From Leisingera sp. ANG-M1 (GTDB lineage: Bacteria > Pseudomonadota > Alphaproteobacteria > Rhodobacterales > Rhodobacteraceae), in contig NZ_JWLC01000029.1 in assembly GCF_000813745.1 (NCBI RefSeq), forward strand, positions 1 to 64,000: 64,000 nt of DNA. The letters run 5' to 3'. This document shows, one piece after another, positions 1 to 64,000 of the stretch. The notes under the pieces were generated by a model, which did no database searches, had not been told where the DNA came from, and was given only the letters and a program-made list of their open reading frames with translations. Positions within the stretch are counted from its first letter, which is position 1. Each line of letters starts with the position of its first letter. A program made the position numbers and the translations under genes.

Positions 1-2
1 AC

Positions 3-49
3 ACCGCCCCCGCTGCCTCCCCCCGGATGCGCTGGGGCGGTCTTTTCTT
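3..49 (+). terminator. Candidate rho-independent terminator of a gene left of the window
   Basis: The arms ACCGCCCC (3-10) and GGGGCGGT (34-41) are perfect reverse complements and are followed by a pyrimidine/T-rich tail (CTTTTCTT). It lies upstream of the first gene and would end transcription coming from outside the window. Confidence 0.55.
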
Positions 50-91
50 GCAGGCCGCGTTAGGCCTGCCTCCAACTGCAAAGACTATGAA

Positions 92-904
92 ATGACTGAA
101 CTCTTCGTGCTTTTCCTGTTCCTGGCCGGCGTCGGCGCTCTGGCAGGCGTCATTGCCGGCCTGCTGGGCGTTGGCGGCGGCATCGTGCTGGTGCCTGCCT
201 TCTTCTTCCTGTTCGAACACCTTGGCTATGGCGGCAGCCAGCTGATGCAAGTCTGCCTCGGCACCTCGCTTGCCACCATCATCGTCACCTCGGCCAGATC
301 GCTGCAAAGCCACAGCAGGAAAGGCGCGGTTGACTGGGAGATGCTGCGCAAATGGGCGCCGGGAATTGCCGCCGGGGCGGTTCTGGGCGTGCTGGCCGCT
401 TCGCAGCTGCGCTCAGCCTATCTGCAGGCCATCTTCGGCGGCCTAGGCGTTATCGTTGCGCTTTACATGGGGCTTGGCAGAGCCAGCTGGCGCCTGCGTG
501 CTGAGATGCCCGCGGGCCTGGGCCGAGCCGTGCTTTCGCCGGTTCTGGGCAGCCTGTCGGTGCTGATGGGGATCGGCGGCGGCAGCCTCGGCGTGCCGCT
601 GATGAACCTGTGCAGCGTCGCCATCCACCGGGCCATCGCAACCGCCGCCGGCTTCGGCCTGGCAATCGCTCTGCCCTCGGCCCCGGGTTTTCTGCTGCTA
701 CCGGTTGACGAGGCCAGCCGCCCGCCGTTCACAATCGGTGCGGTCAACCTCCCGGCCTTTGCCATCGTGATCTGCGCGACACTGCTGACCACCCCCTTCG
801 GCGCATCACTGGCGCACCGGATGGACCCCAAGCCGCTGCGCCGGGTGTTCGCCGCATTCCTGCTGCTGGTTGCCCTCAACATGCTCCGCAAAGCGCTGTT
901 TTGA
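92..904 (+). CDS. TauE/SafE-family membrane permease (sulfite/anion exporter family)
   Basis: A 270-residue, very hydrophobic protein with about eight membrane segments. The two halves each carry the glycine-rich turn typical of TauE/SafE proteins: GLLGVGGGIVLVP near residue 25 and LMGIGGGSLGVPL near residue 155. Members export small organic or sulfur anions such as sulfite or sulfoacetate across the inner membrane, but substrate cannot be read from sequence. The length fits the family (about 250-280). It stands alone: the left neighbour is outside the window and the next gene starts 122 bases downstream, so context does not define the substrate. The start at 92 is the first ATG before the first membrane helix. 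Confidence 0.85.
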   Translation: MTELFVLFLFLAGVGALAGVIAGLLGVGGGIVLVPAFFFLFEHLGYGGSQLMQVCLGTSLATIIVTSARSLQSHSRKGAVDWEMLRKWAPGIAAGAVLGVLAASQLRSAYLQAIFGGLGVIVALYMGLGRASWRLRAEMPAGLGRAVLSPVLGSLSVLMGIGGGSLGVPLMNLCSVAIHRAIATAAGFGLAIALPSAPGFLLLPVDEASRPPFTIGAVNLPAFAIVICATLLTTPFGASLAHRMDPKPLRRVFAAFLLLVALNMLRKALF

Positions 905-1026
905 CCCGGGGTCTGCGTCACTCATGCCAAAACTGACTGGGTCCAGTCGGGAAACCGCAATTTTCCCCTTGGCTTCCTGCAAGTAGCTCTGCATCAAACA
1001 GAATCTTGTGCCTCCAGGAGATACTA

Positions 1027-2418
1027 ATGCCCTTCGTGCACCCCGACACAATCCGCCACCAGTTCTCGCTCGCCATGTCCGCAATGTTTCGCGAGGAAGT
1101 GCCGGCCTATGGCGTGCTGATGGATATGGTAGAAGAGATCAACACCGCCGCGCTTGCCGCCGACCCCGGCCTGAAAGCCGCATTGGACAGCACCGATGGC
1201 GCCAGCCGGATTACCGAGGAACGCCACGGCGCCATCCGCCTGGGCACCGCCGAAGAGCTGTTCAACATGCGGCGGCTGTTTGCCGTCATGGGCATGCAGC
1301 CGGTCAGCTACTACGATCTGTCGGTGGCAGGAATCCCGGTGCATTCCACCAGCTTCCGCCCCGTCGGGCGCGAAGCGCTGGCGGTGAACCCGTTCCGGGT
1401 TTTCACCTCCCTTCTGCGGCTGGACCTGATCAAGGACGACGCCTTGCGCGCCGATGCCCGGGAAATCCTGGCCACCCGCGAAATCTATACCGATCGCGCG
1501 CTGGAGCTGATTGCTCAGGCCGAAACAGACGGCGGCTTGAACGAGGCTGATGCGGCTGAATTTGTCAAAGAAGCGCTGGAGACCTTCCGCTGGCACTCCA
1601 AGGCGCGGCTGGATCAGGAGCTGTTCACCCGGCTGCTGCAGGCGCACCGGCTGATTGCCGACGTGGTCTCCTTCCAAGGCCCCCACATCAACCACCTGAC
1701 ACCGCGCACCCTGGACATCGATGCCGTGCAGACCGCCATGCCCAAACACGGCATCGACCCCAAGGCAGTTGTCGAAGGCCCGCCGTCGCGGAAATGCCCG
1801 ATCCTGCTGCGCCAGACCTCCTTCAAGGCGCTGAGCGAGCCGGTACTGTTCCAAGGCAAGGATGGCGACTGGAGCGAAGGCCACCACACCGCCCGCTTTG
1901 GCGAAATCGAACAGCGCGGCGCGGCGCTGACCCCCAAGGGGCGCGCCTTGTACGACAGCCTGCTGGCCCAGGTCCGCAGCCGGATCGCCCCGGCAGGCGA
2001 CGGCAGCAACAGCGCCGAATACATGGATGTTCTGGCTGGGGTCTTTGCCGCTTTCCCCGACAGCTGGGAAGAGATGCGTGCGCAAGGGCTGGCCTATTTC
2101 CAGTATTACATCACCGAAGCAGGCAAATCCGCAGCCAGCCTGCCCGCGGCGCAGGATCTGGCCACCCTGATTGCCGAGGGGCTCGTAGCCTATGTGCCCG
2201 TGGTCTACGAAGACTTCCTGCCGGTCTCAGCTGCGGGTATTTTCCAGTCGAACCTGGGCGATGACCGCGGTGAAGAATTCAGCCAGAACCCCAATCAGGA
2301 CCTGTTCGAACAGGCCTTGGGCGCCACTGTGCTGAACGAGTTTGACCACTACGCAGAAATCGAAGCGGCCTCGCAGCAGGCGGTTCTTGCCAGCTTCCAA
2401 GCGGCGGCGGCGGCCTGA
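1027..2418 (+). CDS. hglS: 2-oxoadipate dioxygenase/decarboxylase (DUF1338, HglS/YdcJ family)
   Basis: This 463-residue protein matches the DUF1338 family by its N-terminal body, the SFRPVGREALAVNPFRVFTS stretch near residue 110 and the GPHINHLTPRTLDID metal-site region near residue 218. HglS enzymes use Fe(II) and O2 to turn 2-oxoadipate into D-2-hydroxyglutarate with two decarboxylations, late in lysine breakdown. The start at 1027 is chosen over an in-frame codon at 1006 because CCAGGAG sits just upstream and MPFVHPDTIRHQF is the family-like N terminus. The next gene, only 5 bases away, encodes a D-2-hydroxyglutarate dehydrogenase-like flavoprotein that would use its product, which strongly supports the assignment. 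Confidence 0.88.
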   Translation: MPFVHPDTIRHQFSLAMSAMFREEVPAYGVLMDMVEEINTAALAADPGLKAALDSTDGASRITEERHGAIRLGTAEELFNMRRLFAVMGMQPVSYYDLSVAGIPVHSTSFRPVGREALAVNPFRVFTSLLRLDLIKDDALRADAREILATREIYTDRALELIAQAETDGGLNEADAAEFVKEALETFRWHSKARLDQELFTRLLQAHRLIADVVSFQGPHINHLTPRTLDIDAVQTAMPKHGIDPKAVVEGPPSRKCPILLRQTSFKALSEPVLFQGKDGDWSEGHHTARFGEIEQRGAALTPKGRALYDSLLAQVRSRIAPAGDGSNSAEYMDVLAGVFAAFPDSWEEMRAQGLAYFQYYITEAGKSAASLPAAQDLATLIAEGLVAYVPVVYEDFLPVSAAGIFQSNLGDDRGEEFSQNPNQDLFEQALGATVLNEFDHYAEIEAASQQAVLASFQAAAAA

Positions 2419-2423
2419 GTTCC

Positions 2424-3845
2424 ATGATCCCCGCAAAAGATATCGACGCGTTGCGCGCCCTGGCCCGGTCGGAGAAATCCGTGCTCGGGCCGGACAGCGA
2501 TCTCAGCAGCTATGAAACCGGCGCCCGCCATGACAAGGGCAAGGCGGCGCTGGTGCTGCGGCCGGCCTCCACCGAAGAAGCCTCGGACTTTCTGGCAGCC
2601 TGCGGCGCCCGCGGCCTCGCCGTCATTCCGCAATCCGGCAATACCGGGGTTGTCTCCGGCTCAACCCCCGACGGCAGCGGCACTCAGGTGGTGTTCAGCT
2701 TGGAGCGGATGAAACCGGTGTTTGAGCTGAACCTGCGCAACCGCTCGGTACGGGTCGGCGCCGGTATGCGCCTGTCGGAGCTGAATGCCCGGCTGGAGGA
2801 ACACGGGCTTTTCTTCCCCATCGACCTCAGCGCCGACCCAATGATCGGCGGCATGATTGCCACCAACACCGGCGGCGGCCGCTTCCTGCGCTACGGCGAC
2901 GTGCGCAGCAATACCTTAGGCCTGACAGTGGTTCTGGCCGACGGTGACGGCACCGTTCTCGACCTGGCGCAGGGGCTGCGCAAGAACAACACCGGGGTGG
3001 ACTGGAAACAGGTCTTTATCGGCACGGTCGGCAGCTTCGGCATCGTGACCGAGGCGGTTCTGAACCTGGAACTCTTGCCGCAGCAAACCGCCGCTGCATT
3101 GCTGGTGCCCGCGTCGGATGATGCGGTCTTTGACGTTCTGCATGCGCTGGAGCGTGCCCTCGGCAGCCAGCTGTCCGCATTCGAAGGCATGTCAGGCAAT
3201 GCCATCCGCCATGCGCTGGCCCACGCGCCGGGCCTGCGCAACCCCTTTGCAAACGGCGCCGTGCCGGAGACCGCCATTCTGGTCGAAGCCACCCGCACCT
3301 GGGCCCCGCGCGATGGTGAACTGGCCATCGAGGAACTTCTGGAAACCTGCCTGGCGGACATCTGGGAGGGCCCGCGCGCACCGCTTTCCGATGCTTTGAC
3401 AGGCCGCCCCGAGGAAATCTGGGCGCTGCGGCACGCGCTGTCCGAAGGGGTGAAGCACGCAGGCCATCTGTTTGCTTTCGACCTCGCCTTCGAGCGCGGC
3501 ACGCTGATGGACTTCCTGGCCTATATGCGCACTGCTCTGCCCGCAGAATTTCCGGACCTGGAGATCTGCGACTTCGGCCACTACGGCGATGGCGGGGTGC
3601 ATTTCAACCTGTCGCATCCCGGCGGCCCGCCTGCAGATCTGACCGCCTATGAAGCCCGCCTGCGGGACTGGGTCATCGCGGTCGCGTTGGAGAAATTCAA
3701 CGGCAGCTTCAGCGCTGAACACGGCGTCGGCCGCAAGAACCAGGCCTACTACAGCCGCTACACCCCGGACGCGGTCAAGCGGCTTGCCGGGGCGCTCAAA
3801 GCCGCAACCTCGCCCGCCCAAATAGGCGCCGCAGAGTTTCACTGA
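2424..3845 (+). CDS. FAD-linked oxidoreductase, probable D-2-hydroxyglutarate dehydrogenase
   Basis: The 473-residue protein has the PCMH-type FAD-binding fold: IPQSGNTGVVSGSTP near residue 73, GGMIATNTGGGRFLRYG near 143 and GTVGSFGIVTEAVLNL near 200. The C-terminal half carries GDGGVHFNLSHPGG and FSAEHGVGRKNQ, characteristic of the D-lactate/D-2-hydroxyglutarate dehydrogenase C-terminal domain. Homologues oxidise D-2-hydroxyacids to 2-oxoacids and pass electrons to a carrier. It starts 5 bases after the hglS stop with no obvious ribosome site, suggesting translational coupling. Substrate assignment (D-2-hydroxyglutarate to 2-oxoglutarate) rests on the neighbour; D-lactate remains the alternative. 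Confidence 0.82.
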   Translation: MIPAKDIDALRALARSEKSVLGPDSDLSSYETGARHDKGKAALVLRPASTEEASDFLAACGARGLAVIPQSGNTGVVSGSTPDGSGTQVVFSLERMKPVFELNLRNRSVRVGAGMRLSELNARLEEHGLFFPIDLSADPMIGGMIATNTGGGRFLRYGDVRSNTLGLTVVLADGDGTVLDLAQGLRKNNTGVDWKQVFIGTVGSFGIVTEAVLNLELLPQQTAAALLVPASDDAVFDVLHALERALGSQLSAFEGMSGNAIRHALAHAPGLRNPFANGAVPETAILVEATRTWAPRDGELAIEELLETCLADIWEGPRAPLSDALTGRPEEIWALRHALSEGVKHAGHLFAFDLAFERGTLMDFLAYMRTALPAEFPDLEICDFGHYGDGGVHFNLSHPGGPPADLTAYEARLRDWVIAVALEKFNGSFSAEHGVGRKNQAYYSRYTPDAVKRLAGALKAATSPAQIGAAEFH

Positions 3846-4604
3846 CCAGCTAAAGGTACCTGAATTGCGCGCGCAGCACGCTCTGGCGCAGCTGAAGCTC
3901 ACAGTTTGGACGGTGGCGATAGCTTCAAATTCCGCTGTACTGTTTGGCCTCGGACTATTCGCTGGCGTGTCGCTTGGCGGCCGGAGTACGGAAATTGACT
4001 TCTGCGCGGATTCCACATCCGGGTGCTACGTCTTTGAAGAAATGTTAGGCGCGATTTTTGTGATGAGTACTGGTGAAGGCGCATAGTCTTCGGGTAGCGC
4101 CTTTAAATTGGAACGGACCGAAATAGTTGTGGCGGTCACGACGTCGAAGCGCTCCCATTCATCAAACGTGCTGAAGATGGCACGTCGATTTCATCCGCTT
4201 CCACGGCTGCAAGCCAGCACCGCCTTGTCGTCGGTCGCCATAGTCTCAAGAGCACAAGGCTCGATGCTGATCGGGTATTCGGACGCGTAACCGGGATCAT
4301 GGTAGGCATTGGTGATTGCTACCGGGTAATCAGCCATGGCAGGGGTCCGCGTGACATCCGGGTCAGGCGGGCTTGCCTGCACGGTATGGTTTTCGGCCAC
4401 CTGGAAAGCGCCATCGAGCGCCTTGCCGGCGGTTGCCTCAATCATCGCGGCAAAACGCCCCTCCATAGTATGGTTCTCACCCTTCTTGCCGCACTAGCCG
4501 CCGATATTGCGGGCCAAATCCTCAGCCATTCATTCCCCCCTGTTAATCCACGCCACCCGCTTGAACCCAAACAGCACAACTGTCTTGGCGTCATCGGAGG
4601 TTTA
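3846..4604. other. Gene-poor stretch with no gene I can support
   Basis: About 760 bases between the hglS pair and the decayed region. A plus-strand frame from a TTG at 3865 to 4086 (73 codons) would encode one hydrophobic segment, and a minus-strand frame at 4191-4466 is open for 91 codons. Neither resembles a known family, and the minus frame is preceded by an in-frame stop at about 4492. The stretch looks like a graveyard continuous with the mttB remnant to its right. Confidence 0.4.
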
Positions 4605-5009
4605 TTAGCCTCCCAGAAGCTTGCCCTCAAAAGTGGCATCGTTATTGAACTGCACCAGGTGTTCCAGCCAGCCGCGCGAGACATTGGCGACCTGGGCAAA
4701 GCCATTGAAACGCGGATCCTTAGGGCCAGTCACGTCCATCTGCACCCAGCCGGTACAGCCTTGGCAAGCATTGACGGCGGCCTGCGCCGGTGCGGGCAGG
4801 CCTGGCATTGCATAGGTAGTTGCGGCCGAAGCGCCAAATGCGCTGGCAGCGGCAAGGAATTCGCGGGGAACAACAAAGGCATTCTGCTCTTCCAACCAGA
4901 CCGGAGCCAGCACCGGGTGCTGATAACCCGCAGCGATCTTTCCGGCATGTCGCGGGCGCACGCGGACCATCCATTGCTCGAAGACTTTGCAGTCCAGGAT
5001 GTCAGGCAA
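4605..5009 (-). CDS. Unassigned open frame of 134 codons, possibly a gene fragment
   Basis: The predicted protein (start MPDILDCKVFEQW, end FEGKLLGG) is compositionally like a real protein, with regular hydrophobic spacing and a Cys pair in NACQGCTGW. I do not recognise the family. No good ribosome site is visible at the first ATG. The flanking frames on the same strand are broken, including the mttB remnant just upstream. It could be the intact tail of a larger dead gene or a small orphan gene. Confidence 0.3.
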   Translation of the reverse strand: MPDILDCKVFEQWMVRVRPRHAGKIAAGYQHPVLAPVWLEEQNAFVVPREFLAAASAFGASAATTYAMPGLPAPAQAAVNACQGCTGWVQMDVTGPKDPRFNGFAQVANVSRGWLEHLVQFNNDATFEGKLLGG

Positions 5010-5032
5010 AATGAGCGCATCCTAAAAAGGCG

Positions 5033-5612
5033 TCAGCATGAAAGCGTCGCCCGGTTAGTGGCCGCCGGGCCCGATGCGGTGCACAGCCTCCAGCGCTTCA
5101 TCCAGGCAATTGAAACCAACGCCGGCAGCAACAGTCGGAAGTTCGCGTTGGCATCGAACTCTATCAAATAGGAGGTGGCGGTTTCGCTGCCCGATTGCGT
5201 GTCGAAAACATTGGACAACGCTAGCGAGGCGGCAGGGCGCCGGGGGACGTTGTGCTTGCGCGCCAGCTTCCCGGCCAGGGCTTAGGCCTGGCTGGCATCC
5301 GGCATGCCTAACCCCAGTGCGCCGATTTTCATCGGCACCGGGACGGAAAACTGGCTGCAAATGGTTTTGGTGCCAGGTTTGATCAGCTGGGCATAGGCGA
5401 AGCCGGCAATCGCCTCGGCTTTCAGCTGTGGCACTGTCGCCAGCACGAAGGGCGAGCACAGCACCGCCTCGGCAAAGGCGCGCAGGTCATCAAGGGTCGC
5501 GAACCGACGCGCGCCGTCCAGACCGCGGATATTGCGGGCGCCCTGCATCGGCGAGAAAGAGACCCTGCACGTGGCAGCGGCTCTTCTACTTGCAAAAATG
5601 GGTGCGGCTCAT
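5033..5612 (-). pseudogene. Decayed trimethylamine methyltransferase (MttB)-family gene
   Basis: A GGAGG-preceded ATG at 5612 starts MSRTHFCK and hits a stop at once. A second frame (5548 to 5282) then reads GARRFATLDDLRAFAE and SPFVLATVPQLKAEAIAGFAYAQLIKPG, matching the middle of MttB-family proteins. A third frame (about 5220-5100) gives DTQSGSETATSYLIEFDANANF, matching the following MttB region. Family members are about 480-520 residues, so large deletions plus frameshifts are needed to explain this. MttB-type methyltransferases commonly accompany sarcosine oxidase genes in Roseobacters and demethylate quaternary amines, so this was probably the distal gene of the adjacent sox operon. Confidence 0.68.
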
Positions 5613-5663
5613 CGGTGCCTCCAGTGCTGTCTCCACCGGTTCAGTCCCTGGTTCGGCCCTGTC

Positions 5664-6161
5664 TCAGGCCGTGGTGCGAGCCAGATAGTCCACCACCAGA
5701 TTGCCAAAGCTCTGCTCGACGGCAAACTCAAACCCGCCGCCGCAGCACTGGACCAGCGCCTTGAGGCCGAAGATTTCCGTATAGGTTACAGCATCCTCGG
5801 CGAACTGCCGCGGATGCAGGTCCAGCGGCGAGGCCACCGCCATCACATCCGCCGCCTGCGGGCCGATGACCGTGAAGAAGGTCAGCGTATCCGACACAAG
5901 CACGATGCTGATGTCCGGTCGGCAATCCACCGGCTTCAGCGCCGCGGCCAGCGCCTCCTCCTGCTCGATTGGCGCCCGCAATATCCAGTGGTTGCGGCCA
6001 ATGTAAAACAGGTCCAGCTCCCCTTTCACGGTGCGGCTGTTGGGGCGTTCCGGCTGCGCTGGCAAGGTGCCGCCCGCCCAGTCCCAAACATCCGCTGCCG
6101 CGCCTTTCAGGTCGAACAGGGCATGCAGCCCGTGGCGCTTTATCTGCACATCATAGCTCAT
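5664..6161 (-). CDS. soxG: Sarcosine oxidase gamma subunit
   Basis: A 165-residue protein matching SoxG: the N-terminal SYDVQIKRHGLHALFDLKG, the SDTLTFFTVIGPQAADVMA stretch near residue 90 and the HPRQFAEDAVTYTEIFGLKAL segment are typical. SoxG is the small GcvT-like subunit of heterotetrameric sarcosine oxidase, which demethylates sarcosine to glycine and produces 5,10-methylene-tetrahydrofolate and H2O2. It follows soxA with a one-base gap and is the last intact gene of soxBDAG. Confidence 0.9.
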   Translation of the reverse strand: MSYDVQIKRHGLHALFDLKGAAADVWDWAGGTLPAQPERPNSRTVKGELDLFYIGRNHWILRAPIEQEEALAAALKPVDCRPDISIVLVSDTLTFFTVIGPQAADVMAVASPLDLHPRQFAEDAVTYTEIFGLKALVQCCGGGFEFAVEQSFGNLVVDYLARTTA

Positions 6162-6162
6162 C

Positions 6163-9102
6163 TCAGGACCTCAGCAGTTTGCCGTCCGGGTCGTGAAACA
6201 CCGGAGCCGTCACAGTCACCGGGATCACCCCGTCCTTCAGCCGCACATTAGCGGTCTCGCCGTGGCGCGCATGGCCGTTGTCCAGCAGCGCCAGCCCGAC
6301 CCAGCGGTTGTTGACCACGCTCCAGACGCAGGCGGTGGTAAGGCCCTCGGTCGCCTCTTTGCGCCCGCCCGGCGTCAGCGGCGCGCCTTCGGGGATCTGG
6401 CGGTTCGGGTCCTGCGGCAGGATGCCGACCAGCTCGCGCCGGGTGCCGCCCCGTGCGCGCCGCAAGGCGACCGAGCGTTTGCCCAGGCAGTCCGCCTTTT
6501 TCTTCGACATCACCCAGCCCATGCCCAGATCATAGGCATCCACGGTGCCGTCGACCTCATGGCCCAGCGACAGAAAGCCCTTCTCCACCCGCAGCACATG
6601 GTTTGCTTCGGAGCCCACCGGCTCGATGCCAAAGGGCCGACCGGCTTCCATTACCCTATCCCACAGCTCCCGCATATGGCGGGGGACAACGTTCACCTCG
6701 AATGACAGCTCTCCGGTGAAGCTCACCCGCACCACCCGGGCAGGCAGACCAGCCACCGTGCCTTCGCGGAACGACATGAATGGGAAGGCCCCGGGTGTGA
6801 GGTCAATATCCGTTCCCAGCGCATGCAGCACCTCGCGCGCCTTGGGGCCGCAGATGGTGGCGTTGTTCCACTGGCTGGTGACGGTGGTGATCATCACCTG
6901 CCAATCGGGAAACTCGGTCTGCAACAGCTTCTCCATATGCTGGTTCACCGCATCCGCATGGCCGGTTGAGGTCGACATCAGCCAGCGGTGCGGGTCCAGC
7001 CGGAAGGTGACGCCATCATCCAGGATCAGCCCGTCATCCGACAGCATCAGCCCATAGCGGCCTTCGCCCGGCTGCAGGCTCGACATCACATTGGTGTAGA
7101 GGAAGTCGAGGAACCGCCCCGCGTCGCGGCCCTTCAGCTCGAAGGTGCCCAGCGGCGAGCCGTCATAGACGCCCACCCTCTCGCGCACGGCGCGGCATTC
7201 GCGGTTGACGGTCTCCTGAAAGCTTTCGCCTGCGCGCGGGAAATACCCCGGCCGCCGCCAGCGCGCCCCGGCCTCGTACATAAAGGCGCCCTGGGCGAGG
7301 TTCCACTCGGTAATGGGCGTATGCCGGTAGGGGAACAGCACGCTCTCTTCGCGGATGCCGCCAATGGCGCCGAAAGAAACCGGCGTATAGGGCGAGCGGA
7401 AGGTGGTAGTGCCCACCTGCTGCAGCGGCACGCCTTGCTGCAAGGCCACGGTGCCGATGATGTTGATATTGCCGGTCTTGCCCTGGTCGATCCCCATGCC
7501 GCCGGTGGTATAGCGTTTGACATGCTCGATGTTGTCATAGCCCTCGCGCAAGGCCAGGTGCACGTCATCAACCGAGACATCGTTCTGGATATCCAGAAAC
7601 GCCTTGCCCCTGGCGCCCGGAGCCTCCACCCGCCACAGCGGTTCAATGGCATAGTCCAGATCGCCGCTTGCCTGGACGCGGACCGGCACCGGGGCAAAGC
7701 CCGCCCGCTGCGCTGCCGCCTGCCCAGCCGCCGCGCCGCCGTCCAGCGCCTGCTGCAAGGTAAGGTCTCCGTCTGCGGCACCGGCGTTCAAAGTCTGCTG
7801 CGCCGGGCTATCCGGCCGGAAACTGGCAATCGCCTCGTCATATCTCAGGGTTCCGCGCGACTGCGAGAACAGATGCACCGCCGGGTTCCAGCCGCCGGAC
7901 TGGGCCACCAGATCGCAAGCGATGCTTCTAGCCGCCCCGCCGGCCTTCGGCGCCACGGTGACCCCGCGCACCCGCTTGTGCCCCTTTGCCGAGGTCACAA
8001 CATGGCCCTCCAGCACATCAATTCCCGGCACCTGCGCCAAAGCCTCGGGCGGCACCGCGGCGCGGCTGTCCACAATGGCGGCGACTTCCATGCCTGCGCC
8101 CTGCAGATCCGCCGCCGCGGCATAGGCGCTGTTGTTGTTAGTGAACACCACCGCGCGCGCGCCCGGCAGCACCGCATAGCGGTTCACATAGGCCTGCACT
8201 GACGAGGCCATCATCACCCCGGGCCGGTCGTTGTTGCCAAAGACCAGCGCCCGCTCGATGGCGCCGGTGGCACAGACCACCTGCCCCGCCCGCACCCGCC
8301 AGCTGCGCTCGATCACCGAGAGGTTTTCCGGCGCGCGCTCATTCACGATCATCAGGTTGTGCTCGCGGTAAGCCCAAACGGTGGCGTTCTGCAGATGGGT
8401 GACGTTGTCCATCCCCTGCAGCTCGGCCGCAACGGCGGCCACCCACTCCAGCGCAGGCGCGCCGTCAATACTGAGGTTGCGGTTGAGCAGGCTACCGCCC
8501 GGTTCCGTGCCCTCATCGGCCAGAAACACCCGCGCGCCCGTGCGGGCGGCAGTCAGCGCCGCCATCAGCCCCGCCGGGCCTGCGCCTGCGATCAGCACAT
8601 CAGAATGGGCATGGCGCGCCTCGAAATGACCCGAGGCAGGCGGTTTAGCAGGGGCCGCGGCCAGACCGGCAGCCTTGCGGATCGAGGGTTCAAACAGGTG
8701 CCAGTTCGGCCACTTGAACGTTTTGTAGTAAAACCCCGCCGGAATGAAACGGGCGAACAGCTGGTTGATGCCGCCCAAATCGAATTCTGGCGACGGCCAG
8801 CAGTTGACCGACCGCGCGCTCAGCCCCTCGTGCAATCGCACCGTGGTCGCCGGGTTGTTGCCTGAGGCATCCACCCCCTCCAGCTCCACCAGCGTCGCAG
8901 GCTCCTCCGGCCCGTGGCCAACAATGCCGCGCGGCCGGTGGTACTTGAAGCTGCGCGCCGTCACCAGCACCCCGTTGGCAATCAGCGCCGAGGCCAGGGT
9001 GTCGCCTTCAAACCCCTCATACACCTTGCCGTTGAAGCGGAAGCGCAGCTTGCGGTTGCGGTTGATGCGCCCGCCGGACGCCAGTCGCCTGTTATGCGCC
9101 AT
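6163..9102 (-). CDS. soxA: Sarcosine oxidase alpha subunit
   Basis: The 979-residue subunit has the expected order: an N-terminal 2Fe-2S-ferredoxin-like fold (about 15-100, with FRFNGKVYEGFEGDTLASAL), an NAD-binding Rossmann region with GAGPAGLMAALTAARTGA near residue 168, a central dehydrogenase part, and a C-terminal tetrahydrofolate-binding GcvT domain (about 590-979) with GSEANHVLRVEKGFLSLGHE. It oxidises sarcosine with SoxB and transfers the methyl carbon to folate. The start at 9102 has GGAGGG five bases upstream and overlaps the soxD end by 11 bases; an in-frame ATG at 9123 has less support. Length fits the family (about 965-1000). Confidence 0.95.
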   Translation of the reverse strand: MAHNRRLASGGRINRNRKLRFRFNGKVYEGFEGDTLASALIANGVLVTARSFKYHRPRGIVGHGPEEPATLVELEGVDASGNNPATTVRLHEGLSARSVNCWPSPEFDLGGINQLFARFIPAGFYYKTFKWPNWHLFEPSIRKAAGLAAAPAKPPASGHFEARHAHSDVLIAGAGPAGLMAALTAARTGARVFLADEGTEPGGSLLNRNLSIDGAPALEWVAAVAAELQGMDNVTHLQNATVWAYREHNLMIVNERAPENLSVIERSWRVRAGQVVCATGAIERALVFGNNDRPGVMMASSVQAYVNRYAVLPGARAVVFTNNNSAYAAAADLQGAGMEVAAIVDSRAAVPPEALAQVPGIDVLEGHVVTSAKGHKRVRGVTVAPKAGGAARSIACDLVAQSGGWNPAVHLFSQSRGTLRYDEAIASFRPDSPAQQTLNAGAADGDLTLQQALDGGAAAGQAAAQRAGFAPVPVRVQASGDLDYAIEPLWRVEAPGARGKAFLDIQNDVSVDDVHLALREGYDNIEHVKRYTTGGMGIDQGKTGNINIIGTVALQQGVPLQQVGTTTFRSPYTPVSFGAIGGIREESVLFPYRHTPITEWNLAQGAFMYEAGARWRRPGYFPRAGESFQETVNRECRAVRERVGVYDGSPLGTFELKGRDAGRFLDFLYTNVMSSLQPGEGRYGLMLSDDGLILDDGVTFRLDPHRWLMSTSTGHADAVNQHMEKLLQTEFPDWQVMITTVTSQWNNATICGPKAREVLHALGTDIDLTPGAFPFMSFREGTVAGLPARVVRVSFTGELSFEVNVVPRHMRELWDRVMEAGRPFGIEPVGSEANHVLRVEKGFLSLGHEVDGTVDAYDLGMGWVMSKKKADCLGKRSVALRRARGGTRRELVGILPQDPNRQIPEGAPLTPGGRKEATEGLTTACVWSVVNNRWVGLALLDNGHARHGETANVRLKDGVIPVTVTAPVFHDPDGKLLRS

Positions 9103-9346
9103 CAGGGCCCTCCACGATGTCATGGGTGCGGGTGTCGCGCCAGATCGTCAGCCATTCGCCGCAGCCGCGCGCGTGCCACCATTTCTCCTGCACCGGCCCC
9201 AGCGGGTTCGGCACGATAGTCAGATATTCGACCCATTCGGCATCGCTGACCGCATTGGGATCGGGACGGTTCGCGCCAACCGGGCCGCCAAAGATGAACT
9301 CGCTTTCGTTGCGGCCACCGCAGAACGGGCAAGGAATTTTCAGCAT
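9092..9346 (-). CDS. soxD: Sarcosine oxidase delta subunit
   Basis: An 84-residue protein with the SoxD pattern: CPFCGGRNESEF at residues 6-17, NPLGPVQEKWWHARGCGEW near 47-65 and WRDTRTHDI after it. The two N-terminal cysteines together with the later His and Cys form the structural zinc site of the small subunit. It lies between soxB and soxA in the canonical B-D-A-G order, 16 bases after the soxB stop and overlapping the soxA start, so the subunits are likely made by coupled translation. Confidence 0.93.
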   Translation of the reverse strand: MLKIPCPFCGGRNESEFIFGGPVGANRPDPNAVSDAEWVEYLTIVPNPLGPVQEKWWHARGCGEWLTIWRDTRTHDIVEGPDGA

Positions 9347-9362
9347 GGTCCTGTCCTTTGCC

Positions 9363-10613
9363 TTAGCGGGCGGTGGTGGTGCCGGCTTCCATCACGAAAT
9401 CCAGATGCCGGAACCGGTCGAGGGTGAAGGGCGCCATCAGCTTATGCGGCTGCCCGGTGGTGATCAGATGCGCCAGCGTCAGCCCGCCGGCAGGAATGGC
9501 CTTGTAGCCGCCCCACCATCCGGCGGTGACAAACAGCCCCTCCACATCCGTCTTCGACATGATCGGCGAGGCATCATGGGCAATGTCCAGATGCCCGCCC
9601 CACTGCCGCATCAGCTTGAGCTTCTTGAAGGAGGGGAACAGCGACAGCATCGCGGTCACCGTGTCCTCGAACACATGCTGCTTGATATCGCGGCGGAAGC
9701 TCTGTCCCATGTCGGGCGCGCCGCCAATCACCATCTCGCCCTTGTCGGACTGGCTGAAGTAAAAACCGCTGTCCGGGCAGTTGACGATCACATCCACCAG
9801 CGGCTTCACCGGCTCCGAGACAAAAGCGGTGAGGTTCATTGTCCGAAGCGGCAGCTTCAGCCCCGCAGTTTCGGTCAGCGTTGTGGTATGGCCCGAGACC
9901 GCCACCGCGACCTTCTTGGCGCGCACCACGCCGCGGCTGGTCTGAACCCCTTCAATGGCGCCATCGGCGCCGCGCAACAGCGACTCCACCGCCGTCTGCT
10001 GGTGAATCTCAACCCCCAGCTCATCTGCGCCGCGGGCATAGCCCCAGGCCACCGCATCATGCCGGTTCACGCCCGCATCCGTATGCACCATGCCGCCGAT
10101 CACCGGCAGCCGCGCATTCGGCCCGCCGCCGGTCAGCGCCGGGATGCGGCGGCGCAGCTCGGCTTCGGAAATCTGCTCATAGGTCGAGCCATAGATGTCC
10201 ATCGTCAGCTGCCGCCGCCGCAGCTCGCGCATCTTGGGATAGGTCTGCACCACATCCACCATGGTGCGCTTGGAGTGCATCATGTTGAAGTTCAGCTCTT
10301 TGGTCAGAGCTTCATACATGGCGACCGATTTCACATAAAACGGGATCGATTCATCGCGCATGTAGTTGGAGCGGATGGTGATGGTGTTGCGGGCGATATT
10401 GCCGCCCCCCAGCCAGCCGCGCTCCAGCACTGCCACGTTGGTGACGCCGTATTCCTTGGCCAGGTAATAGGCGGTGGCCAGCCCATGGCCGCCCGCTCCG
10501 ATCACCACAACATCATAGGCTGGTTTCAGCGGCGGGCTCCGCCACGCCCGCTGCCAGTTCTTGTGGCCCGTCAATGCGTTCCGGGCGAGGGAGAAGATGT
10601 TATAATTTTGCAT
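9363..10613 (-). CDS. soxB: Sarcosine oxidase beta subunit
   Basis: The 416-residue flavoprotein begins MQNYNIFSLARNAL, closely matching SoxB N termini. It continues with the dinucleotide-binding VVIGAGGHGLATAYYLAKE near residue 36 and GGGNIARNTITIRSNYM near 80, the region of the covalent flavin. It holds the catalytic sarcosine site of the soxBDAG enzyme. The start at 10613 is chosen by family N terminus; an upstream in-frame ATG would add 28 atypical residues. No strong ribosome site is visible before 10613, and a palindrome lies 4 bases upstream, so initiation may be regulated. Confidence 0.93.
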   Translation of the reverse strand: MQNYNIFSLARNALTGHKNWQRAWRSPPLKPAYDVVVIGAGGHGLATAYYLAKEYGVTNVAVLERGWLGGGNIARNTITIRSNYMRDESIPFYVKSVAMYEALTKELNFNMMHSKRTMVDVVQTYPKMRELRRRQLTMDIYGSTYEQISEAELRRRIPALTGGGPNARLPVIGGMVHTDAGVNRHDAVAWGYARGADELGVEIHQQTAVESLLRGADGAIEGVQTSRGVVRAKKVAVAVSGHTTTLTETAGLKLPLRTMNLTAFVSEPVKPLVDVIVNCPDSGFYFSQSDKGEMVIGGAPDMGQSFRRDIKQHVFEDTVTAMLSLFPSFKKLKLMRQWGGHLDIAHDASPIMSKTDVEGLFVTAGWWGGYKAIPAGGLTLAHLITTGQPHKLMAPFTLDRFRHLDFVMEAGTTTAR

Positions 10614-10616
10614 AGT

Positions 10617-10632
10617 GGTAACATTATTTACC
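10617..10632. promoter_or_regulatory. Palindrome directly upstream of soxB (candidate operator)
   Basis: GGTAA-CATTAT-TTACC is a perfect 5-bp inverted repeat with a 6-base spacer, 4 bases from the soxB start and between soxB and the divergent XRE-cupin regulator gene. Its position over the leader fits an operator, with the neighbouring regulator as the obvious candidate protein. Confidence 0.4.
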
Positions 10633-10658
10633 TTAGATAATTGTCCGTCAAGAAATAC

Positions 10659-10675
10659 TTTTACCATCAGTAAAA
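10659..10675. promoter_or_regulatory. Second palindrome in the sox/regulator intergenic region
   Basis: TTTTAC-CATCA-GTAAAA is a perfect 6-bp inverted repeat. The element TTTACC recurs 33 bases apart in this palindrome and the one at 10617-10632, about three helical turns, as expected for paired operator sites on one DNA face. Confidence 0.45.
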
Positions 10676-10821
10676 TTGCTGATTGACGGCAACCCACTGA
10701 GATTCATCGATTTTCCCTACGCCGCCCGAACCGGTCTGCCAAAATCGCCATCTCCCCGCCTTGCAGCCCAGCCGCCGCGCGCCCTAAAACGGGTGAACCG
10801 GCAGACAGCAGAGGCAGCAAA

Positions 10822-11400
10822 ATGGCAGGCGGATCTGAGATCGACGCAGAGGTGGGGCGCACCCTGAACCGGCTGCGGCAGGAACGCGCGCTCACGGTGA
10901 CCCAGCTGGCGGCCCAGGCCCAGCTCTCCACCGCGATGATTTCGCGGATCGAAAACGGCCATGTCTCGCCCTCGCTCAACACGCTGCAGGCGCTGGCCGA
11001 TGCGCTGTCGGTGTCGCTGATGGCGCTGTTTTCGCACAGCGAGAACGCCGCGGATGTGCATTACGTGAAGGCCGGCCAAGGCCTGCCCTCGCGGCGCCTG
11101 ACGCCGGATCACGCCCATGACTACCTGCTTCTGGGCAAGCACAGCGGCCCCAGCAGCAGTTTCCAGTCCTCCCGCATCCGCATCCGGCGCGAGGACTCGG
11201 GCACCCTGCCCAGCTATCAGCACGAGGGTTATGTCTTCATCTACATGATCGAGGGCACCGCCGCCTACGGCTGCGGCGGCGAGATTTTCGAGATGTCGGC
11301 CGGCGACACCCTCAGCTTTGACGCCAAGCTGCCGCATGGGTTCAAGGAAATCCGCACCGAGGCGATCGAGTTCATCACCACCTCGACCAAGCCGGAATAA
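10822..11400 (+). CDS. XRE-family regulator with C-terminal cupin domain
   Basis: This 192-residue protein has a lambda-repressor-like helix-turn-helix at about residues 10-65 (VTQLAAQAQLSTAMISRIEN, then HVSPSLNTLQALADAL) and a cupin at about 105-185 (YQHEGYVFIYMIEGTAAY, SAGDTLSFDAKLPHGFKE). Such regulators sense small amines, amino acids or their breakdown products through the cupin. It is divergent from soxBDAG, with two palindromes in the 208-base gap, so it probably controls the sarcosine oxidase operon and itself. The effector is unknown. Confidence 0.88.
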   Translation: MAGGSEIDAEVGRTLNRLRQERALTVTQLAAQAQLSTAMISRIENGHVSPSLNTLQALADALSVSLMALFSHSENAADVHYVKAGQGLPSRRLTPDHAHDYLLLGKHSGPSSSFQSSRIRIRREDSGTLPSYQHEGYVFIYMIEGTAAYGCGGEIFEMSAGDTLSFDAKLPHGFKEIRTEAIEFITTSTKPE

Positions 11401-11475
11401 CTGTTGCCAGCAACCGGACCCGGACGCCGGAAACTCCTACTCGTGTTCCGGGACCCCCAAAGTTCGATCCATTTC

Positions 11476-12138
11476 CTACCGCTTTATGCCTTGGATCAGG
11501 AATACGATACGATCATCAGTTTCATGAAAGATCCCGTCCATATCCGCCAGGAATTCTGAACTTAATGCGGGAGCCTCCTCGTCAATCAGGGACCTGACAC
11601 GTTCAACCTCTCCAGCAACGGCATTCCGGAAGGACGCAAACCTGTCAATTTTGCACAGAGAGGTTCTTTCTGGTAGGGGCACCAAACCCGCGGCGCAATT
11701 CTCCACAGCGCCAAGCATTAAGGCGGCGGAATCTACTAGCACATAATACGCCCGCCCATAACGTCCGGAAACAATCTCAGCTCTGGACGCCTCCACCGAT
11801 AAAGGAACAAGAAGGTCCAATCCCCACAGAAGCGAAAGTTCCACGCTGTGCATTCCATTGCCCTTCGGAGACCAAAGTGAGCTGTAGGAATTTGAACAGG
11901 CTTCCCTGACGGAGTCACTCGAAAACCGCGCTCCCTCAACGTCTTTAATGACTATTTTTACGCCTTCCTCTCTCCCTGCATCGGAATAGGGAAACACACG
12001 CTGCTTTTTCCGATAGGCGTCGGGGAAACACTTCCAGGCCGTTTCACTTACGGTTAGAGTCGATTGTTCGGAGCGCGCTTGTTCAACCAGCCCCAATCCA
12101 ACAAAAACAGCTGCAATCAAAAAGAGTTTGACGCTCAA
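11476..12138 (-). CDS. Hypothetical secreted protein
   Basis: With a TTG start at 12138, preceded by GGGGGAG, the protein is 220 residues and begins with a clear signal peptide (SVKLFLIAAVFVGLGLVEQARS). A longer reading from 12357 adds a basic, unnatural-looking N terminus. The mature part has four or five cysteines and no motif I recognise. Codon and base composition are less GC-rich than in the neighbours, suggesting a recently acquired or poorly conserved gene. It is convergent with the XRE-cupin gene and 240 bases downstream of the ABC transporter operon on the same strand. Confidence 0.55.
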   Translation of the reverse strand: MSVKLFLIAAVFVGLGLVEQARSEQSTLTVSETAWKCFPDAYRKKQRVFPYSDAGREEGVKIVIKDVEGARFSSDSVREACSNSYSSLWSPKGNGMHSVELSLLWGLDLLVPLSVEASRAEIVSGRYGRAYYVLVDSAALMLGAVENCAAGLVPLPERTSLCKIDRFASFRNAVAGEVERVRSLIDEEAPALSSEFLADMDGIFHETDDRIVFLIQGIKR

Positions 12139-12311
12139 ATGGCTCCCCCGCTCTATTATTGGCACGGCAATCTTAGGGTACTTGAACTCCACCCCGATTG
12201 CCCTTGAGCAGCCGCAGACATGGAATTCAAACACCGCCAGCAGCCGCTTCCAACACCCATATTGCGGCCTGTCCGGAGGATTGCAACCGCGCCGCGCACG
12301 CTCAAGCGAAA

Positions 12312-12336
12312 GCCCCGGCCAGGAGGGAGCCGGGGC
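12312..12336 (-). terminator. Hairpin after the ABC transporter operon
   Basis: GCCCCGGC (12312-12319) and GCCGGGGC (12329-12336) form an 8-bp stem downstream of the ABC ATPase stop, and another short GC-rich palindrome lies beside it at 12335-12348. Only a weak T run follows on the minus strand, so it may be a weak terminator or a 3'-end-protecting stem. Confidence 0.4.
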
Positions 12337-12378
12337 CCGCCTGCGGGCAGGCAACACCGCCCGCCCGTCTCTGCTGCC

Positions 12379-13134
12379 TCAATGACCCAGCAGCTGGCTC
12401 AGGAACAATTGCGCCCGGTCGCTTTGCGGGTTGCTGAAGAAGTCCTCGGGGTGGGCGACCTCGATGATCTCGCCCTCGTCCATGAACACCACCCGGTCGG
12501 CGACCTTGCGCGCAAAGCCCATCTCGTGGGTGACCACCACCATGGTCATGCCGTCTTCGGCCAGCTCGATCATCACGTCCAGCACCCCGGCAATCATCTC
12601 CGGATCCAGCGCCGAGGTCGGCTCGTCAAACAGCATCACCTTGGGTTTCATGCACAATGCGCGGGCAATCGCCACCCGCTGCTGCTGGCCGCCCGACAGC
12701 TGCGGCGGGTATTTGGCTGCCTGCGCGGCGATCTGCACCCGCTCCAGGTAGTGCATCGCCAGATCAGTGGCCTCTTTCCTGGATACTCCCCGATTGCGCA
12801 TCGGTCCCAGGATCAGGTTGTCCAGGATCGTCATATGCGGGAACAGGTTGAAGCTCTGGAACACCATGCCCACCTCGCGGCGGATCTGCTCGATGTTCTT
12901 CATGTCGGGCGTCACCTCGGTGCCGTCGACCAGGATCTTGCCCTTCTGATGCGCCTCCAGCTGGTTGATGCAGCGGATCATGGTCGACTTGCCCGAGCCG
13001 GAGGGGCCGCAGACAACCACCTTTTCGCCCTCCATCACCGACAGGTTGATGTCATGCAGGGCGCTGAATTCCCCGTACCATTTGCACATGCCGGTGATTT
13101 CGACCAGCGGGCGGGCGGCGGATGTGTCCAACAT
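12379..13134 (-). CDS. Polar amino-acid ABC transporter, ATP-binding protein
   Basis: A 251-residue ABC ATPase with Walker [10 protein letters not shown] near residue 42, Q-loop region [11 protein letters not shown], signature [15 protein letters not shown] near 145 and Walker [14 protein letters not shown]. It is closest to the GlnQ/HisP/ArtP class that powers import of polar amino acids. It is the last gene of a four-gene transporter operon, 9 bases after the second permease, and lies among amino-acid catabolic genes. Confidence 0.93.
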
Positions 13135-13143
13135 CGCTCTCTC

Positions 13144-14049
13144 CTATCGGCGGCTGCGGGCGGCCCGGCGTTCGAACCAGGCAAACAGCACCGCAAAACT
13201 GTAGCAAAGGATGAAATACATGGCGCCGACCAGGATCCAGGTTTCGAACACCTTGGTGGTGGTGGCGGCAACTTCGGTGGCCAAGAAGGTCAGTTCCTGG
13301 ATCGAGATCAGCGACACGATGGCGCTGTCCTTGATCAGGGTGATGAACTGCCCCGCCAAGGGCGGCAGGATCTTGCGCAGCGCCTGCGGCAGGATCACGT
13401 CGCGCAGCACATTGGTGCGCGAAAGACCTATGGCGCGGGCGGCTTCCCACTGGCCCTTTTGAACCGACTGGATGCCCGCGCGCACGATCTCGGTCACATA
13501 GGCGCCCTCGAACATCGCCAGGCACAGCAGACCGGCCAGGAAGTTCGACAGCAAGCGCGGATCGCCAAACAGGAAGTGGAACACCGGATTGGCGACCAGC
13601 GCCCCGTCGGGATCGATGTCGTCCAGCCCCATCGCCGGGAAGATCTGGCTGGAGATGAAGAAGAAGAAAATGAAGATGAAGACAACCGGCGGAATGTTGC
13701 GGATCAGCTCGACATAACAGCGGCTGATGATCCGCAGGGTCAGGTTCTCGCAGGTCCGCCAGTAGCCCATCACGATGCCGATGACGGTGGCCAGCAGCGT
13801 CGCCCAGACCGCCAGGCGCAGGGTGGTGAACAGGCCGGTGAGCAGCAGGTTGCCGATCCAGCGGCCGGTGTCTTCGTCGAACCGGACCAGGAAGCCCAGA
13901 ACCCGGCTCCAGTCCCAGTTGTAGACCAGCACGTCGTTCACACGGTAGCCGGCATAGACCACCAGCGCGGCAACCGAGCCGAACAATAGATAGTCCAGCG
14001 GCGTCAGGCGCTTGCGGGGCGGGGCGGGCGGCGGGGAATTCCGATCCAT
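13144..14049 (-). CDS. Polar amino-acid ABC transporter, permease (second)
   Basis: A 301-residue inner-membrane protein of the HisM/GlnP class, with a long N-terminal extension before the first helix (PLDYLLFGSVAALVVYAGY) and the conserved EAA loop EAARAIGLSRTNVLRDVILPQAL near residue 220. It should pair with the permease at 15000-15881 to form the heterodimeric channel. The intergenic hairpin at 14078-14100 separates it from the binding-protein gene. Confidence 0.9.
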   Translation of the reverse strand: MDRNSPPPAPPRKRLTPLDYLLFGSVAALVVYAGYRVNDVLVYNWDWSRVLGFLVRFDEDTGRWIGNLLLTGLFTTLRLAVWATLLATVIGIVMGYWRTCENLTLRIISRCYVELIRNIPPVVFIFIFFFFISSQIFPAMGLDDIDPDGALVANPVFHFLFGDPRLLSNFLAGLLCLAMFEGAYVTEIVRAGIQSVQKGQWEAARAIGLSRTNVLRDVILPQALRKILPPLAGQFITLIKDSAIVSLISIQELTFLATEVAATTTKVFETWILVGAMYFILCYSFAVLFAWFERRAARSRR

Positions 14050-14077
14050 GGGGCTGTCCTAGGATGTCGTTCAAAGG

Positions 14078-14100
14078 GGGCGCCGGTGCGGCCGGCGCCC
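14078..14100 (-). promoter_or_regulatory. Intercistronic hairpin after the binding-protein gene
   Basis: GGGCGCCGG and CCGGCGCCC form a perfect 9-bp stem with a 5-base loop between the solute-binding-protein stop and the next permease start. Stems at this place usually protect the upstream message or reduce read-through, giving more binding protein than permease. Confidence 0.55.
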
Positions 14101-14119
14101 TCCCAATGGGATGCGCAGC

Positions 14120-14971
14120 TTATTGCGTCGCAACCATTTCTTTCCAGGCCGACTGGTCCTTGAACCAGTAGTCATGGGTCTCTTGCAGCCAGCCGTTCGA
14201 GGTGTTCACCAGGATCCAGTTGGAGAAGAAGTTGACCGCATCCGCGTCGCCCTTGCGCAGGGCAAAGGCCTCGTCGCCGCGGGTCAGGTTCTCGCCTTCA
14301 TTGGCCACGAACACTTTGTCGGGATGCGCCTCGGACCAGAACCGCGGTTTCGGCGCCGAAGAGATCATTGCGTGCGCATTGCCGTTCACCACTTCCTGGA
14401 ACGCCTGGGCGTCGTCGTCAAAGCGGCGCACCGATGCCTTGGGGAAACGCTTCTGGGCGATGTTGCAGGGCGTCGCACCGCGGCGGCAGGCGATGGTGAC
14501 GCTGCTGTCGTTATAGTCGTCCAGCGAGGTGAAGCTGCCGGCCAGGTCGGTGTTGGCTGCCATCTGCTGGCCCGAGTGGGCATAAGGAATGGTGAAATTG
14601 ACGGTCAGATTGCGCTGCGGCGTGATCGACATACCGCCAATGATCACATCGAACTTTTTGGCGATCAGCGCCGGGATGATGCCGCTCCAGGCGGTGGGCA
14701 CAAATTCGACCTCGACACCCATGTCCTCGGCCACCTTCTTGGCCACGTCGATTTCAAAGCCGATCAGGTTGCCTTCCTTGTCGCGCATCGCCCAGGGCAC
14801 AAAGGTTGCCATGCCGACCCGCAGCTTGCCGCGCTTCTGGATCTCGATCAGCACGCTGTCGGATTCCGCGGTCGCCGGCGCAGACGATCCGGCAAAGCTG
14901 GTCACGGCAATCGCCGCGGCAACGGCCAAGCCCTTGAGGGGTTTCAGAAACTTCATGTGTCTTTCCTCCAA
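14120..14971 (-). CDS. Polar amino-acid ABC transporter, periplasmic binding protein
   Basis: A 283-residue secreted protein: signal peptide MKFLKPLKGLAVAAAIAVT to about residue 30, then the type II binding-protein fold with LRVGMATFVPWAMRDKEGNL, GFEIDVAKKVAEDMGVEVEF and KKFDVIIGGMSITPQR. The start at 14956 (MKFLKPLKG) is as likely as the one at 14971 (MEERHMKF). Ligands of this class are amino acids or opines; nothing visible fixes the ligand. It is transcribed with two permeases and an ATPase. Confidence 0.9.
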   Translation of the reverse strand: MEERHMKFLKPLKGLAVAAAIAVTSFAGSSAPATAESDSVLIEIQKRGKLRVGMATFVPWAMRDKEGNLIGFEIDVAKKVAEDMGVEVEFVPTAWSGIIPALIAKKFDVIIGGMSITPQRNLTVNFTIPYAHSGQQMAANTDLAGSFTSLDDYNDSSVTIACRRGATPCNIAQKRFPKASVRRFDDDAQAFQEVVNGNAHAMISSAPKPRFWSEAHPDKVFVANEGENLTRGDEAFALRKGDADAVNFFSNWILVNTSNGWLQETHDYWFKDQSAWKEMVATQ

Positions 14972-14999
14972 TGCTGGTTGGCACCCCTTTTGGCGGGGC

Positions 15000-15881
15000 T
15001 TATCGTTTGTCTTTGTTCAACGTGCGCTCAAACAGGCTGACCCCGATCGACAGCGTCACCGTCACCGCCAGGTAGATGCCCGCGACTAGGAACCAGACCT
15101 CAAACGCCATGAAGGTGTCGGCGATCAGGTTCAGGCCCGCGGTGGTGAGCTCGGACACCGCAATGACGCTGACAATGGCGGAATGCTTGATCAGCGAGAT
15201 GATCAGCCCGGTCAGCGGCGGCAGGATCAGCGGCAGCGACTGCGGGATGATGATAAAGCGGTACTTGTCGGCAATGCTGAGCCCGATGGCGTCGGCGCCC
15301 TCGTACTGGCCCTTGTCGACCCCGATGATGCCGCCCCGGATGATCTCGGCGGCGAAGGAGCCCTCGAAGAACGCAAGACAAAGCACCCCGGCCCAGAACC
15401 GGTCGATGCCGAAAATCGGCGCCAGCACGAAATAGAACAGGAACAACTGCACCAAGAGCGGCGTGTTGCGGATCGCCTCCAGGTAAGTGGTGGCGATGAT
15501 CCGGCCCGAGATCGAGTCCGACAGCCTGGCAAAGGCAGTGACAAAGCCGATCACAATGGCAATCACCCCGGCAATCGACGCCAGCTTCAGCGTCTGGATC
15601 AGCCCGCGCACCAGCGGCCCCCAGATCACCTCGCCGTCAATGACACGGTAGAAGAACGGCTCGACACGGTACCACTGCCAATTGTATTCCATGGCCTGGG
15701 CGCCGCGCCAGATCAGGAAGGCGATGATGGCAAAGACCAGCACTGCCTGACCGACCTGCCACAGGGTTCTGGAAAACCCCGCCAGGTCGAACCCCTGGTG
15801 CTCCCGCCGGCGCATAGCCCGCGGTGTCGGCGCCGAAACACGTCCCTGCATGTCGTCTCCCTGCTGTCCGCGCTTAAACAT
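15000..15881 (-). CDS. Polar amino-acid ABC transporter, permease (first)
   Basis: A 293-residue membrane protein of the HisQ/GltJ class with the EAA loop EGADAIGLSIADKYRFIIIPQSLPLILPP near residue 210. Unusually, this permease is first in the operon and precedes the binding protein; the common order is binding protein, permeases, ATPase. It is divergent from the LysR gene at 16004, with a 122-base shared promoter region, so that LysR is the likely regulator. Confidence 0.9.
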   Translation of the reverse strand: MFKRGQQGDDMQGRVSAPTPRAMRRREHQGFDLAGFSRTLWQVGQAVLVFAIIAFLIWRGAQAMEYNWQWYRVEPFFYRVIDGEVIWGPLVRGLIQTLKLASIAGVIAIVIGFVTAFARLSDSISGRIIATTYLEAIRNTPLLVQLFLFYFVLAPIFGIDRFWAGVLCLAFFEGSFAAEIIRGGIIGVDKGQYEGADAIGLSIADKYRFIIIPQSLPLILPPLTGLIISLIKHSAIVSVIAVSELTTAGLNLIADTFMAFEVWFLVAGIYLAVTVTLSIGVSLFERTLNKDKR

Positions 15882-16003
15882 ACCTCAGGAGTATCAATTT
15901 CAATATATAGCCCTGTCAACAGTTTTGGACATTATGCTTGCAAAAATGCTATAAATCAAAATAACCGTTGTGTAATCCGCAGGCATTGGTGAAATAGCAC
16001 CCC

Positions 16004-16891
16004 ATGAAAATCACGTTCAAACAGGTTGACGCTTTCCGGACCGTTGTTTCCACCGGCACCGTGACCGAAGCGGCAGCCATGCTTGGAATCTCCCAGCCTG
16101 CCGTCAGCCGCCTTATTTCCGACTTCGAAACCGAGGTCGGCTTCCCGTTGTTCCAGCGGTCGGGCCGGGTGCTGGTCCCGACTGAGGAGGCCCGGCTGCT
16201 GGTCGAGGAAGTGCGCCAGGCGGTCAGCGGCATGGAGCACATCAAGGAATCCGCCGCCGCCATCGGCAAATTCGGCCATGCGCGCCTCAGCCTGGTGGTC
16301 ACCCCCGGTGTCTCGTCACAGCTGGCCCCCGATCTGATCGGCGAGTTTGCCGCAGCCCACCCCGACGCAATGGCCCGGATGGAGATCGCCCCCAGCGACG
16401 ATGCGGTGGAATGGATGGTGTCGCAGAATTATGACTTCGGCATCACCACGACCGAGCCCGCGAACCCTTCGTTTGAGAGCATGGTGATCAAGGACAACGA
16501 CGTCTATTGCGTGGTGCCGCCGTTTCACCCGCTGGCGCAGAAAACCATCGTGCACGCCCGCGACCTGGCCGGGGAGAACTTCATCTCCTACATGCCGTCG
16601 TCGCGGTTCCGCTTCGAGGTTGACCAGTTCTTCGAGGCCAAGCAGATCGAGCGGCGGATGCAGTATGAAACCCGCACCACCGACGTGATCTGCCGCCTGG
16701 TGGCGCGCGGGCTGGGGGTCTCGGTGGTCGGCTCCAGCGCCGAGTATCTGCGCACCATTTCCGACTGCGTCGCCCTGCCCTTCGCGGCACCGCTCAGCTT
16801 CCGCGCGGTGCTGTTCTGGTCCAAGAACAAGCCGATGTCGGCGGTGGGCGAAACCTTCCTGGACATCGCCCGCGCCGGGATCAGCCGTTAA
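16004..16891 (+). CDS. LysR-family transcriptional regulator
   Basis: A 295-residue LysR protein with an N-terminal winged helix (KQVDAFRTVVSTGTVTEAAAMLGISQPAVSR) and a type II binding-protein effector domain from about residue 90. The sequence resembles the NocR/OccR branch, which senses opines or basic amino acids. It is divergent from the ABC transporter and convergent, with an 11-base overlap, with the TPP decarboxylase operon. Its most likely targets are the transporter and the surrounding catabolic genes. Confidence 0.88.
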   Translation: MKITFKQVDAFRTVVSTGTVTEAAAMLGISQPAVSRLISDFETEVGFPLFQRSGRVLVPTEEARLLVEEVRQAVSGMEHIKESAAAIGKFGHARLSLVVTPGVSSQLAPDLIGEFAAAHPDAMARMEIAPSDDAVEWMVSQNYDFGITTTEPANPSFESMVIKDNDVYCVVPPFHPLAQKTIVHARDLAGENFISYMPSSRFRFEVDQFFEAKQIERRMQYETRTTDVICRLVARGLGVSVVGSSAEYLRTISDCVALPFAAPLSFRAVLFWSKNKPMSAVGETFLDIARAGISR

Positions 16892-17450
16892 GCGCCTGCC
16901 GGAAACTGGCCCGCGCTTCGGCGCTGTGAATATAGGCGTAATCACGGGGATATGGCTCCCCTGCGACAATCTCCAGCGCGGTGAACTGCGGCCCGGGTGC
17001 TGCCAGGATCCCGGGCAAAGCGGCCTCAAACGCATCCAGCTCCGCAATGCTGCGGAACCCGGCGTAACCCGCCGCCTGCGCCATGGCGGCAAAATCCACC
17101 GTATCCGCGCCGGGCAGCGGATGGGAACCGTTCACCTCATAGACCCGATTGGCCGACAGGAAGTGATACAGGTTGGTGACGCCTGCACTGGCGATGGTCA
17201 CCAAAGAGCCGAGGTTCATCAGCAAGCTGCCATCGCCGTCCAGCACAATCACCCGCCGGTCCGGGTTGGCCAGCGCCAGCCCCAACCCGTGCGAGGACGC
17301 CTGCCCCATCGCCCCCACCGCCACATAGTTCAGATCCCGCGGGTACAGCGCCAGCCAGTCAAAGCAGCTTTGATAGACTGCCACCACGATATCCTCCTCC
17401 CGCACATGCGGGATCAGGGCTTTCAATGCATCGTCACGGCGTAGGGTCAT
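16881..17450 (-). CDS. TPP-dependent decarboxylase, beta subunit (sulfopyruvate/phosphonopyruvate decarboxylase family)
   Basis: A 189-residue protein that corresponds to the C-terminal TPP-binding half of this family. The cofactor motif VIVLDGDGSLLMNLGSLVTI (about residues 67-86) continues to the Asn of SANRVYE. Characterised relatives (ComE, phosphonopyruvate decarboxylase) decarboxylate 3-substituted pyruvates to aldehydes. Its start overlaps the alpha-subunit gene by 4 bases, so the two make one enzyme. The adjoining aminotransferase suggests the 2-oxoacid comes from an amino acid. Confidence 0.82.
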   Translation of the reverse strand: MTLRRDDALKALIPHVREEDIVVAVYQSCFDWLALYPRDLNYVAVGAMGQASSHGLGLALANPDRRVIVLDGDGSLLMNLGSLVTIASAGVTNLYHFLSANRVYEVNGSHPLPGADTVDFAAMAQAAGYAGFRSIAELDAFEAALPGILAAPGPQFTALEIVAGEPYPRDYAYIHSAEARASFRQALNG

Positions 17451-17995
17451 GCTGCCTCCGGGGAACGGCCAATCAGAAAGATATGCGGGCGCGAGGCGGC
17501 ATAGGCGGCCTCGATCATCTGCGGGATATGGACCTCGTCGCCGGGCGCCTCAATCAGCGAATGCGTGAGCTCCATCGCGTCCAGCACCGGCCGGATGATC
17601 CGCACGCCATAGGCACTGGACTGGTCCGGATGCAGATGCGGCTCCTTGCCCTGCAGCCCCACCATCATCACCACTGGCAGCTCATAATCCACCCCGATGG
17701 CGCGGATCACATTCAGCGAGTCCATCAGCCCGGTCTGCTGCATCATCAGCACCGCCCGGGTGCCGTTATAGGACATCGCGCCGCAAATGCTGACGCCTTC
17801 GTCCTCCTTGCAGATCCGGGTCAGCCGGAAATCAGGATCGCGCGACACCGGCCACAGCAGCCCGTCGCTGGTCACGATATCGGGCAGCGCCACAATCTCG
17901 CGCGCGCCGGCCGCCTTGATCCCGGCAATGATCTTAGCGCCCGAAGGATGCGCCACCTTGGGCATGTCCGCCGCCGCCACCGCTCCCGCCACCAT
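17447..17995 (-). CDS. TPP-dependent decarboxylase, alpha subunit (sulfopyruvate/phosphonopyruvate decarboxylase family)
   Basis: A 182-residue protein matching the N-terminal (pyrimidine-binding) half of TPP decarboxylases. The catalytic glutamate region is KEDEGVSICGAMSYNGTRAV near residues 63-82, followed by LMMQQTGLMDSLNVIRAIG. ComD of coenzyme M synthesis has the same size and layout, but the neighbours here are catabolic and there are no coenzyme M genes. It overlaps the aminotransferase stop and the beta-subunit start, so all three are translationally coupled. Confidence 0.8.
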   Translation of the reverse strand: MVAGAVAAADMPKVAHPSGAKIIAGIKAAGAREIVALPDIVTSDGLLWPVSRDPDFRLTRICKEDEGVSICGAMSYNGTRAVLMMQQTGLMDSLNVIRAIGVDYELPVVMMVGLQGKEPHLHPDQSSAYGVRIIRPVLDAMELTHSLIEAPGDEVHIPQMIEAAYAASRPHIFLIGRSPEAA

Positions 17996-19089
17996 CAGCC
18001 CTCTCCCTCCAGAAACGCCGCAATCGCATCGCGCGCGGCCTTGATTTCATGGGCATGGCCGATGGTGATGCGGACACAATCCTTGTAAGCGGGCGAGGCG
18101 AAGCGGCGCAGCGCAATCCCCTTCTGCCGCAAGGTCTTGTCGCAGGCCTCGGCAGAGCGCGCCGGGTCCGGGAAATGCACCAGAATGAAATTGGCCTGGC
18201 TCGGAATCACCGAAAGGCCCAGCCCCTGCAGCTCCGCCGTCAGCCAGTTGCGCCCCTTGCGGTTGGCCTCATAGACAAACCGTGTGTGCGCCCGATCCTC
18301 CATCGCCGCCACCGCAGCGGCCGCCGACGGATTGGCCACCGGAAACGTCAGCGAGATCCGCCGCACCGTGTCAATCACATCATCCGGCCCGTAAAGCCAC
18401 CCGACCCGCGCACCGGCCAGCCCGAAGATCTTCGAGAACGTGCGGCACATGACAACATTGCCCGCCTCCTCGACCAGCTTGTGCGCGGGCTCGTAATCCG
18501 CGGCATCGGCGTATTCCTCATAAGCCGCATCAATCACCAACAGCGCGTTCTCCGGCATCGCGGCATGCAGCCGCCGCACCTCCACGCCGCTCAGATAGGT
18601 GCCCGCCGGGTTCTCCGGATTGGCCAAGTAGACAATCCGCGTGCGCTCAGTGAGCGCCGCGACCATCCCCTCCACCGAGGGTTTGAAATTGTCATCCGGC
18701 ACCGAAATCACCGCGGCATCATTGGCATATGCATAGTTCGGCACCTTGAGATAGCCGTTGGCGCTGCGGATCAGTTCGGTGCCAGGCCCCAGATAGGCCC
18801 GCGCCAGCCGCGCCAGCAGATCGTCCGAGCCCTGCCCGGTGGTGATCCGCGCCGCATCCAGCCCGAAACACCCGGCAATGGCAGGCGCCAGAACAGAGTC
18901 GGGGTTTTCCAGGTAGCGCTCGAACCCGCTTACCGCCGCCCGCGCCGCCTCCCGCGCCAGCGGGCTTGGCCCGAACACGCTTTCGTTCGAGTTCAGCAGC
19001 ACAGCCGCAGGCGGCACCGCCGCGGCCGGGCCGCCGATCATATGAGGTTTGATGTGCTCAATTCCCGCTTTGGCGCGTGCGACTGCCAT
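17995..19089 (-). CDS. Class I/II PLP aminotransferase, HisC-like
   Basis: With the ATG at 19089 (GGAGGG upstream) the protein is 364 residues. HisC-type features are LLNSNESVFGPSPLA near residue 32 (family: NENPFGPSP), the cofactor segment ITTGQGSDDLLARLAR, YLANPENPAGTYL and the PLP lysine in CRTFSKIFGLAGARVGW. HisC relatives often act on other amino acids. Transcribed with a TPP decarboxylase, it probably makes the 2-oxoacid that the decarboxylase converts to an aldehyde. A role in histidine synthesis is unlikely at this site. Confidence 0.85.
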   Translation of the reverse strand: MAVARAKAGIEHIKPHMIGGPAAAVPPAAVLLNSNESVFGPSPLAREAARAAVSGFERYLENPDSVLAPAIAGCFGLDAARITTGQGSDDLLARLARAYLGPGTELIRSANGYLKVPNYAYANDAAVISVPDDNFKPSVEGMVAALTERTRIVYLANPENPAGTYLSGVEVRRLHAAMPENALLVIDAAYEEYADAADYEPAHKLVEEAGNVVMCRTFSKIFGLAGARVGWLYGPDDVIDTVRRISLTFPVANPSAAAAVAAMEDRAHTRFVYEANRKGRNWLTAELQGLGLSVIPSQANFILVHFPDPARSAEACDKTLRQKGIALRRFASPAYKDCVRITIGHAHEIKAARDAIAAFLEGEG

Positions 19090-19210
19090 GGGTCCCTCCG
19101 GTCTGACGTTTTCAAATACATCACACAAGATTTCGTTTTAGGCAATTCACTTTCAGAAAAATTATGCTAGAAGGACTCACGAATTCGAAACCGCCACCCA
19201 AAGGATTCAA

Positions 19211-20230
19211 ATGGCCGCCACAGCGCATAACAGCCTGAAAACCACCCTCGACCTCGACGCCGAGGGCTGCCACGCGGGCGATGTGATGTTGAAGTGGTCG
19301 GACAATTCGAACCCGCTGGGTTACCATCCGGTCCCCCTCCTCAGCTTCCGCAACGGGGCGGGGCCGACCGTTCTGGTTGTGGGCGGTTCCCACGGTGATG
19401 AGTTCGAAGGCCCCGCTGCAATCATGCGGCTGGCGGCGTTCTTGCGCACGGCGGCTTTCACCGGCCAGGTGATCCTGATGCCGGCGCTGAACGCGCCCGC
19501 CGTAGCCGCCTCCTCGCGCGTGTCGCCACTGGACGGCGGCAACCTGAACCGCGCCTTCACCGGCGAGCCCGCAGCCGGGCCAACCGCAATGCTGGCAGAG
19601 TTCACCGAGCAGGTGCTGCTGCCCCGCTGCGATGCGGTCATCGACCTGCACTCCGGCGGCAAGGCCTCGGTCTTTGCGCCTTGCGTGCTGACCTCGGAAA
19701 CCCCGGATATAGAGCTGGACCAAGGCAACGCCGCCCTCGCCCGCGCCTTCGGCCTGCCGCTCAACTGGATGCTGGGCGCGCACAACGACCCCCGCTCGCT
19801 GAACGCTGCTGCCGCCCGTGCCGGCATCCCGATGATCGCGGCAGAGCTTGGCGGCGGCGGCGGTGCCGACCCCGCAATCACCGCTTTGGCTGAGGCCGGG
19901 CTGCGCAACTGCCTGATCCATATGGGCATTTTTCCTGGCACTCTGGAGCCGGCAGAGGAAATGCGCCAGGTCCGCATCACCGCGCCACTGCACTCCCTTT
20001 ACGCCCCCGCCGACGGTCTGTTCGACCGCCAAACACAAGCCGGGCAGGAAGCCGAGGCAGGCCAGCCCGCAGGCACCTTGCATTTCCCGCTGGAGCCTGA
20101 GCGCCCAGCCCTGCCCCTCACCTTCTCCGCCGATGGCTTTATCCTCGCCCACGGCAACCGCGGCATTGTGCGCCGGGGCGAGCTGCTGGCGCTGGTGGCC
20201 CAGAACCTCCCCGCCCCCTCAACCCCATAG
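19211..20230 (+). CDS. Succinylglutamate desuccinylase/aspartoacylase-family deacylase (DoeB-like)
   Basis: A 339-residue M14-type zinc amidohydrolase. Visible ligands are GGSHGDEFEGPAA (His and Glu) near residue 58 and DLHSGG near 148; a glycine-rich AAELGGGGGADP segment follows near 215, where the family has its catalytic glutamate. Relatives include DoeB, which deacetylates N-alpha-acetyl-diaminobutyrate in ectoine breakdown, and AstE. It heads the plus-strand operon and is divergent from the aminotransferase. An N-acylated amino acid is the probable substrate; none of the other ectoine genes (doeA, doeC, doeD) is recognisable as such here. Confidence 0.82.
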   Translation: MAATAHNSLKTTLDLDAEGCHAGDVMLKWSDNSNPLGYHPVPLLSFRNGAGPTVLVVGGSHGDEFEGPAAIMRLAAFLRTAAFTGQVILMPALNAPAVAASSRVSPLDGGNLNRAFTGEPAAGPTAMLAEFTEQVLLPRCDAVIDLHSGGKASVFAPCVLTSETPDIELDQGNAALARAFGLPLNWMLGAHNDPRSLNAAAARAGIPMIAAELGGGGGADPAITALAEAGLRNCLIHMGIFPGTLEPAEEMRQVRITAPLHSLYAPADGLFDRQTQAGQEAEAGQPAGTLHFPLEPERPALPLTFSADGFILAHGNRGIVRRGELLALVAQNLPAPSTP

Positions 20231-20238
20231 GAGCCTCC

Positions 20239-21702
20239 ATGCGCGGCTATACCCCTTTCATCAACGGCGAAGACCTGCCTTGGGACGGCCCGTGGCTCGA
20301 CAGCACCGACCCGGCCACCGGCCAGGCCTGGAGCCGGGTTGCCCGCTGCTCCGCCGCCGAGGCAGACCAAGCCATCAAATCCGCCGACCGCGCTTTCCGC
20401 ACCGGCCCATGGGCTGAGGCGGGCGCCGCAGCGCGCGCGGACATCCTCGACCGCCTGGCAGGCGCGCTGGAAGCCCGCTGGGAAGAACTCGTCGAGCCCG
20501 AGATCCGCGACAACGGCAAGCGCATCACCGAGGTGCGCGGCCAATTCGCAGGGCTGCACAGCTGGTACCGGCATTTCGCTTCCGAGGCCCGCAAGCTGGC
20601 CCCCGAACCCCAGGCCAACAGCATTCACGGCGTCGAAAGCACTGGCCACCACCTGCCCTATGGCGTTGTGGTGGCGATCACCCCTTGGAACTCGCCGCTG
20701 ATGATTCTGGCCTGGAAACTGGCCCCGGCGCTGGCGGCAGGCAACACCGTGGTGGTGAAACCCTCGGAAATGGCCTCGGCCTCGACGCTTGAGTTCGCCC
20801 GGCTGGCGCATCAGGCCGGCCTGCCCTCTGGCGTGCTGAACGTGGTGACCGGCCTTGGCCATGAAGCCGGCGAAGCCCTGGTGCGCCACCCGCTGACCCG
20901 CAAGGTCACTTTCACTGGCTCCGATATGGGCGGCCGCAAGGTGGCCGAGGCCGCTGCCGCCGGCGTAGTTCCGGCCACGCTGGAGCTGGGCGGCAAGTCC
21001 CCGCAGGTGGTCTTTGCCGACGCTGATCTGGAAAACGCCGTCAACGGCGTGCTCTCCGGCATTTTCCTGTCCAACGGCCAGACCTGCGTTGCGGGCTCCC
21101 GCCTGCTGCTGCAGGCCCCCATTGCCGAAGCCTTCACCGCCCGGCTGCTGGAACGCGCCCGCGCCTTGCGCCTGGGCGACCCGATGGACCCGGCGACCCA
21201 GATCGCACCGCTGGCCAATGAACCGCATCTGCGCAAGGTGCGTTCGATGATCGTGCAGGCCAAGGACGACGGCGCCGAATGCCTGCTCGACGGGCTCGCC
21301 ACGGCCAACGGGAAAACCGGTTATTACGTTGGCCCCACAGTGTTTTCCGGTGTCACCCAGAACATGCAACTGTGGCGCGAGGAGGTCTTTGGCCCGGTAC
21401 TCGCCATCGCCCAATTCGATAGCGAAGAAGAGGCCATCCGCCTCGCCAACGACAGCAACTACGGCCTCGCCGCCGGGGTCTGGACCAGTGACACCGCCAG
21501 GGGCGCGCGGGCCGCCGCCGCCATCGAGGCGGGCACCGTCTACGTCAACCACTACCGCAGCGTCGACCCAAGCTCTCCGATCGGCGGCATCAAGCTGTCC
21601 GGCTACGGGCGCGAGCTGGGTCCGGACGCGGTCAAGGACTTCCTGCAGGCCAAATCCATCTGGACCGGCACCGCGCCGGTGCCGGACCCCTTCCCGGCCT
21701 GA
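20239..21702 (+). CDS. NAD(P)-dependent aldehyde dehydrogenase
   Basis: A 487-residue aldehyde dehydrogenase with PYGVVVAITPWNSPLMI near residue 140, the cofactor-loop FTGSDMGGRKVAE near 230, the general-base motif LELGGKSPQVVF near 250 and the nucleophile in SNGQTCVAGSR near 283. It starts 8 bases after the deacylase. In this locus it would oxidise the aldehyde released by the TPP decarboxylase encoded on the other strand. The aldehyde itself cannot be named. Confidence 0.92.
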   Translation: MRGYTPFINGEDLPWDGPWLDSTDPATGQAWSRVARCSAAEADQAIKSADRAFRTGPWAEAGAAARADILDRLAGALEARWEELVEPEIRDNGKRITEVRGQFAGLHSWYRHFASEARKLAPEPQANSIHGVESTGHHLPYGVVVAITPWNSPLMILAWKLAPALAAGNTVVVKPSEMASASTLEFARLAHQAGLPSGVLNVVTGLGHEAGEALVRHPLTRKVTFTGSDMGGRKVAEAAAAGVVPATLELGGKSPQVVFADADLENAVNGVLSGIFLSNGQTCVAGSRLLLQAPIAEAFTARLLERARALRLGDPMDPATQIAPLANEPHLRKVRSMIVQAKDDGAECLLDGLATANGKTGYYVGPTVFSGVTQNMQLWREEVFGPVLAIAQFDSEEEAIRLANDSNYGLAAGVWTSDTARGARAAAAIEAGTVYVNHYRSVDPSSPIGGIKLSGYGRELGPDAVKDFLQAKSIWTGTAPVPDPFPA

Positions 21703-21753
21703 CACCGAGACGCGCGAGAGAGCCAAAAAAACAAGACGAACACGGAGGATAAG

Positions 21754-23136
21754 ATGAACAAGCCCTTTGACAGAGACCCCTTTGCAGTCCCCGAAGGCAA
21801 CTTCCGCGGCCATGACCAGCAATCGGTCTGGAGCCAGGCGCATGACCCCGAGCTGACCGAGGTCGGCCCCGGCACCCCCTGCGGCGAATACCTGCGCCGG
21901 TTCTGGATGCCGGTGGCGATGACCGACCAGATCAGCGACCTCCCCTACCGCATCCGCATCCTGGGCGAGGACCTGGTGCTGTTCCGCGAAAAGAAAGAGG
22001 GCCGGCTCGGCTGCACCCATCTGCACTGCTGCCACCGCAATATGAGCCTGGAATTCGGCATCGTCGAGGAGGGCGGCATCCGCTGCTCCTACCACGGCTG
22101 GAAATACGGGCTCGACGGCACCGTGCTGGAGACACCCTGCGAACCGCCCGCAAGCCAGGTCAAGAAAAAGGCCTGCCTCGGCGCCTATCCGGTGGTGGAG
22201 TACAAGGGGCTCGCCTTCCTCTACATGGGGCCGGCCGCCGAACGCCCGCCCTTCCCGGTGATGGACACCTTTGACGACGAGGGCGACGAGCTGGTGCCCT
22301 ATCTGATCAAGTCGCCCTGCAACTGGCTGCAGGTGATGGAAAACGCCTGGGACCCGTTCCACGTGGTCTACTTGCACACCAAGGCCGCGCGGGTGCAGTT
22401 CCACGAGGCCTTTGCCCATATGCCGATGATCGAATTCCACGACAGCGCGACGGGCGATTTCTACACCAACGTGCGGCGCGACGGCGATTTCATCTGGGTG
22501 CGGGTGCATGACCACATGCTGCCGTCGTTTACCCAGAACGGCGGCCACTTCCCGATCCCCGACCGCTCGCGCTACTTCGGACGCGGCGGGCTGACCCGCT
22601 GGATCACCCCGATCGACGACACCAACACCATGGTCATCGCCTGGCGCCACTTCCGCGAGGAACGCTTTAACGACGACCCCCGCGGCATGACCAACCGGGA
22701 GGAAGTGGGCTTTGGTAAGACCGATTTCTACGGCCAGGGGCCGGACCGGCCCTATGAGATGCGCCAGCGCGATCCCGGCGACTATGACGCCTGGGTCAGC
22801 CAGGGGCCGATCAACGTGCATGCGCGCGAAAACCTGTCGTTCACCGACCGCGGCGTGGCCAAGGCGCGGCGCATGGTCAGGAACGCCATCCGCGCCCTGC
22901 AAAAGGGCGAGCGCCCGGCCCAGCCCACCGATGGATTCGACGGGGTGATCCCGACCTATGCCGGCGACACGGTGCTGCGCATCCCGCTGCAGGAGGGCCG
23001 CGACGACGGCGCGCTGCAAAAAGAGGTGAGCTTCAAGGTGGCGGAAATCCTGACCTCCGGCGACCACCTGCAGTGCGCCGAGCGGCGGGCCTTCATCGAG
23101 GGTGCGCTGAAAGAATACGAGGCCGGCTGGGCCTGA
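21754..23136 (+). CDS. Rieske non-heme iron oxygenase, alpha subunit
   Basis: A 460-residue oxygenase. The Rieske cluster ligands are Cys92-x-His94 (CCHRN) and Cys111-x2-His114 (CSYHGWKYG). The catalytic domain contains the NAWDPFHVVYLHT iron-site region near residue 200. Members hydroxylate aromatic rings or oxidatively demethylate or cleave N-methyl and O-methyl groups. No ferredoxin or reductase gene is adjacent, so electrons must come from elsewhere. Its operon position suggests it prepares the substrate before deacylation and transamination; that order is inference. Confidence 0.9.
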   Translation: MNKPFDRDPFAVPEGNFRGHDQQSVWSQAHDPELTEVGPGTPCGEYLRRFWMPVAMTDQISDLPYRIRILGEDLVLFREKKEGRLGCTHLHCCHRNMSLEFGIVEEGGIRCSYHGWKYGLDGTVLETPCEPPASQVKKKACLGAYPVVEYKGLAFLYMGPAAERPPFPVMDTFDDEGDELVPYLIKSPCNWLQVMENAWDPFHVVYLHTKAARVQFHEAFAHMPMIEFHDSATGDFYTNVRRDGDFIWVRVHDHMLPSFTQNGGHFPIPDRSRYFGRGGLTRWITPIDDTNTMVIAWRHFREERFNDDPRGMTNREEVGFGKTDFYGQGPDRPYEMRQRDPGDYDAWVSQGPINVHARENLSFTDRGVAKARRMVRNAIRALQKGERPAQPTDGFDGVIPTYAGDTVLRIPLQEGRDDGALQKEVSFKVAEILTSGDHLQCAERRAFIEGALKEYEAGWA

Positions 23137-23143
23137 GGAAAGC

Positions 23144-23199
23144 GGGGATGGGGGCTCTGCCCCCGTCCCGGGCAGGCCCGGGACTCCCCCGGAGTATTT
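23144..23199 (+). repeat. Rhodobacteraceae-type intergenic hairpin element
   Basis: GGGGGCTCTGCCCCC forms a 6-bp stem, followed by CCCGGGCAGGCCCGGG, a second palindrome, and then CCCCCGGAGTATTT. I recall this pattern as frequent between genes of Rhodobacteraceae. Here it sits inside the operon, 10 bases after the Rieske stop, and may stabilise or partly terminate the message. Confidence 0.5.
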
Positions 23200-23226
23200 G
23201 CACAAAGAAGAAGACAGGGAGAGGAC

Positions 23227-23865
23227 ATGACGCGCGTATCCCATAATCCGGGCCGGGTGGACTGGTCGGGGGAAAATCCGGGGATCTACCTGAAACGGGA
23301 TCCGGGACAGGAGCAATATGACACGCTGGCGCTGTTTTTCCGGGTCGCGCTGTCGCCTTACGGCCGCGGCCATGCGGCGCTGGTGCTGGGGGCGCCGGAT
23401 CAGGCGCAGGGCTGGCCGCAGGTGCCGAACCTGATAATGACCGACAACCAGCGCCTGATGCGCTGGATCGTCGATGGCTGGGTTGCCAAAATGCCCACTT
23501 TCATCGGCAAGCCGGGGCTGCAGGCGATGACCTGGCTGGATTGCAGCAGCGTCGAGAAACGGCCCGGTGATCTGAAGGCGCGCTACTCGGAAACCCTGCG
23601 CGGCTCCGGCGTGACGGTGGAGATGGTCTGGCGGGACATGGGGCCGCCGCTGCCGGTTGAGGTGACCAAAGAGAATTCCGCCACCAAGGCGCATGAGATG
23701 TACTCGGTCTTTCTGGAGGCCAAGGCAGCGGAGGTTCGGATCAACGGCACCGCCCTGCCCGGCCAGGTGGCGGACCGGCAGTTCTTTGGCCGCACCATGA
23801 GCACCGCTTTTCTGGCCTTCTCCGAAACCTGGGTCACACCGCAGGAGGACGCATTATGCCGCTGA
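23227..23865 (+). CDS. Conserved protein of unknown function, paralogue 1
   Basis: A 212-residue soluble protein without signal peptide. It clearly shares ancestry with the next gene: both have VDW[ST]GENPGI at the start, ALFFRVA near residue 40, a [RY]xET[LI]xGxG[VL]TVE segment in the middle and SETWV.P at the end. I do not recognise the family. The ribosome site GGGAGAGG lies just before the ATG. It overlaps the paralogue by 10 bases, so the two products may form a heteromer. The place between a Rieske oxygenase and a DUF1116 protein suggests a role in the same catabolic process. Confidence 0.78.
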   Translation: MTRVSHNPGRVDWSGENPGIYLKRDPGQEQYDTLALFFRVALSPYGRGHAALVLGAPDQAQGWPQVPNLIMTDNQRLMRWIVDGWVAKMPTFIGKPGLQAMTWLDCSSVEKRPGDLKARYSETLRGSGVTVEMVWRDMGPPLPVEVTKENSATKAHEMYSVFLEAKAAEVRINGTALPGQVADRQFFGRTMSTAFLAFSETWVTPQEDALCR

Positions 23866-24482
23866 ATGAACCCGTCACCCCCGGCATTGTCGACTGGACC
23901 GGCGAGAACCCTGGCATTCTGCTGAAAGATGAAAACGGCGATTTCAGCGCCATGGCGCTGTTCTTCCGGGTCGCCTGGTCGCCCGCGGGCCAGGGCCAGG
24001 TGCTGCTGCTTTACGGCACCCCCAGCGCTATTGAAGGCCCTGCCGAAGCCCCCAACGTGATCCTGTCGGACAATCCGGCCCTGACGGCCTTTCTGAAGGA
24101 GAATTTCATCGGCAAGCTGGCGGCCTTTGCCAATGCCCCGGCTTTTGCCACCTTGCCCGAGCTGGGCGCGCAAGCGGTGCGCAGCAGCGGCGATCCAATG
24201 GGGCACCGCTATACCGAAACCATCGCAGGCGAGGGCCTCACGGTGGAGCTGGTTTGGGAGCAACTGGAAGCCCCCCGGGCGTTGGAGCTGACACCGGATC
24301 AGGTGGGCACCGGAGAGCACACAATGTTCACCCTGCTGGTGCCCGCCCATGCAGCACAGATCATCGTCAATGGCCGCTCCTTGCCCGGCCAATTGGGCAC
24401 CAGGGTGCAGGCGGGCTATGAGACCACCACCGCCTTCCTCTATTTCTCGGAAACCTGGGTGATCCCGCCGGAGGCCGCATGA
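23856..24482 (+). CDS. Conserved protein of unknown function, paralogue 2
   Basis: A 208-residue protein, paralogous to the preceding gene product, with matching start (IVDWTGENPGILLK), ALFFRVAWSP, LTVELVWE and YFSETWVIP. It differs mainly in the central third. The overlap with both neighbours (10 and 4 bases) shows a tightly coupled operon. No catalytic motif is obvious in either copy, and the alternation of conserved strand-like segments suggests a mainly beta fold. Confidence 0.78.
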   Translation: MPLNEPVTPGIVDWTGENPGILLKDENGDFSAMALFFRVAWSPAGQGQVLLLYGTPSAIEGPAEAPNVILSDNPALTAFLKENFIGKLAAFANAPAFATLPELGAQAVRSSGDPMGHRYTETIAGEGLTVELVWEQLEAPRALELTPDQVGTGEHTMFTLLVPAHAAQIIVNGRSLPGQLGTRVQAGYETTTAFLYFSETWVIPPEAA

Positions 24483-25684
24483 GCACTTCCGCCAATCTGC
24501 ATCCCGCCGACCAGCTGGCCTTTGACAAGGCCATGGTCACCCAGCCGGTGTGGAACCGGTTCAATACCGCAGCCGAGGCGCTGGAGTTGCCCGAAAACGT
24601 GCTGCTGCACGCCGGGCCTGCCTTTGCTGCCGTTGATGACATCACCCTGCCGATCCTGAATTCCGCTTGTGTTGCAGCGGTTTACGAGGGTTTGGCGCGC
24701 GATTTCGACCAAGCGGAGGCGATGATCCGCGCGAGCGAAATCCTGCTGAAACCGGCCCAGGATCACGACGTGGTCACTCCTTTGGCCGCCGTTGTCAGCG
24801 CCTCGATGCCGCTACACACCGTCTACGACGCCTGGCGCGGGACGCAGCGGATCTTTACTCCGATCAATGGCGGCTCGCGCCCGGCGATGCGGCTGGGACT
24901 GCGGTCCGAGGCGGTGCTGGCGCATATCCGCTGGCTCAACACAAGGTTCCTGGATGTGTTGGAGAAAGGTCTCGCCGAAGGCATGGCGCTGGTGCCGCTG
25001 GCGGCCTTGGGCCTGGCCGGAGGCGACGACTGCCACGGGCGCACGCCGGTGGCCGGTGCAGCGCTGGCGGCTGAAATTACCGACCGCACTGCCGAGAGGC
25101 TGACGGATGAGGATGCGCTCGAGTTCCTGCACAGCTCGCCCTCGCTGTTCCTGAACTTGTGGATGGCCGCCACCAAGATCATGATGAAACTGGCCGAGGG
25201 CATCGAAGGCTCCAGCTTCATCACCGCCGCGGGCGGCAACGGGCGTGAGGTTGGCATCCAGGTCTCCGGCCTGCCCGGCCAGTGGTTCACCACCCCTGCC
25301 AGCCCGCCGCGCGGCAGTTTCGACGTGGACCTGCCCGGGACCCGCGCCCTGGGCGCCATCGGCGACAGCGCGGTGGTCGAGGCTTTTGGCCTTGGCGCTA
25401 TGGCAATCGAACTCAGCCCGGAGCAGAAGAAGGCCCAGGGCGCCTATCTGCCGGACAACGCCAAGGTGCGGACCTCGGGCCTCTCGGTGGGTGCGCACCC
25501 CTACTTCCGGGACCTTGAGATCCGGCTGGGCTCCACCGCTCGCGGCGCAGTGTCTGCGGGCGCCGGTCCGGTGATCTCGCTGGGCATTCTCGACCGGGAA
25601 GGCACCGCCGGGCGGCTGGGCGGCGGCATCTACGACATGCCGGTCGCACCTTTTGCCGACGCGATGGAGGCGCTGGACGCATGA
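24479..25684 (+). CDS. DUF1116 protein (YlbE/oxamate carbamoyltransferase-component family)
   Basis: A 401-residue protein with DUF1116 hallmarks: NPxxHD-like opening replaced here by INGGSRPAMRLGLRSE, the WMAATKIMMKLAEGIEGSS segment near residue 222, VGIQVSGLPGQWFTTPA near 257 and GAIGDSAVVEAFGLGAMA near 292. The E. coli relative YlbE is part of an oxamate carbamoyltransferase with FdrA and YlbF. No fdrA or ylbF partner is recognisable here; the two unknown paralogues occupy that position. It starts on the previous stop (ATGA) and ends on the amidase start. Confidence 0.75.
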   Translation: MSTSANLHPADQLAFDKAMVTQPVWNRFNTAAEALELPENVLLHAGPAFAAVDDITLPILNSACVAAVYEGLARDFDQAEAMIRASEILLKPAQDHDVVTPLAAVVSASMPLHTVYDAWRGTQRIFTPINGGSRPAMRLGLRSEAVLAHIRWLNTRFLDVLEKGLAEGMALVPLAALGLAGGDDCHGRTPVAGAALAAEITDRTAERLTDEDALEFLHSSPSLFLNLWMAATKIMMKLAEGIEGSSFITAAGGNGREVGIQVSGLPGQWFTTPASPPRGSFDVDLPGTRALGAIGDSAVVEAFGLGAMAIELSPEQKKAQGAYLPDNAKVRTSGLSVGAHPYFRDLEIRLGSTARGAVSAGAGPVISLGILDREGTAGRLGGGIYDMPVAPFADAMEALDA

Positions 25685-26988
25685 GCGGGCTGAACCTTCT
25701 GCCGGCATATGAGATCGCCGCCCGCATCCGGGCGGGTGAGGCCACCCCCAGCGCGGTGATGCGGGACCATCTGGACCGCATCGCCGCGCGCGAGCCGCAG
25801 ATCGGGGCGTTTCAATACCTCGACGCGGCGCGCGCGATGGAGCGGGCCGAGGCTGCTGACCGCTCCCCCGTCAGCGGCCCGCTCCATGGCGTGCCTTTTG
25901 CGGTGAAGGACATCATCGACACTGCAGATATGCCCACCGGCTGGGGGTTCGACCCCTATGCCAGCCGCCAGCCGGACCGGAACGCGGCCTGCGTGGACGC
26001 CATGATCGCGGCCGGCGCCATTCCCATCGGCAAGACGGTGACCACCGAGTTTGCCTATTTCAAACCGGGCAAGACCGCCAATCCTCACAACCCGGCCCAT
26101 ACGCCGGGCGGTTCCTCCTCGGGCTCGGCGGCGGCGGTTGCGGACTTCATGGCGCCGCTGGCGCTGGGGTCGCAGACTGCGGCGTCGCTGGTTCGGCCTG
26201 CAGCCTATTGCGGGGTGGCAGCTTTCCGTCCCACCACCGGCGGCTTTGACCTGGGCGGTGTGATGGGGCTGTCGCCTGCGCTCGATACGCTGGGAGTGCT
26301 GGCGCGCGATGTGAAAGACCTGATCCTGGCCCGCGCAGCGCTGACGGCTATGGACCTGCCGCCGCCGCCGGATTTCACCGATAGCCTGCCGCGGATCCAG
26401 CTGATGCGCGGGCCGCACTGGCAGGATGGGTCGATCGAGATGCGCGACACCTGCACCAGGGCGCTGCAAGTACTTGCCGCGACCGGGGCGGAAACCGGCG
26501 AGACCGCTCACCCGCCAGTTTTTGCCAGCCTTACCCAGGCGCAGATCACCGTCATGGGATACGAGGCCGCCCGCGCCCGCACTCATGAATTCGAGGCGTT
26601 CCGCAATGAAATCAGTCCGCAATTTGCGGCCCTTATAGAAGCCGGGCTGAAGGTGAGCGATGCCGGCTACCACGCGGCTCTGGCCACGCGGGACCATGCC
26701 AATGCCATTCTGGACCAGCTGCTTGGCGATGCTGACGCGCTGCTGGTGCCTTCCGCACCCGGACCGGCCCCTGCGGGGCTGGAGGCCACCGGCGATCCGC
26801 TGTTCTCGCGCATGTGGAATCTGCTGCAGCTCCCTGCAGTGGCCCTGCCCTTTGGCACGGATGCAAACGGCCTGCCTCTCGGCATCCAGCTGATCGCCCG
26901 CCGCGGCGATGATCTGCACCTGCTTAATGTTGCCGCCTGGGTGCAGCAGGCCCTGTCCCTGGCAATTGAAACCGCAGCGCAGCCTTGA
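25681..26988 (+). CDS. Amidase-signature family amidase
   Basis: A 435-residue amidase with the Ser-cisSer-Lys triad region: lysine in PFAVKDIIDTAD near residue 77, GGSSSGSAAAVADFMAPLAL with the cis-serine near 143, and the nucleophile in GSQTAASLVRPAAYCGV. The usual TGGSIR around the nucleophile reads TAASLVR, a divergent version. The family hydrolyses amides or ureas such as allophanate, malonamate or N-carbamoyl compounds. It is the last gene of the seven-gene operon and may finish the nitrogen release. Confidence 0.85.
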   Translation: MSGLNLLPAYEIAARIRAGEATPSAVMRDHLDRIAAREPQIGAFQYLDAARAMERAEAADRSPVSGPLHGVPFAVKDIIDTADMPTGWGFDPYASRQPDRNAACVDAMIAAGAIPIGKTVTTEFAYFKPGKTANPHNPAHTPGGSSSGSAAAVADFMAPLALGSQTAASLVRPAAYCGVAAFRPTTGGFDLGGVMGLSPALDTLGVLARDVKDLILARAALTAMDLPPPPDFTDSLPRIQLMRGPHWQDGSIEMRDTCTRALQVLAATGAETGETAHPPVFASLTQAQITVMGYEAARARTHEFEAFRNEISPQFAALIEAGLKVSDAGYHAALATRDHANAILDQLLGDADALLVPSAPGPAPAGLEATGDPLFSRMWNLLQLPAVALPFGTDANGLPLGIQLIARRGDDLHLLNVAAWVQQALSLAIETAAQP

Positions 26989-26999
26989 CCGCCGTCAAT

Positions 27000-27029
27000 T
27001 TACCCCACAATAATTGTTTTGTGGGGTAA
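27000..27029. promoter_or_regulatory. Palindrome 1 upstream of the nucleotidyltransferase gene
   Basis: TTACCCCACAA, 8 bases, TTGTGGGGTAA: an 11-bp perfect inverted repeat just after the amidase stop. Its outer half-sites are identical to those of the palindrome at 27043-27072, with starts 43 bases apart. That points to a repeated protein-binding site more than to a terminator, although it could also act as one for the amidase operon. Confidence 0.55.
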
Positions 27030-27042
27030 AATTTGCACCATG

Positions 27043-27072
27043 TTACCCCACAAAATTTTTTTCGTGGGGTAA
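27043..27072. promoter_or_regulatory. Palindrome 2 overlapping the translation start region
   Basis: TTACCCCAC, 12 bases, GTGGGGTAA, ending 4 bases before the ATG at 27077. The GTGGGG of its right arm is the only purine-rich candidate ribosome site, so folding or protein binding here would block translation. The spacer is an A/T run. Confidence 0.55.
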
Positions 27073-27076
27073 GTCG

Positions 27077-28099
27077 ATGGCCCAGCATCACACTGCAACC
27101 GGAACAGCAGCCTGGACAGATCTTCTGCGCTCTCTCAAGGACAGCGCGGTCTCCGGCCTGCGCGGGGCTCCTAAACGCAAGGTGATCGGCAGCAAGGCCT
27201 ATTGGTACGACCACTACCGGATCGGCACGGCAACCGCCGACCGCTACATCGGCGAAGACACCGAAGAGCTGCGCAGCCGCCTGTCCCGCCAAAAGGCCCT
27301 CGCCCAGAGCGAAAAACAGGCCGGCCGCGACCGCGCGCGGCTGATGCGAACCTTGCGAGCCGAAGGCTACCTAATGACCGATGCGGGCACCGGACAGATA
27401 ATCTCGGCGATGGCCAAAACCGGTGTATTCCGCCTCGGCGGTACCCTGGTCGGCACCCAGGCTTTCCGCTGCTACGAGGGCGAGTTGGGCGTGCGGATCG
27501 GCTTTGACCAGGCCGCGGTAACCGACGACATCGACATCGCCAGCTTCGAACGCCTGTCGCTGGTGCTGCAGGACAGCGTCGACAGCCCCCTGGCCGAGGT
27601 GTTCTCCGAGCTGAAATTCGACCCTGTCCCGGCTCTCGGCAAAGGCAAAGTCTGGCGCTGGCAGCAGACTGCGCGGCGCACGTTAGTCGAATTCCTCACC
27701 CCTTCCTTCAGCGAGCAGGAAAAAATCCGCGACCTGCCTGCTCTCGGCGTCAGCGCCCAAAGCCTGCATTTCCTGAACTATCTGATCGCCGAACCCCTTC
27801 AGACTCCGCTGCTCTACCGGTCCGGCGTGCTGATCCAGATCCCCCGGCCCGAACGCTATGCGATCCACAAACTTATAGTCGCCGACCGCCGCCGCGGCGG
27901 CCCGGATGCACTGAAGTCGAGAAAAGACCGCACCCAGGCCGCTTTCCTGATCAGCGTGCTGGCCAATGAGCGCCCTGAAGACCTGGCTGAGGCCTATGAA
28001 GACGCTCTGGACCGCGGTCCCGCCTGGCGCAGCCGCATCGCTGCAAGCCTAAGCAAGATGCCGGAGACGCAGGCTGTTCTTGAGGAGATTGGACGATAA
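27077..28099 (+). CDS. GSU2403-type nucleotidyltransferase-fold protein
   Basis: With the ATG at 27077 the protein is 340 residues; an in-frame ATG at 27041 lies inside the palindromic region and is less likely. The N-terminal half is charged (ALAQSEKQAGRDRARLMRTL), and the central LVGTQAFRCYEGELGVRI plus the DDIDIASFERLSL acidic pair fit a minimal nucleotidyltransferase (NTP_transf_8). The C-terminal part has IPRPERYAIHKLIVADRR, a motif of AbiEii-like enzymes. The cellular target is unknown. It stands alone, with no antitoxin-sized gene attached. Confidence 0.8.
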   Translation: MAQHHTATGTAAWTDLLRSLKDSAVSGLRGAPKRKVIGSKAYWYDHYRIGTATADRYIGEDTEELRSRLSRQKALAQSEKQAGRDRARLMRTLRAEGYLMTDAGTGQIISAMAKTGVFRLGGTLVGTQAFRCYEGELGVRIGFDQAAVTDDIDIASFERLSLVLQDSVDSPLAEVFSELKFDPVPALGKGKVWRWQQTARRTLVEFLTPSFSEQEKIRDLPALGVSAQSLHFLNYLIAEPLQTPLLYRSGVLIQIPRPERYAIHKLIVADRRRGGPDALKSRKDRTQAAFLISVLANERPEDLAEAYEDALDRGPAWRSRIAASLSKMPETQAVLEEIGR

Positions 28100-28428
28100 G
28101 CCTTGGGACACCACTGCATTTGTACCACAGACCAGCCTTTAGGTGGCTTTCCGGAATTCAACGGCAGAAACAGTCGGGACGATTGGCAGCCAGCAGTTTC
28201 TGGCTCCGTTGGCTCTCAAGCCCTGCTCGTTGATTTCGGATTAGGTCTGCGCGGGGACAGGCAAAAGCGTTCCTCGAACTTTCGCTGCCCCGCCGGGCCC
28301 CGGTCCATGCACATCTGTTATGAACCGGACGTAACGGCCCCTTCTGGTTCGGTACATTTTCATGCGGCCGGTTTCAGATAGCGACTGTTCATCCGCCCCA
28401 AGCGCAAACCGCATGAACACTGCGCTCT
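28100..28428. other. Intergenic stretch without a supported gene
   Basis: A plus-strand frame of 92 codons (28103-28381) has no ribosome site, no family resemblance and irregular composition. The convergent ends of the nucleotidyltransferase gene and the nitronate monooxygenase gene border the stretch. I see no clear terminator. Confidence 0.4.
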
Positions 28429-29400
28429 TTAACAAACCGTGATAGAGGCTGCCCTCGTTAGACAACGCTGTGCAACTGCGGTGAGGTTCTCGAGAATACT
28501 GCCGGCAGGCGGAGCCGAGCTGATAAGGCCGATGCCTTCCCCAACAAAGACGGTTGCCACATCCGGATCCCCGGCCTCCTGAGCTGCCGCCCATCTGGCA
28601 GCTTCGGCACCCGCCTCCAGTTTCAAGGTATCCTCGGAGCCGTGCCATTTCTGAATGAAAGGATTGCGCAGAACGCGGCCGTTGTAGCGGCCGGGCCAGT
28701 CGAAGCCGCGGACCACATCGACCACCCGTGTGCGAACTGTGCTGTCACCCGTTGCCGACAACGCGCGATCCAGAATGCGCGGATGCACCAGCGCCTCGCG
28801 CGAGGCCCAGAACCGCGTGCCGATCACCGCGCCATCCGCCCCGAGCATCAGGGCCGCTGCCAGGCCGCGGCCGTCTGTAATGCCGCCGGCGGCACACAGC
28901 AGCGCCTCGCTGTTCTGGCGCGCGATCTCGTCCGCGACCTCAGGAACCAGGGCAAAAGTGCCGCGCGACTCGCCATGGCCGCCGGCATCCGCCCCCTGCG
29001 CAACGATAATATCTGCGCCGCAGTCCAGCGCCTGCTGCGCATCGCGCAGGGTCTGAACTTGGCAGATCAGCGGCACGCCGGCGTCCCGGATCGCGGGCGC
29101 AAACGGCGCTGGGTTGCCAAAGGACAGGAACAGCGCCGCGGGACTGCGCTCCAGTACCTGATCGAGAAGCTGCGGCTGTTCCGCAAGTTTCCAGGTGATC
29201 AGCCCGCAGCCTACACGGGCGCCCCCGGCGATGCCGAACTGCTGATCTATCCACCCGGCATCTCCGTAGGCGCCTCCGATCATGCCCAGCCCTCCGGCAT
29301 TGGAGACGGCGCTGGCCAGCGCGCCGCCTGCGGCAAAGGCCATTGGCGCCTGAATCACCGGACAGGTGATCCCCAGCGCTTCTGTCAGCCGTGTCTTCAT
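28429..29400 (-). CDS. Nitronate monooxygenase family (2-nitropropane dioxygenase-like) FMN enzyme
   Basis: A 323-residue TIM-barrel FMN protein: ITCPVIQAPMAFAAGGALASAVSNAGG at the start, GADIIVAQGADAGGHGES near residue 130, LCAAGGITDGRGLAAALMLGADGAVIGTRF near 175. These are hallmarks of class I nitronate monooxygenases and related enoyl reductases. The start at 29400 is chosen because the frame upstream to 29448 lies inside the tautomerase gene; ATG here overlaps its stop by 4 bases. In this operon it may oxidise a nitro or related compound whose adducts the GST handles. Confidence 0.85.
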   Translation of the reverse strand: MKTRLTEALGITCPVIQAPMAFAAGGALASAVSNAGGLGMIGGAYGDAGWIDQQFGIAGGARVGCGLITWKLAEQPQLLDQVLERSPAALFLSFGNPAPFAPAIRDAGVPLICQVQTLRDAQQALDCGADIIVAQGADAGGHGESRGTFALVPEVADEIARQNSEALLCAAGGITDGRGLAAALMLGADGAVIGTRFWASREALVHPRILDRALSATGDSTVRTRVVDVVRGFDWPGRYNGRVLRNPFIQKWHGSEDTLKLEAGAEAARWAAAQEAGDPDVATVFVGEGIGLISSAPPAGSILENLTAVAQRCLTRAASITVC

Positions 29401-29618
29401 TGCGCCCGTCTCCGGTAATCCTGCACCGGCAGGCCGCCAACACCCCAATCCTCCAGCGGGATTTCGTCGATCACTACAAAGGTTGTCGCCGGGTTCTTGC
29501 CTAGAATGTCACGCAGCAGCCCGGTCACTCCAGAAATCAGCTGCGCCTTCTGGTCTGCGCTTGGGCCGGTGCCGTCAGGGCCGCCCTCGCGGGTCACTTT
29601 GATGTTCACATAGGGCAT
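29397..29618 (-). CDS. 4-oxalocrotonate tautomerase-family protein
   Basis: A 73-residue protein beginning MPYVNIKVT, so that Pro2 is the catalytic N-terminal proline after methionine removal. The rest, with KAQLISGVTGLLRDILGKNP and VVIDEIPLEDWGVGGLPV, fits the 4-OT subgroup. It catalyses enol-keto shifts in aromatic or halogenated compound breakdown. It is coupled to the nitronate monooxygenase gene (4-base overlap) and lies 3 bases after the NTF2-like gene. Confidence 0.85.
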   Translation of the reverse strand: MPYVNIKVTREGGPDGTGPSADQKAQLISGVTGLLRDILGKNPATTFVVIDEIPLEDWGVGGLPVQDYRRRAQ

Positions 29619-29621
29619 CGG

Positions 29622-30002
29622 TCAGTCCTTTCGCGGAACATAGGAGAACACTTTAGCGACGATGCGCCATTCGGCGCCGTAGCGGACAAGGGTGAGCAGA
29701 TCGTGGAAATCCCGCCCCATCATGGTCATGCGGGCGCTGACGCGGGCCAACCTGTCGCCGGCAAAGGCGATCTCCAGGATCTCCTCCTCCCGCGGGTCAC
29801 CGCGTTTGGTCGGCGGCTCGCGCCGGTCCACGCGGCTCATGTAGGTTTCAAGATCCAGATACAGCTCATCATCTTCAGTGGCGCAGACATAGGCCAGCTG
29901 CGGGTGGAAGACCTCGCGCAGCATGGCGCTGTCAGCCTGGTGGAGACCCTCGAAATAGGCCTCCATCAGTTCGCCGACCTGTTTATGGGCGGCAGGCGTC
30001 AT
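29622..30002 (-). CDS. NTF2-like (SnoaL/lumazine-binding-like) protein
   Basis: A 126-residue cone-fold protein typical of the putative lumazine-binding/NTF2-like group: GELMEAYFEGLHQADSAMLREVFHP at the N terminus and WRIVAKVFSY near the end. Members are often ligand-binding or small isomerase/hydrolase proteins in breakdown operons. It overlaps the GST stop by 4 bases. The specific function is unknown. Confidence 0.75.
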   Translation of the reverse strand: MTPAAHKQVGELMEAYFEGLHQADSAMLREVFHPQLAYVCATEDDELYLDLETYMSRVDRREPPTKRGDPREEEILEIAFAGDRLARVSARMTMMGRDFHDLLTLVRYGAEWRIVAKVFSYVPRKD

Positions 30003-30610
30003 TGGATCAGCCCCTCTGCCCGCATTGCGGCCTGAGCAGACGGTCGGGCGGCACTGCGGCCCACGAAGGCGGCCAGATTGGGCCAGCGGGCCAGATCAAT
30101 GCCGGTGAAATTGGCCCAGTTTGCCACCACGAACAAATAGGCATCCGCAACAGAGAACCGGCCTTCAACCAGCCACTCGCGGCCATCCGCCAGCTGGGTC
30201 TCAATGAAATCGAATTTACCCGCAACAGCTATGCGCGCTTCGTCTTTCCCGGCCTCAGAGGTGCCCTCGCGGAACAGCGGGCCAAAGGCCTTATGCAGCT
30301 CGGTTCCGATCCAGTTGAGCTGTTCCTGCATCCGGGCGCGGGCCATGGTGCCGGCCGCAGGCGCCAGTCCTGCCTTCGGATTGCTGTCCGCAATGTACTG
30401 CAGAACAGCAGCCCCTTCGGTCAGGATGCTGCCATCGTCCAGGCCCAGGGCCGGAACATAGCCTTTTGGGTTGATCGCGCGATAGTCTGCACCGCTTTCG
30501 GTCCGGCCCGCTGCGGTATCAACGGCTTCGATTTCAAACGGCAGGCCGGTTTCCTGCAGTGCGATGTGGCTGGCCAGCGGGCAGGCTCCGGGTTTGTAGT
30601 AGAGTTTCAT
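29999..30610 (-). CDS. Glutathione S-transferase
   Basis: A 203-residue GST of the beta/theta-like bacterial type: KLYYKPGACPLASHIALQE (N-terminal thioredoxin fold, with Cys9 in the place of the active-site residue of beta GSTs), then GYVPALGLDDGSILTEGAAVLQYIAD with the cis-proline and glutathione-binding loop. The C-terminal helical domain follows from about residue 90. It is the first gene of the four-gene operon, 109 bases from the divergent LysR gene, which probably controls it. Confidence 0.9.
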   Translation of the reverse strand: MKLYYKPGACPLASHIALQETGLPFEIEAVDTAAGRTESGADYRAINPKGYVPALGLDDGSILTEGAAVLQYIADSNPKAGLAPAAGTMARARMQEQLNWIGTELHKAFGPLFREGTSEAGKDEARIAVAGKFDFIETQLADGREWLVEGRFSVADAYLFVVANWANFTGIDLARWPNLAAFVGRSAARPSAQAAMRAEGLIQ

Positions 30611-30719
30611 GACAGTCTCCTGTGGTAAGCGATGATCTCTGACTACGCCCGATTACGATCTATTGATAATATTGAGTTTTCACACTTATGATCGAAATAC
30701 CTAATCATAGAGCGAATGG

Positions 30720-31604
30720 ATGAAACACGACCAGCTCCTTGCCTTGGAGGCAATTGTCTCAACCGGTACCTTCCGCGGTGCGGCGGAGCGTCTGCATAAA
30801 TCCCAGTCCGCCATCAGCCACACAATCCGCCAGCTGGAAGAAGAACTGGAGCTGGAACTGTTCAGCCGGGCGGCCTACCGCCCCTCGCTCACCCCTGAGG
30901 GTGAAATCTTCTACCGCGAGGCATTGCGGGTGCTGCGGCAGATGCAGGGGCTCCGCACCACGGCGGCCCGGCTGCGTGCCCGCGAAGAGCCGGAGCTGAC
31001 GATTGCTGTCAGCGCAACAATGGATTTGGACCCGCTGCTCCCTGTGCTTGCGGACACCGGACGGTGCCACCCTGCAACCCACCTGCGGCTGCGTATGGAA
31101 ATGATGGGAGGGCCGATTGCCCGCCTGATGGAGGGTCAGGCGGACATCGTGCTTGCGTCGCTTGAGGGCGTACCGCTGGAGGATGTGGAGGCCGAGCCGG
31201 TCGCCGAGGTAACGATCCGGCCCGTGGCCAGCCCCAGCTTGAACCTGTCTGACGGTTCCCGCGCAATATCGGCACTGGAAATGCAAAGCCATGTGCAAGT
31301 GATTGCGGCTGGAACCGGAGGCGCTGCATATGAACAAAGCCGGGATCTGCTGCCCGGCGGTTTCAAGTGGACCGTTTCCGATCTGTCAGCAAAGAAAAAG
31401 GTGATCCTCGCCGGCCTCGGCTGGGGTGGCCTGCCTGACCATATGACAGAGGAGGAGCGGCGCAGCGGGGCATTGGTTTCCCTCAATCTGGAGACCTTTC
31501 CAGTGCGCCGGACGATGATTTTCAAGATGCGGCGCAAAGACCAGCCGCCGGGCGTCGTTGCAGACGAACTTTGGAGTAAGATTGGGACTGCTGACACGGC
31601 CTAA
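30720..31604 (+). CDS. LysR-family transcriptional regulator
   Basis: A 294-residue LysR protein with the helix-turn-helix MKHDQLLALEAIVSTGTFRGAAERLHKSQSAISH and an effector-binding domain from about residue 92. It is divergent from the GST/NTF2/tautomerase/nitronate monooxygenase operon. The A/T-rich 109-base gap contains TATTGATAATATTGA, a plausible LysR contact region. Its inducer is probably the compound degraded by that operon. Confidence 0.88.
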   Translation: MKHDQLLALEAIVSTGTFRGAAERLHKSQSAISHTIRQLEEELELELFSRAAYRPSLTPEGEIFYREALRVLRQMQGLRTTAARLRAREEPELTIAVSATMDLDPLLPVLADTGRCHPATHLRLRMEMMGGPIARLMEGQADIVLASLEGVPLEDVEAEPVAEVTIRPVASPSLNLSDGSRAISALEMQSHVQVIAAGTGGAAYEQSRDLLPGGFKWTVSDLSAKKKVILAGLGWGGLPDHMTEEERRSGALVSLNLETFPVRRTMIFKMRRKDQPPGVVADELWSKIGTADTA

Positions 31605-31998
31605 CGCAGAAAATGTCCGGTTTTGCAGACTTCCTCGGCCTGAATATTGATGCCTCTCTTTTTGATTAGGCTGCTGTCGCTGCGGCGTGCGCAGCCTGGC
31701 CGCCGATCGCAGTGATAGCGTCTCTCTTCCGCTTCCCGGCAACGGATAAGTTGCACCGGCGGGAAGAACTTACCTCCTGCGGAGCATAAGGGCAGAACGG
31801 TTTGCTTTCGCTATTGCCGCTCGGGCCATTGGCGGACAAAAGTTCGCTCCGGAACCAGCCGCACAATTCTGCTGTGGCTGGCATAAAGGCCCGATTTCCA
31901 CCGAACACGGTGAACCGGCCGTTCCATATGCTTGCTCTGAGCATGCTCCGGGACGGCGGCTGCCCCCATGCCGCCGACTGGGAGGGCGTCGCCTGTGC
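31605..31998. other. Degraded intergenic stretch, no gene recognised
   Basis: Short open frames exist on both strands, but none shows family features. It continues into the decayed 5-oxoprolinase remnant to the right and probably belongs to the same dead locus. Confidence 0.4.
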
Positions 31999-32235
31999 CT
32001 ATGCCCCGCCATCAAATCGAGCGGTGCCAATGCCTTCTGACCTAAGCGCTTCACGGATCCTTTTGGCGCCCAAATCTGCATCAGCCGTACCACCGTGCAA
32101 ACATATGGTGTCGATGCGTGTGGCAATCCTGGTTCCATCAGTGGTGACGATCGTACTTTCTTTGAGCATTCTGACCACGCACAGCGCAATTTCGCCGGGC
32201 TGAAGAAGCCGGTTTGCGTCCCGGCCATCATCCGC
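31999..32235 (-). pseudogene. C-terminal remnant of a LamB/YcsF (5-oxoprolinase subunit A, PxpA) gene
   Basis: The minus-strand frame reads LCVVRMLKESTIVTTDGTR then IDTICLHGG and IREALRSEGIGTARF, matching the end of LamB/YcsF proteins (RADTICVHGDTPGA, IRAALEAAGV). The family is about 250 residues; only about 70 remain, and the upstream part is missing or out of frame. It lies just downstream of a PxpB-like remnant, the usual gene neighbourhood. Confidence 0.68.
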
Positions 32236-32266
32236 ATGGTGCCGCCATCGAGCCTTGGCGCCGGAT

Positions 32267-32854
32267 CTAGGTGCTGGCCGATGCCATGCAAGCCTTCGTC
32301 CTCTCCGAGCGGCCGGCGAGCAACAGGTGGCTGGCGTTCCTGACCAACGGAGCGCCATTCAGGCTGGCCTGCATCACCGCGCCGGTCTGGGCGATGCGCA
32401 TGTCTTTAGAGGCTTCAAACTCACTGCCCGCACGGGCGCCGCCGCCGGGATCGGATTGCATCATTGCGAGCACTTCCACTCCGACGAGTTCAAACTGCAA
32501 CTCATCGCCAGGCCCCTTTACAAAAGGGTCATCCGTGTCCGAAGGGAACAGCTGGAAACAGATCTGGCCGGCATGACGCCAGCCGATGGGCGTGGACACA
32601 GGGAACAGCACCAGCTTCCGGATTGCCTCCGCCAAGGCTCCTGCCGGGACGCGGCTGGTCAACCTGCTCAGTCTCGGGATGTCCCAGGCGGGCGGCAACT
32701 TTCCCAGATGGGGCTGGCCGGGGGCGAAGCCGATGGTCTGCACCTGCACCCGAGTTTGCGTCAGTGAGGCACTGATCTCCTCGGCAGAGAAGCCTGCAGC
32801 ATGGGAGGCTTCCTCCAGCTGCGGCGCCAGTTCCCTTCCGAATACCGCGGGCAC
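32267..32854 (-). pseudogene. Remnant of a KipI/PxpB (5-oxoprolinase subunit B) gene
   Basis: The frame contains ELAPQLEEASHAAGFSAEEI, TIGFAPGQPHLGKLPPAW, SRVPAGALAEAI and LVLFPVSTPIGWRHAGQICF, matching the carboxyltransferase domain 1 family (GFLPGFPYLGGLPPEL, TRVPAGSVAIAGGQTGIYP). GG and other core residues are lost (AEAIRK for AIAGGQT), the N terminus is missing and the last 60 residues are unrelated. No start or ribosome site is credible. It is dead together with the flanking pxpA-like and TRAP fragments. Confidence 0.7.
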
Positions 32855-32905
32855 CCGCCACAGCCTGCGGCTTTGCTGTCATGGCGCGGCGCGGCTTGTC
32901 TGTCT

Positions 32906-33136
32906 TCACGGGGCCAGCAGATGTGCCAGCTTCTCCCGGTCCAGAGCGCCTCGGAAAGCCAGCAGAAGTCCCGGCATCACGCACATGGTTAGCACGGCGG
33001 GTTCGGTCGGGGTGGCAAAACCTGCGTAAATCGAGCCGGCAGCAACCAGAAAATCCCGAACGGCGGCACCAGCGCCGACAGTGCTATGAGCCGCTCGGCC
33101 CCCAATCCGGGCGTAGAAAGCGCCCACTAGATCCAC
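32906..33136 (-). pseudogene. Fragment of a TRAP transporter large permease (DctM family)
   Basis: The frame reads GAGAAVRDFLVAAGSIYAGFATPTEPAVL, corresponding to the conserved ATPTEAA segment in the last third of DctM proteins (about 425 residues). Only about 75 codons remain, with no start context. TRAP permeases are often next to LamB/YcsF and KipI genes, so the locus was a transport-plus-5-oxoprolinase set. Confidence 0.55.
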
Positions 33137-33384
33137 CTACGGCGCTGCATTTTTAGCGTTCAGGCCGGTCGAGCCAATTGCGAGCAAAGCAGCCTCCTTC
33201 ATAGTTTTGAGTTCTTCTCCTTCCGCCAAGACGCCGGACCGACCAACTTGGACTTGCAAAGGCCTTTCGGCGGGCCGCCGTCCAACAAAGATCAGCGCCA
33301 GCCCGCCCCGGTCATGTGTCTCGGCAATGGCAGGCACTTTCGCTAAAGATTGTCCTCCATGAAAAGCAGTCTGGCGCAGCTCTT
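33137..33384. other. No gene recognised; end of the decayed locus
   Basis: A minus-strand frame at 33137-33388 is open for 83 codons but resembles nothing I know. Likely further remnant DNA between the TRAP fragment and the thioredoxin-fold gene. Confidence 0.35.
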
Positions 33385-33909
33385 TCACACGGTGCAGCCA
33401 TGATCACCGCATCGGCTGGCCGAGCCGGGCTGCTGTCCCGGCGCCCTCGCAGCAGCCTTGCCGGCAAGCAGGCTGCCAATCTCTGCACCCATCTGCAGCT
33501 TTGAAACCTGGCCAAAGTGATGTGCTGCAATCCGGCCCGACGGATCCAGCAGAACCAGGCTGGGCGTTCCATGCATGCCGTAGGCGGTCATGGTTTCCGG
33601 CAGCGGCCCTGCCCCTTGTTTGTCGACCGCTACAGGAAACGTAATGCGGTACTCGTGCAGAAAGGCCTTCAGCGATACCGGCCTCATGGCGTCATGGTGT
33701 TCAAAGACGGTGTGCAGCCCGATCACCGCGACCTGATCGCTGGAAAAGTGCCGCTGTACCTCCTGTGCCAATGGAATACCGTGGACGACACAGCCGGGGC
33801 ACAGCATCTGGAAGGCCTTGATCAGGACAACCTTTCCGTGGAAATCCGAAAGCTTGAGGTTTTTGCCAGTGTTGAACCATTCACTGACCTGCAGTTCTGG
33901 CGCTTGCAT
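33385..33909 (-). CDS. Thioredoxin-fold (AhpC/TlpA-type) redox protein
   Basis: With the ATG at 33909 (AGGAGAG upstream) the protein is 174 residues, cytoplasmic by the absence of a signal peptide. It has LKLSDFHGKVVLIKAFQMLCPGC, giving a CPGC redox pair near residue 36, then YGMHGTPSLVLLDPSGRIAAHHFG with the cis-proline (TPS) near 125. The last residues DHGCTV add another cysteine. It resembles TlpA/ResA-like thiol-disulfide proteins. It is 56 bases downstream of the secreted-protein gene on the same strand, possibly one operon under the MarR gene. Confidence 0.82.
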   Translation of the reverse strand: MQAPELQVSEWFNTGKNLKLSDFHGKVVLIKAFQMLCPGCVVHGIPLAQEVQRHFSSDQVAVIGLHTVFEHHDAMRPVSLKAFLHEYRITFPVAVDKQGAGPLPETMTAYGMHGTPSLVLLDPSGRIAAHHFGQVSKLQMGAEIGSLLAGKAAARAPGQQPGSASRCGDHGCTV

Positions 33910-33965
33910 ATTGGTCTCTCCTGTTCTGCAGCCGGCTGCTTGTTTGGAGCGGCCGGCTGATGCCG

Positions 33966-34715
33966 TTACTGAAGCTTGCCCGGCAGGCTCAGATCGCCTG
34001 AGGCAACATCGAATACATCCGTGACGCACAGCAGCGGCGCGTGAATGCTGGCGTTCACCCGCAGGGCGGATGTGACGCCGTCATAGGCTGCACCTTCCAG
34101 CTGGACATCGCTGGCAAAGCCGGCATTCACCTTGATCTCCGGCCCGTCGAACAGCGGAGTGAACCCGGGGCTGTCCAAGAAGATCGGGAAACCCGGCCAG
34201 GTCGCGGGGAGCTTGGGCGTCGTTCCTTCGGGGATGTCGCGCACCGCGAGAGCCCCCGGACCGCAGGCTTCAGTCGGAGTAAGAACCACCCAATGGCTGT
34301 GCCATTCGATACCGTCGTTGGCCGGGTCGCCATCCCCGTTTTCATCAAAAAGCGGGGTGTCGTCAAAATCCGGATGGCTGGTCGCGGCCATTGCCAGAAT
34401 GCCAGTGCCGCTCTCAAAGCCCACTGCCGAGGGATCCAGAGATGTGGGCCAGACGTAGGACCAGACATCGGACCCGCCCACTGCCCCGGTTGCGGCTGGA
34501 ACCGATGCCCCGGCGGTGCCGCTGGTGGTCATGTGGAAGGTCACAGTGTTGCCGTTGCGGTGTGCATGCGCCGCAAGAATGTCGAAATCCGCCACCTTGC
34601 CGGCATCAGCCGGAGAGATGACAGCCCCCTCCTGATGAAGGGCATGATCGCCGCCCGCAACAGCGGGTGAGGCTCCGAACGCAATGGCGGCAAGGGCTAT
34701 CCAGGAACTTTTCAT
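33966..34715 (-). CDS. Secreted protein of unknown function under MarR control
   Basis: With the ATG at 34715 (GGAG upstream) the protein is 249 residues and starts with a signal peptide, MKSSWIALAAIAFGASPAVAG. The mature part contains AHAHRNG, an acidic DENGDGDPANDG loop that could bind calcium, and EWHSHWVVLTPTEACG. I do not recognise a family. The gene is divergent from marR, and the promoter region between them contains repeated operator-like sites, so it is probably the main MarR target, together with the downstream thioredoxin-fold gene. Confidence 0.72.
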   Translation of the reverse strand: MKSSWIALAAIAFGASPAVAGGDHALHQEGAVISPADAGKVADFDILAAHAHRNGNTVTFHMTTSGTAGASVPAATGAVGGSDVWSYVWPTSLDPSAVGFESGTGILAMAATSHPDFDDTPLFDENGDGDPANDGIEWHSHWVVLTPTEACGPGALAVRDIPEGTTPKLPATWPGFPIFLDSPGFTPLFDGPEIKVNAGFASDVQLEGAAYDGVTSALRVNASIHAPLLCVTDVFDVASGDLSLPGKLQ

Positions 34716-34736
34716 TTCGCATCTCCAGCTATTTGA

Positions 34737-34793
34737 TAGCGACTCGCTACTATATAGAAAAACGCATTGCAACTTTAATTTCGACTCGCTACT
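34737..34793. promoter_or_regulatory. Operator-like repeats between the secreted-protein gene and marR
   Basis: TAGCGA-C-TCGCTA (34737-34749) is a perfect palindrome. The 12-mer CGACTCGCTACT occurs at 34740-34751 and again at 34782-34793, 42 bases apart (four helical turns), the second ending 9 bases before the marR start. Two same-face sites in a divergent promoter region fit autoregulation by the MarR protein. Confidence 0.6.
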
Positions 34794-34802
34794 TGTTGCC
34801 GT

Positions 34803-35345
34803 ATGAGAAACGACCACGGCATCCGCATCCTCATCAACCGCCTTGCCAGGATAGATTCCGCCTCCGGCTGGACCGGCGGCCTGAACCCGACACAAAGGGC
34901 AGCGCTGGAGTATCTGTCTGAGGCAAACCAGTTTTCCCGGTCGCCGTCGCATGTCGCCGAGTATCTGGGGACAACCCGCGGAACGATGTCCCAGACGCTG
35001 AAGGCGCTGGTGCGCAAGGGATACGCCGCAGAACGCCGGCAAAAGTCCGACCAGCGGTCAATTTCCTATGAACTGACCGAGGCAGGCCAGGCCGCGGCGA
35101 CAGAACCCAATCCGATTGCCGACGCAATTGGCAACCTGCCCGCCGATGCCCAGGCCGCACTCAAGGACGGGCTGCTTCTAAGCTTGAAACTGGCTCTGGC
35201 GGCTAACGGCGGCCACTCGTTCGGGAAATGCAAGACCTGCGCCTACCATGACGCCAGTTCTGAAAACGGCTTTTGCACCTTGCTGGGGCTCGGTCTGGAG
35301 GCCGGCGAAAATGACAAGATCTGCATCGAACACAAAGAGGCCTGA
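34803..35345 (+). CDS. MarR-family regulator with C-terminal cysteine motif
   Basis: A 180-residue protein with a MarR winged helix: LNPTQRAALEYLSEANQFSRSPSHVAEYLGTTRGTMSQ, then a wing RRQKSDQRSISYELTEAG. Beyond the normal MarR length it has a tail with four cysteines, C-x2-C-x11-C-x15-C (KCKTCAYH, GFCTLL, KICIEH), which could hold a zinc or an iron-sulfur cluster and make it a redox or metal sensor. It is divergent from a secreted protein and directly adjoins a MOSC-protein gene. Confidence 0.82.
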   Translation: MRNDHGIRILINRLARIDSASGWTGGLNPTQRAALEYLSEANQFSRSPSHVAEYLGTTRGTMSQTLKALVRKGYAAERRQKSDQRSISYELTEAGQAAATEPNPIADAIGNLPADAQAALKDGLLLSLKLALAANGGHSFGKCKTCAYHDASSENGFCTLLGLGLEAGENDKICIEHKEA

Positions 35346-36044
35346 ATGACCCTTCCTGACCTGTCGGCAGAAATCGGCGGCATTTTCCTGGGCAAAGTTC
35401 AGGACCGATGGGCGGGGAAACCACCCTCCGCCATTCAAAAAAACAAAGTGTCCGGCCCCCAGGCCCTTACGCTGACCGGTTTTTCAGATGATGCGCAAGC
35501 GGACCTGACTGTGCACGGCGGTGAAGAAAAGGCCATTCACCACTATGCACTCGATCACTATGCAGCCTGGCAGAGCGAGGGTCACATGGCCGCAGGCACG
35601 GTACCTGCTGCCTTTGGTGAAAACATCACAACTACCGGTTTGACCGAAGAAGATCTCTGCATCGGAGACATCCTGAGGCTGGGCACAGCAACCGTTCAAA
35701 TCAGCCAGGGCCGCCAGCCCTGCTGGAAGCTGGGATTGCACACCAGCAGCGAAAAGATGCCCTACCTGTTCCAGAAAACGGGCCGCACTGGATGGTATTA
35801 CCGGGTGCTGGAAACCGGCGCGGCTGCAGCGGGCGACCGGATAACACTGATTGAAAGACGCAACCCGAACTGGAGTGTTCAGGTCGTGACCCGCGCCCGG
35901 CTGACACGCAGGGTGTCCCGTGATGATGCTGACGCCTTGGCAAACTTGGCTGACTTAGCCCCCGGCTGGAGGCAGGCATTCGAACGCATGGCCGAGGGCG
36001 AGACAACAGAAGACACAAGGGCAAGGCTTGCTGGTCAGGACTGA
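35346..36044 (+). CDS. MOSC-domain protein (YiiM-like)
   Basis: A 232-residue protein with the MOSC core: DLTVHGGEEKAIHHYALDHYAAW near residue 58, FGENITTTGLTEEDLCIGDILRLG near 95 and the conserved cysteine in ISQGRQPCWKLG near 125. Relatives bind molybdenum cofactor through this cysteine; YiiM reduces N-hydroxylated compounds. It begins on the base after the marR stop codon and is therefore coupled to it. The C-terminal tail after residue 170 is the 3-alpha segment of YiiM proteins. Confidence 0.88.
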   Translation: MTLPDLSAEIGGIFLGKVQDRWAGKPPSAIQKNKVSGPQALTLTGFSDDAQADLTVHGGEEKAIHHYALDHYAAWQSEGHMAAGTVPAAFGENITTTGLTEEDLCIGDILRLGTATVQISQGRQPCWKLGLHTSSEKMPYLFQKTGRTGWYYRVLETGAAAAGDRITLIERRNPNWSVQVVTRARLTRRVSRDDADALANLADLAPGWRQAFERMAEGETTEDTRARLAGQD

Positions 36045-36154
36045 TACCGAAGCATTGCTGACCTCGGCCAGGGAAGCTGCGCAATAAATACTGCTTTTTC
36101 GGCTGTGAATGGCTGCATGCACTGACCGGAAAAGTTGTTCCCGCGATCGCAGCG

Positions 36155-36420
36155 AAAGTCTGCATTCCTGCTTGTCTGGCTGAACGGTGGCTCCGGCGTC
36201 CGGCTTTGGCCAGAATACCCGCATCGCATCTGGAGCTATGACTTTGTCCATTGCCGGACGGAGGATAGCAAAGCATTCCGTGCGCTGAACATCCTCAATG
36301 GACATAACTTGGAGAGCCTGCCTATCCGGGCGACGTGATCGACGCCTCGGGCTGCTTGTGCTTCTTGTGCGGATGCCCGGCCGGTATGCAGCGGGGCCAA
36401 CAACCGTAACGGGCTCTTAG
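36155..36420 (+). pseudogene. Remnant of an IS3-family transposase gene (orfB middle)
   Basis: The plus-strand frame reads LLVWLNGGSGVRL, then YPHRIWSYDFVHCRTEDSK and AFRALNILNGHN, matching the segment of IS3/IS407-group OrfB around NHVWSYDFVHCRTDDGKAFRTLNILDE. A stop follows at about 36338, after which GACGTGATCGACGCC still resembles the next OrfB codons in another frame. No inverted ends or target duplication are visible. Confidence 0.7.
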
Positions 36421-36809
36421 CGCCCGCCTATGCTCCTCGCAGCGGGCGTTCCGGATCAGTCTAACCAGACCAATACATGCTGCCTTCAGTATTCCAAAAA
36501 CCACAGCGCACCGGGTTCAAAGCAGCCGTTCTGCAGCAGGTGCAACGTTTTAAAGGCACTGCAAATTTGAAGACCGGCGAGCGGCCATCTGCTTCACCAT
36601 GTACTACGAGATCAGTATGCGGCTGTGTTTCCAAGTAGGACCCTTAGGCCCAATCGCGTTAGCCCTCCTTGTCCAGAATAAATGTGTAATTACAGCACGA
36701 TAACGCAATGAACTTCTTGCAATGACGGTTCATGGGAACCGCGGCAGAGGCACCCAACGAGACAATGGCGCTTGACAGAATACGCTCAGTTTGCCTAAGT
36801 CCCGGCCAT
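36421..36809. other. Gene-free stretch before the cobalamin riboswitch
   Basis: No frame with a family match or ribosome site on either strand. It probably contains the promoter of the B12 operon in its right part; I cannot place the -35 and -10 boxes with confidence. Confidence 0.4.
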
Positions 36810-36990
36810 TCTGGTCCGGCTGGGAGACCACCCGGGTAAAAGGGAACACGGTGAGGTGTAGCCAACAGGCGCCAAATCCGTGACTGCCCCCGCAACTGTG
36901 AGCGGAGAGCAATGCTGCGGTATGCCACTGCCCCAAGGGGCGGGAAGGCGCGGCAAAGCCTCGACCCGCGAGTCAGGAGACCTGCCAGGA
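36810..36990 (+). promoter_or_regulatory. Cobalamin riboswitch
   Basis: Conserved elements appear in order: AGGGAACACGGTGAGG (about 36841-36856), the CAAATCCGTGACTGCCCCCGCAACTGTG core (about 36873-36900), GCCACTGCCCCAAGGGGCGGGAAGGC (about 36924-36949) with its stem, and CCGCGAGTCAGGAGACCTGCC at the 3' side (about 36967-36987). This is a textbook B12-class aptamer. It lies 170 bases upstream of the btuB start and should repress translation or transcription of the whole operon when adenosylcobalamin is abundant. Confidence 0.95.
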
Positions 36991-37162
36991 TGATCACCCT
37001 GTCCGGGTGCGGGGCGCGCTGAGGACAACGGACTTCCGTAGTGGTGGCAGTTTTCACCGTCTGCGGAGGCAATGCCTTCCAAAGACCAAAATCTGACCAT
37101 GCTGCCCGCTCCGGGCAGCCGCTTGGCCTGCGTCTGTTCGCGCGGGCCGGGAGGAATTGACT

Positions 37163-39091
37163 ATGCGCAAGGCAAGCTTGCCCCCTATCACTGCGATGGC
37201 CGTGGCCCTCGCCGCCGCCCCCGCAATCGCAACCGCCCAGGATACCGACGTCACCGATCTGGGCGAAATCATCGTCTCCGGCGGCCTGACCCCGGTAGAA
37301 GCTCAGAAATACGGCCGGTCAGCTTCAGTTGTAACCAGCGAGGAAATCGAAAAACGCGGCATCACCACCGTGCAGGACGCGCTTCGGTCGCTTCCCGGTG
37401 TCATGATCAACGGCGCCGGCGACAGCTTTACCCAAGTCCGCATTCGCGGCGGTGAAGCTAACCACACCCTGATCCTGATCGACGGCGTCGAAGCCACCGG
37501 CGGCGACCGCGAATATATCCTGTCCGGCCTGGACACAGCCAATATCGAACGGATTGAGGTCCTGCGCGGTCCGCAGTCGGTGTTCTACGGCTCCAACGCC
37601 TCCAACGGCGTGATCAACATTATCACCAAGACGGGCGGTATCGGCACTGAATACGGCGGCAGCGCCGAAGCCGGCTCAGACGGCTACCGGGCATCTGCAC
37701 GGGTTTCCACCCGCACCGAACGCGGCGGCATCACCTTCAGCCTCACCCATGACAACGACGACGGCTATGACGCTTCCGGCGACGGCGGCGAAGAGGACGG
37801 CATCCGCCGCAACACCGCCCAGTTGAAGGGCGACTACCTTGTCACCGACCGCCTGAAGCTTGGCTTCAATTTCCGCACCTCTAACGAACACTATGACAAC
37901 GACAGCACGACGGATAGTGCTGCGGTTCCGGAGGGGTATGTAGTGGATGACACGGCGCCTTTCAGCGACCGGGAGGAGCAGCAGGCCCAGGTCTACGCCG
38001 AATTTGATTCCCTGGGCGGTCGTATAAAGCAGCGGCTGTCTTTTGAGCGCACGGATTTCGATCAGTCCTTCAGCGGCTTCGCCCCTACAGAAACCAAGAC
38101 GGAAGCCGCCAAATACCTTCTGAGCTTTGGCCTTGACGGGCAGCGTGCAGATGAAGCGGACCACCTGCTGAATGTTCTGGCAGAATGGGAAGAAGACAGC
38201 AGCAGCAGGAACCCAGCGTTTATCCGTGAAACGAAATCACTGGCACTGGAGTACCGCGGCAGCTTTGCAAACGGGCTGGACCTTCAACTTGGCGTCCGAC
38301 ATGACGACAACAGCGTCTTTGACGATGCCACCACTTGGACGGCCAGCGCCTCCTACACCTTTGCCGGCAGCGGCGTGCGTCTGCACAGCTCGACAGGCAC
38401 CGGTATCGCCGACCCCGACTATTTCCAACTATTTGCGAACGATACTTTCACAAGTGCCTTCGGGGCATCCACTTTCAGGGGTAATCCAAACCTGACGCCG
38501 GAAGAAAACCGGAGTTTTGATGTCGGGATCGAAGTGCCTTTCCTGCAAAACCGCGGTGTCATCGACGTGACTTACTTCAAGGAAACGCTGACCGGGGAAA
38601 TTGAGAGTTTCTTTGCCGGCACGGATCCGGATCCGGCAATCGGGAGCGTCTTCAACTACCGCAACCAGGCGGGTGACAGCGACCGCGAAGGTTTCGAAGT
38701 ATCTGCGAGCCTGGATGCTACAGACAATCTTCTCCTGAATCTGTCCTACACCTACCTGGATGCCACCAACCCTAATGGTTCGGTCGAGGTCCGCCGCCCG
38801 GAACACGAACTGCTGCTCAGCGCCACCGTGCAGACCTTCAACGGCCGCGGCTCTGTGACCACAGATATCCGCCATGTGGCAGGCAATTGGGACACCCAGT
38901 TCTTCGGCTCATTTGCAACCGCCGAGCTGCCGGACTACACCACGGTCGATGTATCAGCCCAGTATGACCTGACAGACAACGTGGTGCTGACCGGCCGCGT
39001 CACCAACCTGTTCGACGAGGAATACTCGGACGTCTGGGGCTACGCCAAACGCGGCCGCGCCGCCTATATCGGCGTAAGGGCCTCGTTCTGA
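37163..39091 (+). CDS. btuB: TonB-dependent outer-membrane cobalamin receptor
   Basis: A 642-residue receptor. The ATG at 37163 has GGAGG eight bases upstream and begins a signal peptide (MRKASLPPITAMAVALAAAPAIATAQ); a TTG six bases earlier is less likely. The plug domain includes VVTSEEIEKRGITTVQDALRSLPGV, VRIRGGEANHTLILIDGVEA and IERIEVLRGPQSVFYGSNA. The barrel ends in the expected aromatic residue (GVRASF). Its place behind a cobalamin riboswitch and before btuFCD and cbiZ identifies the ligand as a corrinoid. Confidence 0.93.
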   Translation: MRKASLPPITAMAVALAAAPAIATAQDTDVTDLGEIIVSGGLTPVEAQKYGRSASVVTSEEIEKRGITTVQDALRSLPGVMINGAGDSFTQVRIRGGEANHTLILIDGVEATGGDREYILSGLDTANIERIEVLRGPQSVFYGSNASNGVINIITKTGGIGTEYGGSAEAGSDGYRASARVSTRTERGGITFSLTHDNDDGYDASGDGGEEDGIRRNTAQLKGDYLVTDRLKLGFNFRTSNEHYDNDSTTDSAAVPEGYVVDDTAPFSDREEQQAQVYAEFDSLGGRIKQRLSFERTDFDQSFSGFAPTETKTEAAKYLLSFGLDGQRADEADHLLNVLAEWEEDSSSRNPAFIRETKSLALEYRGSFANGLDLQLGVRHDDNSVFDDATTWTASASYTFAGSGVRLHSSTGTGIADPDYFQLFANDTFTSAFGASTFRGNPNLTPEENRSFDVGIEVPFLQNRGVIDVTYFKETLTGEIESFFAGTDPDPAIGSVFNYRNQAGDSDREGFEVSASLDATDNLLLNLSYTYLDATNPNGSVEVRRPEHELLLSATVQTFNGRGSVTTDIRHVAGNWDTQFFGSFATAELPDYTTVDVSAQYDLTDNVVLTGRVTNLFDEEYSDVWGYAKRGRAAYIGVRASF

Positions 39092-39094
39092 TCC

Positions 39095-39931
39095 ATGCGC
39101 AGGCTGCCCGGCATAGTCCTGGCCCTTTTGTGGGCCGCCACCGGCGCTTTGGCCGGACCGTCGCGCGTGGTGTCGATGAACCTGTGCACCGACCAGCTGG
39201 CGATGCTGCTGGCAGCGCCCGGCCAGCTGGCCTCGGTCTCCTATATCGCGCGGGACAGCCGCGCCTCGGCCATGGCTGAAGAGGCCCTAGCCTATCCGGT
39301 CAATCACGGCAAGGCGGAGGAGATCTATCTTTTGAAGCCGGATCTGGTGATCGCCGGGGCCTATTCGACACCTGCCACAACCGGCATGCTGCAGCGCCTG
39401 GGGGTGCCGGTTGCGGTGTTCCAGCCGGCAGACTCGCTGGAGGATGTGCGCGCGCGGATCCTCCAGATGGGCGACGTGCTGGGCCGTCAGGAGGCGGCCC
39501 GCGCTCTGGTGGCGGATTACGACAAACAGCTGGCCTTGCTGCAGCCCGCTGACGGCCCCCGCCCGCGGGCGGCCCTCTATGCGGCCAACAATTACACCGC
39601 CGGGCCGCAATCTCTGGCAGGACAGATCCTGGAGGCTGCGGGCCTCAGGAACATCGCTGCAGAGATGGGTTACGCCCGCTCCGGCAAAATGCCGCTGGAG
39701 GTGCTGGCGATGGCAAAGCCGGACCTGCTGGTGGGCACCTCGCCCTATCCCCGCGCCTCGCGCAGCGAGGACAATCTGGCCCATCCCGTGGTGCAGCAGC
39801 TGGCCGCCCAAAGCGGCGCCGGGCAGATACGCGACGCGGATTGGGTCTGCGGCACCCCGCATGTGCTGCGCGCGGTGCAAAATCTGTCCGAGGAGCGCCG
39901 CTTGTTCTTGCAAAAGGAGCACGGGAAATGA
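39095..39931 (+). CDS. btuF: Cobalamin ABC transporter, periplasmic binding protein
   Basis: A 278-residue protein with a signal peptide (RRLPGIVLALLWAATGALA) and the BtuF/FhuD fold: SRVVSMNLCTDQLAMLL, LLKPDLVIAGAYSTPAT and GVPVAVFQPADSLEDVRARILQMGDVLG. It captures corrinoids in the periplasm and delivers them to BtuCD. It starts 3 bases after btuB and overlaps btuC by 4 bases. Confidence 0.9.
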   Translation: MRRLPGIVLALLWAATGALAGPSRVVSMNLCTDQLAMLLAAPGQLASVSYIARDSRASAMAEEALAYPVNHGKAEEIYLLKPDLVIAGAYSTPATTGMLQRLGVPVAVFQPADSLEDVRARILQMGDVLGRQEAARALVADYDKQLALLQPADGPRPRAALYAANNYTAGPQSLAGQILEAAGLRNIAAEMGYARSGKMPLEVLAMAKPDLLVGTSPYPRASRSEDNLAHPVVQQLAAQSGAGQIRDADWVCGTPHVLRAVQNLSEERRLFLQKEHGK

Positions 39932-40911
39932 CCCGTCTGATGCTGATCCTGACGGCTGCCGTCGCAGTGCTGTTCCTGATCTCGCTTACTGTGGGGCCTG
40001 CAGATGTCACCGTGGGCGACAGCCTCGCGGCGCTGTTTGACGACAGCTACGGCCCGCTGACGCTGGTGATGCGGGAGATCCGCTTGCCGCGCGCCATTCT
40101 GGCCATTGTCATCGGCGGCGGGCTGGGGCTGGCGGGCGCGGCGATGCAGGGGTATTTGCGCAACCCGCTGGCCGAGCCGGGGCTGATCGGGGTGTCCTCC
40201 TCGGCCGCCCTTGGCGCTGTGCTGGCGATCAACTCCGGGCTGGCCGCCACCCTGACACTGGGCCTGCCGCTGGCGGCGCTGGCGGGCGCTTTGGCGGGAG
40301 TTTTCCTGGTGATGGCCCTGGCCGGGCCGCAAGGCGGTTCGCTGTCGCTGATCCTGGCGGGGATTGCGATTTCGGCGATGGCGGGCGCGCTCACCTCGCT
40401 GGTGCTGAACTTGTCGCCCAACCCCTTTGCCGCCAATGAGATCGTGTTCTGGATGATGGGCTCGCTTGCCGACCGCTCCATGGTGCATGTCTGGCTGGTG
40501 CTGCCCTTTGCGCTGACCGGTGCCGCAATCCTGCTGACATTGGCGCGGGGGCTGGATGCGCTGACCCTGGGCGAGGATGCAGCCCAGACCATGGGCATGA
40601 ACCTCAAACCGCTGCGGCTGCTGCTGGTGCTGGGCACTGCCAGCATTGTCGGCGGCGCCACGGCAGTGGCCGGAGCCATCGGCTTCATCGGGCTGGTGGT
40701 GCCGCATATCCTGCGCCCCTTTGTGGCGGGCCAGCCCTCGCGGCTGTTGTGGGCGTCGGGGTTGGGGGGCGCGATCATGCTGCAAATGGCGGATATCGCG
40801 GTGAGGATCATCCTGCCCGCGCGCGACCTGAAGCTTGGGGTGGTCACCGCCCTGGTCGGGGCGCCGCTGTTTCTGCATCTGATCTACAAGACACGGAAAG
40901 GGCTGGCATGA
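39928..40911 (+). CDS. btuC: Cobalamin ABC transporter, permease
   Basis: A 327-residue FecCD/BtuC-type permease with about ten membrane helices. Family motifs are REIRLPRAILAIVIGGGLGLAGAAMQGYLRNPLAEPGLIGVSSSAALGAV near residue 50 in overlapping parts and GAIGFIGLVVPHILRPFVAGQ near 250. The start at 39928 is preceded by AAGGAG and overlaps btuF; an upstream in-frame ATG is inside btuF. It forms the inner-membrane channel with BtuD. Confidence 0.93.
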   Translation: MTRLMLILTAAVAVLFLISLTVGPADVTVGDSLAALFDDSYGPLTLVMREIRLPRAILAIVIGGGLGLAGAAMQGYLRNPLAEPGLIGVSSSAALGAVLAINSGLAATLTLGLPLAALAGALAGVFLVMALAGPQGGSLSLILAGIAISAMAGALTSLVLNLSPNPFAANEIVFWMMGSLADRSMVHVWLVLPFALTGAAILLTLARGLDALTLGEDAAQTMGMNLKPLRLLLVLGTASIVGGATAVAGAIGFIGLVVPHILRPFVAGQPSRLLWASGLGGAIMLQMADIAVRIILPARDLKLGVVTALVGAPLFLHLIYKTRKGLA

Positions 40912-41663
40912 GCGTGCTCTCGGTCGAAAACCTCTCGGTCACCCTACGGGGCCGCCCGGTGATCCGGGATGTATCGCTTGAGATCCAGGCGGGTGAGTTC
41001 GTCGGCCTCCTGGGCCCCAACGGCACCGGAAAGACCAGCCTGATGCGTGCTGCGCTGGGGCTGATCAGCTCCGGCGGGCGCGGCTCGCTGGCTGAAATGA
41101 GCGCGGTAGACCGCGCCCGCGCCGTAGCCTGGATGCCGCAATCGCGCGAGATTGCCTGGCCGATCCCGGTGGAGCGGCTGGTGGCGCTTGGCCGTCTGCC
41201 GCATCTGCCGCAGGGGCTGCGGCTGCCGCCCGCAGATCAGGCGCTCGTGGATCAGGCCATCGCCCGCATGGGGCTGGGCCCGTTCCGCCAGCGCGCCGCC
41301 TCGCGCCTGTCGGGCGGTGAGCAGGCGCGCGCCCTGATTGCCCGCGCGCTGGCCCAGGACACGCCGCTTTTGATGGCCGACGAACCCGCCGCGGGGCTGG
41401 ACCCGGCGCATCAGATCTCGACCATGGAGGTCTTTGCAGCGCTGGCTGACGAGGGCCGCTCAGCGCTGGTTTCACTGCACGACCTGGGGCTGGCGGCGCG
41501 CCACTGCACCCGGCTGATCCTGCTGGCCGAGGGCGGCATTCTGGCTGACGGGGCGCCCGCCGATGTGCTGACACCGGAACTGATGGCCCGCGCCTTTGGC
41601 ATCTCGATCTGGCATCAGAACACGGCAGAGGGGCCGATATTCCAACCCTTGGAGGTGCTATGA
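40908..41663 (+). CDS. btuD: Cobalamin ABC transporter, ATP-binding protein
   Basis: A 251-residue ABC ATPase with Walker A GPNGTGKTS near residue 38, signature LSGGEQARALIARALAQ near 137 and Walker B PLLMADEPAAGLDPAHQ, then the H-loop LVSLHDLGLAARHC. The start overlaps the btuC stop by 4 bases (ATGA). It energises BtuC. Confidence 0.93.
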   Translation: MSVLSVENLSVTLRGRPVIRDVSLEIQAGEFVGLLGPNGTGKTSLMRAALGLISSGGRGSLAEMSAVDRARAVAWMPQSREIAWPIPVERLVALGRLPHLPQGLRLPPADQALVDQAIARMGLGPFRQRAASRLSGGEQARALIARALAQDTPLLMADEPAAGLDPAHQISTMEVFAALADEGRSALVSLHDLGLAARHCTRLILLAEGGILADGAPADVLTPELMARAFGISIWHQNTAEGPIFQPLEVL

Positions 41664-42319
41664 TGCCTGCCGTCACCCTGGACCGCCCCTGGATCGAGTT
41701 TGACCTCGGCGCAGATATGCAAGTGCTGAGCTGGGCAGTGAACCGCCCCGGCCTCGTCACTGCCCGCCGAATCCTGTGGCGCGAGGTCCGCAACAGTGAT
41801 CTGCCGCGCGATCTGGATGTGACAGAGTGGTTCGCATGCGAGCTTTCTGCGCGCGGTGGCGGGGATGCGGTGGCCTTCCTCACCTCGCGCGATGTGCGCC
41901 GCTACTGCGAAGCCATCGCCGAGGTTGAGGGCGTGCATGCCCATGCCGTGGCGACCGTGGGCCTGTCCAATGCCGAACGGGTCGGCAGCCGAATGGATTA
42001 TGCCAGCCGCAATTGGGGCACCATCAATGTTGCCCTGCGCCTGTCACAGGGGCTGACCCAGGCCGGGCTGATCGAAGCAATGAGCATTGCCGTCCAAACC
42101 CGCACCGCCGCGGTGATGGAGGCGGGCATCGACCTGCCCTCAGGAACCGCGACCGGCACCGGAACCGATTGCGTCGCGGTCGCGGCTCCGGCTGGCGCAA
42201 ATCCTTATGCCGGGCTGCACACTGCCACCGGCGAAGCCATCGGCAAAGCCGTTTACCAGGCCGTCCACACGGGCGCCCTGGAATGGAAAACAACCAACAG
42301 GAGGACAGCAGATGCCTGA
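41660..42319 (+). CDS. cbiZ: Adenosylcobinamide amidohydrolase
   Basis: A 219-residue CbiZ-family protein: FLTSRDVRRYCEAIAEVEGVHAHAVATVGLSNAERVG in overlapping segments, NWGTINVALRLSQGLTQAGLIEAMSIAVQ and the signature SGTATGTGTDCVAVAAP near residue 172. CbiZ cuts the amide bond of (pseudo)cobalamins or adenosylcobinamide to give cobyric acid, so that foreign corrinoids can be rebuilt with the proper lower ligand. It overlaps the btuD stop, which implies that salvage is linked to import. Confidence 0.9.
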   Translation: MMPAVTLDRPWIEFDLGADMQVLSWAVNRPGLVTARRILWREVRNSDLPRDLDVTEWFACELSARGGGDAVAFLTSRDVRRYCEAIAEVEGVHAHAVATVGLSNAERVGSRMDYASRNWGTINVALRLSQGLTQAGLIEAMSIAVQTRTAAVMEAGIDLPSGTATGTGTDCVAVAAPAGANPYAGLHTATGEAIGKAVYQAVHTGALEWKTTNRRTADA

Positions 42320-43313
42320 GCTTCAACAGATGCTGAAAGCGGCGCTGATGCAGGAAGACTGCGGCTGGAACATGGGCTCTTTCGGCGCCATCGGCGAGTT
42401 TCACCATGTCTATGGCGACCCGGCGCCGCAGGAACATGCCGGGCTGATGCAGGTGACCAGCCGCGGCGGTGTCCGCATCGACAGCCTCGAAGGTGTACGC
42501 CCGGTGGCATATGAGACCCTCAGCCCCAAGCCGCACCGCTGGACCCAGGCAGTCTCACTGTGCCTGCCGCACGCCGATGCCGCGATGAACCGGCGCGATG
42601 TCTTGACCGCGCTTGGCCCCGACGAAGACGCTTTGCGCGAGGAAGACCGCGGCGCTTTGCTGTTCGACATGGGGCTGGGCCAGTACCAGGCGGATTTCTG
42701 CATCCGCACCGCCGATCCCGAGCTGGAGGAGGTGTTGAATGATAACGCCGGCCGCTCGCTGTTTGAGCACGGCAACCCGGCGATGGGCGCGATCCTGAAG
42801 CACCATCCCCAACGGGTGCTGCTGACCCGCCTGGGCCGGGTCGAGGTCTACCAGATGATCGGCGGCCCCGACACCGGCGGCAAATCGCCCGAGGGTCCGC
42901 ACACCCATGTGCTGCCGAAGCTTCTGAAGGCAGAGCGCACCCATTCGGCCAACACTCCGATTCCCGAGGGCTGGGTGCCCTGCTGCGGCGTGCATCCGGA
43001 AAACCCGGTGATCGGCCGGCTAGGTGAGGACAAGGTGTTCAACCGCACAGCCTTTGACGCCTTCCAGGAACTGCTAGGCGCCTGGGGCGCCGAAGCCTAC
43101 AGCCAGGGTAAGCAGGCGGTCTGGGAGCTGCTGCAGGCGGAAACCCCGGCAGAGGATGCCGCGGAGCCGGAGACCCGCGAAGGCCGGGCCGGCTGGCGCA
43201 ACGGCATCCGGCAATGGCGGGTGCTGCACGGGCCGAACCGGCTGACCGAGGCCTATGCCGAACGCTTTGACCGCGGGGCTGGAGAAACCGACCCGGAAAA
43301 TCCGGGCCACTGA
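42312..43313 (+). CDS. Conserved protein of unknown function in the B12 operon
   Basis: With the ATG at 42312 (AGGA upstream, overlapping cbiZ by 8 bases) the protein is 333 residues, soluble, with no signal peptide. Features are GWNMGSFGAIGEFHH near residue 18, LLFDMGLGQYQADFCIRT near 117, GPHTHVLPKLLKAERTHSANTPIPEGWVPCCGVHPENP near 196-235 in parts, and WRNGIRQWRVLHG near the end. The conserved His/Cys-rich central part may bind a metal or a corrinoid. I cannot name its family with certainty. Its strict place in the riboswitch operon makes a corrinoid-related role likely. Confidence 0.75.
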   Translation: MPELQQMLKAALMQEDCGWNMGSFGAIGEFHHVYGDPAPQEHAGLMQVTSRGGVRIDSLEGVRPVAYETLSPKPHRWTQAVSLCLPHADAAMNRRDVLTALGPDEDALREEDRGALLFDMGLGQYQADFCIRTADPELEEVLNDNAGRSLFEHGNPAMGAILKHHPQRVLLTRLGRVEVYQMIGGPDTGGKSPEGPHTHVLPKLLKAERTHSANTPIPEGWVPCCGVHPENPVIGRLGEDKVFNRTAFDAFQELLGAWGAEAYSQGKQAVWELLQAETPAEDAAEPETREGRAGWRNGIRQWRVLHGPNRLTEAYAERFDRGAGETDPENPGH

Positions 43314-43324
43314 CGGAAGCTGAG

Positions 43325-43966
43325 ATGTCCCTTGCTCCACTCTTTGATTTCATGACCCGCGGCGGACCGGCTCTCTGGGTGATTGCGGCCTTGTCGGTGC
43401 TAACGCTGGCGTTGTTCCTGTGGCGGGCGGTTGCACTGGCCCAGGCAGGCGCTTGGCGCAGGACGCAGACCGAGGCATGGATTGCAGAGTGGCGCGAGGG
43501 CGGCACCCCGCCCGCCGCCCCGGGGCAAACCCCGCTGGACCGGGTTGCCGGGGCGGCCATGCGGGCGCTTCTGGCGCCAGGCTTCAGCACTGAGGCCGCA
43601 GAAAAGGAAACCACCCGCATCGCCAAGGCGGAGCTGGCAGAGCTGCGGCGGGGGCTGCGGCCACTGGAGCTGATTGCCGCGATTGCGCCGCTGGTCGGGC
43701 TTCTGGGGACGGTCCTGGGCATGATCGGCGCCTTCCAGGCCTTGCAGGAAAACGGCAGCGGCGCGGACCCTTCGGTGCTGGCCGGCGGTATCTGGGAGGC
43801 GCTTCTGACCACGGCAGCGGGCATGGCGGTGGCGATCCCGGCTTCGGCGCTGGCCTCCTGGATCGAAGGGCTGGCCGAGCGTGAGCAGGCCCGGATGGAA
43901 GATACCGCCACCCGTGTGTTCAACGGCGCCCCTGCCCGCCCTGCGCTGCGGCACGCTGCGGAATGA
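43325..43966 (+). CDS. exbB: TonB-system proton channel, ExbB/TolQ family
   Basis: A 213-residue MotA/TolQ/ExbB protein with three membrane helices: PALWVIAALSVLTLALFLWRA, then LELIAAIAPLVGLLGTVLGMIGAF near residue 117, and LTTAAGMAVAIPASALASW near 160. The second and third helices carry the family's proton-path residues. It uses the proton gradient to drive TonB and, here, presumably BtuB. It starts 11 bases after the preceding gene. Confidence 0.9.
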   Translation: MSLAPLFDFMTRGGPALWVIAALSVLTLALFLWRAVALAQAGAWRRTQTEAWIAEWREGGTPPAAPGQTPLDRVAGAAMRALLAPGFSTEAAEKETTRIAKAELAELRRGLRPLELIAAIAPLVGLLGTVLGMIGAFQALQENGSGADPSVLAGGIWEALLTTAAGMAVAIPASALASWIEGLAEREQARMEDTATRVFNGAPARPALRHAAE

Positions 43967-44343
43967 CGCTGGGTTTCGGGATACCGCGCGCAAAAAAGCG
44001 CCTGAGCCTCGCGCCGATGATCGACGTGGTGTTCCTGCTGCTGGTGTTCTTCATGCTGGCCTCGCAATTCGGCCGCGACCGGGCGGTGCCATTGGCGATG
44101 GGCGGTGCGGGCACGGTGTATCAAGGGCCGCCGCGGCTGGTTCTGGTCACCGCTGAAGGGCTGCGGCTGAATGGGGTGCCGGTGGAGGCCGAAGCTCTGG
44201 CCGGGCAGTTGAACGGGCTGACCCGTGAGAAAACGGACACCATCATCCTGCAGCCGGACGCTAGCGCCTCTTTGCAGCAACTGATGGACGCCGCCGGGCT
44301 GCTGACCGCGGCCGGCTTCACTTCCCTGGCGGTGATGGAGTGA
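43963..44343 (+). CDS. exbD: TonB-system protein, ExbD/TolR family (first)
   Basis: A 126-residue ExbD protein: a short cytoplasmic start, then LAPMIDVVFLLLVFFMLASQF with the essential aspartate, and a periplasmic domain. It overlaps exbB by 4 bases. With the second copy immediately after, the two probably form the heterodimeric ExbD pair inside the ExbB ring. Confidence 0.9.
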   Translation: MTLGFGIPRAKKRLSLAPMIDVVFLLLVFFMLASQFGRDRAVPLAMGGAGTVYQGPPRLVLVTAEGLRLNGVPVEAEALAGQLNGLTREKTDTIILQPDASASLQQLMDAAGLLTAAGFTSLAVME

Positions 44344-44732
44344 GCGGCATGGATTTCTCCGCCTCCAAGAAACGCCAGGCCGGCGAGCCGATCCTGCCGA
44401 TGATCAATGTGGTATTCCTGCTGCTGATCTTTTTCCTGCTCTCCTCGCAGATCGCCCCGCGCGCGCCCTTTGCGGTGACCCCGCCCAAGCTAGAGACCGG
44501 CGAGACCGCGGCACCGGAAGCGGTGCTGTTCATGGGCGGCGATGGCCGGCTGCATTTCTCAGGCGCCGAGGGCGGCGACGCAATGGCCGCGGTGATGGCG
44601 CAGGCGGCCAAGCTTGAGAGCCTCACCCTGCGGGCCGATGCCAAAGTGCCCGCCCGCGCGGTTGCAGCGCTGATCACCCGGCTGCGCGATGCAGGCGTCA
44701 AGGCGGTGACCCTGACAGGCACAGGCTCATGA
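44340..44732 (+). CDS. TonB-system protein, ExbD/TolR family (second)
   Basis: A 130-residue protein; ATG codons at 44340 and 44349 are both possible. It has LPMINVVFLLLIFFLLSSQ, in which the canonical aspartate of the membrane helix is replaced by asparagine (MIN for MID). If the reading is right, this copy cannot carry the proton itself, so the two ExbD proteins are probably functionally different. The periplasmic part ends in LITRLRDAGVKAVTLTGTG, as in the family. It overlaps both neighbours by 4 bases. Confidence 0.85.
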   Translation: MSGMDFSASKKRQAGEPILPMINVVFLLLIFFLLSSQIAPRAPFAVTPPKLETGETAAPEAVLFMGGDGRLHFSGAEGGDAMAAVMAQAAKLESLTLRADAKVPARAVAALITRLRDAGVKAVTLTGTGS

Positions 44733-45520
44733 CCCGGCGCGCCCTGTTCCCCATCTGCCTCGCTGCCGCCACAGTGCTGCATGCCGCTCCGTTCTTGACG
44801 ATACGGGAAGGCAGCACAAGGGCCGCTGGCTCCGGGAACAGCGGAAACGGGCAAGTGACACTGGTGGCCGCCTCTGAGGCGCTGGCGCAGCAGGTAACAG
44901 ACTGGACCCGCCCGCCGGAGATCCACACGCCAGCGCCTGCCAAGATCCTAGGCGAGCCACCGCAGCAGCCTGTGCTCGCTGCCGCTACGGCTGCGCCTTT
45001 TACCCCGCCCGCTCCGGCAGCCGTCAGTCAGCCTTTGCTTGCGGCTGCAACCGCCGTGGACACAGCACCGCAACGGCAAGTTTCGCCGCCACTTCCACCA
45101 CTTCCGGCCGCTGCAGCTGCACCCGCCCCATCCCCCGCGCCTTCAACAGAACGTATGCAAGAGCAAGCTGCCGGCAACAGCCGCCAGCAGGCCAAGGGCG
45201 ACGGTGGCGCAGATGCGGCCAACACCGGTGATTCAAAACGCACTGCCAGTCTCAAGAACCGCTGGGGCGCAGCAATTATCTCGCGCATCGAGCGGCAAAA
45301 ACGCCAGCCCCGCGGCGGTGGGAAGGGGACAGTGCGGCTGCACCTGACGGTTTCAACCCAGGGGCATCTGATGGCGGTTACTGTTTCCCAAAGTTCAGGC
45401 AACGCTAAGGTAGATCAAGCAGCAGTGGCCGCTGTTAAAAGTGCCCGTATGCCGCGTGCTCCCAAAGCCCTGGCGCCAGGCGGCTATAGCTTCACATTCC
45501 GGACGACATTCACCGGCTGA
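44729..45520 (+). CDS. tonB: TonB-family energy transducer
   Basis: A 263-residue protein with a weakly hydrophobic N terminus (ALFPICLAAATVLHAAPFL), a long proline/alanine-rich periplasmic spacer (about 60-140) and the C-terminal TonB domain: WGAAIISRIERQKRQPRG, GTVRLHLTVSTQGHLMAVTVSQSSG and GGYSFTFRTTFTG. It spans the periplasm and pulls open the plug of BtuB. It is the last gene of the B12 operon, overlapping the second exbD. Confidence 0.88.
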   Translation: MTRRALFPICLAAATVLHAAPFLTIREGSTRAAGSGNSGNGQVTLVAASEALAQQVTDWTRPPEIHTPAPAKILGEPPQQPVLAAATAAPFTPPAPAAVSQPLLAAATAVDTAPQRQVSPPLPPLPAAAAAPAPSPAPSTERMQEQAAGNSRQQAKGDGGADAANTGDSKRTASLKNRWGAAIISRIERQKRQPRGGGKGTVRLHLTVSTQGHLMAVTVSQSSGNAKVDQAAVAAVKSARMPRAPKALAPGGYSFTFRTTFTG

Positions 45521-45972
45521 CCGCGGTCTTTTTCGGCTCTCTCCACTCAGAGAGACACAACTATGGTGGAAGTAAGTGCCAGTTTTATAGCACAATAAGA
45601 TACTTCACCCGCAAAGCCCTAGGTAGTTTGCGAAGGGCGTTGAAAGAGACAAGCCTTATACCGCCCTAGAAAACCGACTTCAAAGGCCGCTAGAAATTTC
45701 CAAGGGGCCGGTGCCTCGTTTTCGATAATCGGCGGGCCGCCAATTTGTATGTCCGATTCATTGACGCCAATTTTCTGGCTGGTTGGCTGCATCGAGCTTT
45801 TACTTTCCGCCCGGCGGGCAAGCTTGACAAGGATCCCGGCACACTCTGGCAGCACACCTTCTCCAGCAAACCTGATAACACTGTTTCCAGCGTCGCAATC
45901 AGACAAGCAGAAGCGCTGCAACACATCAATCTAGGCAATGCCTGGGCCGTGCCGCAAAGAAGGGGAAAGACT
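45521..45972. other. Intergenic region after the B12 operon
   Basis: An open frame continues upstream of the cupin gene from 45745, but the strong ATG at 45973 with AGGGGAAAGA upstream shows the first 76 codons are probably not translated. No terminator with a clear T run was found after tonB. The region presumably holds the cupin gene promoter. Confidence 0.4.
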
Positions 45973-46521
45973 ATGCCACAGAACATCCTGGAAGATCTGA
46001 TCCTCCGGATCCGTCAGGCCGCAGCATCTGAAGACCGCGTTTCCGCCATTCGCGCATTGCTGCAAGAAAGCCAGGCGGACAAGGAGGAACTGGCGGAGGC
46101 CATCGCGGCATTTGAGGAAGACGAGGTGATGGTCTTCGAGGATGAGACGTGTTCGATCTGGACCTGCCGCTATTTTGCCGATGTCGTCTTTGCCCCGCAT
46201 GAGCATTGCATGGGTGTGCATATCGCCGTGTACCGGGGCACCGAGGTCGAAGTGCTTTACAAACGCGAGCCCGGCAAGCTGCGCCATGGAGGCAACAGCC
46301 TGGTCAAGGCAGGCAGTGTGGTGCGCCTTGGACCGGAAGCCATTCATGCGATAACGGCCGACGGGAATGCGCAAAGCCATGCTATCCACGTCTACGAAGG
46401 CCCCCTGACAAAAATCGAACGTTCGCTGTTTGACTGGACCACTGGCGAGAGGGTCGCGTTCAGCATGGAAAACTTTCATGCCATGGCACGCCGCAAGGCC
46501 AGCATGGCAGAATTCAGCTGA
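45973..46521 (+). CDS. Cupin-fold protein related to cysteine dioxygenase
   Basis: A 182-residue protein with an N-terminal helical part and a double-stranded beta-helix. DVVFAPHEHCMGVHIAVYRGTEVEVLYKR near residue 78 provides a His-x-His metal pair, and VVRLGPEAIHAITADG near 118 the third histidine of the metal triad. The pattern matches the group of predicted metal-dependent enzymes related to cysteine dioxygenase; members oxidise thiols or related compounds. It may act in sulfur metabolism together with the sulfatase and TauD-like genes nearby, but it is on its own transcript. Confidence 0.72.
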   Translation: MPQNILEDLILRIRQAAASEDRVSAIRALLQESQADKEELAEAIAAFEEDEVMVFEDETCSIWTCRYFADVVFAPHEHCMGVHIAVYRGTEVEVLYKREPGKLRHGGNSLVKAGSVVRLGPEAIHAITADGNAQSHAIHVYEGPLTKIERSLFDWTTGERVAFSMENFHAMARRKASMAEFS

Positions 46522-46993
46522 TCTGGCGCCGAAACGGCAGAGCCGTTGAAAGCTCCCTGGGTGAAATCTACCCGGCGCCGCGGGCGCCAGACACCTAGGA
46601 TTTCATAATTTCGAAAACACAGTTGCTAGCGGCGAGTTCGCAGCCGGGGCTTAATCATTTAAAGCAACAAAGCTGAAGACATCGGCTGCACACAGTTGCC
46701 CTTCTCAAGTCTCCCCCCTTGCAGCGGCTCAGCTCGCGGTTCCGCGACTTGCACTAGGGATGCCAAACAGAAAATTTGGACAGCTGCTGGATCAGGCCAC
46801 AGGGCGACATGTCTTGTCATCAGCTAAGTTAAAGCTGCCAAGGCATTTCAAAATCAGCTTGAATGAATTCAGGTTGCGGCATTTGCGAATTGATCATTCC
46901 TTGCTCGCGCAAAAGCCGTTTGCTTCGTAAGGACGTTCTGCGCAATCTGTAGCTGCCATTCGCACAGCAGCTGCTGGCGAATTAGCACGAACG
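46522..46993. other. Intergenic region, nothing recognised
   Basis: 472 A/T-richer bases between the convergent cupin and sulfatase genes. Short frames only, no ribosome sites and no repeat longer than a few bases. Confidence 0.4.
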
Positions 46994-48616
46994 TCATCCG
47001 TCGGCGGTTTCCATTTTCCACGCCGCTAGCAGTTTCGGCAGAGCTTCGTTCCAATCCAGGACACCCGCGCTTTCAGCCCAGCCCTGATATTGGCGGATCA
47101 GGTCTTTTTCCAGAGCCGGACTGCACCCTGTGAGGTTCGTCAGCTCGGTCCGGTCTGCCTCGATGTCATACAGTTCCCATGGGCAATCATGCATCCGCAC
47201 CAGCTTGAATTGGTCCAGCCGGATAGCCGCATTGCCTTCATGCTCCCAAAAAATCGGCAGCTCGCGCTGCCAGTCCTTGCCTTGAAAGAGGCCTAGAAGC
47301 GACTCCCCCTGCAGCGGCTGGATTTCATGCCCGCCCACTTCGGTCTGGTAAGCAGCCCCGGCCGCTTCCAGGATGGTCGGGAGAATGTCCACCACATGGC
47401 AGGCTGCATGGGCAGTGCCGCTCGGCTTGAATCCTGCCGGCCAATGCGCCACCAGAGGGGTCGAGATACCGCCTTCATGCACATAGTGCTTGTATAGGCG
47501 GAACGGCGCGTTGGAGACATTGGCCCAAGGCTTGTCATAACTTTGGAAGGTCTGGGCATCACCCGGGTGCAGCCCGGCAACATTGCCCATGGTGATCTGT
47601 TTCCCGTCATGGGTCCTGTCGGGGTAGAATTTCGCCCAGCCGTCCTCGGCCATGAATTCAGCGCAGCCGCCGTTGTCGCTGAGAAACAGGATCAGTGTAT
47701 TGTCAAACTGCTCCAGCCGCTTCAGCGCGGCAACCAGCGTGCCAATGGACTGGTCCATCCGGTCCACCATCGCCGCATAGGTTGCCATCTTGCTGGCTTC
47801 CCAATCCTTGTTTGCTTCCTCCGCCCAGCTGTGCACCGAGCGGTCGCGTGGCGAAATATCCCAATTGCGCTGGAACACGCCCCGGCCGGCCATGGTTTCG
47901 TGGCGGGCGGTCCGGATCTGGTCCCAGCCCTTGGCATAGATTCCGTCATAGCGGGCGATGTCCTCGGGATGGGCATGCAGCGGCCAGTGCGGTGCGGTAT
48001 GGGCGAGATATAGAAAGAACGGTTTTTCATCGGCGACCGCGCCCTCGATCATGCCGATAGCTTTGCTGGTGATGGCATCAGTGAAATAGAAGTCATCGGG
48101 CATAGTCTCGACCCGGCTGTCATCCTCCAGCAGGTAGTGCGGCGAAAAGAAATGCGTTGCGCCGTCCATGATGCCGTAGAACCGGTCAAAGCCGCGCTGG
48201 CGCGGGGTTGGATGCTCGACATCGCCAACGCGCCAGCTGTCCACGCTGCGGGGCTCAAAGTCGCCGGCAACATGCCATTTGCCAGACATCAGCGTGGCAT
48301 AGCCGCTGGCCCGCAGATGCTCGGCAATTGTCGCACTGTCGTTGCGCAGAAACCCCTGGTAGGCGGGTGTGCCCAGATTGGCGCCCATATGGCCGACGCC
48401 TGCATTGTGGGGGTAAAGCCCGGTCAGCAAAGAGGCGCGTGTGGGACAGCAGCGGGCGCAATTGTACATGGCTGACAGCAGCACCCCGCCCCGGGCCAAG
48501 GCGTTGATGCTAGGGGTCCGGATCTCGGACCCGGTGCAACCCAAGTCGGCAAAGCCCATGTCATCGGCCAGGATCAGGATTACGTTGGGGCGGGAGGGAA
48601 CGGCTTTCTCGGTCAT
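46994..48616 (-). CDS. Arylsulfatase-type sulfatase
   Basis: A 540-residue sulfatase without signal peptide. RPNVILILADDMGFADLGCTGSEIRTP at the start has the metal-binding aspartates. CARCCPTRASLLTG near residue 60 carries the C-x-P-x-R signature (CCPTR), whose cysteine is oxidised to formylglycine. FLSDNGGCAEFM near 315 has the second metal-binding pair. It resembles the Pseudomonas AtsA type (LTGLYPHNAGVGHM). It releases sulfate from aryl or alkyl sulfate esters. It is 20 bases downstream of a TauD-family dioxygenase on the same strand, a combination suited to sulfur scavenging. A formylglycine-generating enzyme is not encoded in the window. Confidence 0.92.
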   Translation of the reverse strand: MTEKAVPSRPNVILILADDMGFADLGCTGSEIRTPSINALARGGVLLSAMYNCARCCPTRASLLTGLYPHNAGVGHMGANLGTPAYQGFLRNDSATIAEHLRASGYATLMSGKWHVAGDFEPRSVDSWRVGDVEHPTPRQRGFDRFYGIMDGATHFFSPHYLLEDDSRVETMPDDFYFTDAITSKAIGMIEGAVADEKPFFLYLAHTAPHWPLHAHPEDIARYDGIYAKGWDQIRTARHETMAGRGVFQRNWDISPRDRSVHSWAEEANKDWEASKMATYAAMVDRMDQSIGTLVAALKRLEQFDNTLILFLSDNGGCAEFMAEDGWAKFYPDRTHDGKQITMGNVAGLHPGDAQTFQSYDKPWANVSNAPFRLYKHYVHEGGISTPLVAHWPAGFKPSGTAHAACHVVDILPTILEAAGAAYQTEVGGHEIQPLQGESLLGLFQGKDWQRELPIFWEHEGNAAIRLDQFKLVRMHDCPWELYDIEADRTELTNLTGCSPALEKDLIRQYQGWAESAGVLDWNEALPKLLAAWKMETADG

Positions 48617-48636
48617 GGCAGAACTTTCAGGCGTAT

Positions 48637-49473
48637 TCAGGCAGCTGAAGCGCCGGACAGCGGCACCCCCTCAACAGTGACCCGGTGCATCAGCCGGCGG
48701 AACCCATGGTAGTCGTTGATCGCCTTGTGCCAAGTCGCGCGGTTGTCCCACATGGCAATGTCACTAGCCTGCCAGCGCACCCGGCATTGAAACTCGGGCT
48801 GCTGGCAATGGGCGTAGAGCATCGTCAGAACAGCGTCAGACTCAGTTGGGCTCAGCCCTTCGATCCGGGTGGTGAAGACCGGGTTTATGAACAGCCCGCG
48901 CCGCCTGCTGAGAGGGTGGGTGATAACAACCGGGTGGCTAACCTCCTGGGTGGCGGCCCCGGCATTGCCCAGACGGCCGCTTCTGGCTGCCTCGCTGTCC
49001 GCGGCGGCAGCCCCGAACACATGGCGCGATGAATGCACCGCTGTCAGCTCGTCCAGAAACCGGCGCATCGGCGCCGACAGCGCTTCATAAGCCGCGCCCA
49101 TGGAGACAAACAGCGTGTCACCGCCAAAGGGCGGCATTTCAATTGCGCGAAGAATGGACCCCATTGCTGGCTCCTTGTCATAGGAATGATCCGTGTGCCA
49201 GCCCTCGCCGACCGCCTCCGCCTGGTCCTTTTCCTTCAACACCATGGCAATTTCCGGGTGTCCCTCGACCGGCTTGAAGAACCGGTTGACGTTAATCGGG
49301 CCGAACCGGCGGGCAAAGGCCAGATGGTCTTCCGGACCAGCAGCCTGTCCCCTCAAGACTACGACAGAATACTTGGCAAAGGCTGCCTCAATCGCGATGA
49401 AATCCTCGCTGCGGCGGATATCCGCACCGAAAATCTCCGCACCCAGCCCGCCTGTCAGAGGCAAAATTTCCAT
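48637..49473 (-). CDS. TauD/TfdA-family 2-oxoglutarate-dependent dioxygenase
   Basis: With the ATG at 49473 (GGAGG six bases upstream) the protein is 278 residues. It has LTGGLGAEIFGADI at the N terminus, the iron ligands in GWHTDHSYDKEPA (HxD, near residue 93) and the distal histidine and arginine in NYHGFRRLMHRVTVEG near 258, with WDNRATWHKAIND. The closest types are AtsK alkylsulfatase and taurine dioxygenase, which free sulfite or sulfate from organosulfur compounds. It is first in the operon with the sulfatase and divergent from a LysR gene. Confidence 0.92.
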   Translation of the reverse strand: MEILPLTGGLGAEIFGADIRRSEDFIAIEAAFAKYSVVVLRGQAAGPEDHLAFARRFGPINVNRFFKPVEGHPEIAMVLKEKDQAEAVGEGWHTDHSYDKEPAMGSILRAIEMPPFGGDTLFVSMGAAYEALSAPMRRFLDELTAVHSSRHVFGAAAADSEAARSGRLGNAGAATQEVSHPVVITHPLSRRRGLFINPVFTTRIEGLSPTESDAVLTMLYAHCQQPEFQCRVRWQASDIAMWDNRATWHKAINDYHGFRRLMHRVTVEGVPLSGASAA

Positions 49474-49563
49474 GTCATCCTCCAGCATGTACTAAAGGCA
49501 GAATAGGGCTTGCCTGAAGCGTGGAAAAACTGATTTAATTTAACCCAAAAACAGGTTTATCTG

Positions 49564-50484
49564 ATGGTTCGCTTCACCCTCCGCCAGCTGCTCTACCTGA
49601 CAGAAACGGCGCAGCAGGGCGGCATCGCCCAGGCTGCCCGCCGCCTGAATGTTTCGGCCGCAGCCATCGCTTCGGCACTGGACAAGCTGGAAGCCGCAAC
49701 CGGGTTGACCCTGTTCGACCGGTTCCCGGCGCAGGGCATGCGGCTGACCCGTGCCGGTCAGGCCTTCTCCGAGCATGCGAAGACGCTGCTGGCACAAGCC
49801 GCGTCACTGGACAGGCACGCCGGCGATCTGGCAGCAGGCCGTGCGGGCCGGATTCACATCGGCACCCATCACGCGCTGGCGCAGCGGATTGTTCTGCCTG
49901 CGGTGCTTGCTTTCCGCGAAGAACACCCCGGCGTCCGGATCGAGGTGGTGGAAGATGACTACCACGCCCTGACGGAAGCGCTGGACAGCGGCGCAGTGGA
50001 TGCGCTGGTCGTCTTTGATCAGGGCTTCGACCCTCGCCGCCACAGCGTTGAGGTGCTGATGGAGCTGCCGCCACTGGTTCTGTTGTCAGCCGCTCACCCA
50101 CTGGCATCCAAGAGCCGGATCAGCCTTTCTGACCTGGGAGGACTGCCCTACATCGCAGTGTCTTCTGAGGGGCCCGGCCCCAGCTACCTTCAACTGCTCA
50201 ATGCTGCTGGCGTCCATCCCGATGTGCCGTTCCGATCGCAATCGCGCGAGCTGGTTCACGCCTATGTCGGTAAGGGGCTTGGGTACACGCTGGCTGGTTT
50301 CCCGCTGAAACAAGACCGTACAATCGAGGGCGACCCGATTGTTGCACGGCCGCTCAAGGAAAGCATTGGCCAATACAGGGTTGTGATCGCCCGCGCCCGC
50401 CAAGCCGCCCGCGCAGAGCTGGCTGACCGGTTTCTTGAGAAGTGCATGCCGCCGGTTGTGAATTCTGGCCCCGCCGGATTCTAA
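49564..50484 (+). CDS. LysR-family transcriptional regulator
   Basis: A 306-residue LysR protein with FTLRQLLYLTETAQQGGIAQAARRLNVSAAAIASAL as helix-turn-helix and an effector domain from about residue 92. It is divergent from the TauD/sulfatase operon across a 90-base A/T-rich gap and probably controls it, in the manner of Cbl/CysB-type or substrate-specific regulators. The effector is unknown. Confidence 0.88.
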   Translation: MVRFTLRQLLYLTETAQQGGIAQAARRLNVSAAAIASALDKLEAATGLTLFDRFPAQGMRLTRAGQAFSEHAKTLLAQAASLDRHAGDLAAGRAGRIHIGTHHALAQRIVLPAVLAFREEHPGVRIEVVEDDYHALTEALDSGAVDALVVFDQGFDPRRHSVEVLMELPPLVLLSAAHPLASKSRISLSDLGGLPYIAVSSEGPGPSYLQLLNAAGVHPDVPFRSQSRELVHAYVGKGLGYTLAGFPLKQDRTIEGDPIVARPLKESIGQYRVVIARARQAARAELADRFLEKCMPPVVNSGPAGF

Positions 50485-50913
50485 AGTCCCACTGAACGTG
50501 ATGCTAACCTTCTTCTACTTAATCGAGTCAGTCGTAAGGAAACCGCGTGCTTTCAGCGGTTGTGAGAGTACATATGCAAGAAACACCCGTTGCCCTTTTA
50601 TTACGTTGAAGTCTTTTACTTTGGCGGCCAGAGCAGGCAAACGCAGCATCTAACCTGCCCTCTTTACAAGAAATTTAACGCATAGCAGCGCTCAGATATC
50701 GGCAGCTTTGCACAGGAAACGGAATTTGCAGTATCCTGCGATACTCACTTGGGCGTCCGCCCAGGTCTGACCGAGTGCCACAGAACAGCTTTGGCATTGC
50801 CGCCGTCCATGCCTCGCGCAGCATTTCTGAAGGCCGTAGAGTCGCCCTGCGAATCTTCCCACATAATCTCTGCAAGTTCAATATGTTGGCACCATGATGG
50901 GTTATACCGGTCG
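50485..50913. other. Intergenic region left of the IS3 remnant
   Basis: No complete gene. Short frames on the minus strand continue past the point where transposase similarity stops (about 50914) but match nothing. The DNA is likely the old flank of the element. Confidence 0.4.
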
Positions 50914-51564
50914 CGATGCATGATCCATCGTTCATCCAGAGCTGCCCTTTCTTCGATTGTTTAGACGGCACCTTCAGCCCCTCCCGCCGCCACAGCCGCT
51001 CGATCCGGCCGCCACGGACCTGACAGGCTGCATCTCGCGGTAATGCTGCAATCCAACGATAGCCGTATCGGCCGTATTGCCTGGCCAATTCGGTCATGTC
51101 GGCAACCAGCCGCTCTTTCGCCCTTGTACTCGAACCAAAGGCGCATCAATGGCTCATTCTCCCCGGCCCCTTGGACGCTGCCGCTGTGTCGAGCGATGTT
51201 GTCCGAGCACGCGGCAGAGCCGGCGCTCCGATACCTTCATCCCGCTACGGATCAGCTCAGTGCAGGTTCGGCGACGAGCGGGGCTCAGGGGCGCCGCCCG
51301 TTCAGCTTCCTTCAGGATGTGCTTTTCCAGCGTCAGGTCCGACACAGCCTTTCTCAGCCGCTCGTCCTCTTTCCGGAGACGCATGAGTTCCTTCAGTTGG
51401 TCGGCTCCCGTTCCACCATACTGCTTGCGCCAGCGGTAGTAGGTCTGCTCCGTGATGCGAACCTCCCGGACCGCATCAACTCGCGCCATTCATTGCCCGA
51501 CCAGCACATCAACCTGCCGCAGCTTCTGAACTATTTCCTCAGGCTAGTGCCGCTTGTTCGTCAT
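50914..51564 (-). mobile_element. Broken IS3-family element (IS407-like orfA and part of orfB)
   Basis: The minus strand from ATG 51564 reads MTNKRH-stop-PEEIVQKLRQVDVLVGQ-stop-MARVDAVREVRITEQTYYRWRKQYGG, an OrfA with two in-frame stops. It runs on in frame through LTLEKHILKEAE into OrfB (LSPARRRTC, SERRLCRVLGQHRSTQR). A frameshift follows, and the next OrfB part (RQYGRYGYRWIAAL, RIERLWRREGLKVPSKQSKKG, LWMNDGSC) ends abruptly at about 50914. The integrase core (DDE) is missing, so the element cannot move. A complementary OrfB piece lies at 36155-36420. It borders the YcaO locus. Confidence 0.8.
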
Positions 51565-51797
51565 TTTCTGTCTTCCGTTTCCAATACATAACGGTAGACC
51601 AGTTCAGATGGGGCATTCCATGCGCTGTGGGCTTGCTGTCCGGCAAACGCCAGCGGCATGACAGCCTTTCCCAAAGTTTCATCCTTTGAAAAATTTGACC
51701 GAGTGAATTGATCAATCATCTTAAGTGTATGCTTGACGGCCGCTCAGCGAGGGAGCCGCAGCCGGTTAAAGGTCAAGCAGTAAGCGAGGCCTGCAAA

Positions 51798-53003
51798 ATG
51801 CCTGAAGCGGCGCGAAAGACCTATTTGCTCGACACACATCGCCTGCGCGACCCGGCGCAGACGCTGGAGCAGGTCAGGCCGCATCTCGCCAGCATGGGCA
51901 TAACCCGCATTGCCAATCTGACCGGGCTTGACCGCATCGGCCTGCCAGCCGTGATGGTCACCCGGCCGAATTCCCGTTCTGTCGCGGTCGCCTTGGGCAA
52001 GGGGTTGTCGCTAGAAGCCGCGCAGGCGTCGGGGGTTATGGAGGCAATCGAGACCTGGCATGCCGAGCGGGTTTCCTTGCCGCTTCGCCTGGCAAGCCTG
52101 ACGGATCTGGAACAGGAGGTGCAAGTTGCGGATGTTGAGCGCTTGCCCCGGGTTGCCGGGAGCCGTTTTGATCCGTACCGGCCCATGCTATGGATAGAAG
52201 GCCATGATCTTGCTGGCCAAACTTCCCGGTGGCTGCCTTACGAGATGGTCGATACGGACTACACCACGCCGCCCCGCGGCGGGCAAGGGGCATTCCCGCG
52301 CTCCACCAACGGGCTTGCCTCGGGCAATGATGCATTGGAGGCTGCCTGCCACGCAATTTGCGAGCTGATTGAGCGGGACGCCACCACGCTTTGGCATTAC
52401 TCAGATTCGAAACCGCGCATTGACCCGGATACGGTCGACGATCCCCGCTGCAGGCAGGCGCTTGACCGCTTGGCAAGGGCCGGAATCGAATTCGGGATCT
52501 GGGAAACAGCGACCGACGTTGGTGTTGCCTGCTTTCATTGCGTCATTGGTGAGGGAGGCAGCCAGCCCGGCCATATCGGTATTGGCGACGGCTGCCATCC
52601 TGACCGTTCCATAGCGCTGCTGCGGGCCGTGACCGAGGCGGCGCAGACCCGGCTTACTTATATTTCGGGAGCACGCGACGACCTGGATCCAAACGAGTTC
52701 ACAGCAGAGGCTGTCGCAACACGGGGGCAATATATCCGCGGCTTGATCCGCTGTACTCAGCCGACAGAGAGCTTCCAGGATTGCCCGAGTTTCAGCTCGC
52801 CATCCTTTGAAGAGGACCTGGATTGGCTGCTAGAGCGCCTGAATTCCGCTGGGATAAATCAGGTTCTGATCGTCGACCTGTCCCGCCGCGGCATGGGCAT
52901 TGCTGTGGTGCGTGCATTGATACCGGGCCTGGAGGCGCCGCACGACGACCCGGATTTTGTCCCTGGTCCGCGCGCGCAGCAAGTGATGGAGGCGGCGGGA
53001 TGA
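51798..53003 (+). CDS. YcaO-family ATP-dependent peptide-modifying enzyme
   Basis: From ATG 51798 the protein is 401 residues; in-frame starts at 51708 (TTG) and 51729 lack ribosome sites. The YcaO nucleotide/Mg2+ region is visible: GVMEAIETWHAER near 78, STNGLASGNDALEAACHAICELIERDATTLWHY in two halves near 175-205, and ALLRAVTEAAQTRLTYISGARDD near 275. These enzymes activate a backbone amide with ATP to make azolines, thioamides or amidines in peptides. The protein ends without the PxPxP tail common in azoline-forming cyclodehydratases. It overlaps a tfuA gene by 4 bases; YcaO-TfuA pairs are the known thioamide-forming combination. Confidence 0.9.
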   Translation: MPEAARKTYLLDTHRLRDPAQTLEQVRPHLASMGITRIANLTGLDRIGLPAVMVTRPNSRSVAVALGKGLSLEAAQASGVMEAIETWHAERVSLPLRLASLTDLEQEVQVADVERLPRVAGSRFDPYRPMLWIEGHDLAGQTSRWLPYEMVDTDYTTPPRGGQGAFPRSTNGLASGNDALEAACHAICELIERDATTLWHYSDSKPRIDPDTVDDPRCRQALDRLARAGIEFGIWETATDVGVACFHCVIGEGGSQPGHIGIGDGCHPDRSIALLRAVTEAAQTRLTYISGARDDLDPNEFTAEAVATRGQYIRGLIRCTQPTESFQDCPSFSSPSFEEDLDWLLERLNSAGINQVLIVDLSRRGMGIAVVRALIPGLEAPHDDPDFVPGPRAQQVMEAAG

Positions 53004-54346
53004 CTGCAATTGTCTTTGCAGGCCCAACCATTGCGGCGGTCGAAGTCAGGGCACTGATTGATGCGAAGGTTCTGCCTCCAGCCGGTCAGGGGGATATCTA
53101 CAGGGCAGCCCGGGAAAAACCGTCTGTCATTGGCCTGATCGACGGGTATTTCGAAGGCGTTCCATCGGTCCGGCACAAGGAAATTCTCTGGGCGATGGAG
53201 CAGGGAATTGCGGTTTTTGGCAGTGCCAGCATGGGGGCTTTACGGGCCGCTGAACTGTCCGTTTTCGGTATGACCGGTGTTGGCCGTATCTTTGAAGACT
53301 ACGCATCCAGCCTGCTGAGCGACGATGACGAAGTGGCGGTTCTTCACAGCCCGGAAGAGCTCGGTTTCAAGCCGCTGAGCGAACCTATGGTTTCGATCCG
53401 TGCAACTGTTGAGCATGCGGCCAGCGAGGGGTTGCTGGCAGCTGATGAGGCTGCGCAGCTGATAAACACTGCAAAAGCGCTTTTTTACAAGGATAGGACC
53501 TGGGACAGAATTCTGGAGGGGTTCGGGGACGCCCATTGGCACAGTGTGTTCTCGAACTGGCTGCCGGCAGGGCGCATTGATGCAAAGCGCCAGGATGCGT
53601 GTGAGATGCTGGCGCAGATGTCAGCATTTCTGACCGGCGATGCGCGCGGCAGGGGAGTGCCGGGGCACCGGGTCGAGCGCACGCTTGCCTGGCAGAAACT
53701 GGCAAGCCGCGTCGAAGCAGAGAATACAGGCGTGCAAAAGGGTTCACGCGGCCTTCTTGACGAATTGCGCCTTGACCCGGAGCGCTATGCCGGCTTCCGC
53801 ACAAAGGCCGCTCTTCGCGTACTGGCGCTGCAGAGAACGGAAGGTACGGCAAAGCGCATCGAACACGCAGCACTTTTGGATCTAATGGCCCGCCACCGTG
53901 CTGCTAGGGGGCTGTCTCAAAGCCGCGTCTTGCAACATTGGCTGCGAGAGAACGGATTGGACGGAACAGGATACGAAGAGTTGCTCCGGGACACTCTCTG
54001 CGCAGAGGAAACGGTAAGCGCTCTTGGGAACCACCTGGACCCGCATATTCTGGCCGAACTCCGGTATGCGGGTGCTTATGCGGGTTTGCAGGAACGCGCG
54101 AAGGAAAAAGAACAGAGACTGCAAAAGATGGACGCAGCAGCAGACAGCTTGCCGGGTGCGGACAAACTGCAGGTACTAATCTGGTACTTTGAAACCCTGT
54201 TGGGCCGCGAGACGCCTTCAAACCTCGATTCCCATGCGAAATCCATCGGTCTTGCAGACGCCGAAGAATTCTATGCGCTGATCACCCGCGAATTCATGTA
54301 TCATCAAAGCTGCATAAACCAGCCAGCGGCGGGAAAAACGGAATAG
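53000..54346 (+). CDS. TfuA-family partner protein of YcaO
   Basis: A 448-residue protein whose first 200 residues are a TfuA domain: IVFAGPTIAAVEV, GDIYRAAREKPSVIGLIDGYFEG near 34-56, RHKEILWAMEQGIAVFGSASMGALRAAEL near 60-88 in parts, and FEDYASSLLSDDDEVAVLH. The remaining 250 residues are a helical extension of no known family, longer than in trifolitoxin TfuA. TfuA proteins are thought to supply sulfide or assist YcaO in thioamidation. The start overlaps the ycaO stop (ATGA), so the two are made together. Confidence 0.9.
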   Translation: MTAIVFAGPTIAAVEVRALIDAKVLPPAGQGDIYRAAREKPSVIGLIDGYFEGVPSVRHKEILWAMEQGIAVFGSASMGALRAAELSVFGMTGVGRIFEDYASSLLSDDDEVAVLHSPEELGFKPLSEPMVSIRATVEHAASEGLLAADEAAQLINTAKALFYKDRTWDRILEGFGDAHWHSVFSNWLPAGRIDAKRQDACEMLAQMSAFLTGDARGRGVPGHRVERTLAWQKLASRVEAENTGVQKGSRGLLDELRLDPERYAGFRTKAALRVLALQRTEGTAKRIEHAALLDLMARHRAARGLSQSRVLQHWLRENGLDGTGYEELLRDTLCAEETVSALGNHLDPHILAELRYAGAYAGLQERAKEKEQRLQKMDAAADSLPGADKLQVLIWYFETLLGRETPSNLDSHAKSIGLADAEEFYALITREFMYHQSCINQPAAGKTE

Positions 54347-54385
54347 GCAGGAGATACAGGGGACACAGCGGTTTTGGAGGGACCC

Positions 54386-55684
54386 ATGTACAACCCTGAT
54401 GATTTTGACGAAGAGGCCCCGGGCACCCGATTCCTTTTGTTCCCGCAGGCACCGTTCCGCAAGCCGGATGCCGTTCCCGAACTGGTTGAAATCTCCGCAC
54501 CGCGGGGCAGCATCGACCCGGGGCCGTCGGGGCCGCGCATGTATACCGTCAACCCGGTGGGTAAACGTATCCCCTACGGCGCCCTCATAGACCGCCCGGC
54601 AGGCACTGGCATGTATCTGCCGCCTTGGGATGGCTATATTCAGCCGCCGCCCGAACCGGATCAGTTCGGTAATTTCAGCCATATCCTGCCATCCGATCCT
54701 GCATTTGAAGCAGCGCATCTGTTTGGCGCGGCGCATTTCACCATGGATGTCTGGGAAGGGTACTTCGGCCACCCGGTACCCTGGCACTTTGCGCGGGATT
54801 TCGAGCGGCTGGAACTGTCGCTTTTGCCCAGTCTGGATAATGCCCATATCGGCTGGGGCTTTCTGGAAACCGGCGGCACCAGCGAACATGGAGGCGAATA
54901 CCGCGCATACAGCCTGAATTTTGATGTTGTTGCCCATGAGATCGGCCACGCCATCATCTACAGCGTGGTGGGGATGCCGCCCTCGGAGGATGTGCCCGGT
55001 GAATATTACGGTTTCCATGAATCTGCGGCTGATATGGTCGCGCTGCTTGCATCCCTGCATTTTGGATCTGTTGTCGAAGAACTTCTGGAGAACACCCGGG
55101 GCAATTTGTACACGTTCAATCAACTCAGCCGGTTTGCAGAGCTTTCCGGAAACGCCCAGATCCGGATGGCGGCCAATACCCGGACCCTGCCGGAATTCGC
55201 GCATGGCTGGACCAGCGAGCACGCGCTGTCGGAACCCCTGACCGGCGCGATGTTCGACATCTTTGTCGATATCTTCCACGAAAGGCTGCTGGTTCAAGGG
55301 CTGATCACGCCGGAAATGGAGGACCTCTCGGACCGGCTGGAGGAAACGCCTTACTACAGCGACGTCATGCAAGCGCTTTTTGATGCCCGCTATGCGCTTG
55401 ATCCCGAAGGTTTTCGCGTGTCCTTGCTGGAGGCCCGCGATTTCCTAGGCTCTTACCTGGCCGATGCCTGGAGCCTGCTGGAAGCGAAGAACCTCACGTA
55501 TTCAGCCGTCGAACAGGCGCTGCTGGCTGTGGATGCTGATATCACCGGCGGCGCCTTCCGCACGATCATTGCAGGCAATTTCAGAATGCGCGGCATCGGG
55601 CTGGTTCAAGCCGGCCCCCGCCTTCAGTCCGCCGATGATACAAGCCACGCGGTTTCGGTTCGCACCCGGGTGCCCGAATGGTAG
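54386..55684 (+). CDS. HExxH zinc metallopeptidase (gluzincin-like) in the YcaO locus
   Basis: With the ATG at 54386 (GGAGGG six bases upstream) the protein is 432 residues. Zinc-site residues are FDVVAHEIGHAIIYS near 186-200 (HEIGH) and the third ligand in GFHESAADMVALLAS near 213-227 (ExxxAD), a thermolysin-like gluzincin layout. The N-terminal 170 residues are rich in proline and carry a PPWDGYIQPPPEPDQFG stretch. No signal peptide is seen, so it acts in the cytoplasm or is exported by a dedicated path. It is encoded between tfuA and the repeat-peptide gene, fitting a role in cutting the leader or between repeat units. Confidence 0.82.
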   Translation: MYNPDDFDEEAPGTRFLLFPQAPFRKPDAVPELVEISAPRGSIDPGPSGPRMYTVNPVGKRIPYGALIDRPAGTGMYLPPWDGYIQPPPEPDQFGNFSHILPSDPAFEAAHLFGAAHFTMDVWEGYFGHPVPWHFARDFERLELSLLPSLDNAHIGWGFLETGGTSEHGGEYRAYSLNFDVVAHEIGHAIIYSVVGMPPSEDVPGEYYGFHESAADMVALLASLHFGSVVEELLENTRGNLYTFNQLSRFAELSGNAQIRMAANTRTLPEFAHGWTSEHALSEPLTGAMFDIFVDIFHERLLVQGLITPEMEDLSDRLEETPYYSDVMQALFDARYALDPEGFRVSLLEARDFLGSYLADAWSLLEAKNLTYSAVEQALLAVDADITGGAFRTIIAGNFRMRGIGLVQAGPRLQSADDTSHAVSVRTRVPEW

Positions 55685-55831
55685 AGATTCAATAACCTTT
55701 AAATTCCAACCTTTTTGTGGCATTTTATTTGCAGGGGGACTTTCTCGAACAATCGGGCGCGCACGTGTTTCGGCTCAAGCATTGGGAGAAAATCTTCTGG
55801 TGTTGTTTTCATAGCCACGGGAGTGAGTAAG
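55685..55831 (+). other. A/T-rich leader before the repeat-peptide gene
   Basis: 147 bases with lower GC than the flanks (TTCAATAACCTTTAAATTCC, then TTTTTGTGGCATTTTATTTG). It may hold a separate promoter, which would allow the peptide to be made in excess over its enzymes. I cannot assign -35/-10 boxes firmly. Confidence 0.4.
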
Positions 55832-56374
55832 GTGGCCGAGACGTTACTCAGTTTTTCAGAAGTGTTACTATTCGGACGTTTGGTGAAGGACCTGAAGATC
55901 AAGGACAGGGGCCGGGGAGAGCGTTGCGGCGACAACGGGTTTCTTGCAAAACAGCTGCAAGAAGGAACGGATCCACGGCTCGCCCGCATCTACGGGTTTT
56001 CCTATGAAGGCGCCTATCATCAGCTGCCTGAGCCTGTCATCCTGCTGGTGCACGGTAAAGGGGAAGACGCTTTTGCTGACAGCGGCGAATTCGCCCGCTC
56101 GCCATTGAGCCCTTCTAAATCAGGTGTTGCTGCGGCGGATTTCCAGATGGCCGACAAGGTCAAGGTCTGGGAATACGACAAGGCTGACTACACAATACGC
56201 ATGGACCTGATGACCGGCATGCTGGAGCAGGTTTTGCTGGACGTGTACTTCGGGTCAGCTGGCCCAGCCGTCAGCGGTGCCAAAGTGAGTGGCGCCAAGG
56301 TTAGCGGAGCAAAGGTAAGCGGAGCCAAAGTTAGCGGCGCCAAGGTAAGCGGTGCTAAGGTCTCGGGCGACTGA
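55832..56374 (+). CDS. Candidate RiPP precursor with C-terminal VSGAK repeats
   Basis: From GTG 55832 (GGGAG eight bases upstream) the protein has 180 residues; the frame is open further upstream, so the exact start is uncertain. Residues 1-146 would be a leader or carrier part: SEVLLFGRLVKDLKIKD, ARIYGFSYEGAYHQLPEPVILL, FQMADKVKVWEYDKADYTIRMD and GMLEQVLLDVYFG. Then come six exact VSGAK units and a final VSGD before the stop. I know no described family with this tail. Ser and Gly in each unit are possible targets for YcaO chemistry. It follows ycaO, tfuA and a metallopeptidase on the same strand, hence the precursor call; a structural or surface protein with a low-complexity tail is the alternative. 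Confidence 0.7.
   Translation: MAETLLSFSEVLLFGRLVKDLKIKDRGRGERCGDNGFLAKQLQEGTDPRLARIYGFSYEGAYHQLPEPVILLVHGKGEDAFADSGEFARSPLSPSKSGVAAADFQMADKVKVWEYDKADYTIRMDLMTGMLEQVLLDVYFGSAGPAVSGAKVSGAKVSGAKVSGAKVSGAKVSGAKVSGD
56270..56371 (+). repeat. Six in-frame 15-bp repeats encoding VSGAK, plus VSGD
   Basis: Units are at 56270, 56285, 56300, 56315, 56330 and 56345 (15 bases each), then GTC TCG GGC GAC. The protein unit is identical every time, but the codons differ: Val is GTC, GTG, GTT, GTA, GTT, GTA, GTC; Ser is AGC, AGT or TCG; Gly, Ala and Lys vary as well. Identical protein with varied codons shows selection on the peptide and argues against a fresh slippage artefact. Confidence 0.95.
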
Positions 56375-56398
56375 AACGTGTCCGCGTTCCGCGCCGCG

Positions 56399-56850
56399 TC
56401 AGAAACCGACTTTCTTCAGCCCTTCGGTAAAGTGCTGCGTGTCTTCCTCCAGGCGGTCGGGCCGCACCCTGGCCCGGCGCTCCAGCGCGAAATTCAGATG
56501 TGCCTCCTGGTGCTTCCGGCCATTTCCTGTGCCAGGTCCATTCGGCCGAGATGGGCAAAGCCGGCCGCAAGCATCCTCTGAAGCGCGCGTTGAGAGACCG
56601 CTCTGAGCCGGGTATCCGGGTAACCACCTAGCCAGAGATTCCAAGCGGAACGAAGCCTGCATACGACGCCTGCGCTGTCGTCGTGCGCAGCAACTTCCGA
56701 CCGGCGCAAATGCTCTGAAAGAGCATCGTCAGTGGCTAGGAGTTCTATAGTTTGGGAGCGGTGCCCTAATGTGATAGTATTCGGCACAAGTTGCGTTGAG
56801 GCCAGTTCGAGCGGGTTCATTTGCTCTGAAAGGGACGTAGCTGCCATGAT
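56399..56850 (-). pseudogene. C-terminal remnant of an adenylate-cyclase-type TPR protein
   Basis: The minus strand reads SAWNLWLGGYPDTRLRAV and LAAGFAHLGRMDLAQEMA, then after a frameshift near 56520 RKHQEAHLNFALERRARVRP and HFTEGLKKVGF-stop. This is the usual end of class III cyclase/TPR proteins (LWxLGYPD, AxLGRxEEA, EGLRKAG). The catalytic part is missing and there is no start. It separates the repeat-peptide gene from the beta-propeller gene and overlaps the start of the latter. Confidence 0.6.
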
Positions 56851-58153
56851 GCTTCATAACGAGTTAAAGGGCGTTTTGCCCGCACTTCTTACTGCCGCTC
56901 TGATTGCAACTGCACCGGCTGATACCGAAGCCCAGGTGCGTGAGGAAAGCCATGGCGTTGTGCTTCTGCGCGGGCTGCCGACGCTGGAAACGGCACACAG
57001 CATAGCAATTGTTGAGCTTGATCCGGAGCAGTCAAACTTTGGAGAAATCTTAAGCGAGGTTGAGCAGCCGGAAATGACTCACCCTTTGCATCATCTGTAC
57101 TACAGCCCTGCCGGGCGACTCTATGCGACCGGCCTGGATCCGGTTTGCAGCCTTGCGGAAATCGGACTGGAGCGGGACGCCACCGGAGCACCGCAAGTAA
57201 CGGGTTTTGACTGTCTCGATACTCAGGGCCAGATGGTAGGCGAAGACATCATGTGGCATTCCTCAAATGGCAAGGAGTACATGTTCGTGACCTTTATGGG
57301 AGGCCTCGGTGGTAATGATGGCGGAACACTAGGGGTATTTGACCCGCAATCCAACGCGGTTGCCAAAGTCATCGAAGCGCGGCCAAGCCAGGTGGGCGCG
57401 GACAAACCGTACATAATGTATCCGCACGGCATCTCCGCCTATCAGGACCGGATGGTCATCACTTCAACGGTTCATCCTGACCTTGCCACTGGCGTGGGGA
57501 ACGCACTGACCGTCATTGACCTCAACTCCTTGGAACCCATCCAGAATATCGTGGTGGAGAACGAAAAACCGCTCGGCTTCCCGTCGTCGCCTGTAGAAGT
57601 TCTGTTCGCCCGGCCTACGATGAATGAAAACATCGAGCCAGCGGTGCTGGTGAATACGATGTTCGGGTTTGAAACTTGGAAGGTCCCCTATGACGAAGCC
57701 TCTAAAACCTTTGGCAGCCCCAAAGTTCTTTACAGCGGTGTGGCAAACAACACGGCTGTGCCGCTGGAGTTCTATGGCACAGAAACGGAGCTTTTCATCA
57801 GCCATGCACTGCCTGGTGTGGTGAAGCGCTATGACCTCTCCAAACTCCCTGAACTGGTGTCCACCGGTCCGGACATTCAGGCGGAAGCCGGTGCGCATCA
57901 CATGATTTTCTTCAAATCGAAATCCGGCCGCGATCTGATTGCGATCCAGAACAACTTGCTGAACCTCGGCAATGCGGCAGACAATGATCCGACTGACGTG
58001 GACTTCATAGCGGCTGTGAATGCCCATACGATCACAGTGCATGATTTGGCCACCGGCGAACGCCTGGGCACAGTGAACTTCAGAGAGAAGTACAACAAGG
58101 GCGTGGACAATCTTGAAGGGCTGTTCGGATCCGGTTTCGTGCATCACCACTGA
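56846..58153 (+). CDS. Secreted beta-propeller protein related to SBP56/methanethiol oxidase
   Basis: A 435-residue protein beginning with a signal peptide (LKGVLPALLTAALIATAPADTEA). The mature part resembles SELENBP1/MtoX: HSIAIVELDPEQSNFGEIL, HPLHHLYYSP (the LHH element), GEDIMWHSSNGKEYMFVT, GTLGVFDPQSNAV and PHGISAYQDRMVITSTVHPD. It ends in VHHH, which could add metal ligands. MtoX enzymes are copper-dependent periplasmic methanethiol oxidases and are encoded with MauG-like di-heme proteins, as here. Similarity is distant, so the activity is open. It starts an operon with mbnH- and mbnP-like genes 12 bases downstream. Confidence 0.75.
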   Translation: MMLHNELKGVLPALLTAALIATAPADTEAQVREESHGVVLLRGLPTLETAHSIAIVELDPEQSNFGEILSEVEQPEMTHPLHHLYYSPAGRLYATGLDPVCSLAEIGLERDATGAPQVTGFDCLDTQGQMVGEDIMWHSSNGKEYMFVTFMGGLGGNDGGTLGVFDPQSNAVAKVIEARPSQVGADKPYIMYPHGISAYQDRMVITSTVHPDLATGVGNALTVIDLNSLEPIQNIVVENEKPLGFPSSPVEVLFARPTMNENIEPAVLVNTMFGFETWKVPYDEASKTFGSPKVLYSGVANNTAVPLEFYGTETELFISHALPGVVKRYDLSKLPELVSTGPDIQAEAGAHHMIFFKSKSGRDLIAIQNNLLNLGNAADNDPTDVDFIAAVNAHTITVHDLATGERLGTVNFREKYNKGVDNLEGLFGSGFVHHH

Positions 58154-58165
58154 GGCGATGCGGCG

Positions 58166-59290
58166 ATGGCAGAGCAGCGCTGGATTGCGGCAGTCGCGGC
58201 GGCGGTTGCCATGGGAGGCGGAGCATTCTTCGCAGTAGGGGCGCTTCGGCCAGATCCGACGCCGGTTGCGGGGTTCTCGGCCCCGTTTGTGTTCGGGCGG
58301 TTTTCGGTACCGCAGGACAATCCGCTGACCGAGGAGGCATTTGCCCTCGGGCGGCGGTTGTTTTACGATCCTTTGCTTTCCGGCGGCAACGACCGGTCTT
58401 GCGCAACCTGCCACATCCAGCGGCTTGCTTTCACAGACGGCCTCCCCAGAGCTGCCGGACTGGATGCTGAAGATCTGGACTTCAGCAGCATGAGCCTGGT
58501 GAACCTGCTGTGGGGGCAGGAACGATTTTTCTGGGACGGCAGAGCTCTCGGCCTAGAGCAGCAGGCCCTGCTTCCGATTCAGAACCCCAGGGAAATGGCG
58601 CAGGATCTGGAGGGGCTGGTCAGCGAACTTAATGGCTCCCGCCGATACCGGCGGATGTTCCGGCAGGCGTATGGGGATGTGTCATCCGAGAACATCGCGC
58701 GTGCGCTGGCCACTTTCATGCGAATGCTCATCTCCGCCGATTCAAAATATGACCGCTTCCTTCGCGGCGAGGCGAAGCTGTCCGAGCAAGAGGAACTGGG
58801 CCGCAAGCTCTTCATGGCCCATCCGGACACCAAGGCTTCGCTTCGCGGCGGCAATTGCATCGACTGCCACAGCCAATTCCTCACTTCCGGGTTCCGGGAC
58901 GGTCTGGATGGATTTTCCAACAACGGTTTGGATAGGGACGAAGACTTGCCCGCCGGATTAATGGCAGTCACCGGCAACCCGGCGCATAAGGGCTTCTTCA
59001 AAGTGCCAACCTTGCGCAATATCGCCGTGACAGCCCCTTATATGCACGACGGGCGCCTACGGACGCTTGAAGACGTGATGGACCACTACAATGACGGGGT
59101 GGTGGTCAGCGACACGCTGAGCCCCCTCATTCTCGAAGCCGATAACACCACTTCTCCGCCTGGCCCCTTTGTGGGATTGCGCCTGACGGACGATGAGAAG
59201 GCCGCAATCATAGCCTTTCTCCATACGCTGACGGACGAGGCGTTTTTGTCAGATGACCGGTTTTCCAATCCATTTGAAGGAGAGACGTGA
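58166..59290 (+). CDS. mbnH: MbnH/MauG-family di-heme cytochrome c peroxidase-like enzyme
   Basis: A 374-residue protein with an N-terminal membrane/signal segment (AAVAAAVAMGGGAFFAVGAL) and two heme c sites, C79-A-T-C-H83 and C231-I-D-C-H235, as in MauG/BCCP proteins. Further motifs are LGRRLFYDPLLSGGNDRS before the first heme and VPTLRNIAVTAPYMHDGR near 275. MbnH oxidises a tryptophan of its partner MbnP to kynurenine through a bis-Fe(IV) state. The gene overlaps the mbnP-like gene by 4 bases. No mbnB/mbnC-type methanobactin genes are present, so this is an MbnH/MbnP pair outside a classical methanobactin operon. Confidence 0.87.
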   Translation: MAEQRWIAAVAAAVAMGGGAFFAVGALRPDPTPVAGFSAPFVFGRFSVPQDNPLTEEAFALGRRLFYDPLLSGGNDRSCATCHIQRLAFTDGLPRAAGLDAEDLDFSSMSLVNLLWGQERFFWDGRALGLEQQALLPIQNPREMAQDLEGLVSELNGSRRYRRMFRQAYGDVSSENIARALATFMRMLISADSKYDRFLRGEAKLSEQEELGRKLFMAHPDTKASLRGGNCIDCHSQFLTSGFRDGLDGFSNNGLDRDEDLPAGLMAVTGNPAHKGFFKVPTLRNIAVTAPYMHDGRLRTLEDVMDHYNDGVVVSDTLSPLILEADNTTSPPGPFVGLRLTDDEKAAIIAFLHTLTDEAFLSDDRFSNPFEGET

Positions 59291-60030
59291 TGCCTGCGGT
59301 GAAGCCGCAATTCATCAACATCTTGCTGGTTTCCCTGCTGGGGCTCACCGCTTGGCACGCCATTTGGAAACCGGGTCCGCCATCCAATCAGCTGCGGCTC
59401 GTCTTTACAGCAGAGGCCGACGGAGAGGATCTGGTCTTCGATCAGTTCCTGTATAAAAACCCAAGCGGGCCGGGGCAATTCAGAGTGCAGAACTTCCGCT
59501 TTTATATCAGCAATATTCAGCTTTCCGGAGAAGACGGGGCCTATGTTGAGCCTGACAGCTACCACTTGGTCCGGTTCGGCAGCCAAAACAAAGATTTTTC
59601 GATTGAGCTGAGCAATGTTCCGTTGAAATCATATTCCAGCCTCGCCTTTTCGGTCGGCATAGATGAACCAGCGAACTCCTCAATCGAACCGCGCGGCGAC
59701 CTGGATCCAAACAGCCAAATGGCCTGGAACTGGGAAGTCGGCTACAAATTCGTTGTGTTCGAGGGCAGCCTGAAAATGGGCGAGGGCATCCAGCCTTTGG
59801 TTTACCATGTGGGCTTTAACGAAAACCGTCGCGACCTCCTGTTCACTCGGCCCATGGAAGAGGACCTTAGCGGTACGAGTGAGGTGAGTTTCAAAGTAGA
59901 CGTCATGAAACTGTTTGACAGCGCATCCGTATTGAACCTGGCGCAATTGCAGTCGGTGAAGTTTGACCGTCAGGACGCAAGAGTGCTGGCGGAAAACTAC
60001 TCCAGAATGTTCTCCATCGAAGAAAATTGA
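59287..60030 (+). CDS. mbnP: MbnP-family periplasmic copper-binding protein
   Basis: A 247-residue protein with a signal-anchor start (PQFINILLVSLLGLTAWHAIW). The MbnP fold shows as FRVQNFRFYISNIQLS near residue 66, the diagnostic MAWNWEVGYKFVVFEG near 145-160 and YHVGFNENRRDLLF near 172. Trp147 or Trp149 is the candidate for conversion to kynurenine by MbnH, a step that in the methanotroph protein creates a copper site. It overlaps mbnH and ends the operon. Copper binding is inferred from family. Confidence 0.85.
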   Translation: MMPAVKPQFINILLVSLLGLTAWHAIWKPGPPSNQLRLVFTAEADGEDLVFDQFLYKNPSGPGQFRVQNFRFYISNIQLSGEDGAYVEPDSYHLVRFGSQNKDFSIELSNVPLKSYSSLAFSVGIDEPANSSIEPRGDLDPNSQMAWNWEVGYKFVVFEGSLKMGEGIQPLVYHVGFNENRRDLLFTRPMEEDLSGTSEVSFKVDVMKLFDSASVLNLAQLQSVKFDRQDARVLAENYSRMFSIEEN

Positions 60031-60126
60031 CCTCAAGGCAGTGAAGCTTCAAAGCCTTCCACGCTGGACATGCGCGAAGGCACGCCACGCGATAAAGATG
60101 CGCTTAGCCTGCAGCCATATTCAAAA

Positions 60127-60939
60127 CTAAAAGCTGTCTGATATCCAGTCCATGACCGGATTGCGTCTGTTGGCAAGCAGGCGGGACATGGAGTAATGGT
60201 TGATCTTAGGCAAAACCATCAGCTGGGCGCGGATACCGGCACGTGCAAGCTGGCCGCTGTAGTCTTTTGACTGAGAGATGAATTGACCCGTTTCACGGCT
60301 TCCGACCGCCACAAGGATATCCGGGCGCTCGGTTATTGCTTCTGCGCGGGGACTAAGGTTCGCGGCATCCGCGTCGCTTAGATGCAGGTCGCGGTTCAAA
60401 AAGGACCGCTTCATAGGACCAAGGTCAAAGAGCCCGCTCAGCAGCGCCGCCTTCCGGATGCCGCTGCCGCCGGCCCACTCCTCTTCTAGTATCCGCGCGG
60501 CTAGGAAGGCACCCACAGAATGTCCGCACAAAGTTATCCGCTCCGGATCACCATTCCACTCCGGGATGTTTTCACGCACCCAGTGAAACGACAACAAAAC
60601 CTGGCGGATAATCTCCGCAACCCGCACCGTAGGTGCAAGGTCGTAATTCACGAGCACAACAGTATAGCCTTGCCTGACCATCCGGTTTGCGATGTAGCGG
60701 TACTGGCTTTTGTCCAGTGCGCGAAAGTAGCCGCCATGGATAAACAGGAATACCGGGGCATTGCTGATTTGGGCCGGGAAGATATCGAGCTTCTGGCCCG
60801 CACTGCTGCCATAGCCGACATCCAGAGAACAGCTGAACCGGTAGCGTGCAACATGGCTTTGAACCAAGTTTGTCAGCAAGTGGTACCGGGCAATGGGATG
60901 CCGCCTGCGGAGGTAAAATTGATTGTCGATATCCGGCAC
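60127..60939 (-). CDS. Alpha/beta hydrolase resembling kynurenine formamidase
   Basis: A 270-residue hydrolase: DVGYGSSAGQKLDIFPA near residue 40, oxyanion-hole motif FIHGGYFRALDKSQYRYIA near 66, VVLVNYDLAPTVRVAEIIRQV near 95, and the nucleophile in ITLCGHSVGAFLAARIL (Ser141). NHYSM near 250 holds the probable catalytic histidine. The combination HGGYF-LDKSxY and VNYDLAP is typical of bacterial arylformamidase-type enzymes. No signal peptide is visible. It is convergent with mbnP, 96 bases away. Its presence beside an enzyme that makes protein-bound kynurenine may be meaningful or accidental. Confidence 0.8.
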   Translation of the reverse strand: MPDIDNQFYLRRRHPIARYHLLTNLVQSHVARYRFSCSLDVGYGSSAGQKLDIFPAQISNAPVFLFIHGGYFRALDKSQYRYIANRMVRQGYTVVLVNYDLAPTVRVAEIIRQVLLSFHWVRENIPEWNGDPERITLCGHSVGAFLAARILEEEWAGGSGIRKAALLSGLFDLGPMKRSFLNRDLHLSDADAANLSPRAEAITERPDILVAVGSRETGQFISQSKDYSGQLARAGIRAQLMVLPKINHYSMSRLLANRRNPVMDWISDSF

Positions 60940-61062
60940 TTGCCAATGCTCCTGGTTGCCAGCGGCTTACGGCCGCGTTTCCGGCCGTGCCTCATGGTGT
61001 TACCGGGCAACAGCCCGGCAGTCGCGGGCGCCCGCTTGTACACCGGACGCCCGCAGTGAATG

Positions 61063-61527
61063 TTATTCTGCAACTTCAAAGTGGTCTTCGCGAAGGCGCG
61101 CGGTGCCATCAGGCTGCAAAACCCACAATTCGTTGGTGATGATGCCCCGGGCATTGTTCATTTCCCAGTCCGCTGAAACACGCGCCGCGGTCAAGGTTTT
61201 GTCCACAACCGTAGTTGTGGTGTTGAAATAGATCACGTCATCGAACCCCTGTTCGATTATGTTTTTCCAGAACCCCTGGATCGCCTCACGGCCTTCAAAC
61301 CTGCCGAAAGGTTTGGCAACCATGACGGCATCTTCTTCGTACATTGCCGCTGCAGCGGCGGCGTCACCGGCATTGAAAGCCTCCCGCCAGGCGCGGCTGG
61401 CGGAAGCTACGGCCAGGTTCAGCTCATATTCTTTCACGGCGCGGGCTTCGGCCTCCTGTGCCGGTGCCTGGGCGCTCATAGCGGAAATTGCAATTGCGGC
61501 CGCGGCTATGGATCGGACGGGCTTCAT
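61063..61527 (-). CDS. Secreted NTF2/SnoaL-like (DUF4440-type) protein
   Basis: With the ATG at 61527 (AAGGAG upstream) the protein is 154 residues. It starts with a signal peptide (KPVRSIAAAAIAISAMSAQAPAQ). The mature part is a cone fold of the DUF4440/SgcJ type: ASRAWREAFNAGDAAAAAAMYEEDAVMVAKPFGRFEG in overlapping parts and FWKNIIEQGFDDVIYFN. These proteins bind small hydrophobic molecules; the role here is unknown. It is divergent from the LysR gene at 61632, which probably controls it, and upstream of the hydrolase on the same strand. Confidence 0.78.
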   Translation of the reverse strand: MKPVRSIAAAAIAISAMSAQAPAQEAEARAVKEYELNLAVASASRAWREAFNAGDAAAAAAMYEEDAVMVAKPFGRFEGREAIQGFWKNIIEQGFDDVIYFNTTTTVVDKTLTAARVSADWEMNNARGIITNELWVLQPDGTARLREDHFEVAE

Positions 61528-61631
61528 GAGAGTTCTCCTTGACTTGCAGTTCATGGGAGAGAATGCCCGCCTTACACTGTTTGAAAAACAGAGATAAAGT
61601 GAAATCATTGTTCATATTGAGAGAACTGTAA

Positions 61632-62552
61632 ATGCTGTCTCCGCTCCCGCGTAGCTTTGTAACTATCGTTGAAACCGGATCTATCTCACGGGCTGCGGAG
61701 GATCTAGGAATTGCCAAGTCTGCGGTCAGCCAAAACCTAAAAAGGCTCGAAGAACGGCTTGGCGTAAAGCTGGCGAACCGGACGACACGCCAGTTTGTGC
61801 TGACACCTGCCGGGGAAAAATACTATCAGCATTGCAAAGGGTTGCTTGCACTGTCCCAAAGAGCAGCAACAGAAATGGAAGTGTTTGGCGCGGAGCCGGC
61901 CGGACCCCTGAAAATTACAGCACCGCATGCATTCATCGGCCCGGTTATCGCCCCTGCTTTACTCCGGTTGAAGCAACGGTTTCCCCGGCTTGAGCCTTTT
62001 GTCATAGCCGAGGACAAACGCCTTGATCTCGTTTCAGAAGGCATCGATGTAGCGATAACCGCCGGACACCTGCCGGACAGCAGCTTGCGCGCACGGCGGA
62101 TAGGCCAAATATGCGATGTTCTTTGTGTCTCGCCTGCTTTGATGTCAGAAGCACCTGCGGCCGCAGACCCGGCCTTTTGCCAATGGGTTCAATCACTCCC
62201 CTACTTGGCGCACGTGCGCGAACCTTTAACAGTAGAGCACAACATTCCGGTTGCCGACAGTACCAAATCCTCCGTGGCGCGTTTCACCCCAAGCCTCCGC
62301 AGCAACACAATTGAAGCATTGGTGTCATTTGTACGGGAAGGCCTGGGGATCGCACTTCTGCCGGACATTGCTGTTTTGAAAGACCTCCAAGCAGGTTGTC
62401 TCGTGCGGTTATGCCCGGTAGGGGAAAACGAACCAGAACCAATCTTCGCAGTACACGCTTACGGCGCCCTCGCTCCGAAATCGGTGCAAGCGGTCATTGA
62501 GGCTATCAGTGCAGCTATCAGAGCTGCTGGCCTTGAGCCCCGGCAGCCCTAA
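61632..62552 (+). CDS. LysR-family transcriptional regulator (AaeR/DhcR-like type)
   Basis: A 306-residue LysR protein: LPRSFVTIVETGSISRAAEDLGIAKSAVSQNLKRLEERLGV as helix-turn-helix in overlapping parts, then TRQFVLTPAGEKYYQHCKGLL and an effector domain. The dense match of the first 70 residues to the family is clear. It is divergent from the secreted NTF2-like gene across 104 bases. Effector unknown. Confidence 0.88.
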   Translation: MLSPLPRSFVTIVETGSISRAAEDLGIAKSAVSQNLKRLEERLGVKLANRTTRQFVLTPAGEKYYQHCKGLLALSQRAATEMEVFGAEPAGPLKITAPHAFIGPVIAPALLRLKQRFPRLEPFVIAEDKRLDLVSEGIDVAITAGHLPDSSLRARRIGQICDVLCVSPALMSEAPAAADPAFCQWVQSLPYLAHVREPLTVEHNIPVADSTKSSVARFTPSLRSNTIEALVSFVREGLGIALLPDIAVLKDLQAGCLVRLCPVGENEPEPIFAVHAYGALAPKSVQAVIEAISAAIRAAGLEPRQP

Positions 62553-62711
62553 ACACGCAGCCGAAGATGGAGGCTCGAAACCGCCATTTCTTCCATAAGA
62601 TCTTTGATGTCCCCCCGGGCAACAGCAGTTTCAGGACAGTGTTGCTTGCTGCGCTAGCAAGTACTGACGCGCCCTCCGGCCGCGGGAGCTCGGAAAATTC
62701 TGCAAACCTGC

Positions 62712-62717
62712 TATAAT
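62712..62717 (+). promoter_or_regulatory. Consensus -10 box before the Tat-protein gene
   Basis: TATAAT at 62712-62717, 68 bases before the ATG at 62785, is a perfect sigma70 -10 box in an otherwise GC-rich region. A matching -35 box is not obvious at 16-18 bases upstream, so this is a tentative promoter. Confidence 0.3.
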
Positions 62718-62784
62718 TTGACTGGCTCGAGACCGGCCCTGAGCGACCGGCCGAGTTTCCGAACGCTCGCCGGGAGTCTTTTTC

Positions 62785-63273
62785 ATGCCTGCCGCCTTAT
62801 TTACCCGTCGATCTCTCCTCGCCCTAGGAAGCACTGCTGTGGCGATGGGAGCCTCGGGCTTCCCTGTTCCTGCCAACGCTGCGGGCCTCGCGCCGACGCC
62901 TTCGATGCGCGGCGGCGCCAACAATTACCGGCCAGGCGCACCAATCGTCGACAGGATTGGCGGCGGGGGGTTTTGGATGACGGGCACGGTCCGGCGCGCA
63001 GGTGATGGCGCCCCGCTTGCCGGCCAGCGCATCCAGATCTGGGCACACACGACCGAAGGGCATGAGCGCGAGCAGCGGAGCCATGGGGCCACACTTACGG
63101 ATGCGAATGGGGAATTCCGCCTCGAGATGCCGCAGATCGTCCCCGCCTTTGGACAGCCGCATGGCCATCTCGCTTATGATAGCGGTGACTTTGAAACCGT
63201 CTTCCTGCGTCCGGTCATGCGGAGCGCCAAAGATACCACTCTAAGCGCGCACTTCGTCCTTCAGCCCGCCTAA
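62785..63273 (+). CDS. Tat-exported intradiol-dioxygenase-like small protein
   Basis: A 162-residue protein starting with a twin-arginine signal (FTRRSLLALGSTAVAMGASG), with cleavage probably after NAAG near 35. The mature part, FWMTGTVRRAGDGAPLAGQRIQIWAHTTEG then HGATLTDANGEFRLEMP and QPHGHLAY, is the beta-sandwich of the intradiol ring-cleavage dioxygenase C-terminal region or of CarboxypepD_reg-like domains. The full set of Fe ligands (two Tyr, two His) is not evident, so activity is doubtful. It precedes a ferric-reductase-like membrane protein, likely in one operon. Confidence 0.7.
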   Translation: MPAALFTRRSLLALGSTAVAMGASGFPVPANAAGLAPTPSMRGGANNYRPGAPIVDRIGGGGFWMTGTVRRAGDGAPLAGQRIQIWAHTTEGHEREQRSHGATLTDANGEFRLEMPQIVPAFGQPHGHLAYDSGDFETVFLRPVMRSAKDTTLSAHFVLQPA

Positions 63274-63278
63274 GCGCA

Positions 63279-63905
63279 GTGGGTGCAAAGGATATGAGTC
63301 CGGCCCGAAGGGCCTTAATCTGGAGCGTCTTCGCGGCCGTCGTTGTTGCGCCAATCTCTGCTGCGGCAATGAGCCCGCTACTCGCATGGCGCCACACTGT
63401 CTATATCGCGGCGGGATTTGCCGGCGTGATCGCGATGGCACTCCTGCTTGTACAGCCTTTGCTTGCAGGCGGGTACTTGCCTGGCTTGTCTGTGCGGCGC
63501 GGGCGGAACGTGCATCGCTGGACCGGCGGAGCCTTGATCGCAGCAGTTGCAACCCACGTGGCAGGCCTATGGATCACCAGCCCGCCAGACGTGGCCGATG
63601 CGCTGCTCTTCGCGTCGCCAACTCCGTTTTCCGCTTGGGGCGTGATCGCGATGTGGGCGGTCTTCGGTGCTGCGCTTCTGGCCGCATTTCGCGGGCGTTT
63701 CCGCCAGAGACTGCGCAGCTGGCGCCGTGCTCATACCGCTCTCGTGTCAGTTACCGTCATCGGGAGCGTGGCCCATGCCATGATGATCGAGGGCACAATG
63801 GAGACTGTGTCAAAAACCCTGCTTTGTGTCTTCACCCTCGCCGCAACGGGTAAGGCGGTGGCAGATTTTCGGGCGTGGGCGACCCGGTCGCACCGTGATC
63901 CCTGA
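63279..63905 (+). CDS. Ferric-reductase-like transmembrane protein
   Basis: A membrane protein with about five helices: ALIWSVFAAVVVAPISAAAM, VYIAAGFAGVIAMALLLVQPLL, RWTGGALIAAVATHVAGLW, FSAWGVIAMWAVFGAALLAAF and HTALVSVTVIGSVAHAMMI. Paired histidines (WRHTVY, HRWTGG, ATHVAG, RRAHTAL, VAHAMM) fit heme ligation as in the FRE/MsrQ/cytochrome b group. The start could be GTG 63279 or ATG 63294; neither has an ideal ribosome site. It begins 5 bases after the Tat protein gene (GTG start), which suggests joint function, perhaps electron supply to the periplasm. Confidence 0.72.
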   Translation: MGAKDMSPARRALIWSVFAAVVVAPISAAAMSPLLAWRHTVYIAAGFAGVIAMALLLVQPLLAGGYLPGLSVRRGRNVHRWTGGALIAAVATHVAGLWITSPPDVADALLFASPTPFSAWGVIAMWAVFGAALLAAFRGRFRQRLRSWRRAHTALVSVTVIGSVAHAMMIEGTMETVSKTLLCVFTLAATGKAVADFRAWATRSHRDP

Positions 63906-64000
63906 AGCAAGTCCGAGCGATGACTTTGCCCTGTGGACCAAGGTGATCAAACCACAAGGGCTGTATCTCCCCAATGGAGCTGAAAGTCACGGGACGCAGC
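63895..64000 (+). CDS. Start of a gene cut by the window edge
   Basis: A frame opening with GTG at 63895, overlapping the stop of the membrane-protein gene, stays open for 35 codons to the window end. The residues (IPEASPSDDFALWTKVIKPQG) are not enough to name a family. An overlapping start is typical of operon genes, but the call is tentative. Confidence 0.3.
   Translation, partial: MIPEASPSDDFALWTKVIKPQGLYLPNGAESHGTQ

What the first reader, a model, noticed from the sequence alone, without database searches (positions are those of the whole stretch)
51798..56374. Probable new RiPP locus: YcaO + TfuA + metallopeptidase + repeat-tailed precursor
Seen: a YcaO protein overlaps a TfuA protein by 4 nt; 39 bases later comes a HEIGH metallopeptidase, and 147 bases after it a 180-residue protein ending in six VSGAK units and VSGD. 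Known: YcaO-TfuA pairs install thioamides (or assist azoline formation) on ribosomal peptides, and such loci carry a precursor and a protease. Inference: the repeat protein is the precursor and each Ser/Gly of the repeat is a possible modification site. I recall no described RiPP class with a VSGAK core.
Basis: partly seen in the sequence, partly recalled or inferred. Interest (0 to 1): 0.92.

Follow-up and report, generated by a model that had tools for sequence, protein, structure and literature searches.

The report
Repeat-tailed peptide precursor with YcaO-TfuA
A conserved gene set in marine and soil bacteria appears to make, modify and cut out many copies of one very short peptide from a protein whose tail repeats it; the chemistry is untested.

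Summary
The window's four genes (ycaO, tfuA, HExxH metallopeptidase, VSGAK-tailed protein) belong to a conserved locus. A scan seeded with the repeat protein gave 80 kept loci: 70 hold ycaO, 72 tfuA, 72 the peptidase, 75 a class III cyclase, 60 a GNAT. Of 67 with the first three, 66 share one gene order.

Tails are tandem 5-7-residue units, nearly uniform within a protein but different between lineages. Adjacent units differ at 1519 synonymous and 85 non-synonymous codons. Four arrays lack Ser/Thr/Cys, so azolines cannot be the shared chemistry. Most tail Lys/Arg follow a small residue, as at the thioamide of thiovarsolins.

Best reading: a new multi-core, probably thioamidated RiPP-type locus releasing short, possibly N-acetylated peptides. 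Not shown: thioamide, cleavage, product. Against: Rhizobium loci keep repeats, peptidase and cyclase without adjacent ycaO-tfuA; Paracoccus loci lack an adjacent peptidase; no transporter or ThiS gene is conserved beside it. The window kept only a cyclase remnant; an intact GNAT-cyclase pair lies elsewhere in its genome.

The parts
51798..53003 (+). YcaO enzyme, 401 aa; nearest solved structure MJ1094 (6PE3), an archaeal YcaO
   Evidence: PF02624 E 1.2e-81; TIGR03266 226 bits, below its 365 cut-off; 6PE3 E 7e-34; an E..E..ERD block and other residues conserved in at least 97% of 76 relatives
53000..54346 (+). TfuA partner, 448 aa, with a C-terminal extension of about 230 aa
   Evidence: PF07812 E 2.9e-47; NF033432 206 bits, below its 235 cut-off; 6XP8 E 9.9e-32
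54386..55684 (+). Metallopeptidase, 432 aa, HEIGH at 54935-54949 plus an invariant Glu 24 residues after the second His (gluzincin-like)
   Evidence: H184, E185, H188, E212 invariant in 33 of 33 aligned homologues; only weak M12B, M4 and M36 Pfam hits
55832..56269 (+). N-terminal domain (residues 1-146) of the precursor-like protein, proposed leader
   Evidence: conserved ARIYGFSYEG, VWSYDKAD and GxFEQVLL blocks in the consensus of 41 homologues; no solved-structure match within it except one at E 1.8
56270..56371 (+). Repeat tail (VSGAK)x6 + VSGD, proposed multi-copy core with an acidic end
   Evidence: 75 of 80 homologues end in Asp or Glu
56402..56580 (-). Remnant of the C-terminal end of the locus's class III cyclase gene
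   Evidence: 79% and 70% identity pieces to the L025 cyclase; intact 92% identical copy with a GNAT on another contig, G000:C45

Best explanation
The locus makes a multi-core ribosomal peptide. The 180-aa protein has an N-terminal domain that serves as leader or scaffold, and a tail carrying six to seven copies of one pentapeptide. YcaO, with TfuA delivering sulfur (probably from thiocarboxylated ThiS), most likely installs backbone thioamides in the tail units, plausibly at the small residue before each Lys/Arg. The neighbouring HExxH peptidase then cuts the tail into short identical peptides, and the locus GNAT (now on another contig in this genome) acetylates them. The class III cyclase with TPR repeats belongs to the same circuit, as regulator or as receiver. 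Shown: gene order, conservation, catalytic motifs, selection on the repeats. Inferred: substrate identity, thioamide, cleavage, acetylation, role of the cyclase.
For: Linkage: of 80 loci found through the repeat protein alone, 70 have ycaO, 72 tfuA, 72 the peptidase; 66 of the 67 with all three keep one order on one strand. Tail: nearly uniform within proteins, different between lineages; 1519 synonymous against 85 non-synonymous codon differences between adjacent units in the 80 loci; all units differ together between sister loci L032 (Lys) and L030 (Arg), as expected if all copies must give one product. Chemistry: the YcaO scores best with the McrA-thioamidation model, though below its cut-off, and its best solved relative is archaeal MJ1094; arrays with no Ser/Thr/Cys exist beside ycaO and tfuA in L073, L086 and L095; 574 of 601 Lys/Arg in the last 50 residues follow Ala, Gly or Ser, against 535 of 1874 in the rest of the proteins (repeated units are not independent). 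Thiovarsolins come from a repeating core, are N-acetylated, carry a Pro-Arg thioamide and depend on VarY/VarT (PMC6511847, passages). Two ThiS-family genes lie in the genome. GNATs with different best Pfam models occur in the locus (4 tested).
Against: No product, thioamide or cleavage has been observed. The three Rhizobium plasmid loci inspected (two of the 51 plasmid records that match the repeat protein; R. etli p42c through the peptidase search) keep cyclase, peptidase and an imperfectly repeated SRSGG tail with no ycaO or tfuA in the stretch; G817 has no tfuA in an 88%-complete genome yet keeps GRSSG repeats, so the tail has a use without thioamidation there. None of five Paracoccus loci has the peptidase beside it, and the genomes of L091 and L096 give no match to it. 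No transporter cluster occurs in more than 17 of 88 loci, no small ORF family in more than 7 of 80, and no relative of the genome's ThiS-type proteins in the 80 loci. An RRE was not sought. The protein is longer than usual RiPP precursors. GNAT is detected in only 60 of 80 loci.
Confidence: 0.57

Rival explanations
1. Protein thioamidation in place: YcaO-TfuA thioamidates the tail but the tail is never excised. The modified protein itself works, as with McrA thioglycine or ribosomal protein uL16, and the peptidase does another job such as maturing or removing the domain.
For: The N-terminal domain is long and conserved; the YcaO scores best with the McrA-type model; YcaO acts on intact proteins elsewhere (PMC13063428 and PMC5589413, passages); no exporter is conserved.
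Against: Six to ten nearly identical contiguous units in most loci, which change sequence together, fit many copies of one product better than one structural site; a peptidase is linked in 72 of 80 loci.
Confidence: 0.2
2. The tail is a short pentapeptide-repeat beta-helix (Rfr fold), A-K-V-S-G standing for the usual A-(N/D)-L-x-x, and is not modified at all.
For: 13 of 41 homologues match PF00805 at E up to 0.01, best 1.8e-7; the profile matches designed pentapeptide-repeat structures, E 1.6e-8; 60 of 80 tails fit a relaxed rule.
Against: The window's tail is below the Pfam cut-off; 20 of 80 related tails break the rule, 7 of them by a period of 6 or 7; 6-7 repeats are under two coils (four repeats a coil, recalled); it does not explain ycaO-tfuA.
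Confidence: 0.09
3. YcaO-TfuA and the repeat protein are neighbours but not enzyme and substrate: the cyclase, peptidase and repeat protein form a signalling unit, and YcaO-TfuA modifies another target.
For: Rhizobium-type loci have the three without ycaO-tfuA; the cyclase is the most constant partner, 75 of 80.
Against: ycaO and tfuA are in operon order with peptidase and repeat protein in 66 loci; tail type is clustered on the YcaO tree, 18 changes against 39.4 in shuffles, though shared descent alone gives this.
Confidence: 0.1
4. Linear azol(in)e peptide: YcaO cyclodehydrates the Ser of each unit to oxazoline with TfuA as partner.
Against: The repeat arrays of L073, L086 and L095 (with ycaO and tfuA) and of L099 (with tfuA, contig cut before it) hold no Ser/Thr/Cys; no E1-like or dehydrogenase gene was recognised among the listed neighbour clusters.
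Confidence: 0.04

Closest known systems
Thiovarsolin locus varA-varY-varT (Streptomyces varsoviensis; PMC6511847, passages read)
   Same: Adjacent YcaO and TfuA; precursor with repeated cores; a small residue (Pro there) before Arg at the thioamide; product released as a short N-acetylated peptide
   Different: Here the units are contiguous, 5-7 residues, 6-10 copies in 72 of 80 loci, on a protein of about 165-312 aa; peptidase, GNAT and cyclase are linked to the locus; the heme oxygenase, ATP-grasp, amidinotransferase and MFS genes of var were not recognised among the conserved neighbours
YcaO-TfuA of methanogens (McrA thioglycine; PMC5589413, passages read)
   Same: Best-scoring YcaO model and best solved relative; ycaO-tfuA overlapping genes
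   Different: Below both equivalog cut-offs; bacterial; co-encoded repeat protein and peptidase
Thioamidated RiPP clusters surveyed by Malit et al. 2021 (PMC8120280; part 1 of 6 of the text and passages read)
   Same: Proteobacterial YcaO-TfuA loci were already counted there, so this locus may sit in that catalogue
   Different: Precursors there were sought with RiPPER at standard settings, whose default window is 20-120 aa (PMC6511847); no word beginning with repeat occurs in its main text; supplements not seen
Pentapeptide repeat proteins (PF00805)
   Same: Five-residue tandem period in 73 of 80 loci
   Different: Period and register are not conserved across relatives; few repeats
RRNPP quorum systems of Bacillota (recalled)
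   Same: Short peptides from a longer precursor; a TPR protein encoded beside it
   Different: Here the TPR domain is on a class III cyclase; a YcaO-TfuA pair is present; no sequence relation was tested

Membership tests
YcaO-TfuA thioamidated RiPP locus | Adjacent ycaO and tfuA genes | tested here: met
   4-nt overlap in the window; YcaO 70 and TfuA 72 of 80 loci
YcaO-TfuA thioamidated RiPP locus | Intact YcaO ATP/Mg motif residues | tested here: met
   E..E..ERD block and others conserved in at least 97% of 76 YcaOs; their role is recalled
YcaO-TfuA thioamidated RiPP locus | Co-encoded precursor with leader and variable core | tested here: met
   conserved domain plus lineage-specific tail; that it is the substrate is inferred
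YcaO-TfuA thioamidated RiPP locus | Short precursor (20-120 aa by the usual mining window) | tested here: not met
   180 aa here, over 300 in some relatives
YcaO-TfuA thioamidated RiPP locus | Thioamide in the product | not testable with these tools
   needs mass spectrometry
Thiovarsolin family | Repeated core in the precursor | tested here: met
Thiovarsolin family | VarO/VarL/VarP/VarS-type genes | tested here: inconclusive
   not recognised by eye among neighbour clusters of 8 or more loci; no profile search was made for them
McrA-glycine thioamidation proteins (TIGR03266, NF033432) | Score above the equivalog cut-off | tested here: not met
   226 of 365 and 206 of 235 bits
Linear azol(in)e peptide | Ser/Thr/Cys in every core | tested here: not met
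   four of 80 repeat arrays have none (L073, L086, L095, L099); the window's own unit does hold Ser
Pentapeptide repeat protein | Pfam PF00805 above cut-off and five-residue register | tested here: not met
   12.5 of 20.2 bits in the window; 20 of 80 tails break the register rule
Gluzincin (M4-like) metallopeptidase | HExxH and a downstream Glu ligand | tested here: met
   invariant in 33 of 33
Gluzincin (M4-like) metallopeptidase | Family profile or fold match | tested here: inconclusive
   weak Pfam hits only; fold prediction failed and was then switched off

The most novel reading that the evidence does not exclude
The locus is a modified-peptide second-messenger circuit. Thioamidated, protease-stable short peptides made from the repeat tail are ligands for the TPR domain of the co-inherited class III cyclase, so that peptide level or import sets a cyclic nucleotide signal. 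This would join a RiPP to cAMP or cGMP signalling. Support: the cyclase is the most constant partner (75 of 80 loci); in 70 of 73 loci its best match among seven cyclases of the window's genome is the same one; in the other three (L088, L097, L100) a 1115-aa protein replaces it, in L088 with SAM, cyclase and AAA/STAND domains; the window's genome kept an intact GNAT-cyclase pair after the locus was split. Nothing here tests binding.
Probability: 0.12. Interest if true: 0.92.

Novelty: new variant of a known kind. Interest (0 to 1): 0.72.

Why it matters
It would add a multi-core precursor family, spread over many alphaproteobacterial and a few other genomes, to the YcaO-TfuA world; its proteins are longer than the default length window of the mining tool used in the surveys read here. 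Its homogeneous yet lineage-specific units offer a ready series for testing which residue YcaO-TfuA modifies, and the linked cyclase makes a tie between modified peptides and nucleotide signalling directly testable in environmental marine bacteria.

Tried and rejected
Structure of the precursor domain and of the peptidase: both AlphaFold jobs failed by interruption, so no fold search was made and the leader domain's fold is unknown. Profile searches against solved structures gave, for the precursor, matches to pentapeptide-repeat proteins over the tail and one at E 1.8 in the domain; for the peptidase, short matches to repeat designs and one at E 0.71.

Azoline chemistry as the shared step: rejected on arrays without Ser/Thr/Cys. 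In an earlier tally L097 and L100 also counted as free of them, but only by their commonest unit; other units of theirs hold Thr or Ser, so they are left out. A beta-helix tail as the shared feature: rejected on period and register. A thermolysin-type cut before the unit's hydrophobic residue, or a trypsin-like cut after Lys/Arg, both remain open: the commonest unit holds a hydrophobic in 79 of 80 and a basic residue in 76 of 80; G817's GRSSG repeats lack the hydrophobic. A promoter between peptidase and precursor was considered; a TTTTGTGGCA-like box is shared by most of 15 aligned loci, and the promoter and terminator scan found no more than shuffles, so nothing is claimed. ThiS beside the locus: a first test used the wrong strand and is void; the repeat with the right strand found no relative in the 80 loci at E up to 1 (single sequences, so a distant one could be missed).

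Literature: nine searches. YcaO+TfuA+RiPP+thioamide (14 papers); YcaO+TfuA+rhodobacter (1); tail strings VSGAK, VSGAR, VSGAKVSGAK, GMSARGMSARG, VSGARVSGAR (57 papers hold at least one; papers with more terms rank first and the 20 listed hold one each, so none holds a doubled VSGAK or VSGAR; 37 were not seen); RiPP+YcaO+Ruegeria (1); precursor peptide+YcaO+pentapeptide+repeat+thioamid (3); TfuA+Mesorhizobium (2); TfuA+YcaO+metallopeptidase+multiple core, three of four (1); RRNPP+adenylate cyclase+TPR (0); RiPP+adenylate cyclase+YcaO (3). Passages only were read of PMC6511847, PMC13063428, PMC5589413 and PMC8939145; of PMC8120280 part 1 of 6 and passages; of the rest the search listing. Supplements and most subscription papers were not available, so an earlier description cannot be excluded.

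Rows dropped before counts: one search kept the best 80 of 113 confirmed stretches; one search used 75 of 76 YcaOs (L013 left out, same species as L091); one search used the 73 cyclases over 500 aa of 75 and seven of the eleven cyclase matches of the window's genome. Alignment A2 used 41 precursors and A3 33 peptidases, chosen for diversity. L085 is counted as lacking ycaO although one search shows a piece at the contig edge.
Full report
What is there. The four genes lie exactly as described. YcaO and TfuA are firm family members. The YcaO scores best with the McrA-thioamidation model among NCBIfam models, though below its cut-off (226 of 365 bits), and its best solved relative is MJ1094 (6PE3), E 7e-34; the TfuA is related to solved TfuA 6XP8, E 9.9e-32. 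The peptidase has no curated family at cut-off, but HExxH and a downstream Glu are invariant in all 33 homologues aligned. The repeat protein matches no curated family at cut-off. The window looks like a Leisingera genome: the nearest relative of the repeat protein, 98% identical, is in Leisingera sp. ANG-Vp, and the locus region aligns at 86.6% over 4954 bp.

The locus is conserved. In 394 genomes of the same family the window's repeat protein matched 10, the window's own included. Regions of the other nine were read: six show all four genes, three (G102, G239, G303) only weak or tail-like matches. Of 113 confirmed stretches the best 80 were kept; three of them (L034, L038, L103) are the same sequences as query rows. 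By ORF assignment 70 hold YcaO, 72 TfuA, 72 the peptidase, 75 a class III cyclase and 60 a GNAT (map). 67 hold the first three, and in 66 the order ycaO-tfuA-peptidase-precursor on one strand is kept; the exception, L093, has the peptidase first. Clustering ORFs of 80 aa or more in 88 loci found no other family of comparable reach: apart from frames that overlap these genes, the largest were an ABC-ATPase cluster in 17 loci, a regulator in 13 and an ABC permease in 10, scattered in place, and a Crp/Fnr regulator in 9. No family of smaller ORFs outside the locus genes is in more than 7 of 80 loci. So no transporter is conserved beside the locus.

Exceptions. Eight of 80 lack tfuA nearby. L062, L065, L066 and L067 come from contigs cut in or just before the peptidase or precursor; of their genomes L062's has three tfuA, L066's one, L065's none, and L067's was not searched. 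L037, L041 and L043 have tfuA (54-56%) and the peptidase (80%) about 18 kb away on the same contig, on the other strand. L068 has none in its 3.7-Mb assembly. In plasmid records 51 match the repeat protein, 49 of them Rhizobium, and 154 match the peptidase, 121 of them Rhizobium. Three Rhizobium loci were inspected (L012, L015 and R. etli p42c, L180): cyclase, peptidase and repeat protein are together, with no ycaO or tfuA within the stretch; the record of L015 holds two more distant TfuA genes elsewhere, and chromosomes were not searched. In 297 genomes of a second family 20 matched a Rhizobium repeat protein; 17 of the 20 have tfuA, in 16 on the same contig as the match; G807 and G912 (weak matches, E 8.3e-4 and 3.1e-4, whose loci give no precursor hit) and G817 have none. 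At least seven of these 20 are also among the 80 loci, so this is only partly independent. G817 keeps cyclase, peptidase and GRSSG repeats. The five Paracoccus loci have ycaO-tfuA-precursor without a neighbouring peptidase; the genomes of L091 and L096 give no match to the peptidase, and L090's gives a 36% one on another contig. The tails of L091 and L096 have only 2-3 imperfect units, L090's has more.

The tail. All tails were read. In 80 loci the period is 5 in 73, 6 in six and 7 in one, and 72 have 6-10 copies. Comparing codons of adjacent units, 791 are identical, 1519 differ synonymously and 85 non-synonymously (80 loci; 1580 against 91 when eight further loci are added). The segments were chosen by amino-acid periodicity, which lowers the non-synonymous count, but they cover most of the repeat part. 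So these are not recent duplications: the residues are held by selection while the DNA diverges. Tail type is clustered on the YcaO tree (18 changes, shuffles 39.4), which shared descent alone would also give. Sister loci L030 and L032 carry seven [V/I]SGAR and seven [V/I]SGAK with largely different codons: all copies differ together. 75 of 80 proteins end in Asp or Glu. In the last 50 residues 574 of 601 Lys/Arg follow Ala, Gly or Ser, against 535 of 1874 in the rest. L102 (SGANLG) and three Paracoccus loci have no Lys/Arg in the commonest unit. Seven genomes carry a second type of locus with a single, non-repeated tail of the kind RSPTMYASxMxMGHRGGRL; TfuA, peptidase and precursor are together in all seven, and YcaO in the two where it was sought.

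Partners. The cyclase keeps two metal-type Asp and an N..R pair in at least 97% of the 81 sequences with a residue there (roles recalled). In 70 of 73 loci its best match among seven cyclases of the window's genome is the one on contig C45, 92% identical to L025's; the next paralogue is 32% identical. The other three loci (L088, L097, L100) carry a 1115-aa cyclase protein directly before ycaO; in L088, the one scanned, it has SAM, cyclase and AAA/STAND domains. In the window only a C-terminal remnant of the cyclase is left (56402-56580), while an intact GNAT-cyclase pair sits on C45. Four GNATs scanned have different best models, Acetyltransf_3 in L025 and Acetyltransf_7 or _1 in L091, L073 and L102.

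Mechanism. Thiovarsolins give the model: a repeating precursor, YcaO and TfuA both needed, thioamide between Pro and Arg, product an N-acetylated tripeptide, with protease and acetyltransferase assumed to come from the host (PMC6511847, passages). Here both are plausible locus members. TfuA is said to use thiocarboxylated ThiS (PMC13063428 and PMC8939145, passages); two ThiS-family genes are in the genome, none beside the 80 loci. Thioamide rather than azoline follows from arrays with no Ser/Thr/Cys beside ycaO-tfuA. My odds: tail is the YcaO-TfuA substrate 0.75; thioamide 0.65; cut into short peptides 0.55; N-acetylated 0.4; cyclase responds to the peptide about 0.12.

Novelty. YcaO-TfuA loci in Proteobacteria were counted before (PMC8120280, part 1 and passages), so the enzyme pair in such genomes is not new. 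That survey used RiPPER at standard settings, whose default precursor window is 20-120 aa, so proteins of this length would not be retrieved. I found no description of this precursor family in nine searches (listed under Tried and rejected). I file it as a new variant of a known kind.

Noticed in passing
window 58166-60030: MbnH-like di-haem protein (TIGR04039 E 1.8e-73, below cut-off) followed by an MbnP-family copper protein (PF20243 E 1.3e-38), preceded by a 473-aa protein with only weak SBP56 similarity; no such cluster shows among the conserved neighbours of the repeat locus.
   Followed up: partly
window 50675-51489: Transposase-related fragments (HTH_Tnp_1 E 1.7e-6 and a weak HTH_21 match) just upstream of ycaO.
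   Followed up: no
L038 9599-10480 and other long precursors: Many homologues are about 275-312 aa and carry an insert of about 100 aa near the N-terminus; in L038 it matches a phage head-decoration family (phrog_2647, E 2.2e-7). The window's protein lacks it.
   Followed up: partly
window 55685-55831: A TTTTGTGGCA-like box is shared by most of the 15 aligned peptidase-precursor gaps.
   Followed up: partly
L182 (Azospirillum lipoferum AZO_p4): A different ycaO-tfuA pair also lies near a nucleotide cyclase and a Crp/Fnr regulator, so a cyclase link may be wider than this family.
   Followed up: no
L006, L007, L107-L110, L112: A second locus type with TfuA, peptidase and precursor, whose tail is single and conserved (RSPTMYASxMxMGHRGG-like) instead of repeated.
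   Followed up: partly
L012 10600-10932, L015 8588-8908 and L180 8001-8318: A small gene (no Pfam match for the L012 copy) follows the repeat protein in the three Rhizobium loci without ycaO-tfuA.
   Followed up: no
L037, L041, L043: In three Leisingera-type contigs the tfuA and peptidase lie about 18 kb from the precursor on the opposite strand, as if one inversion had split the locus.
   Followed up: partly
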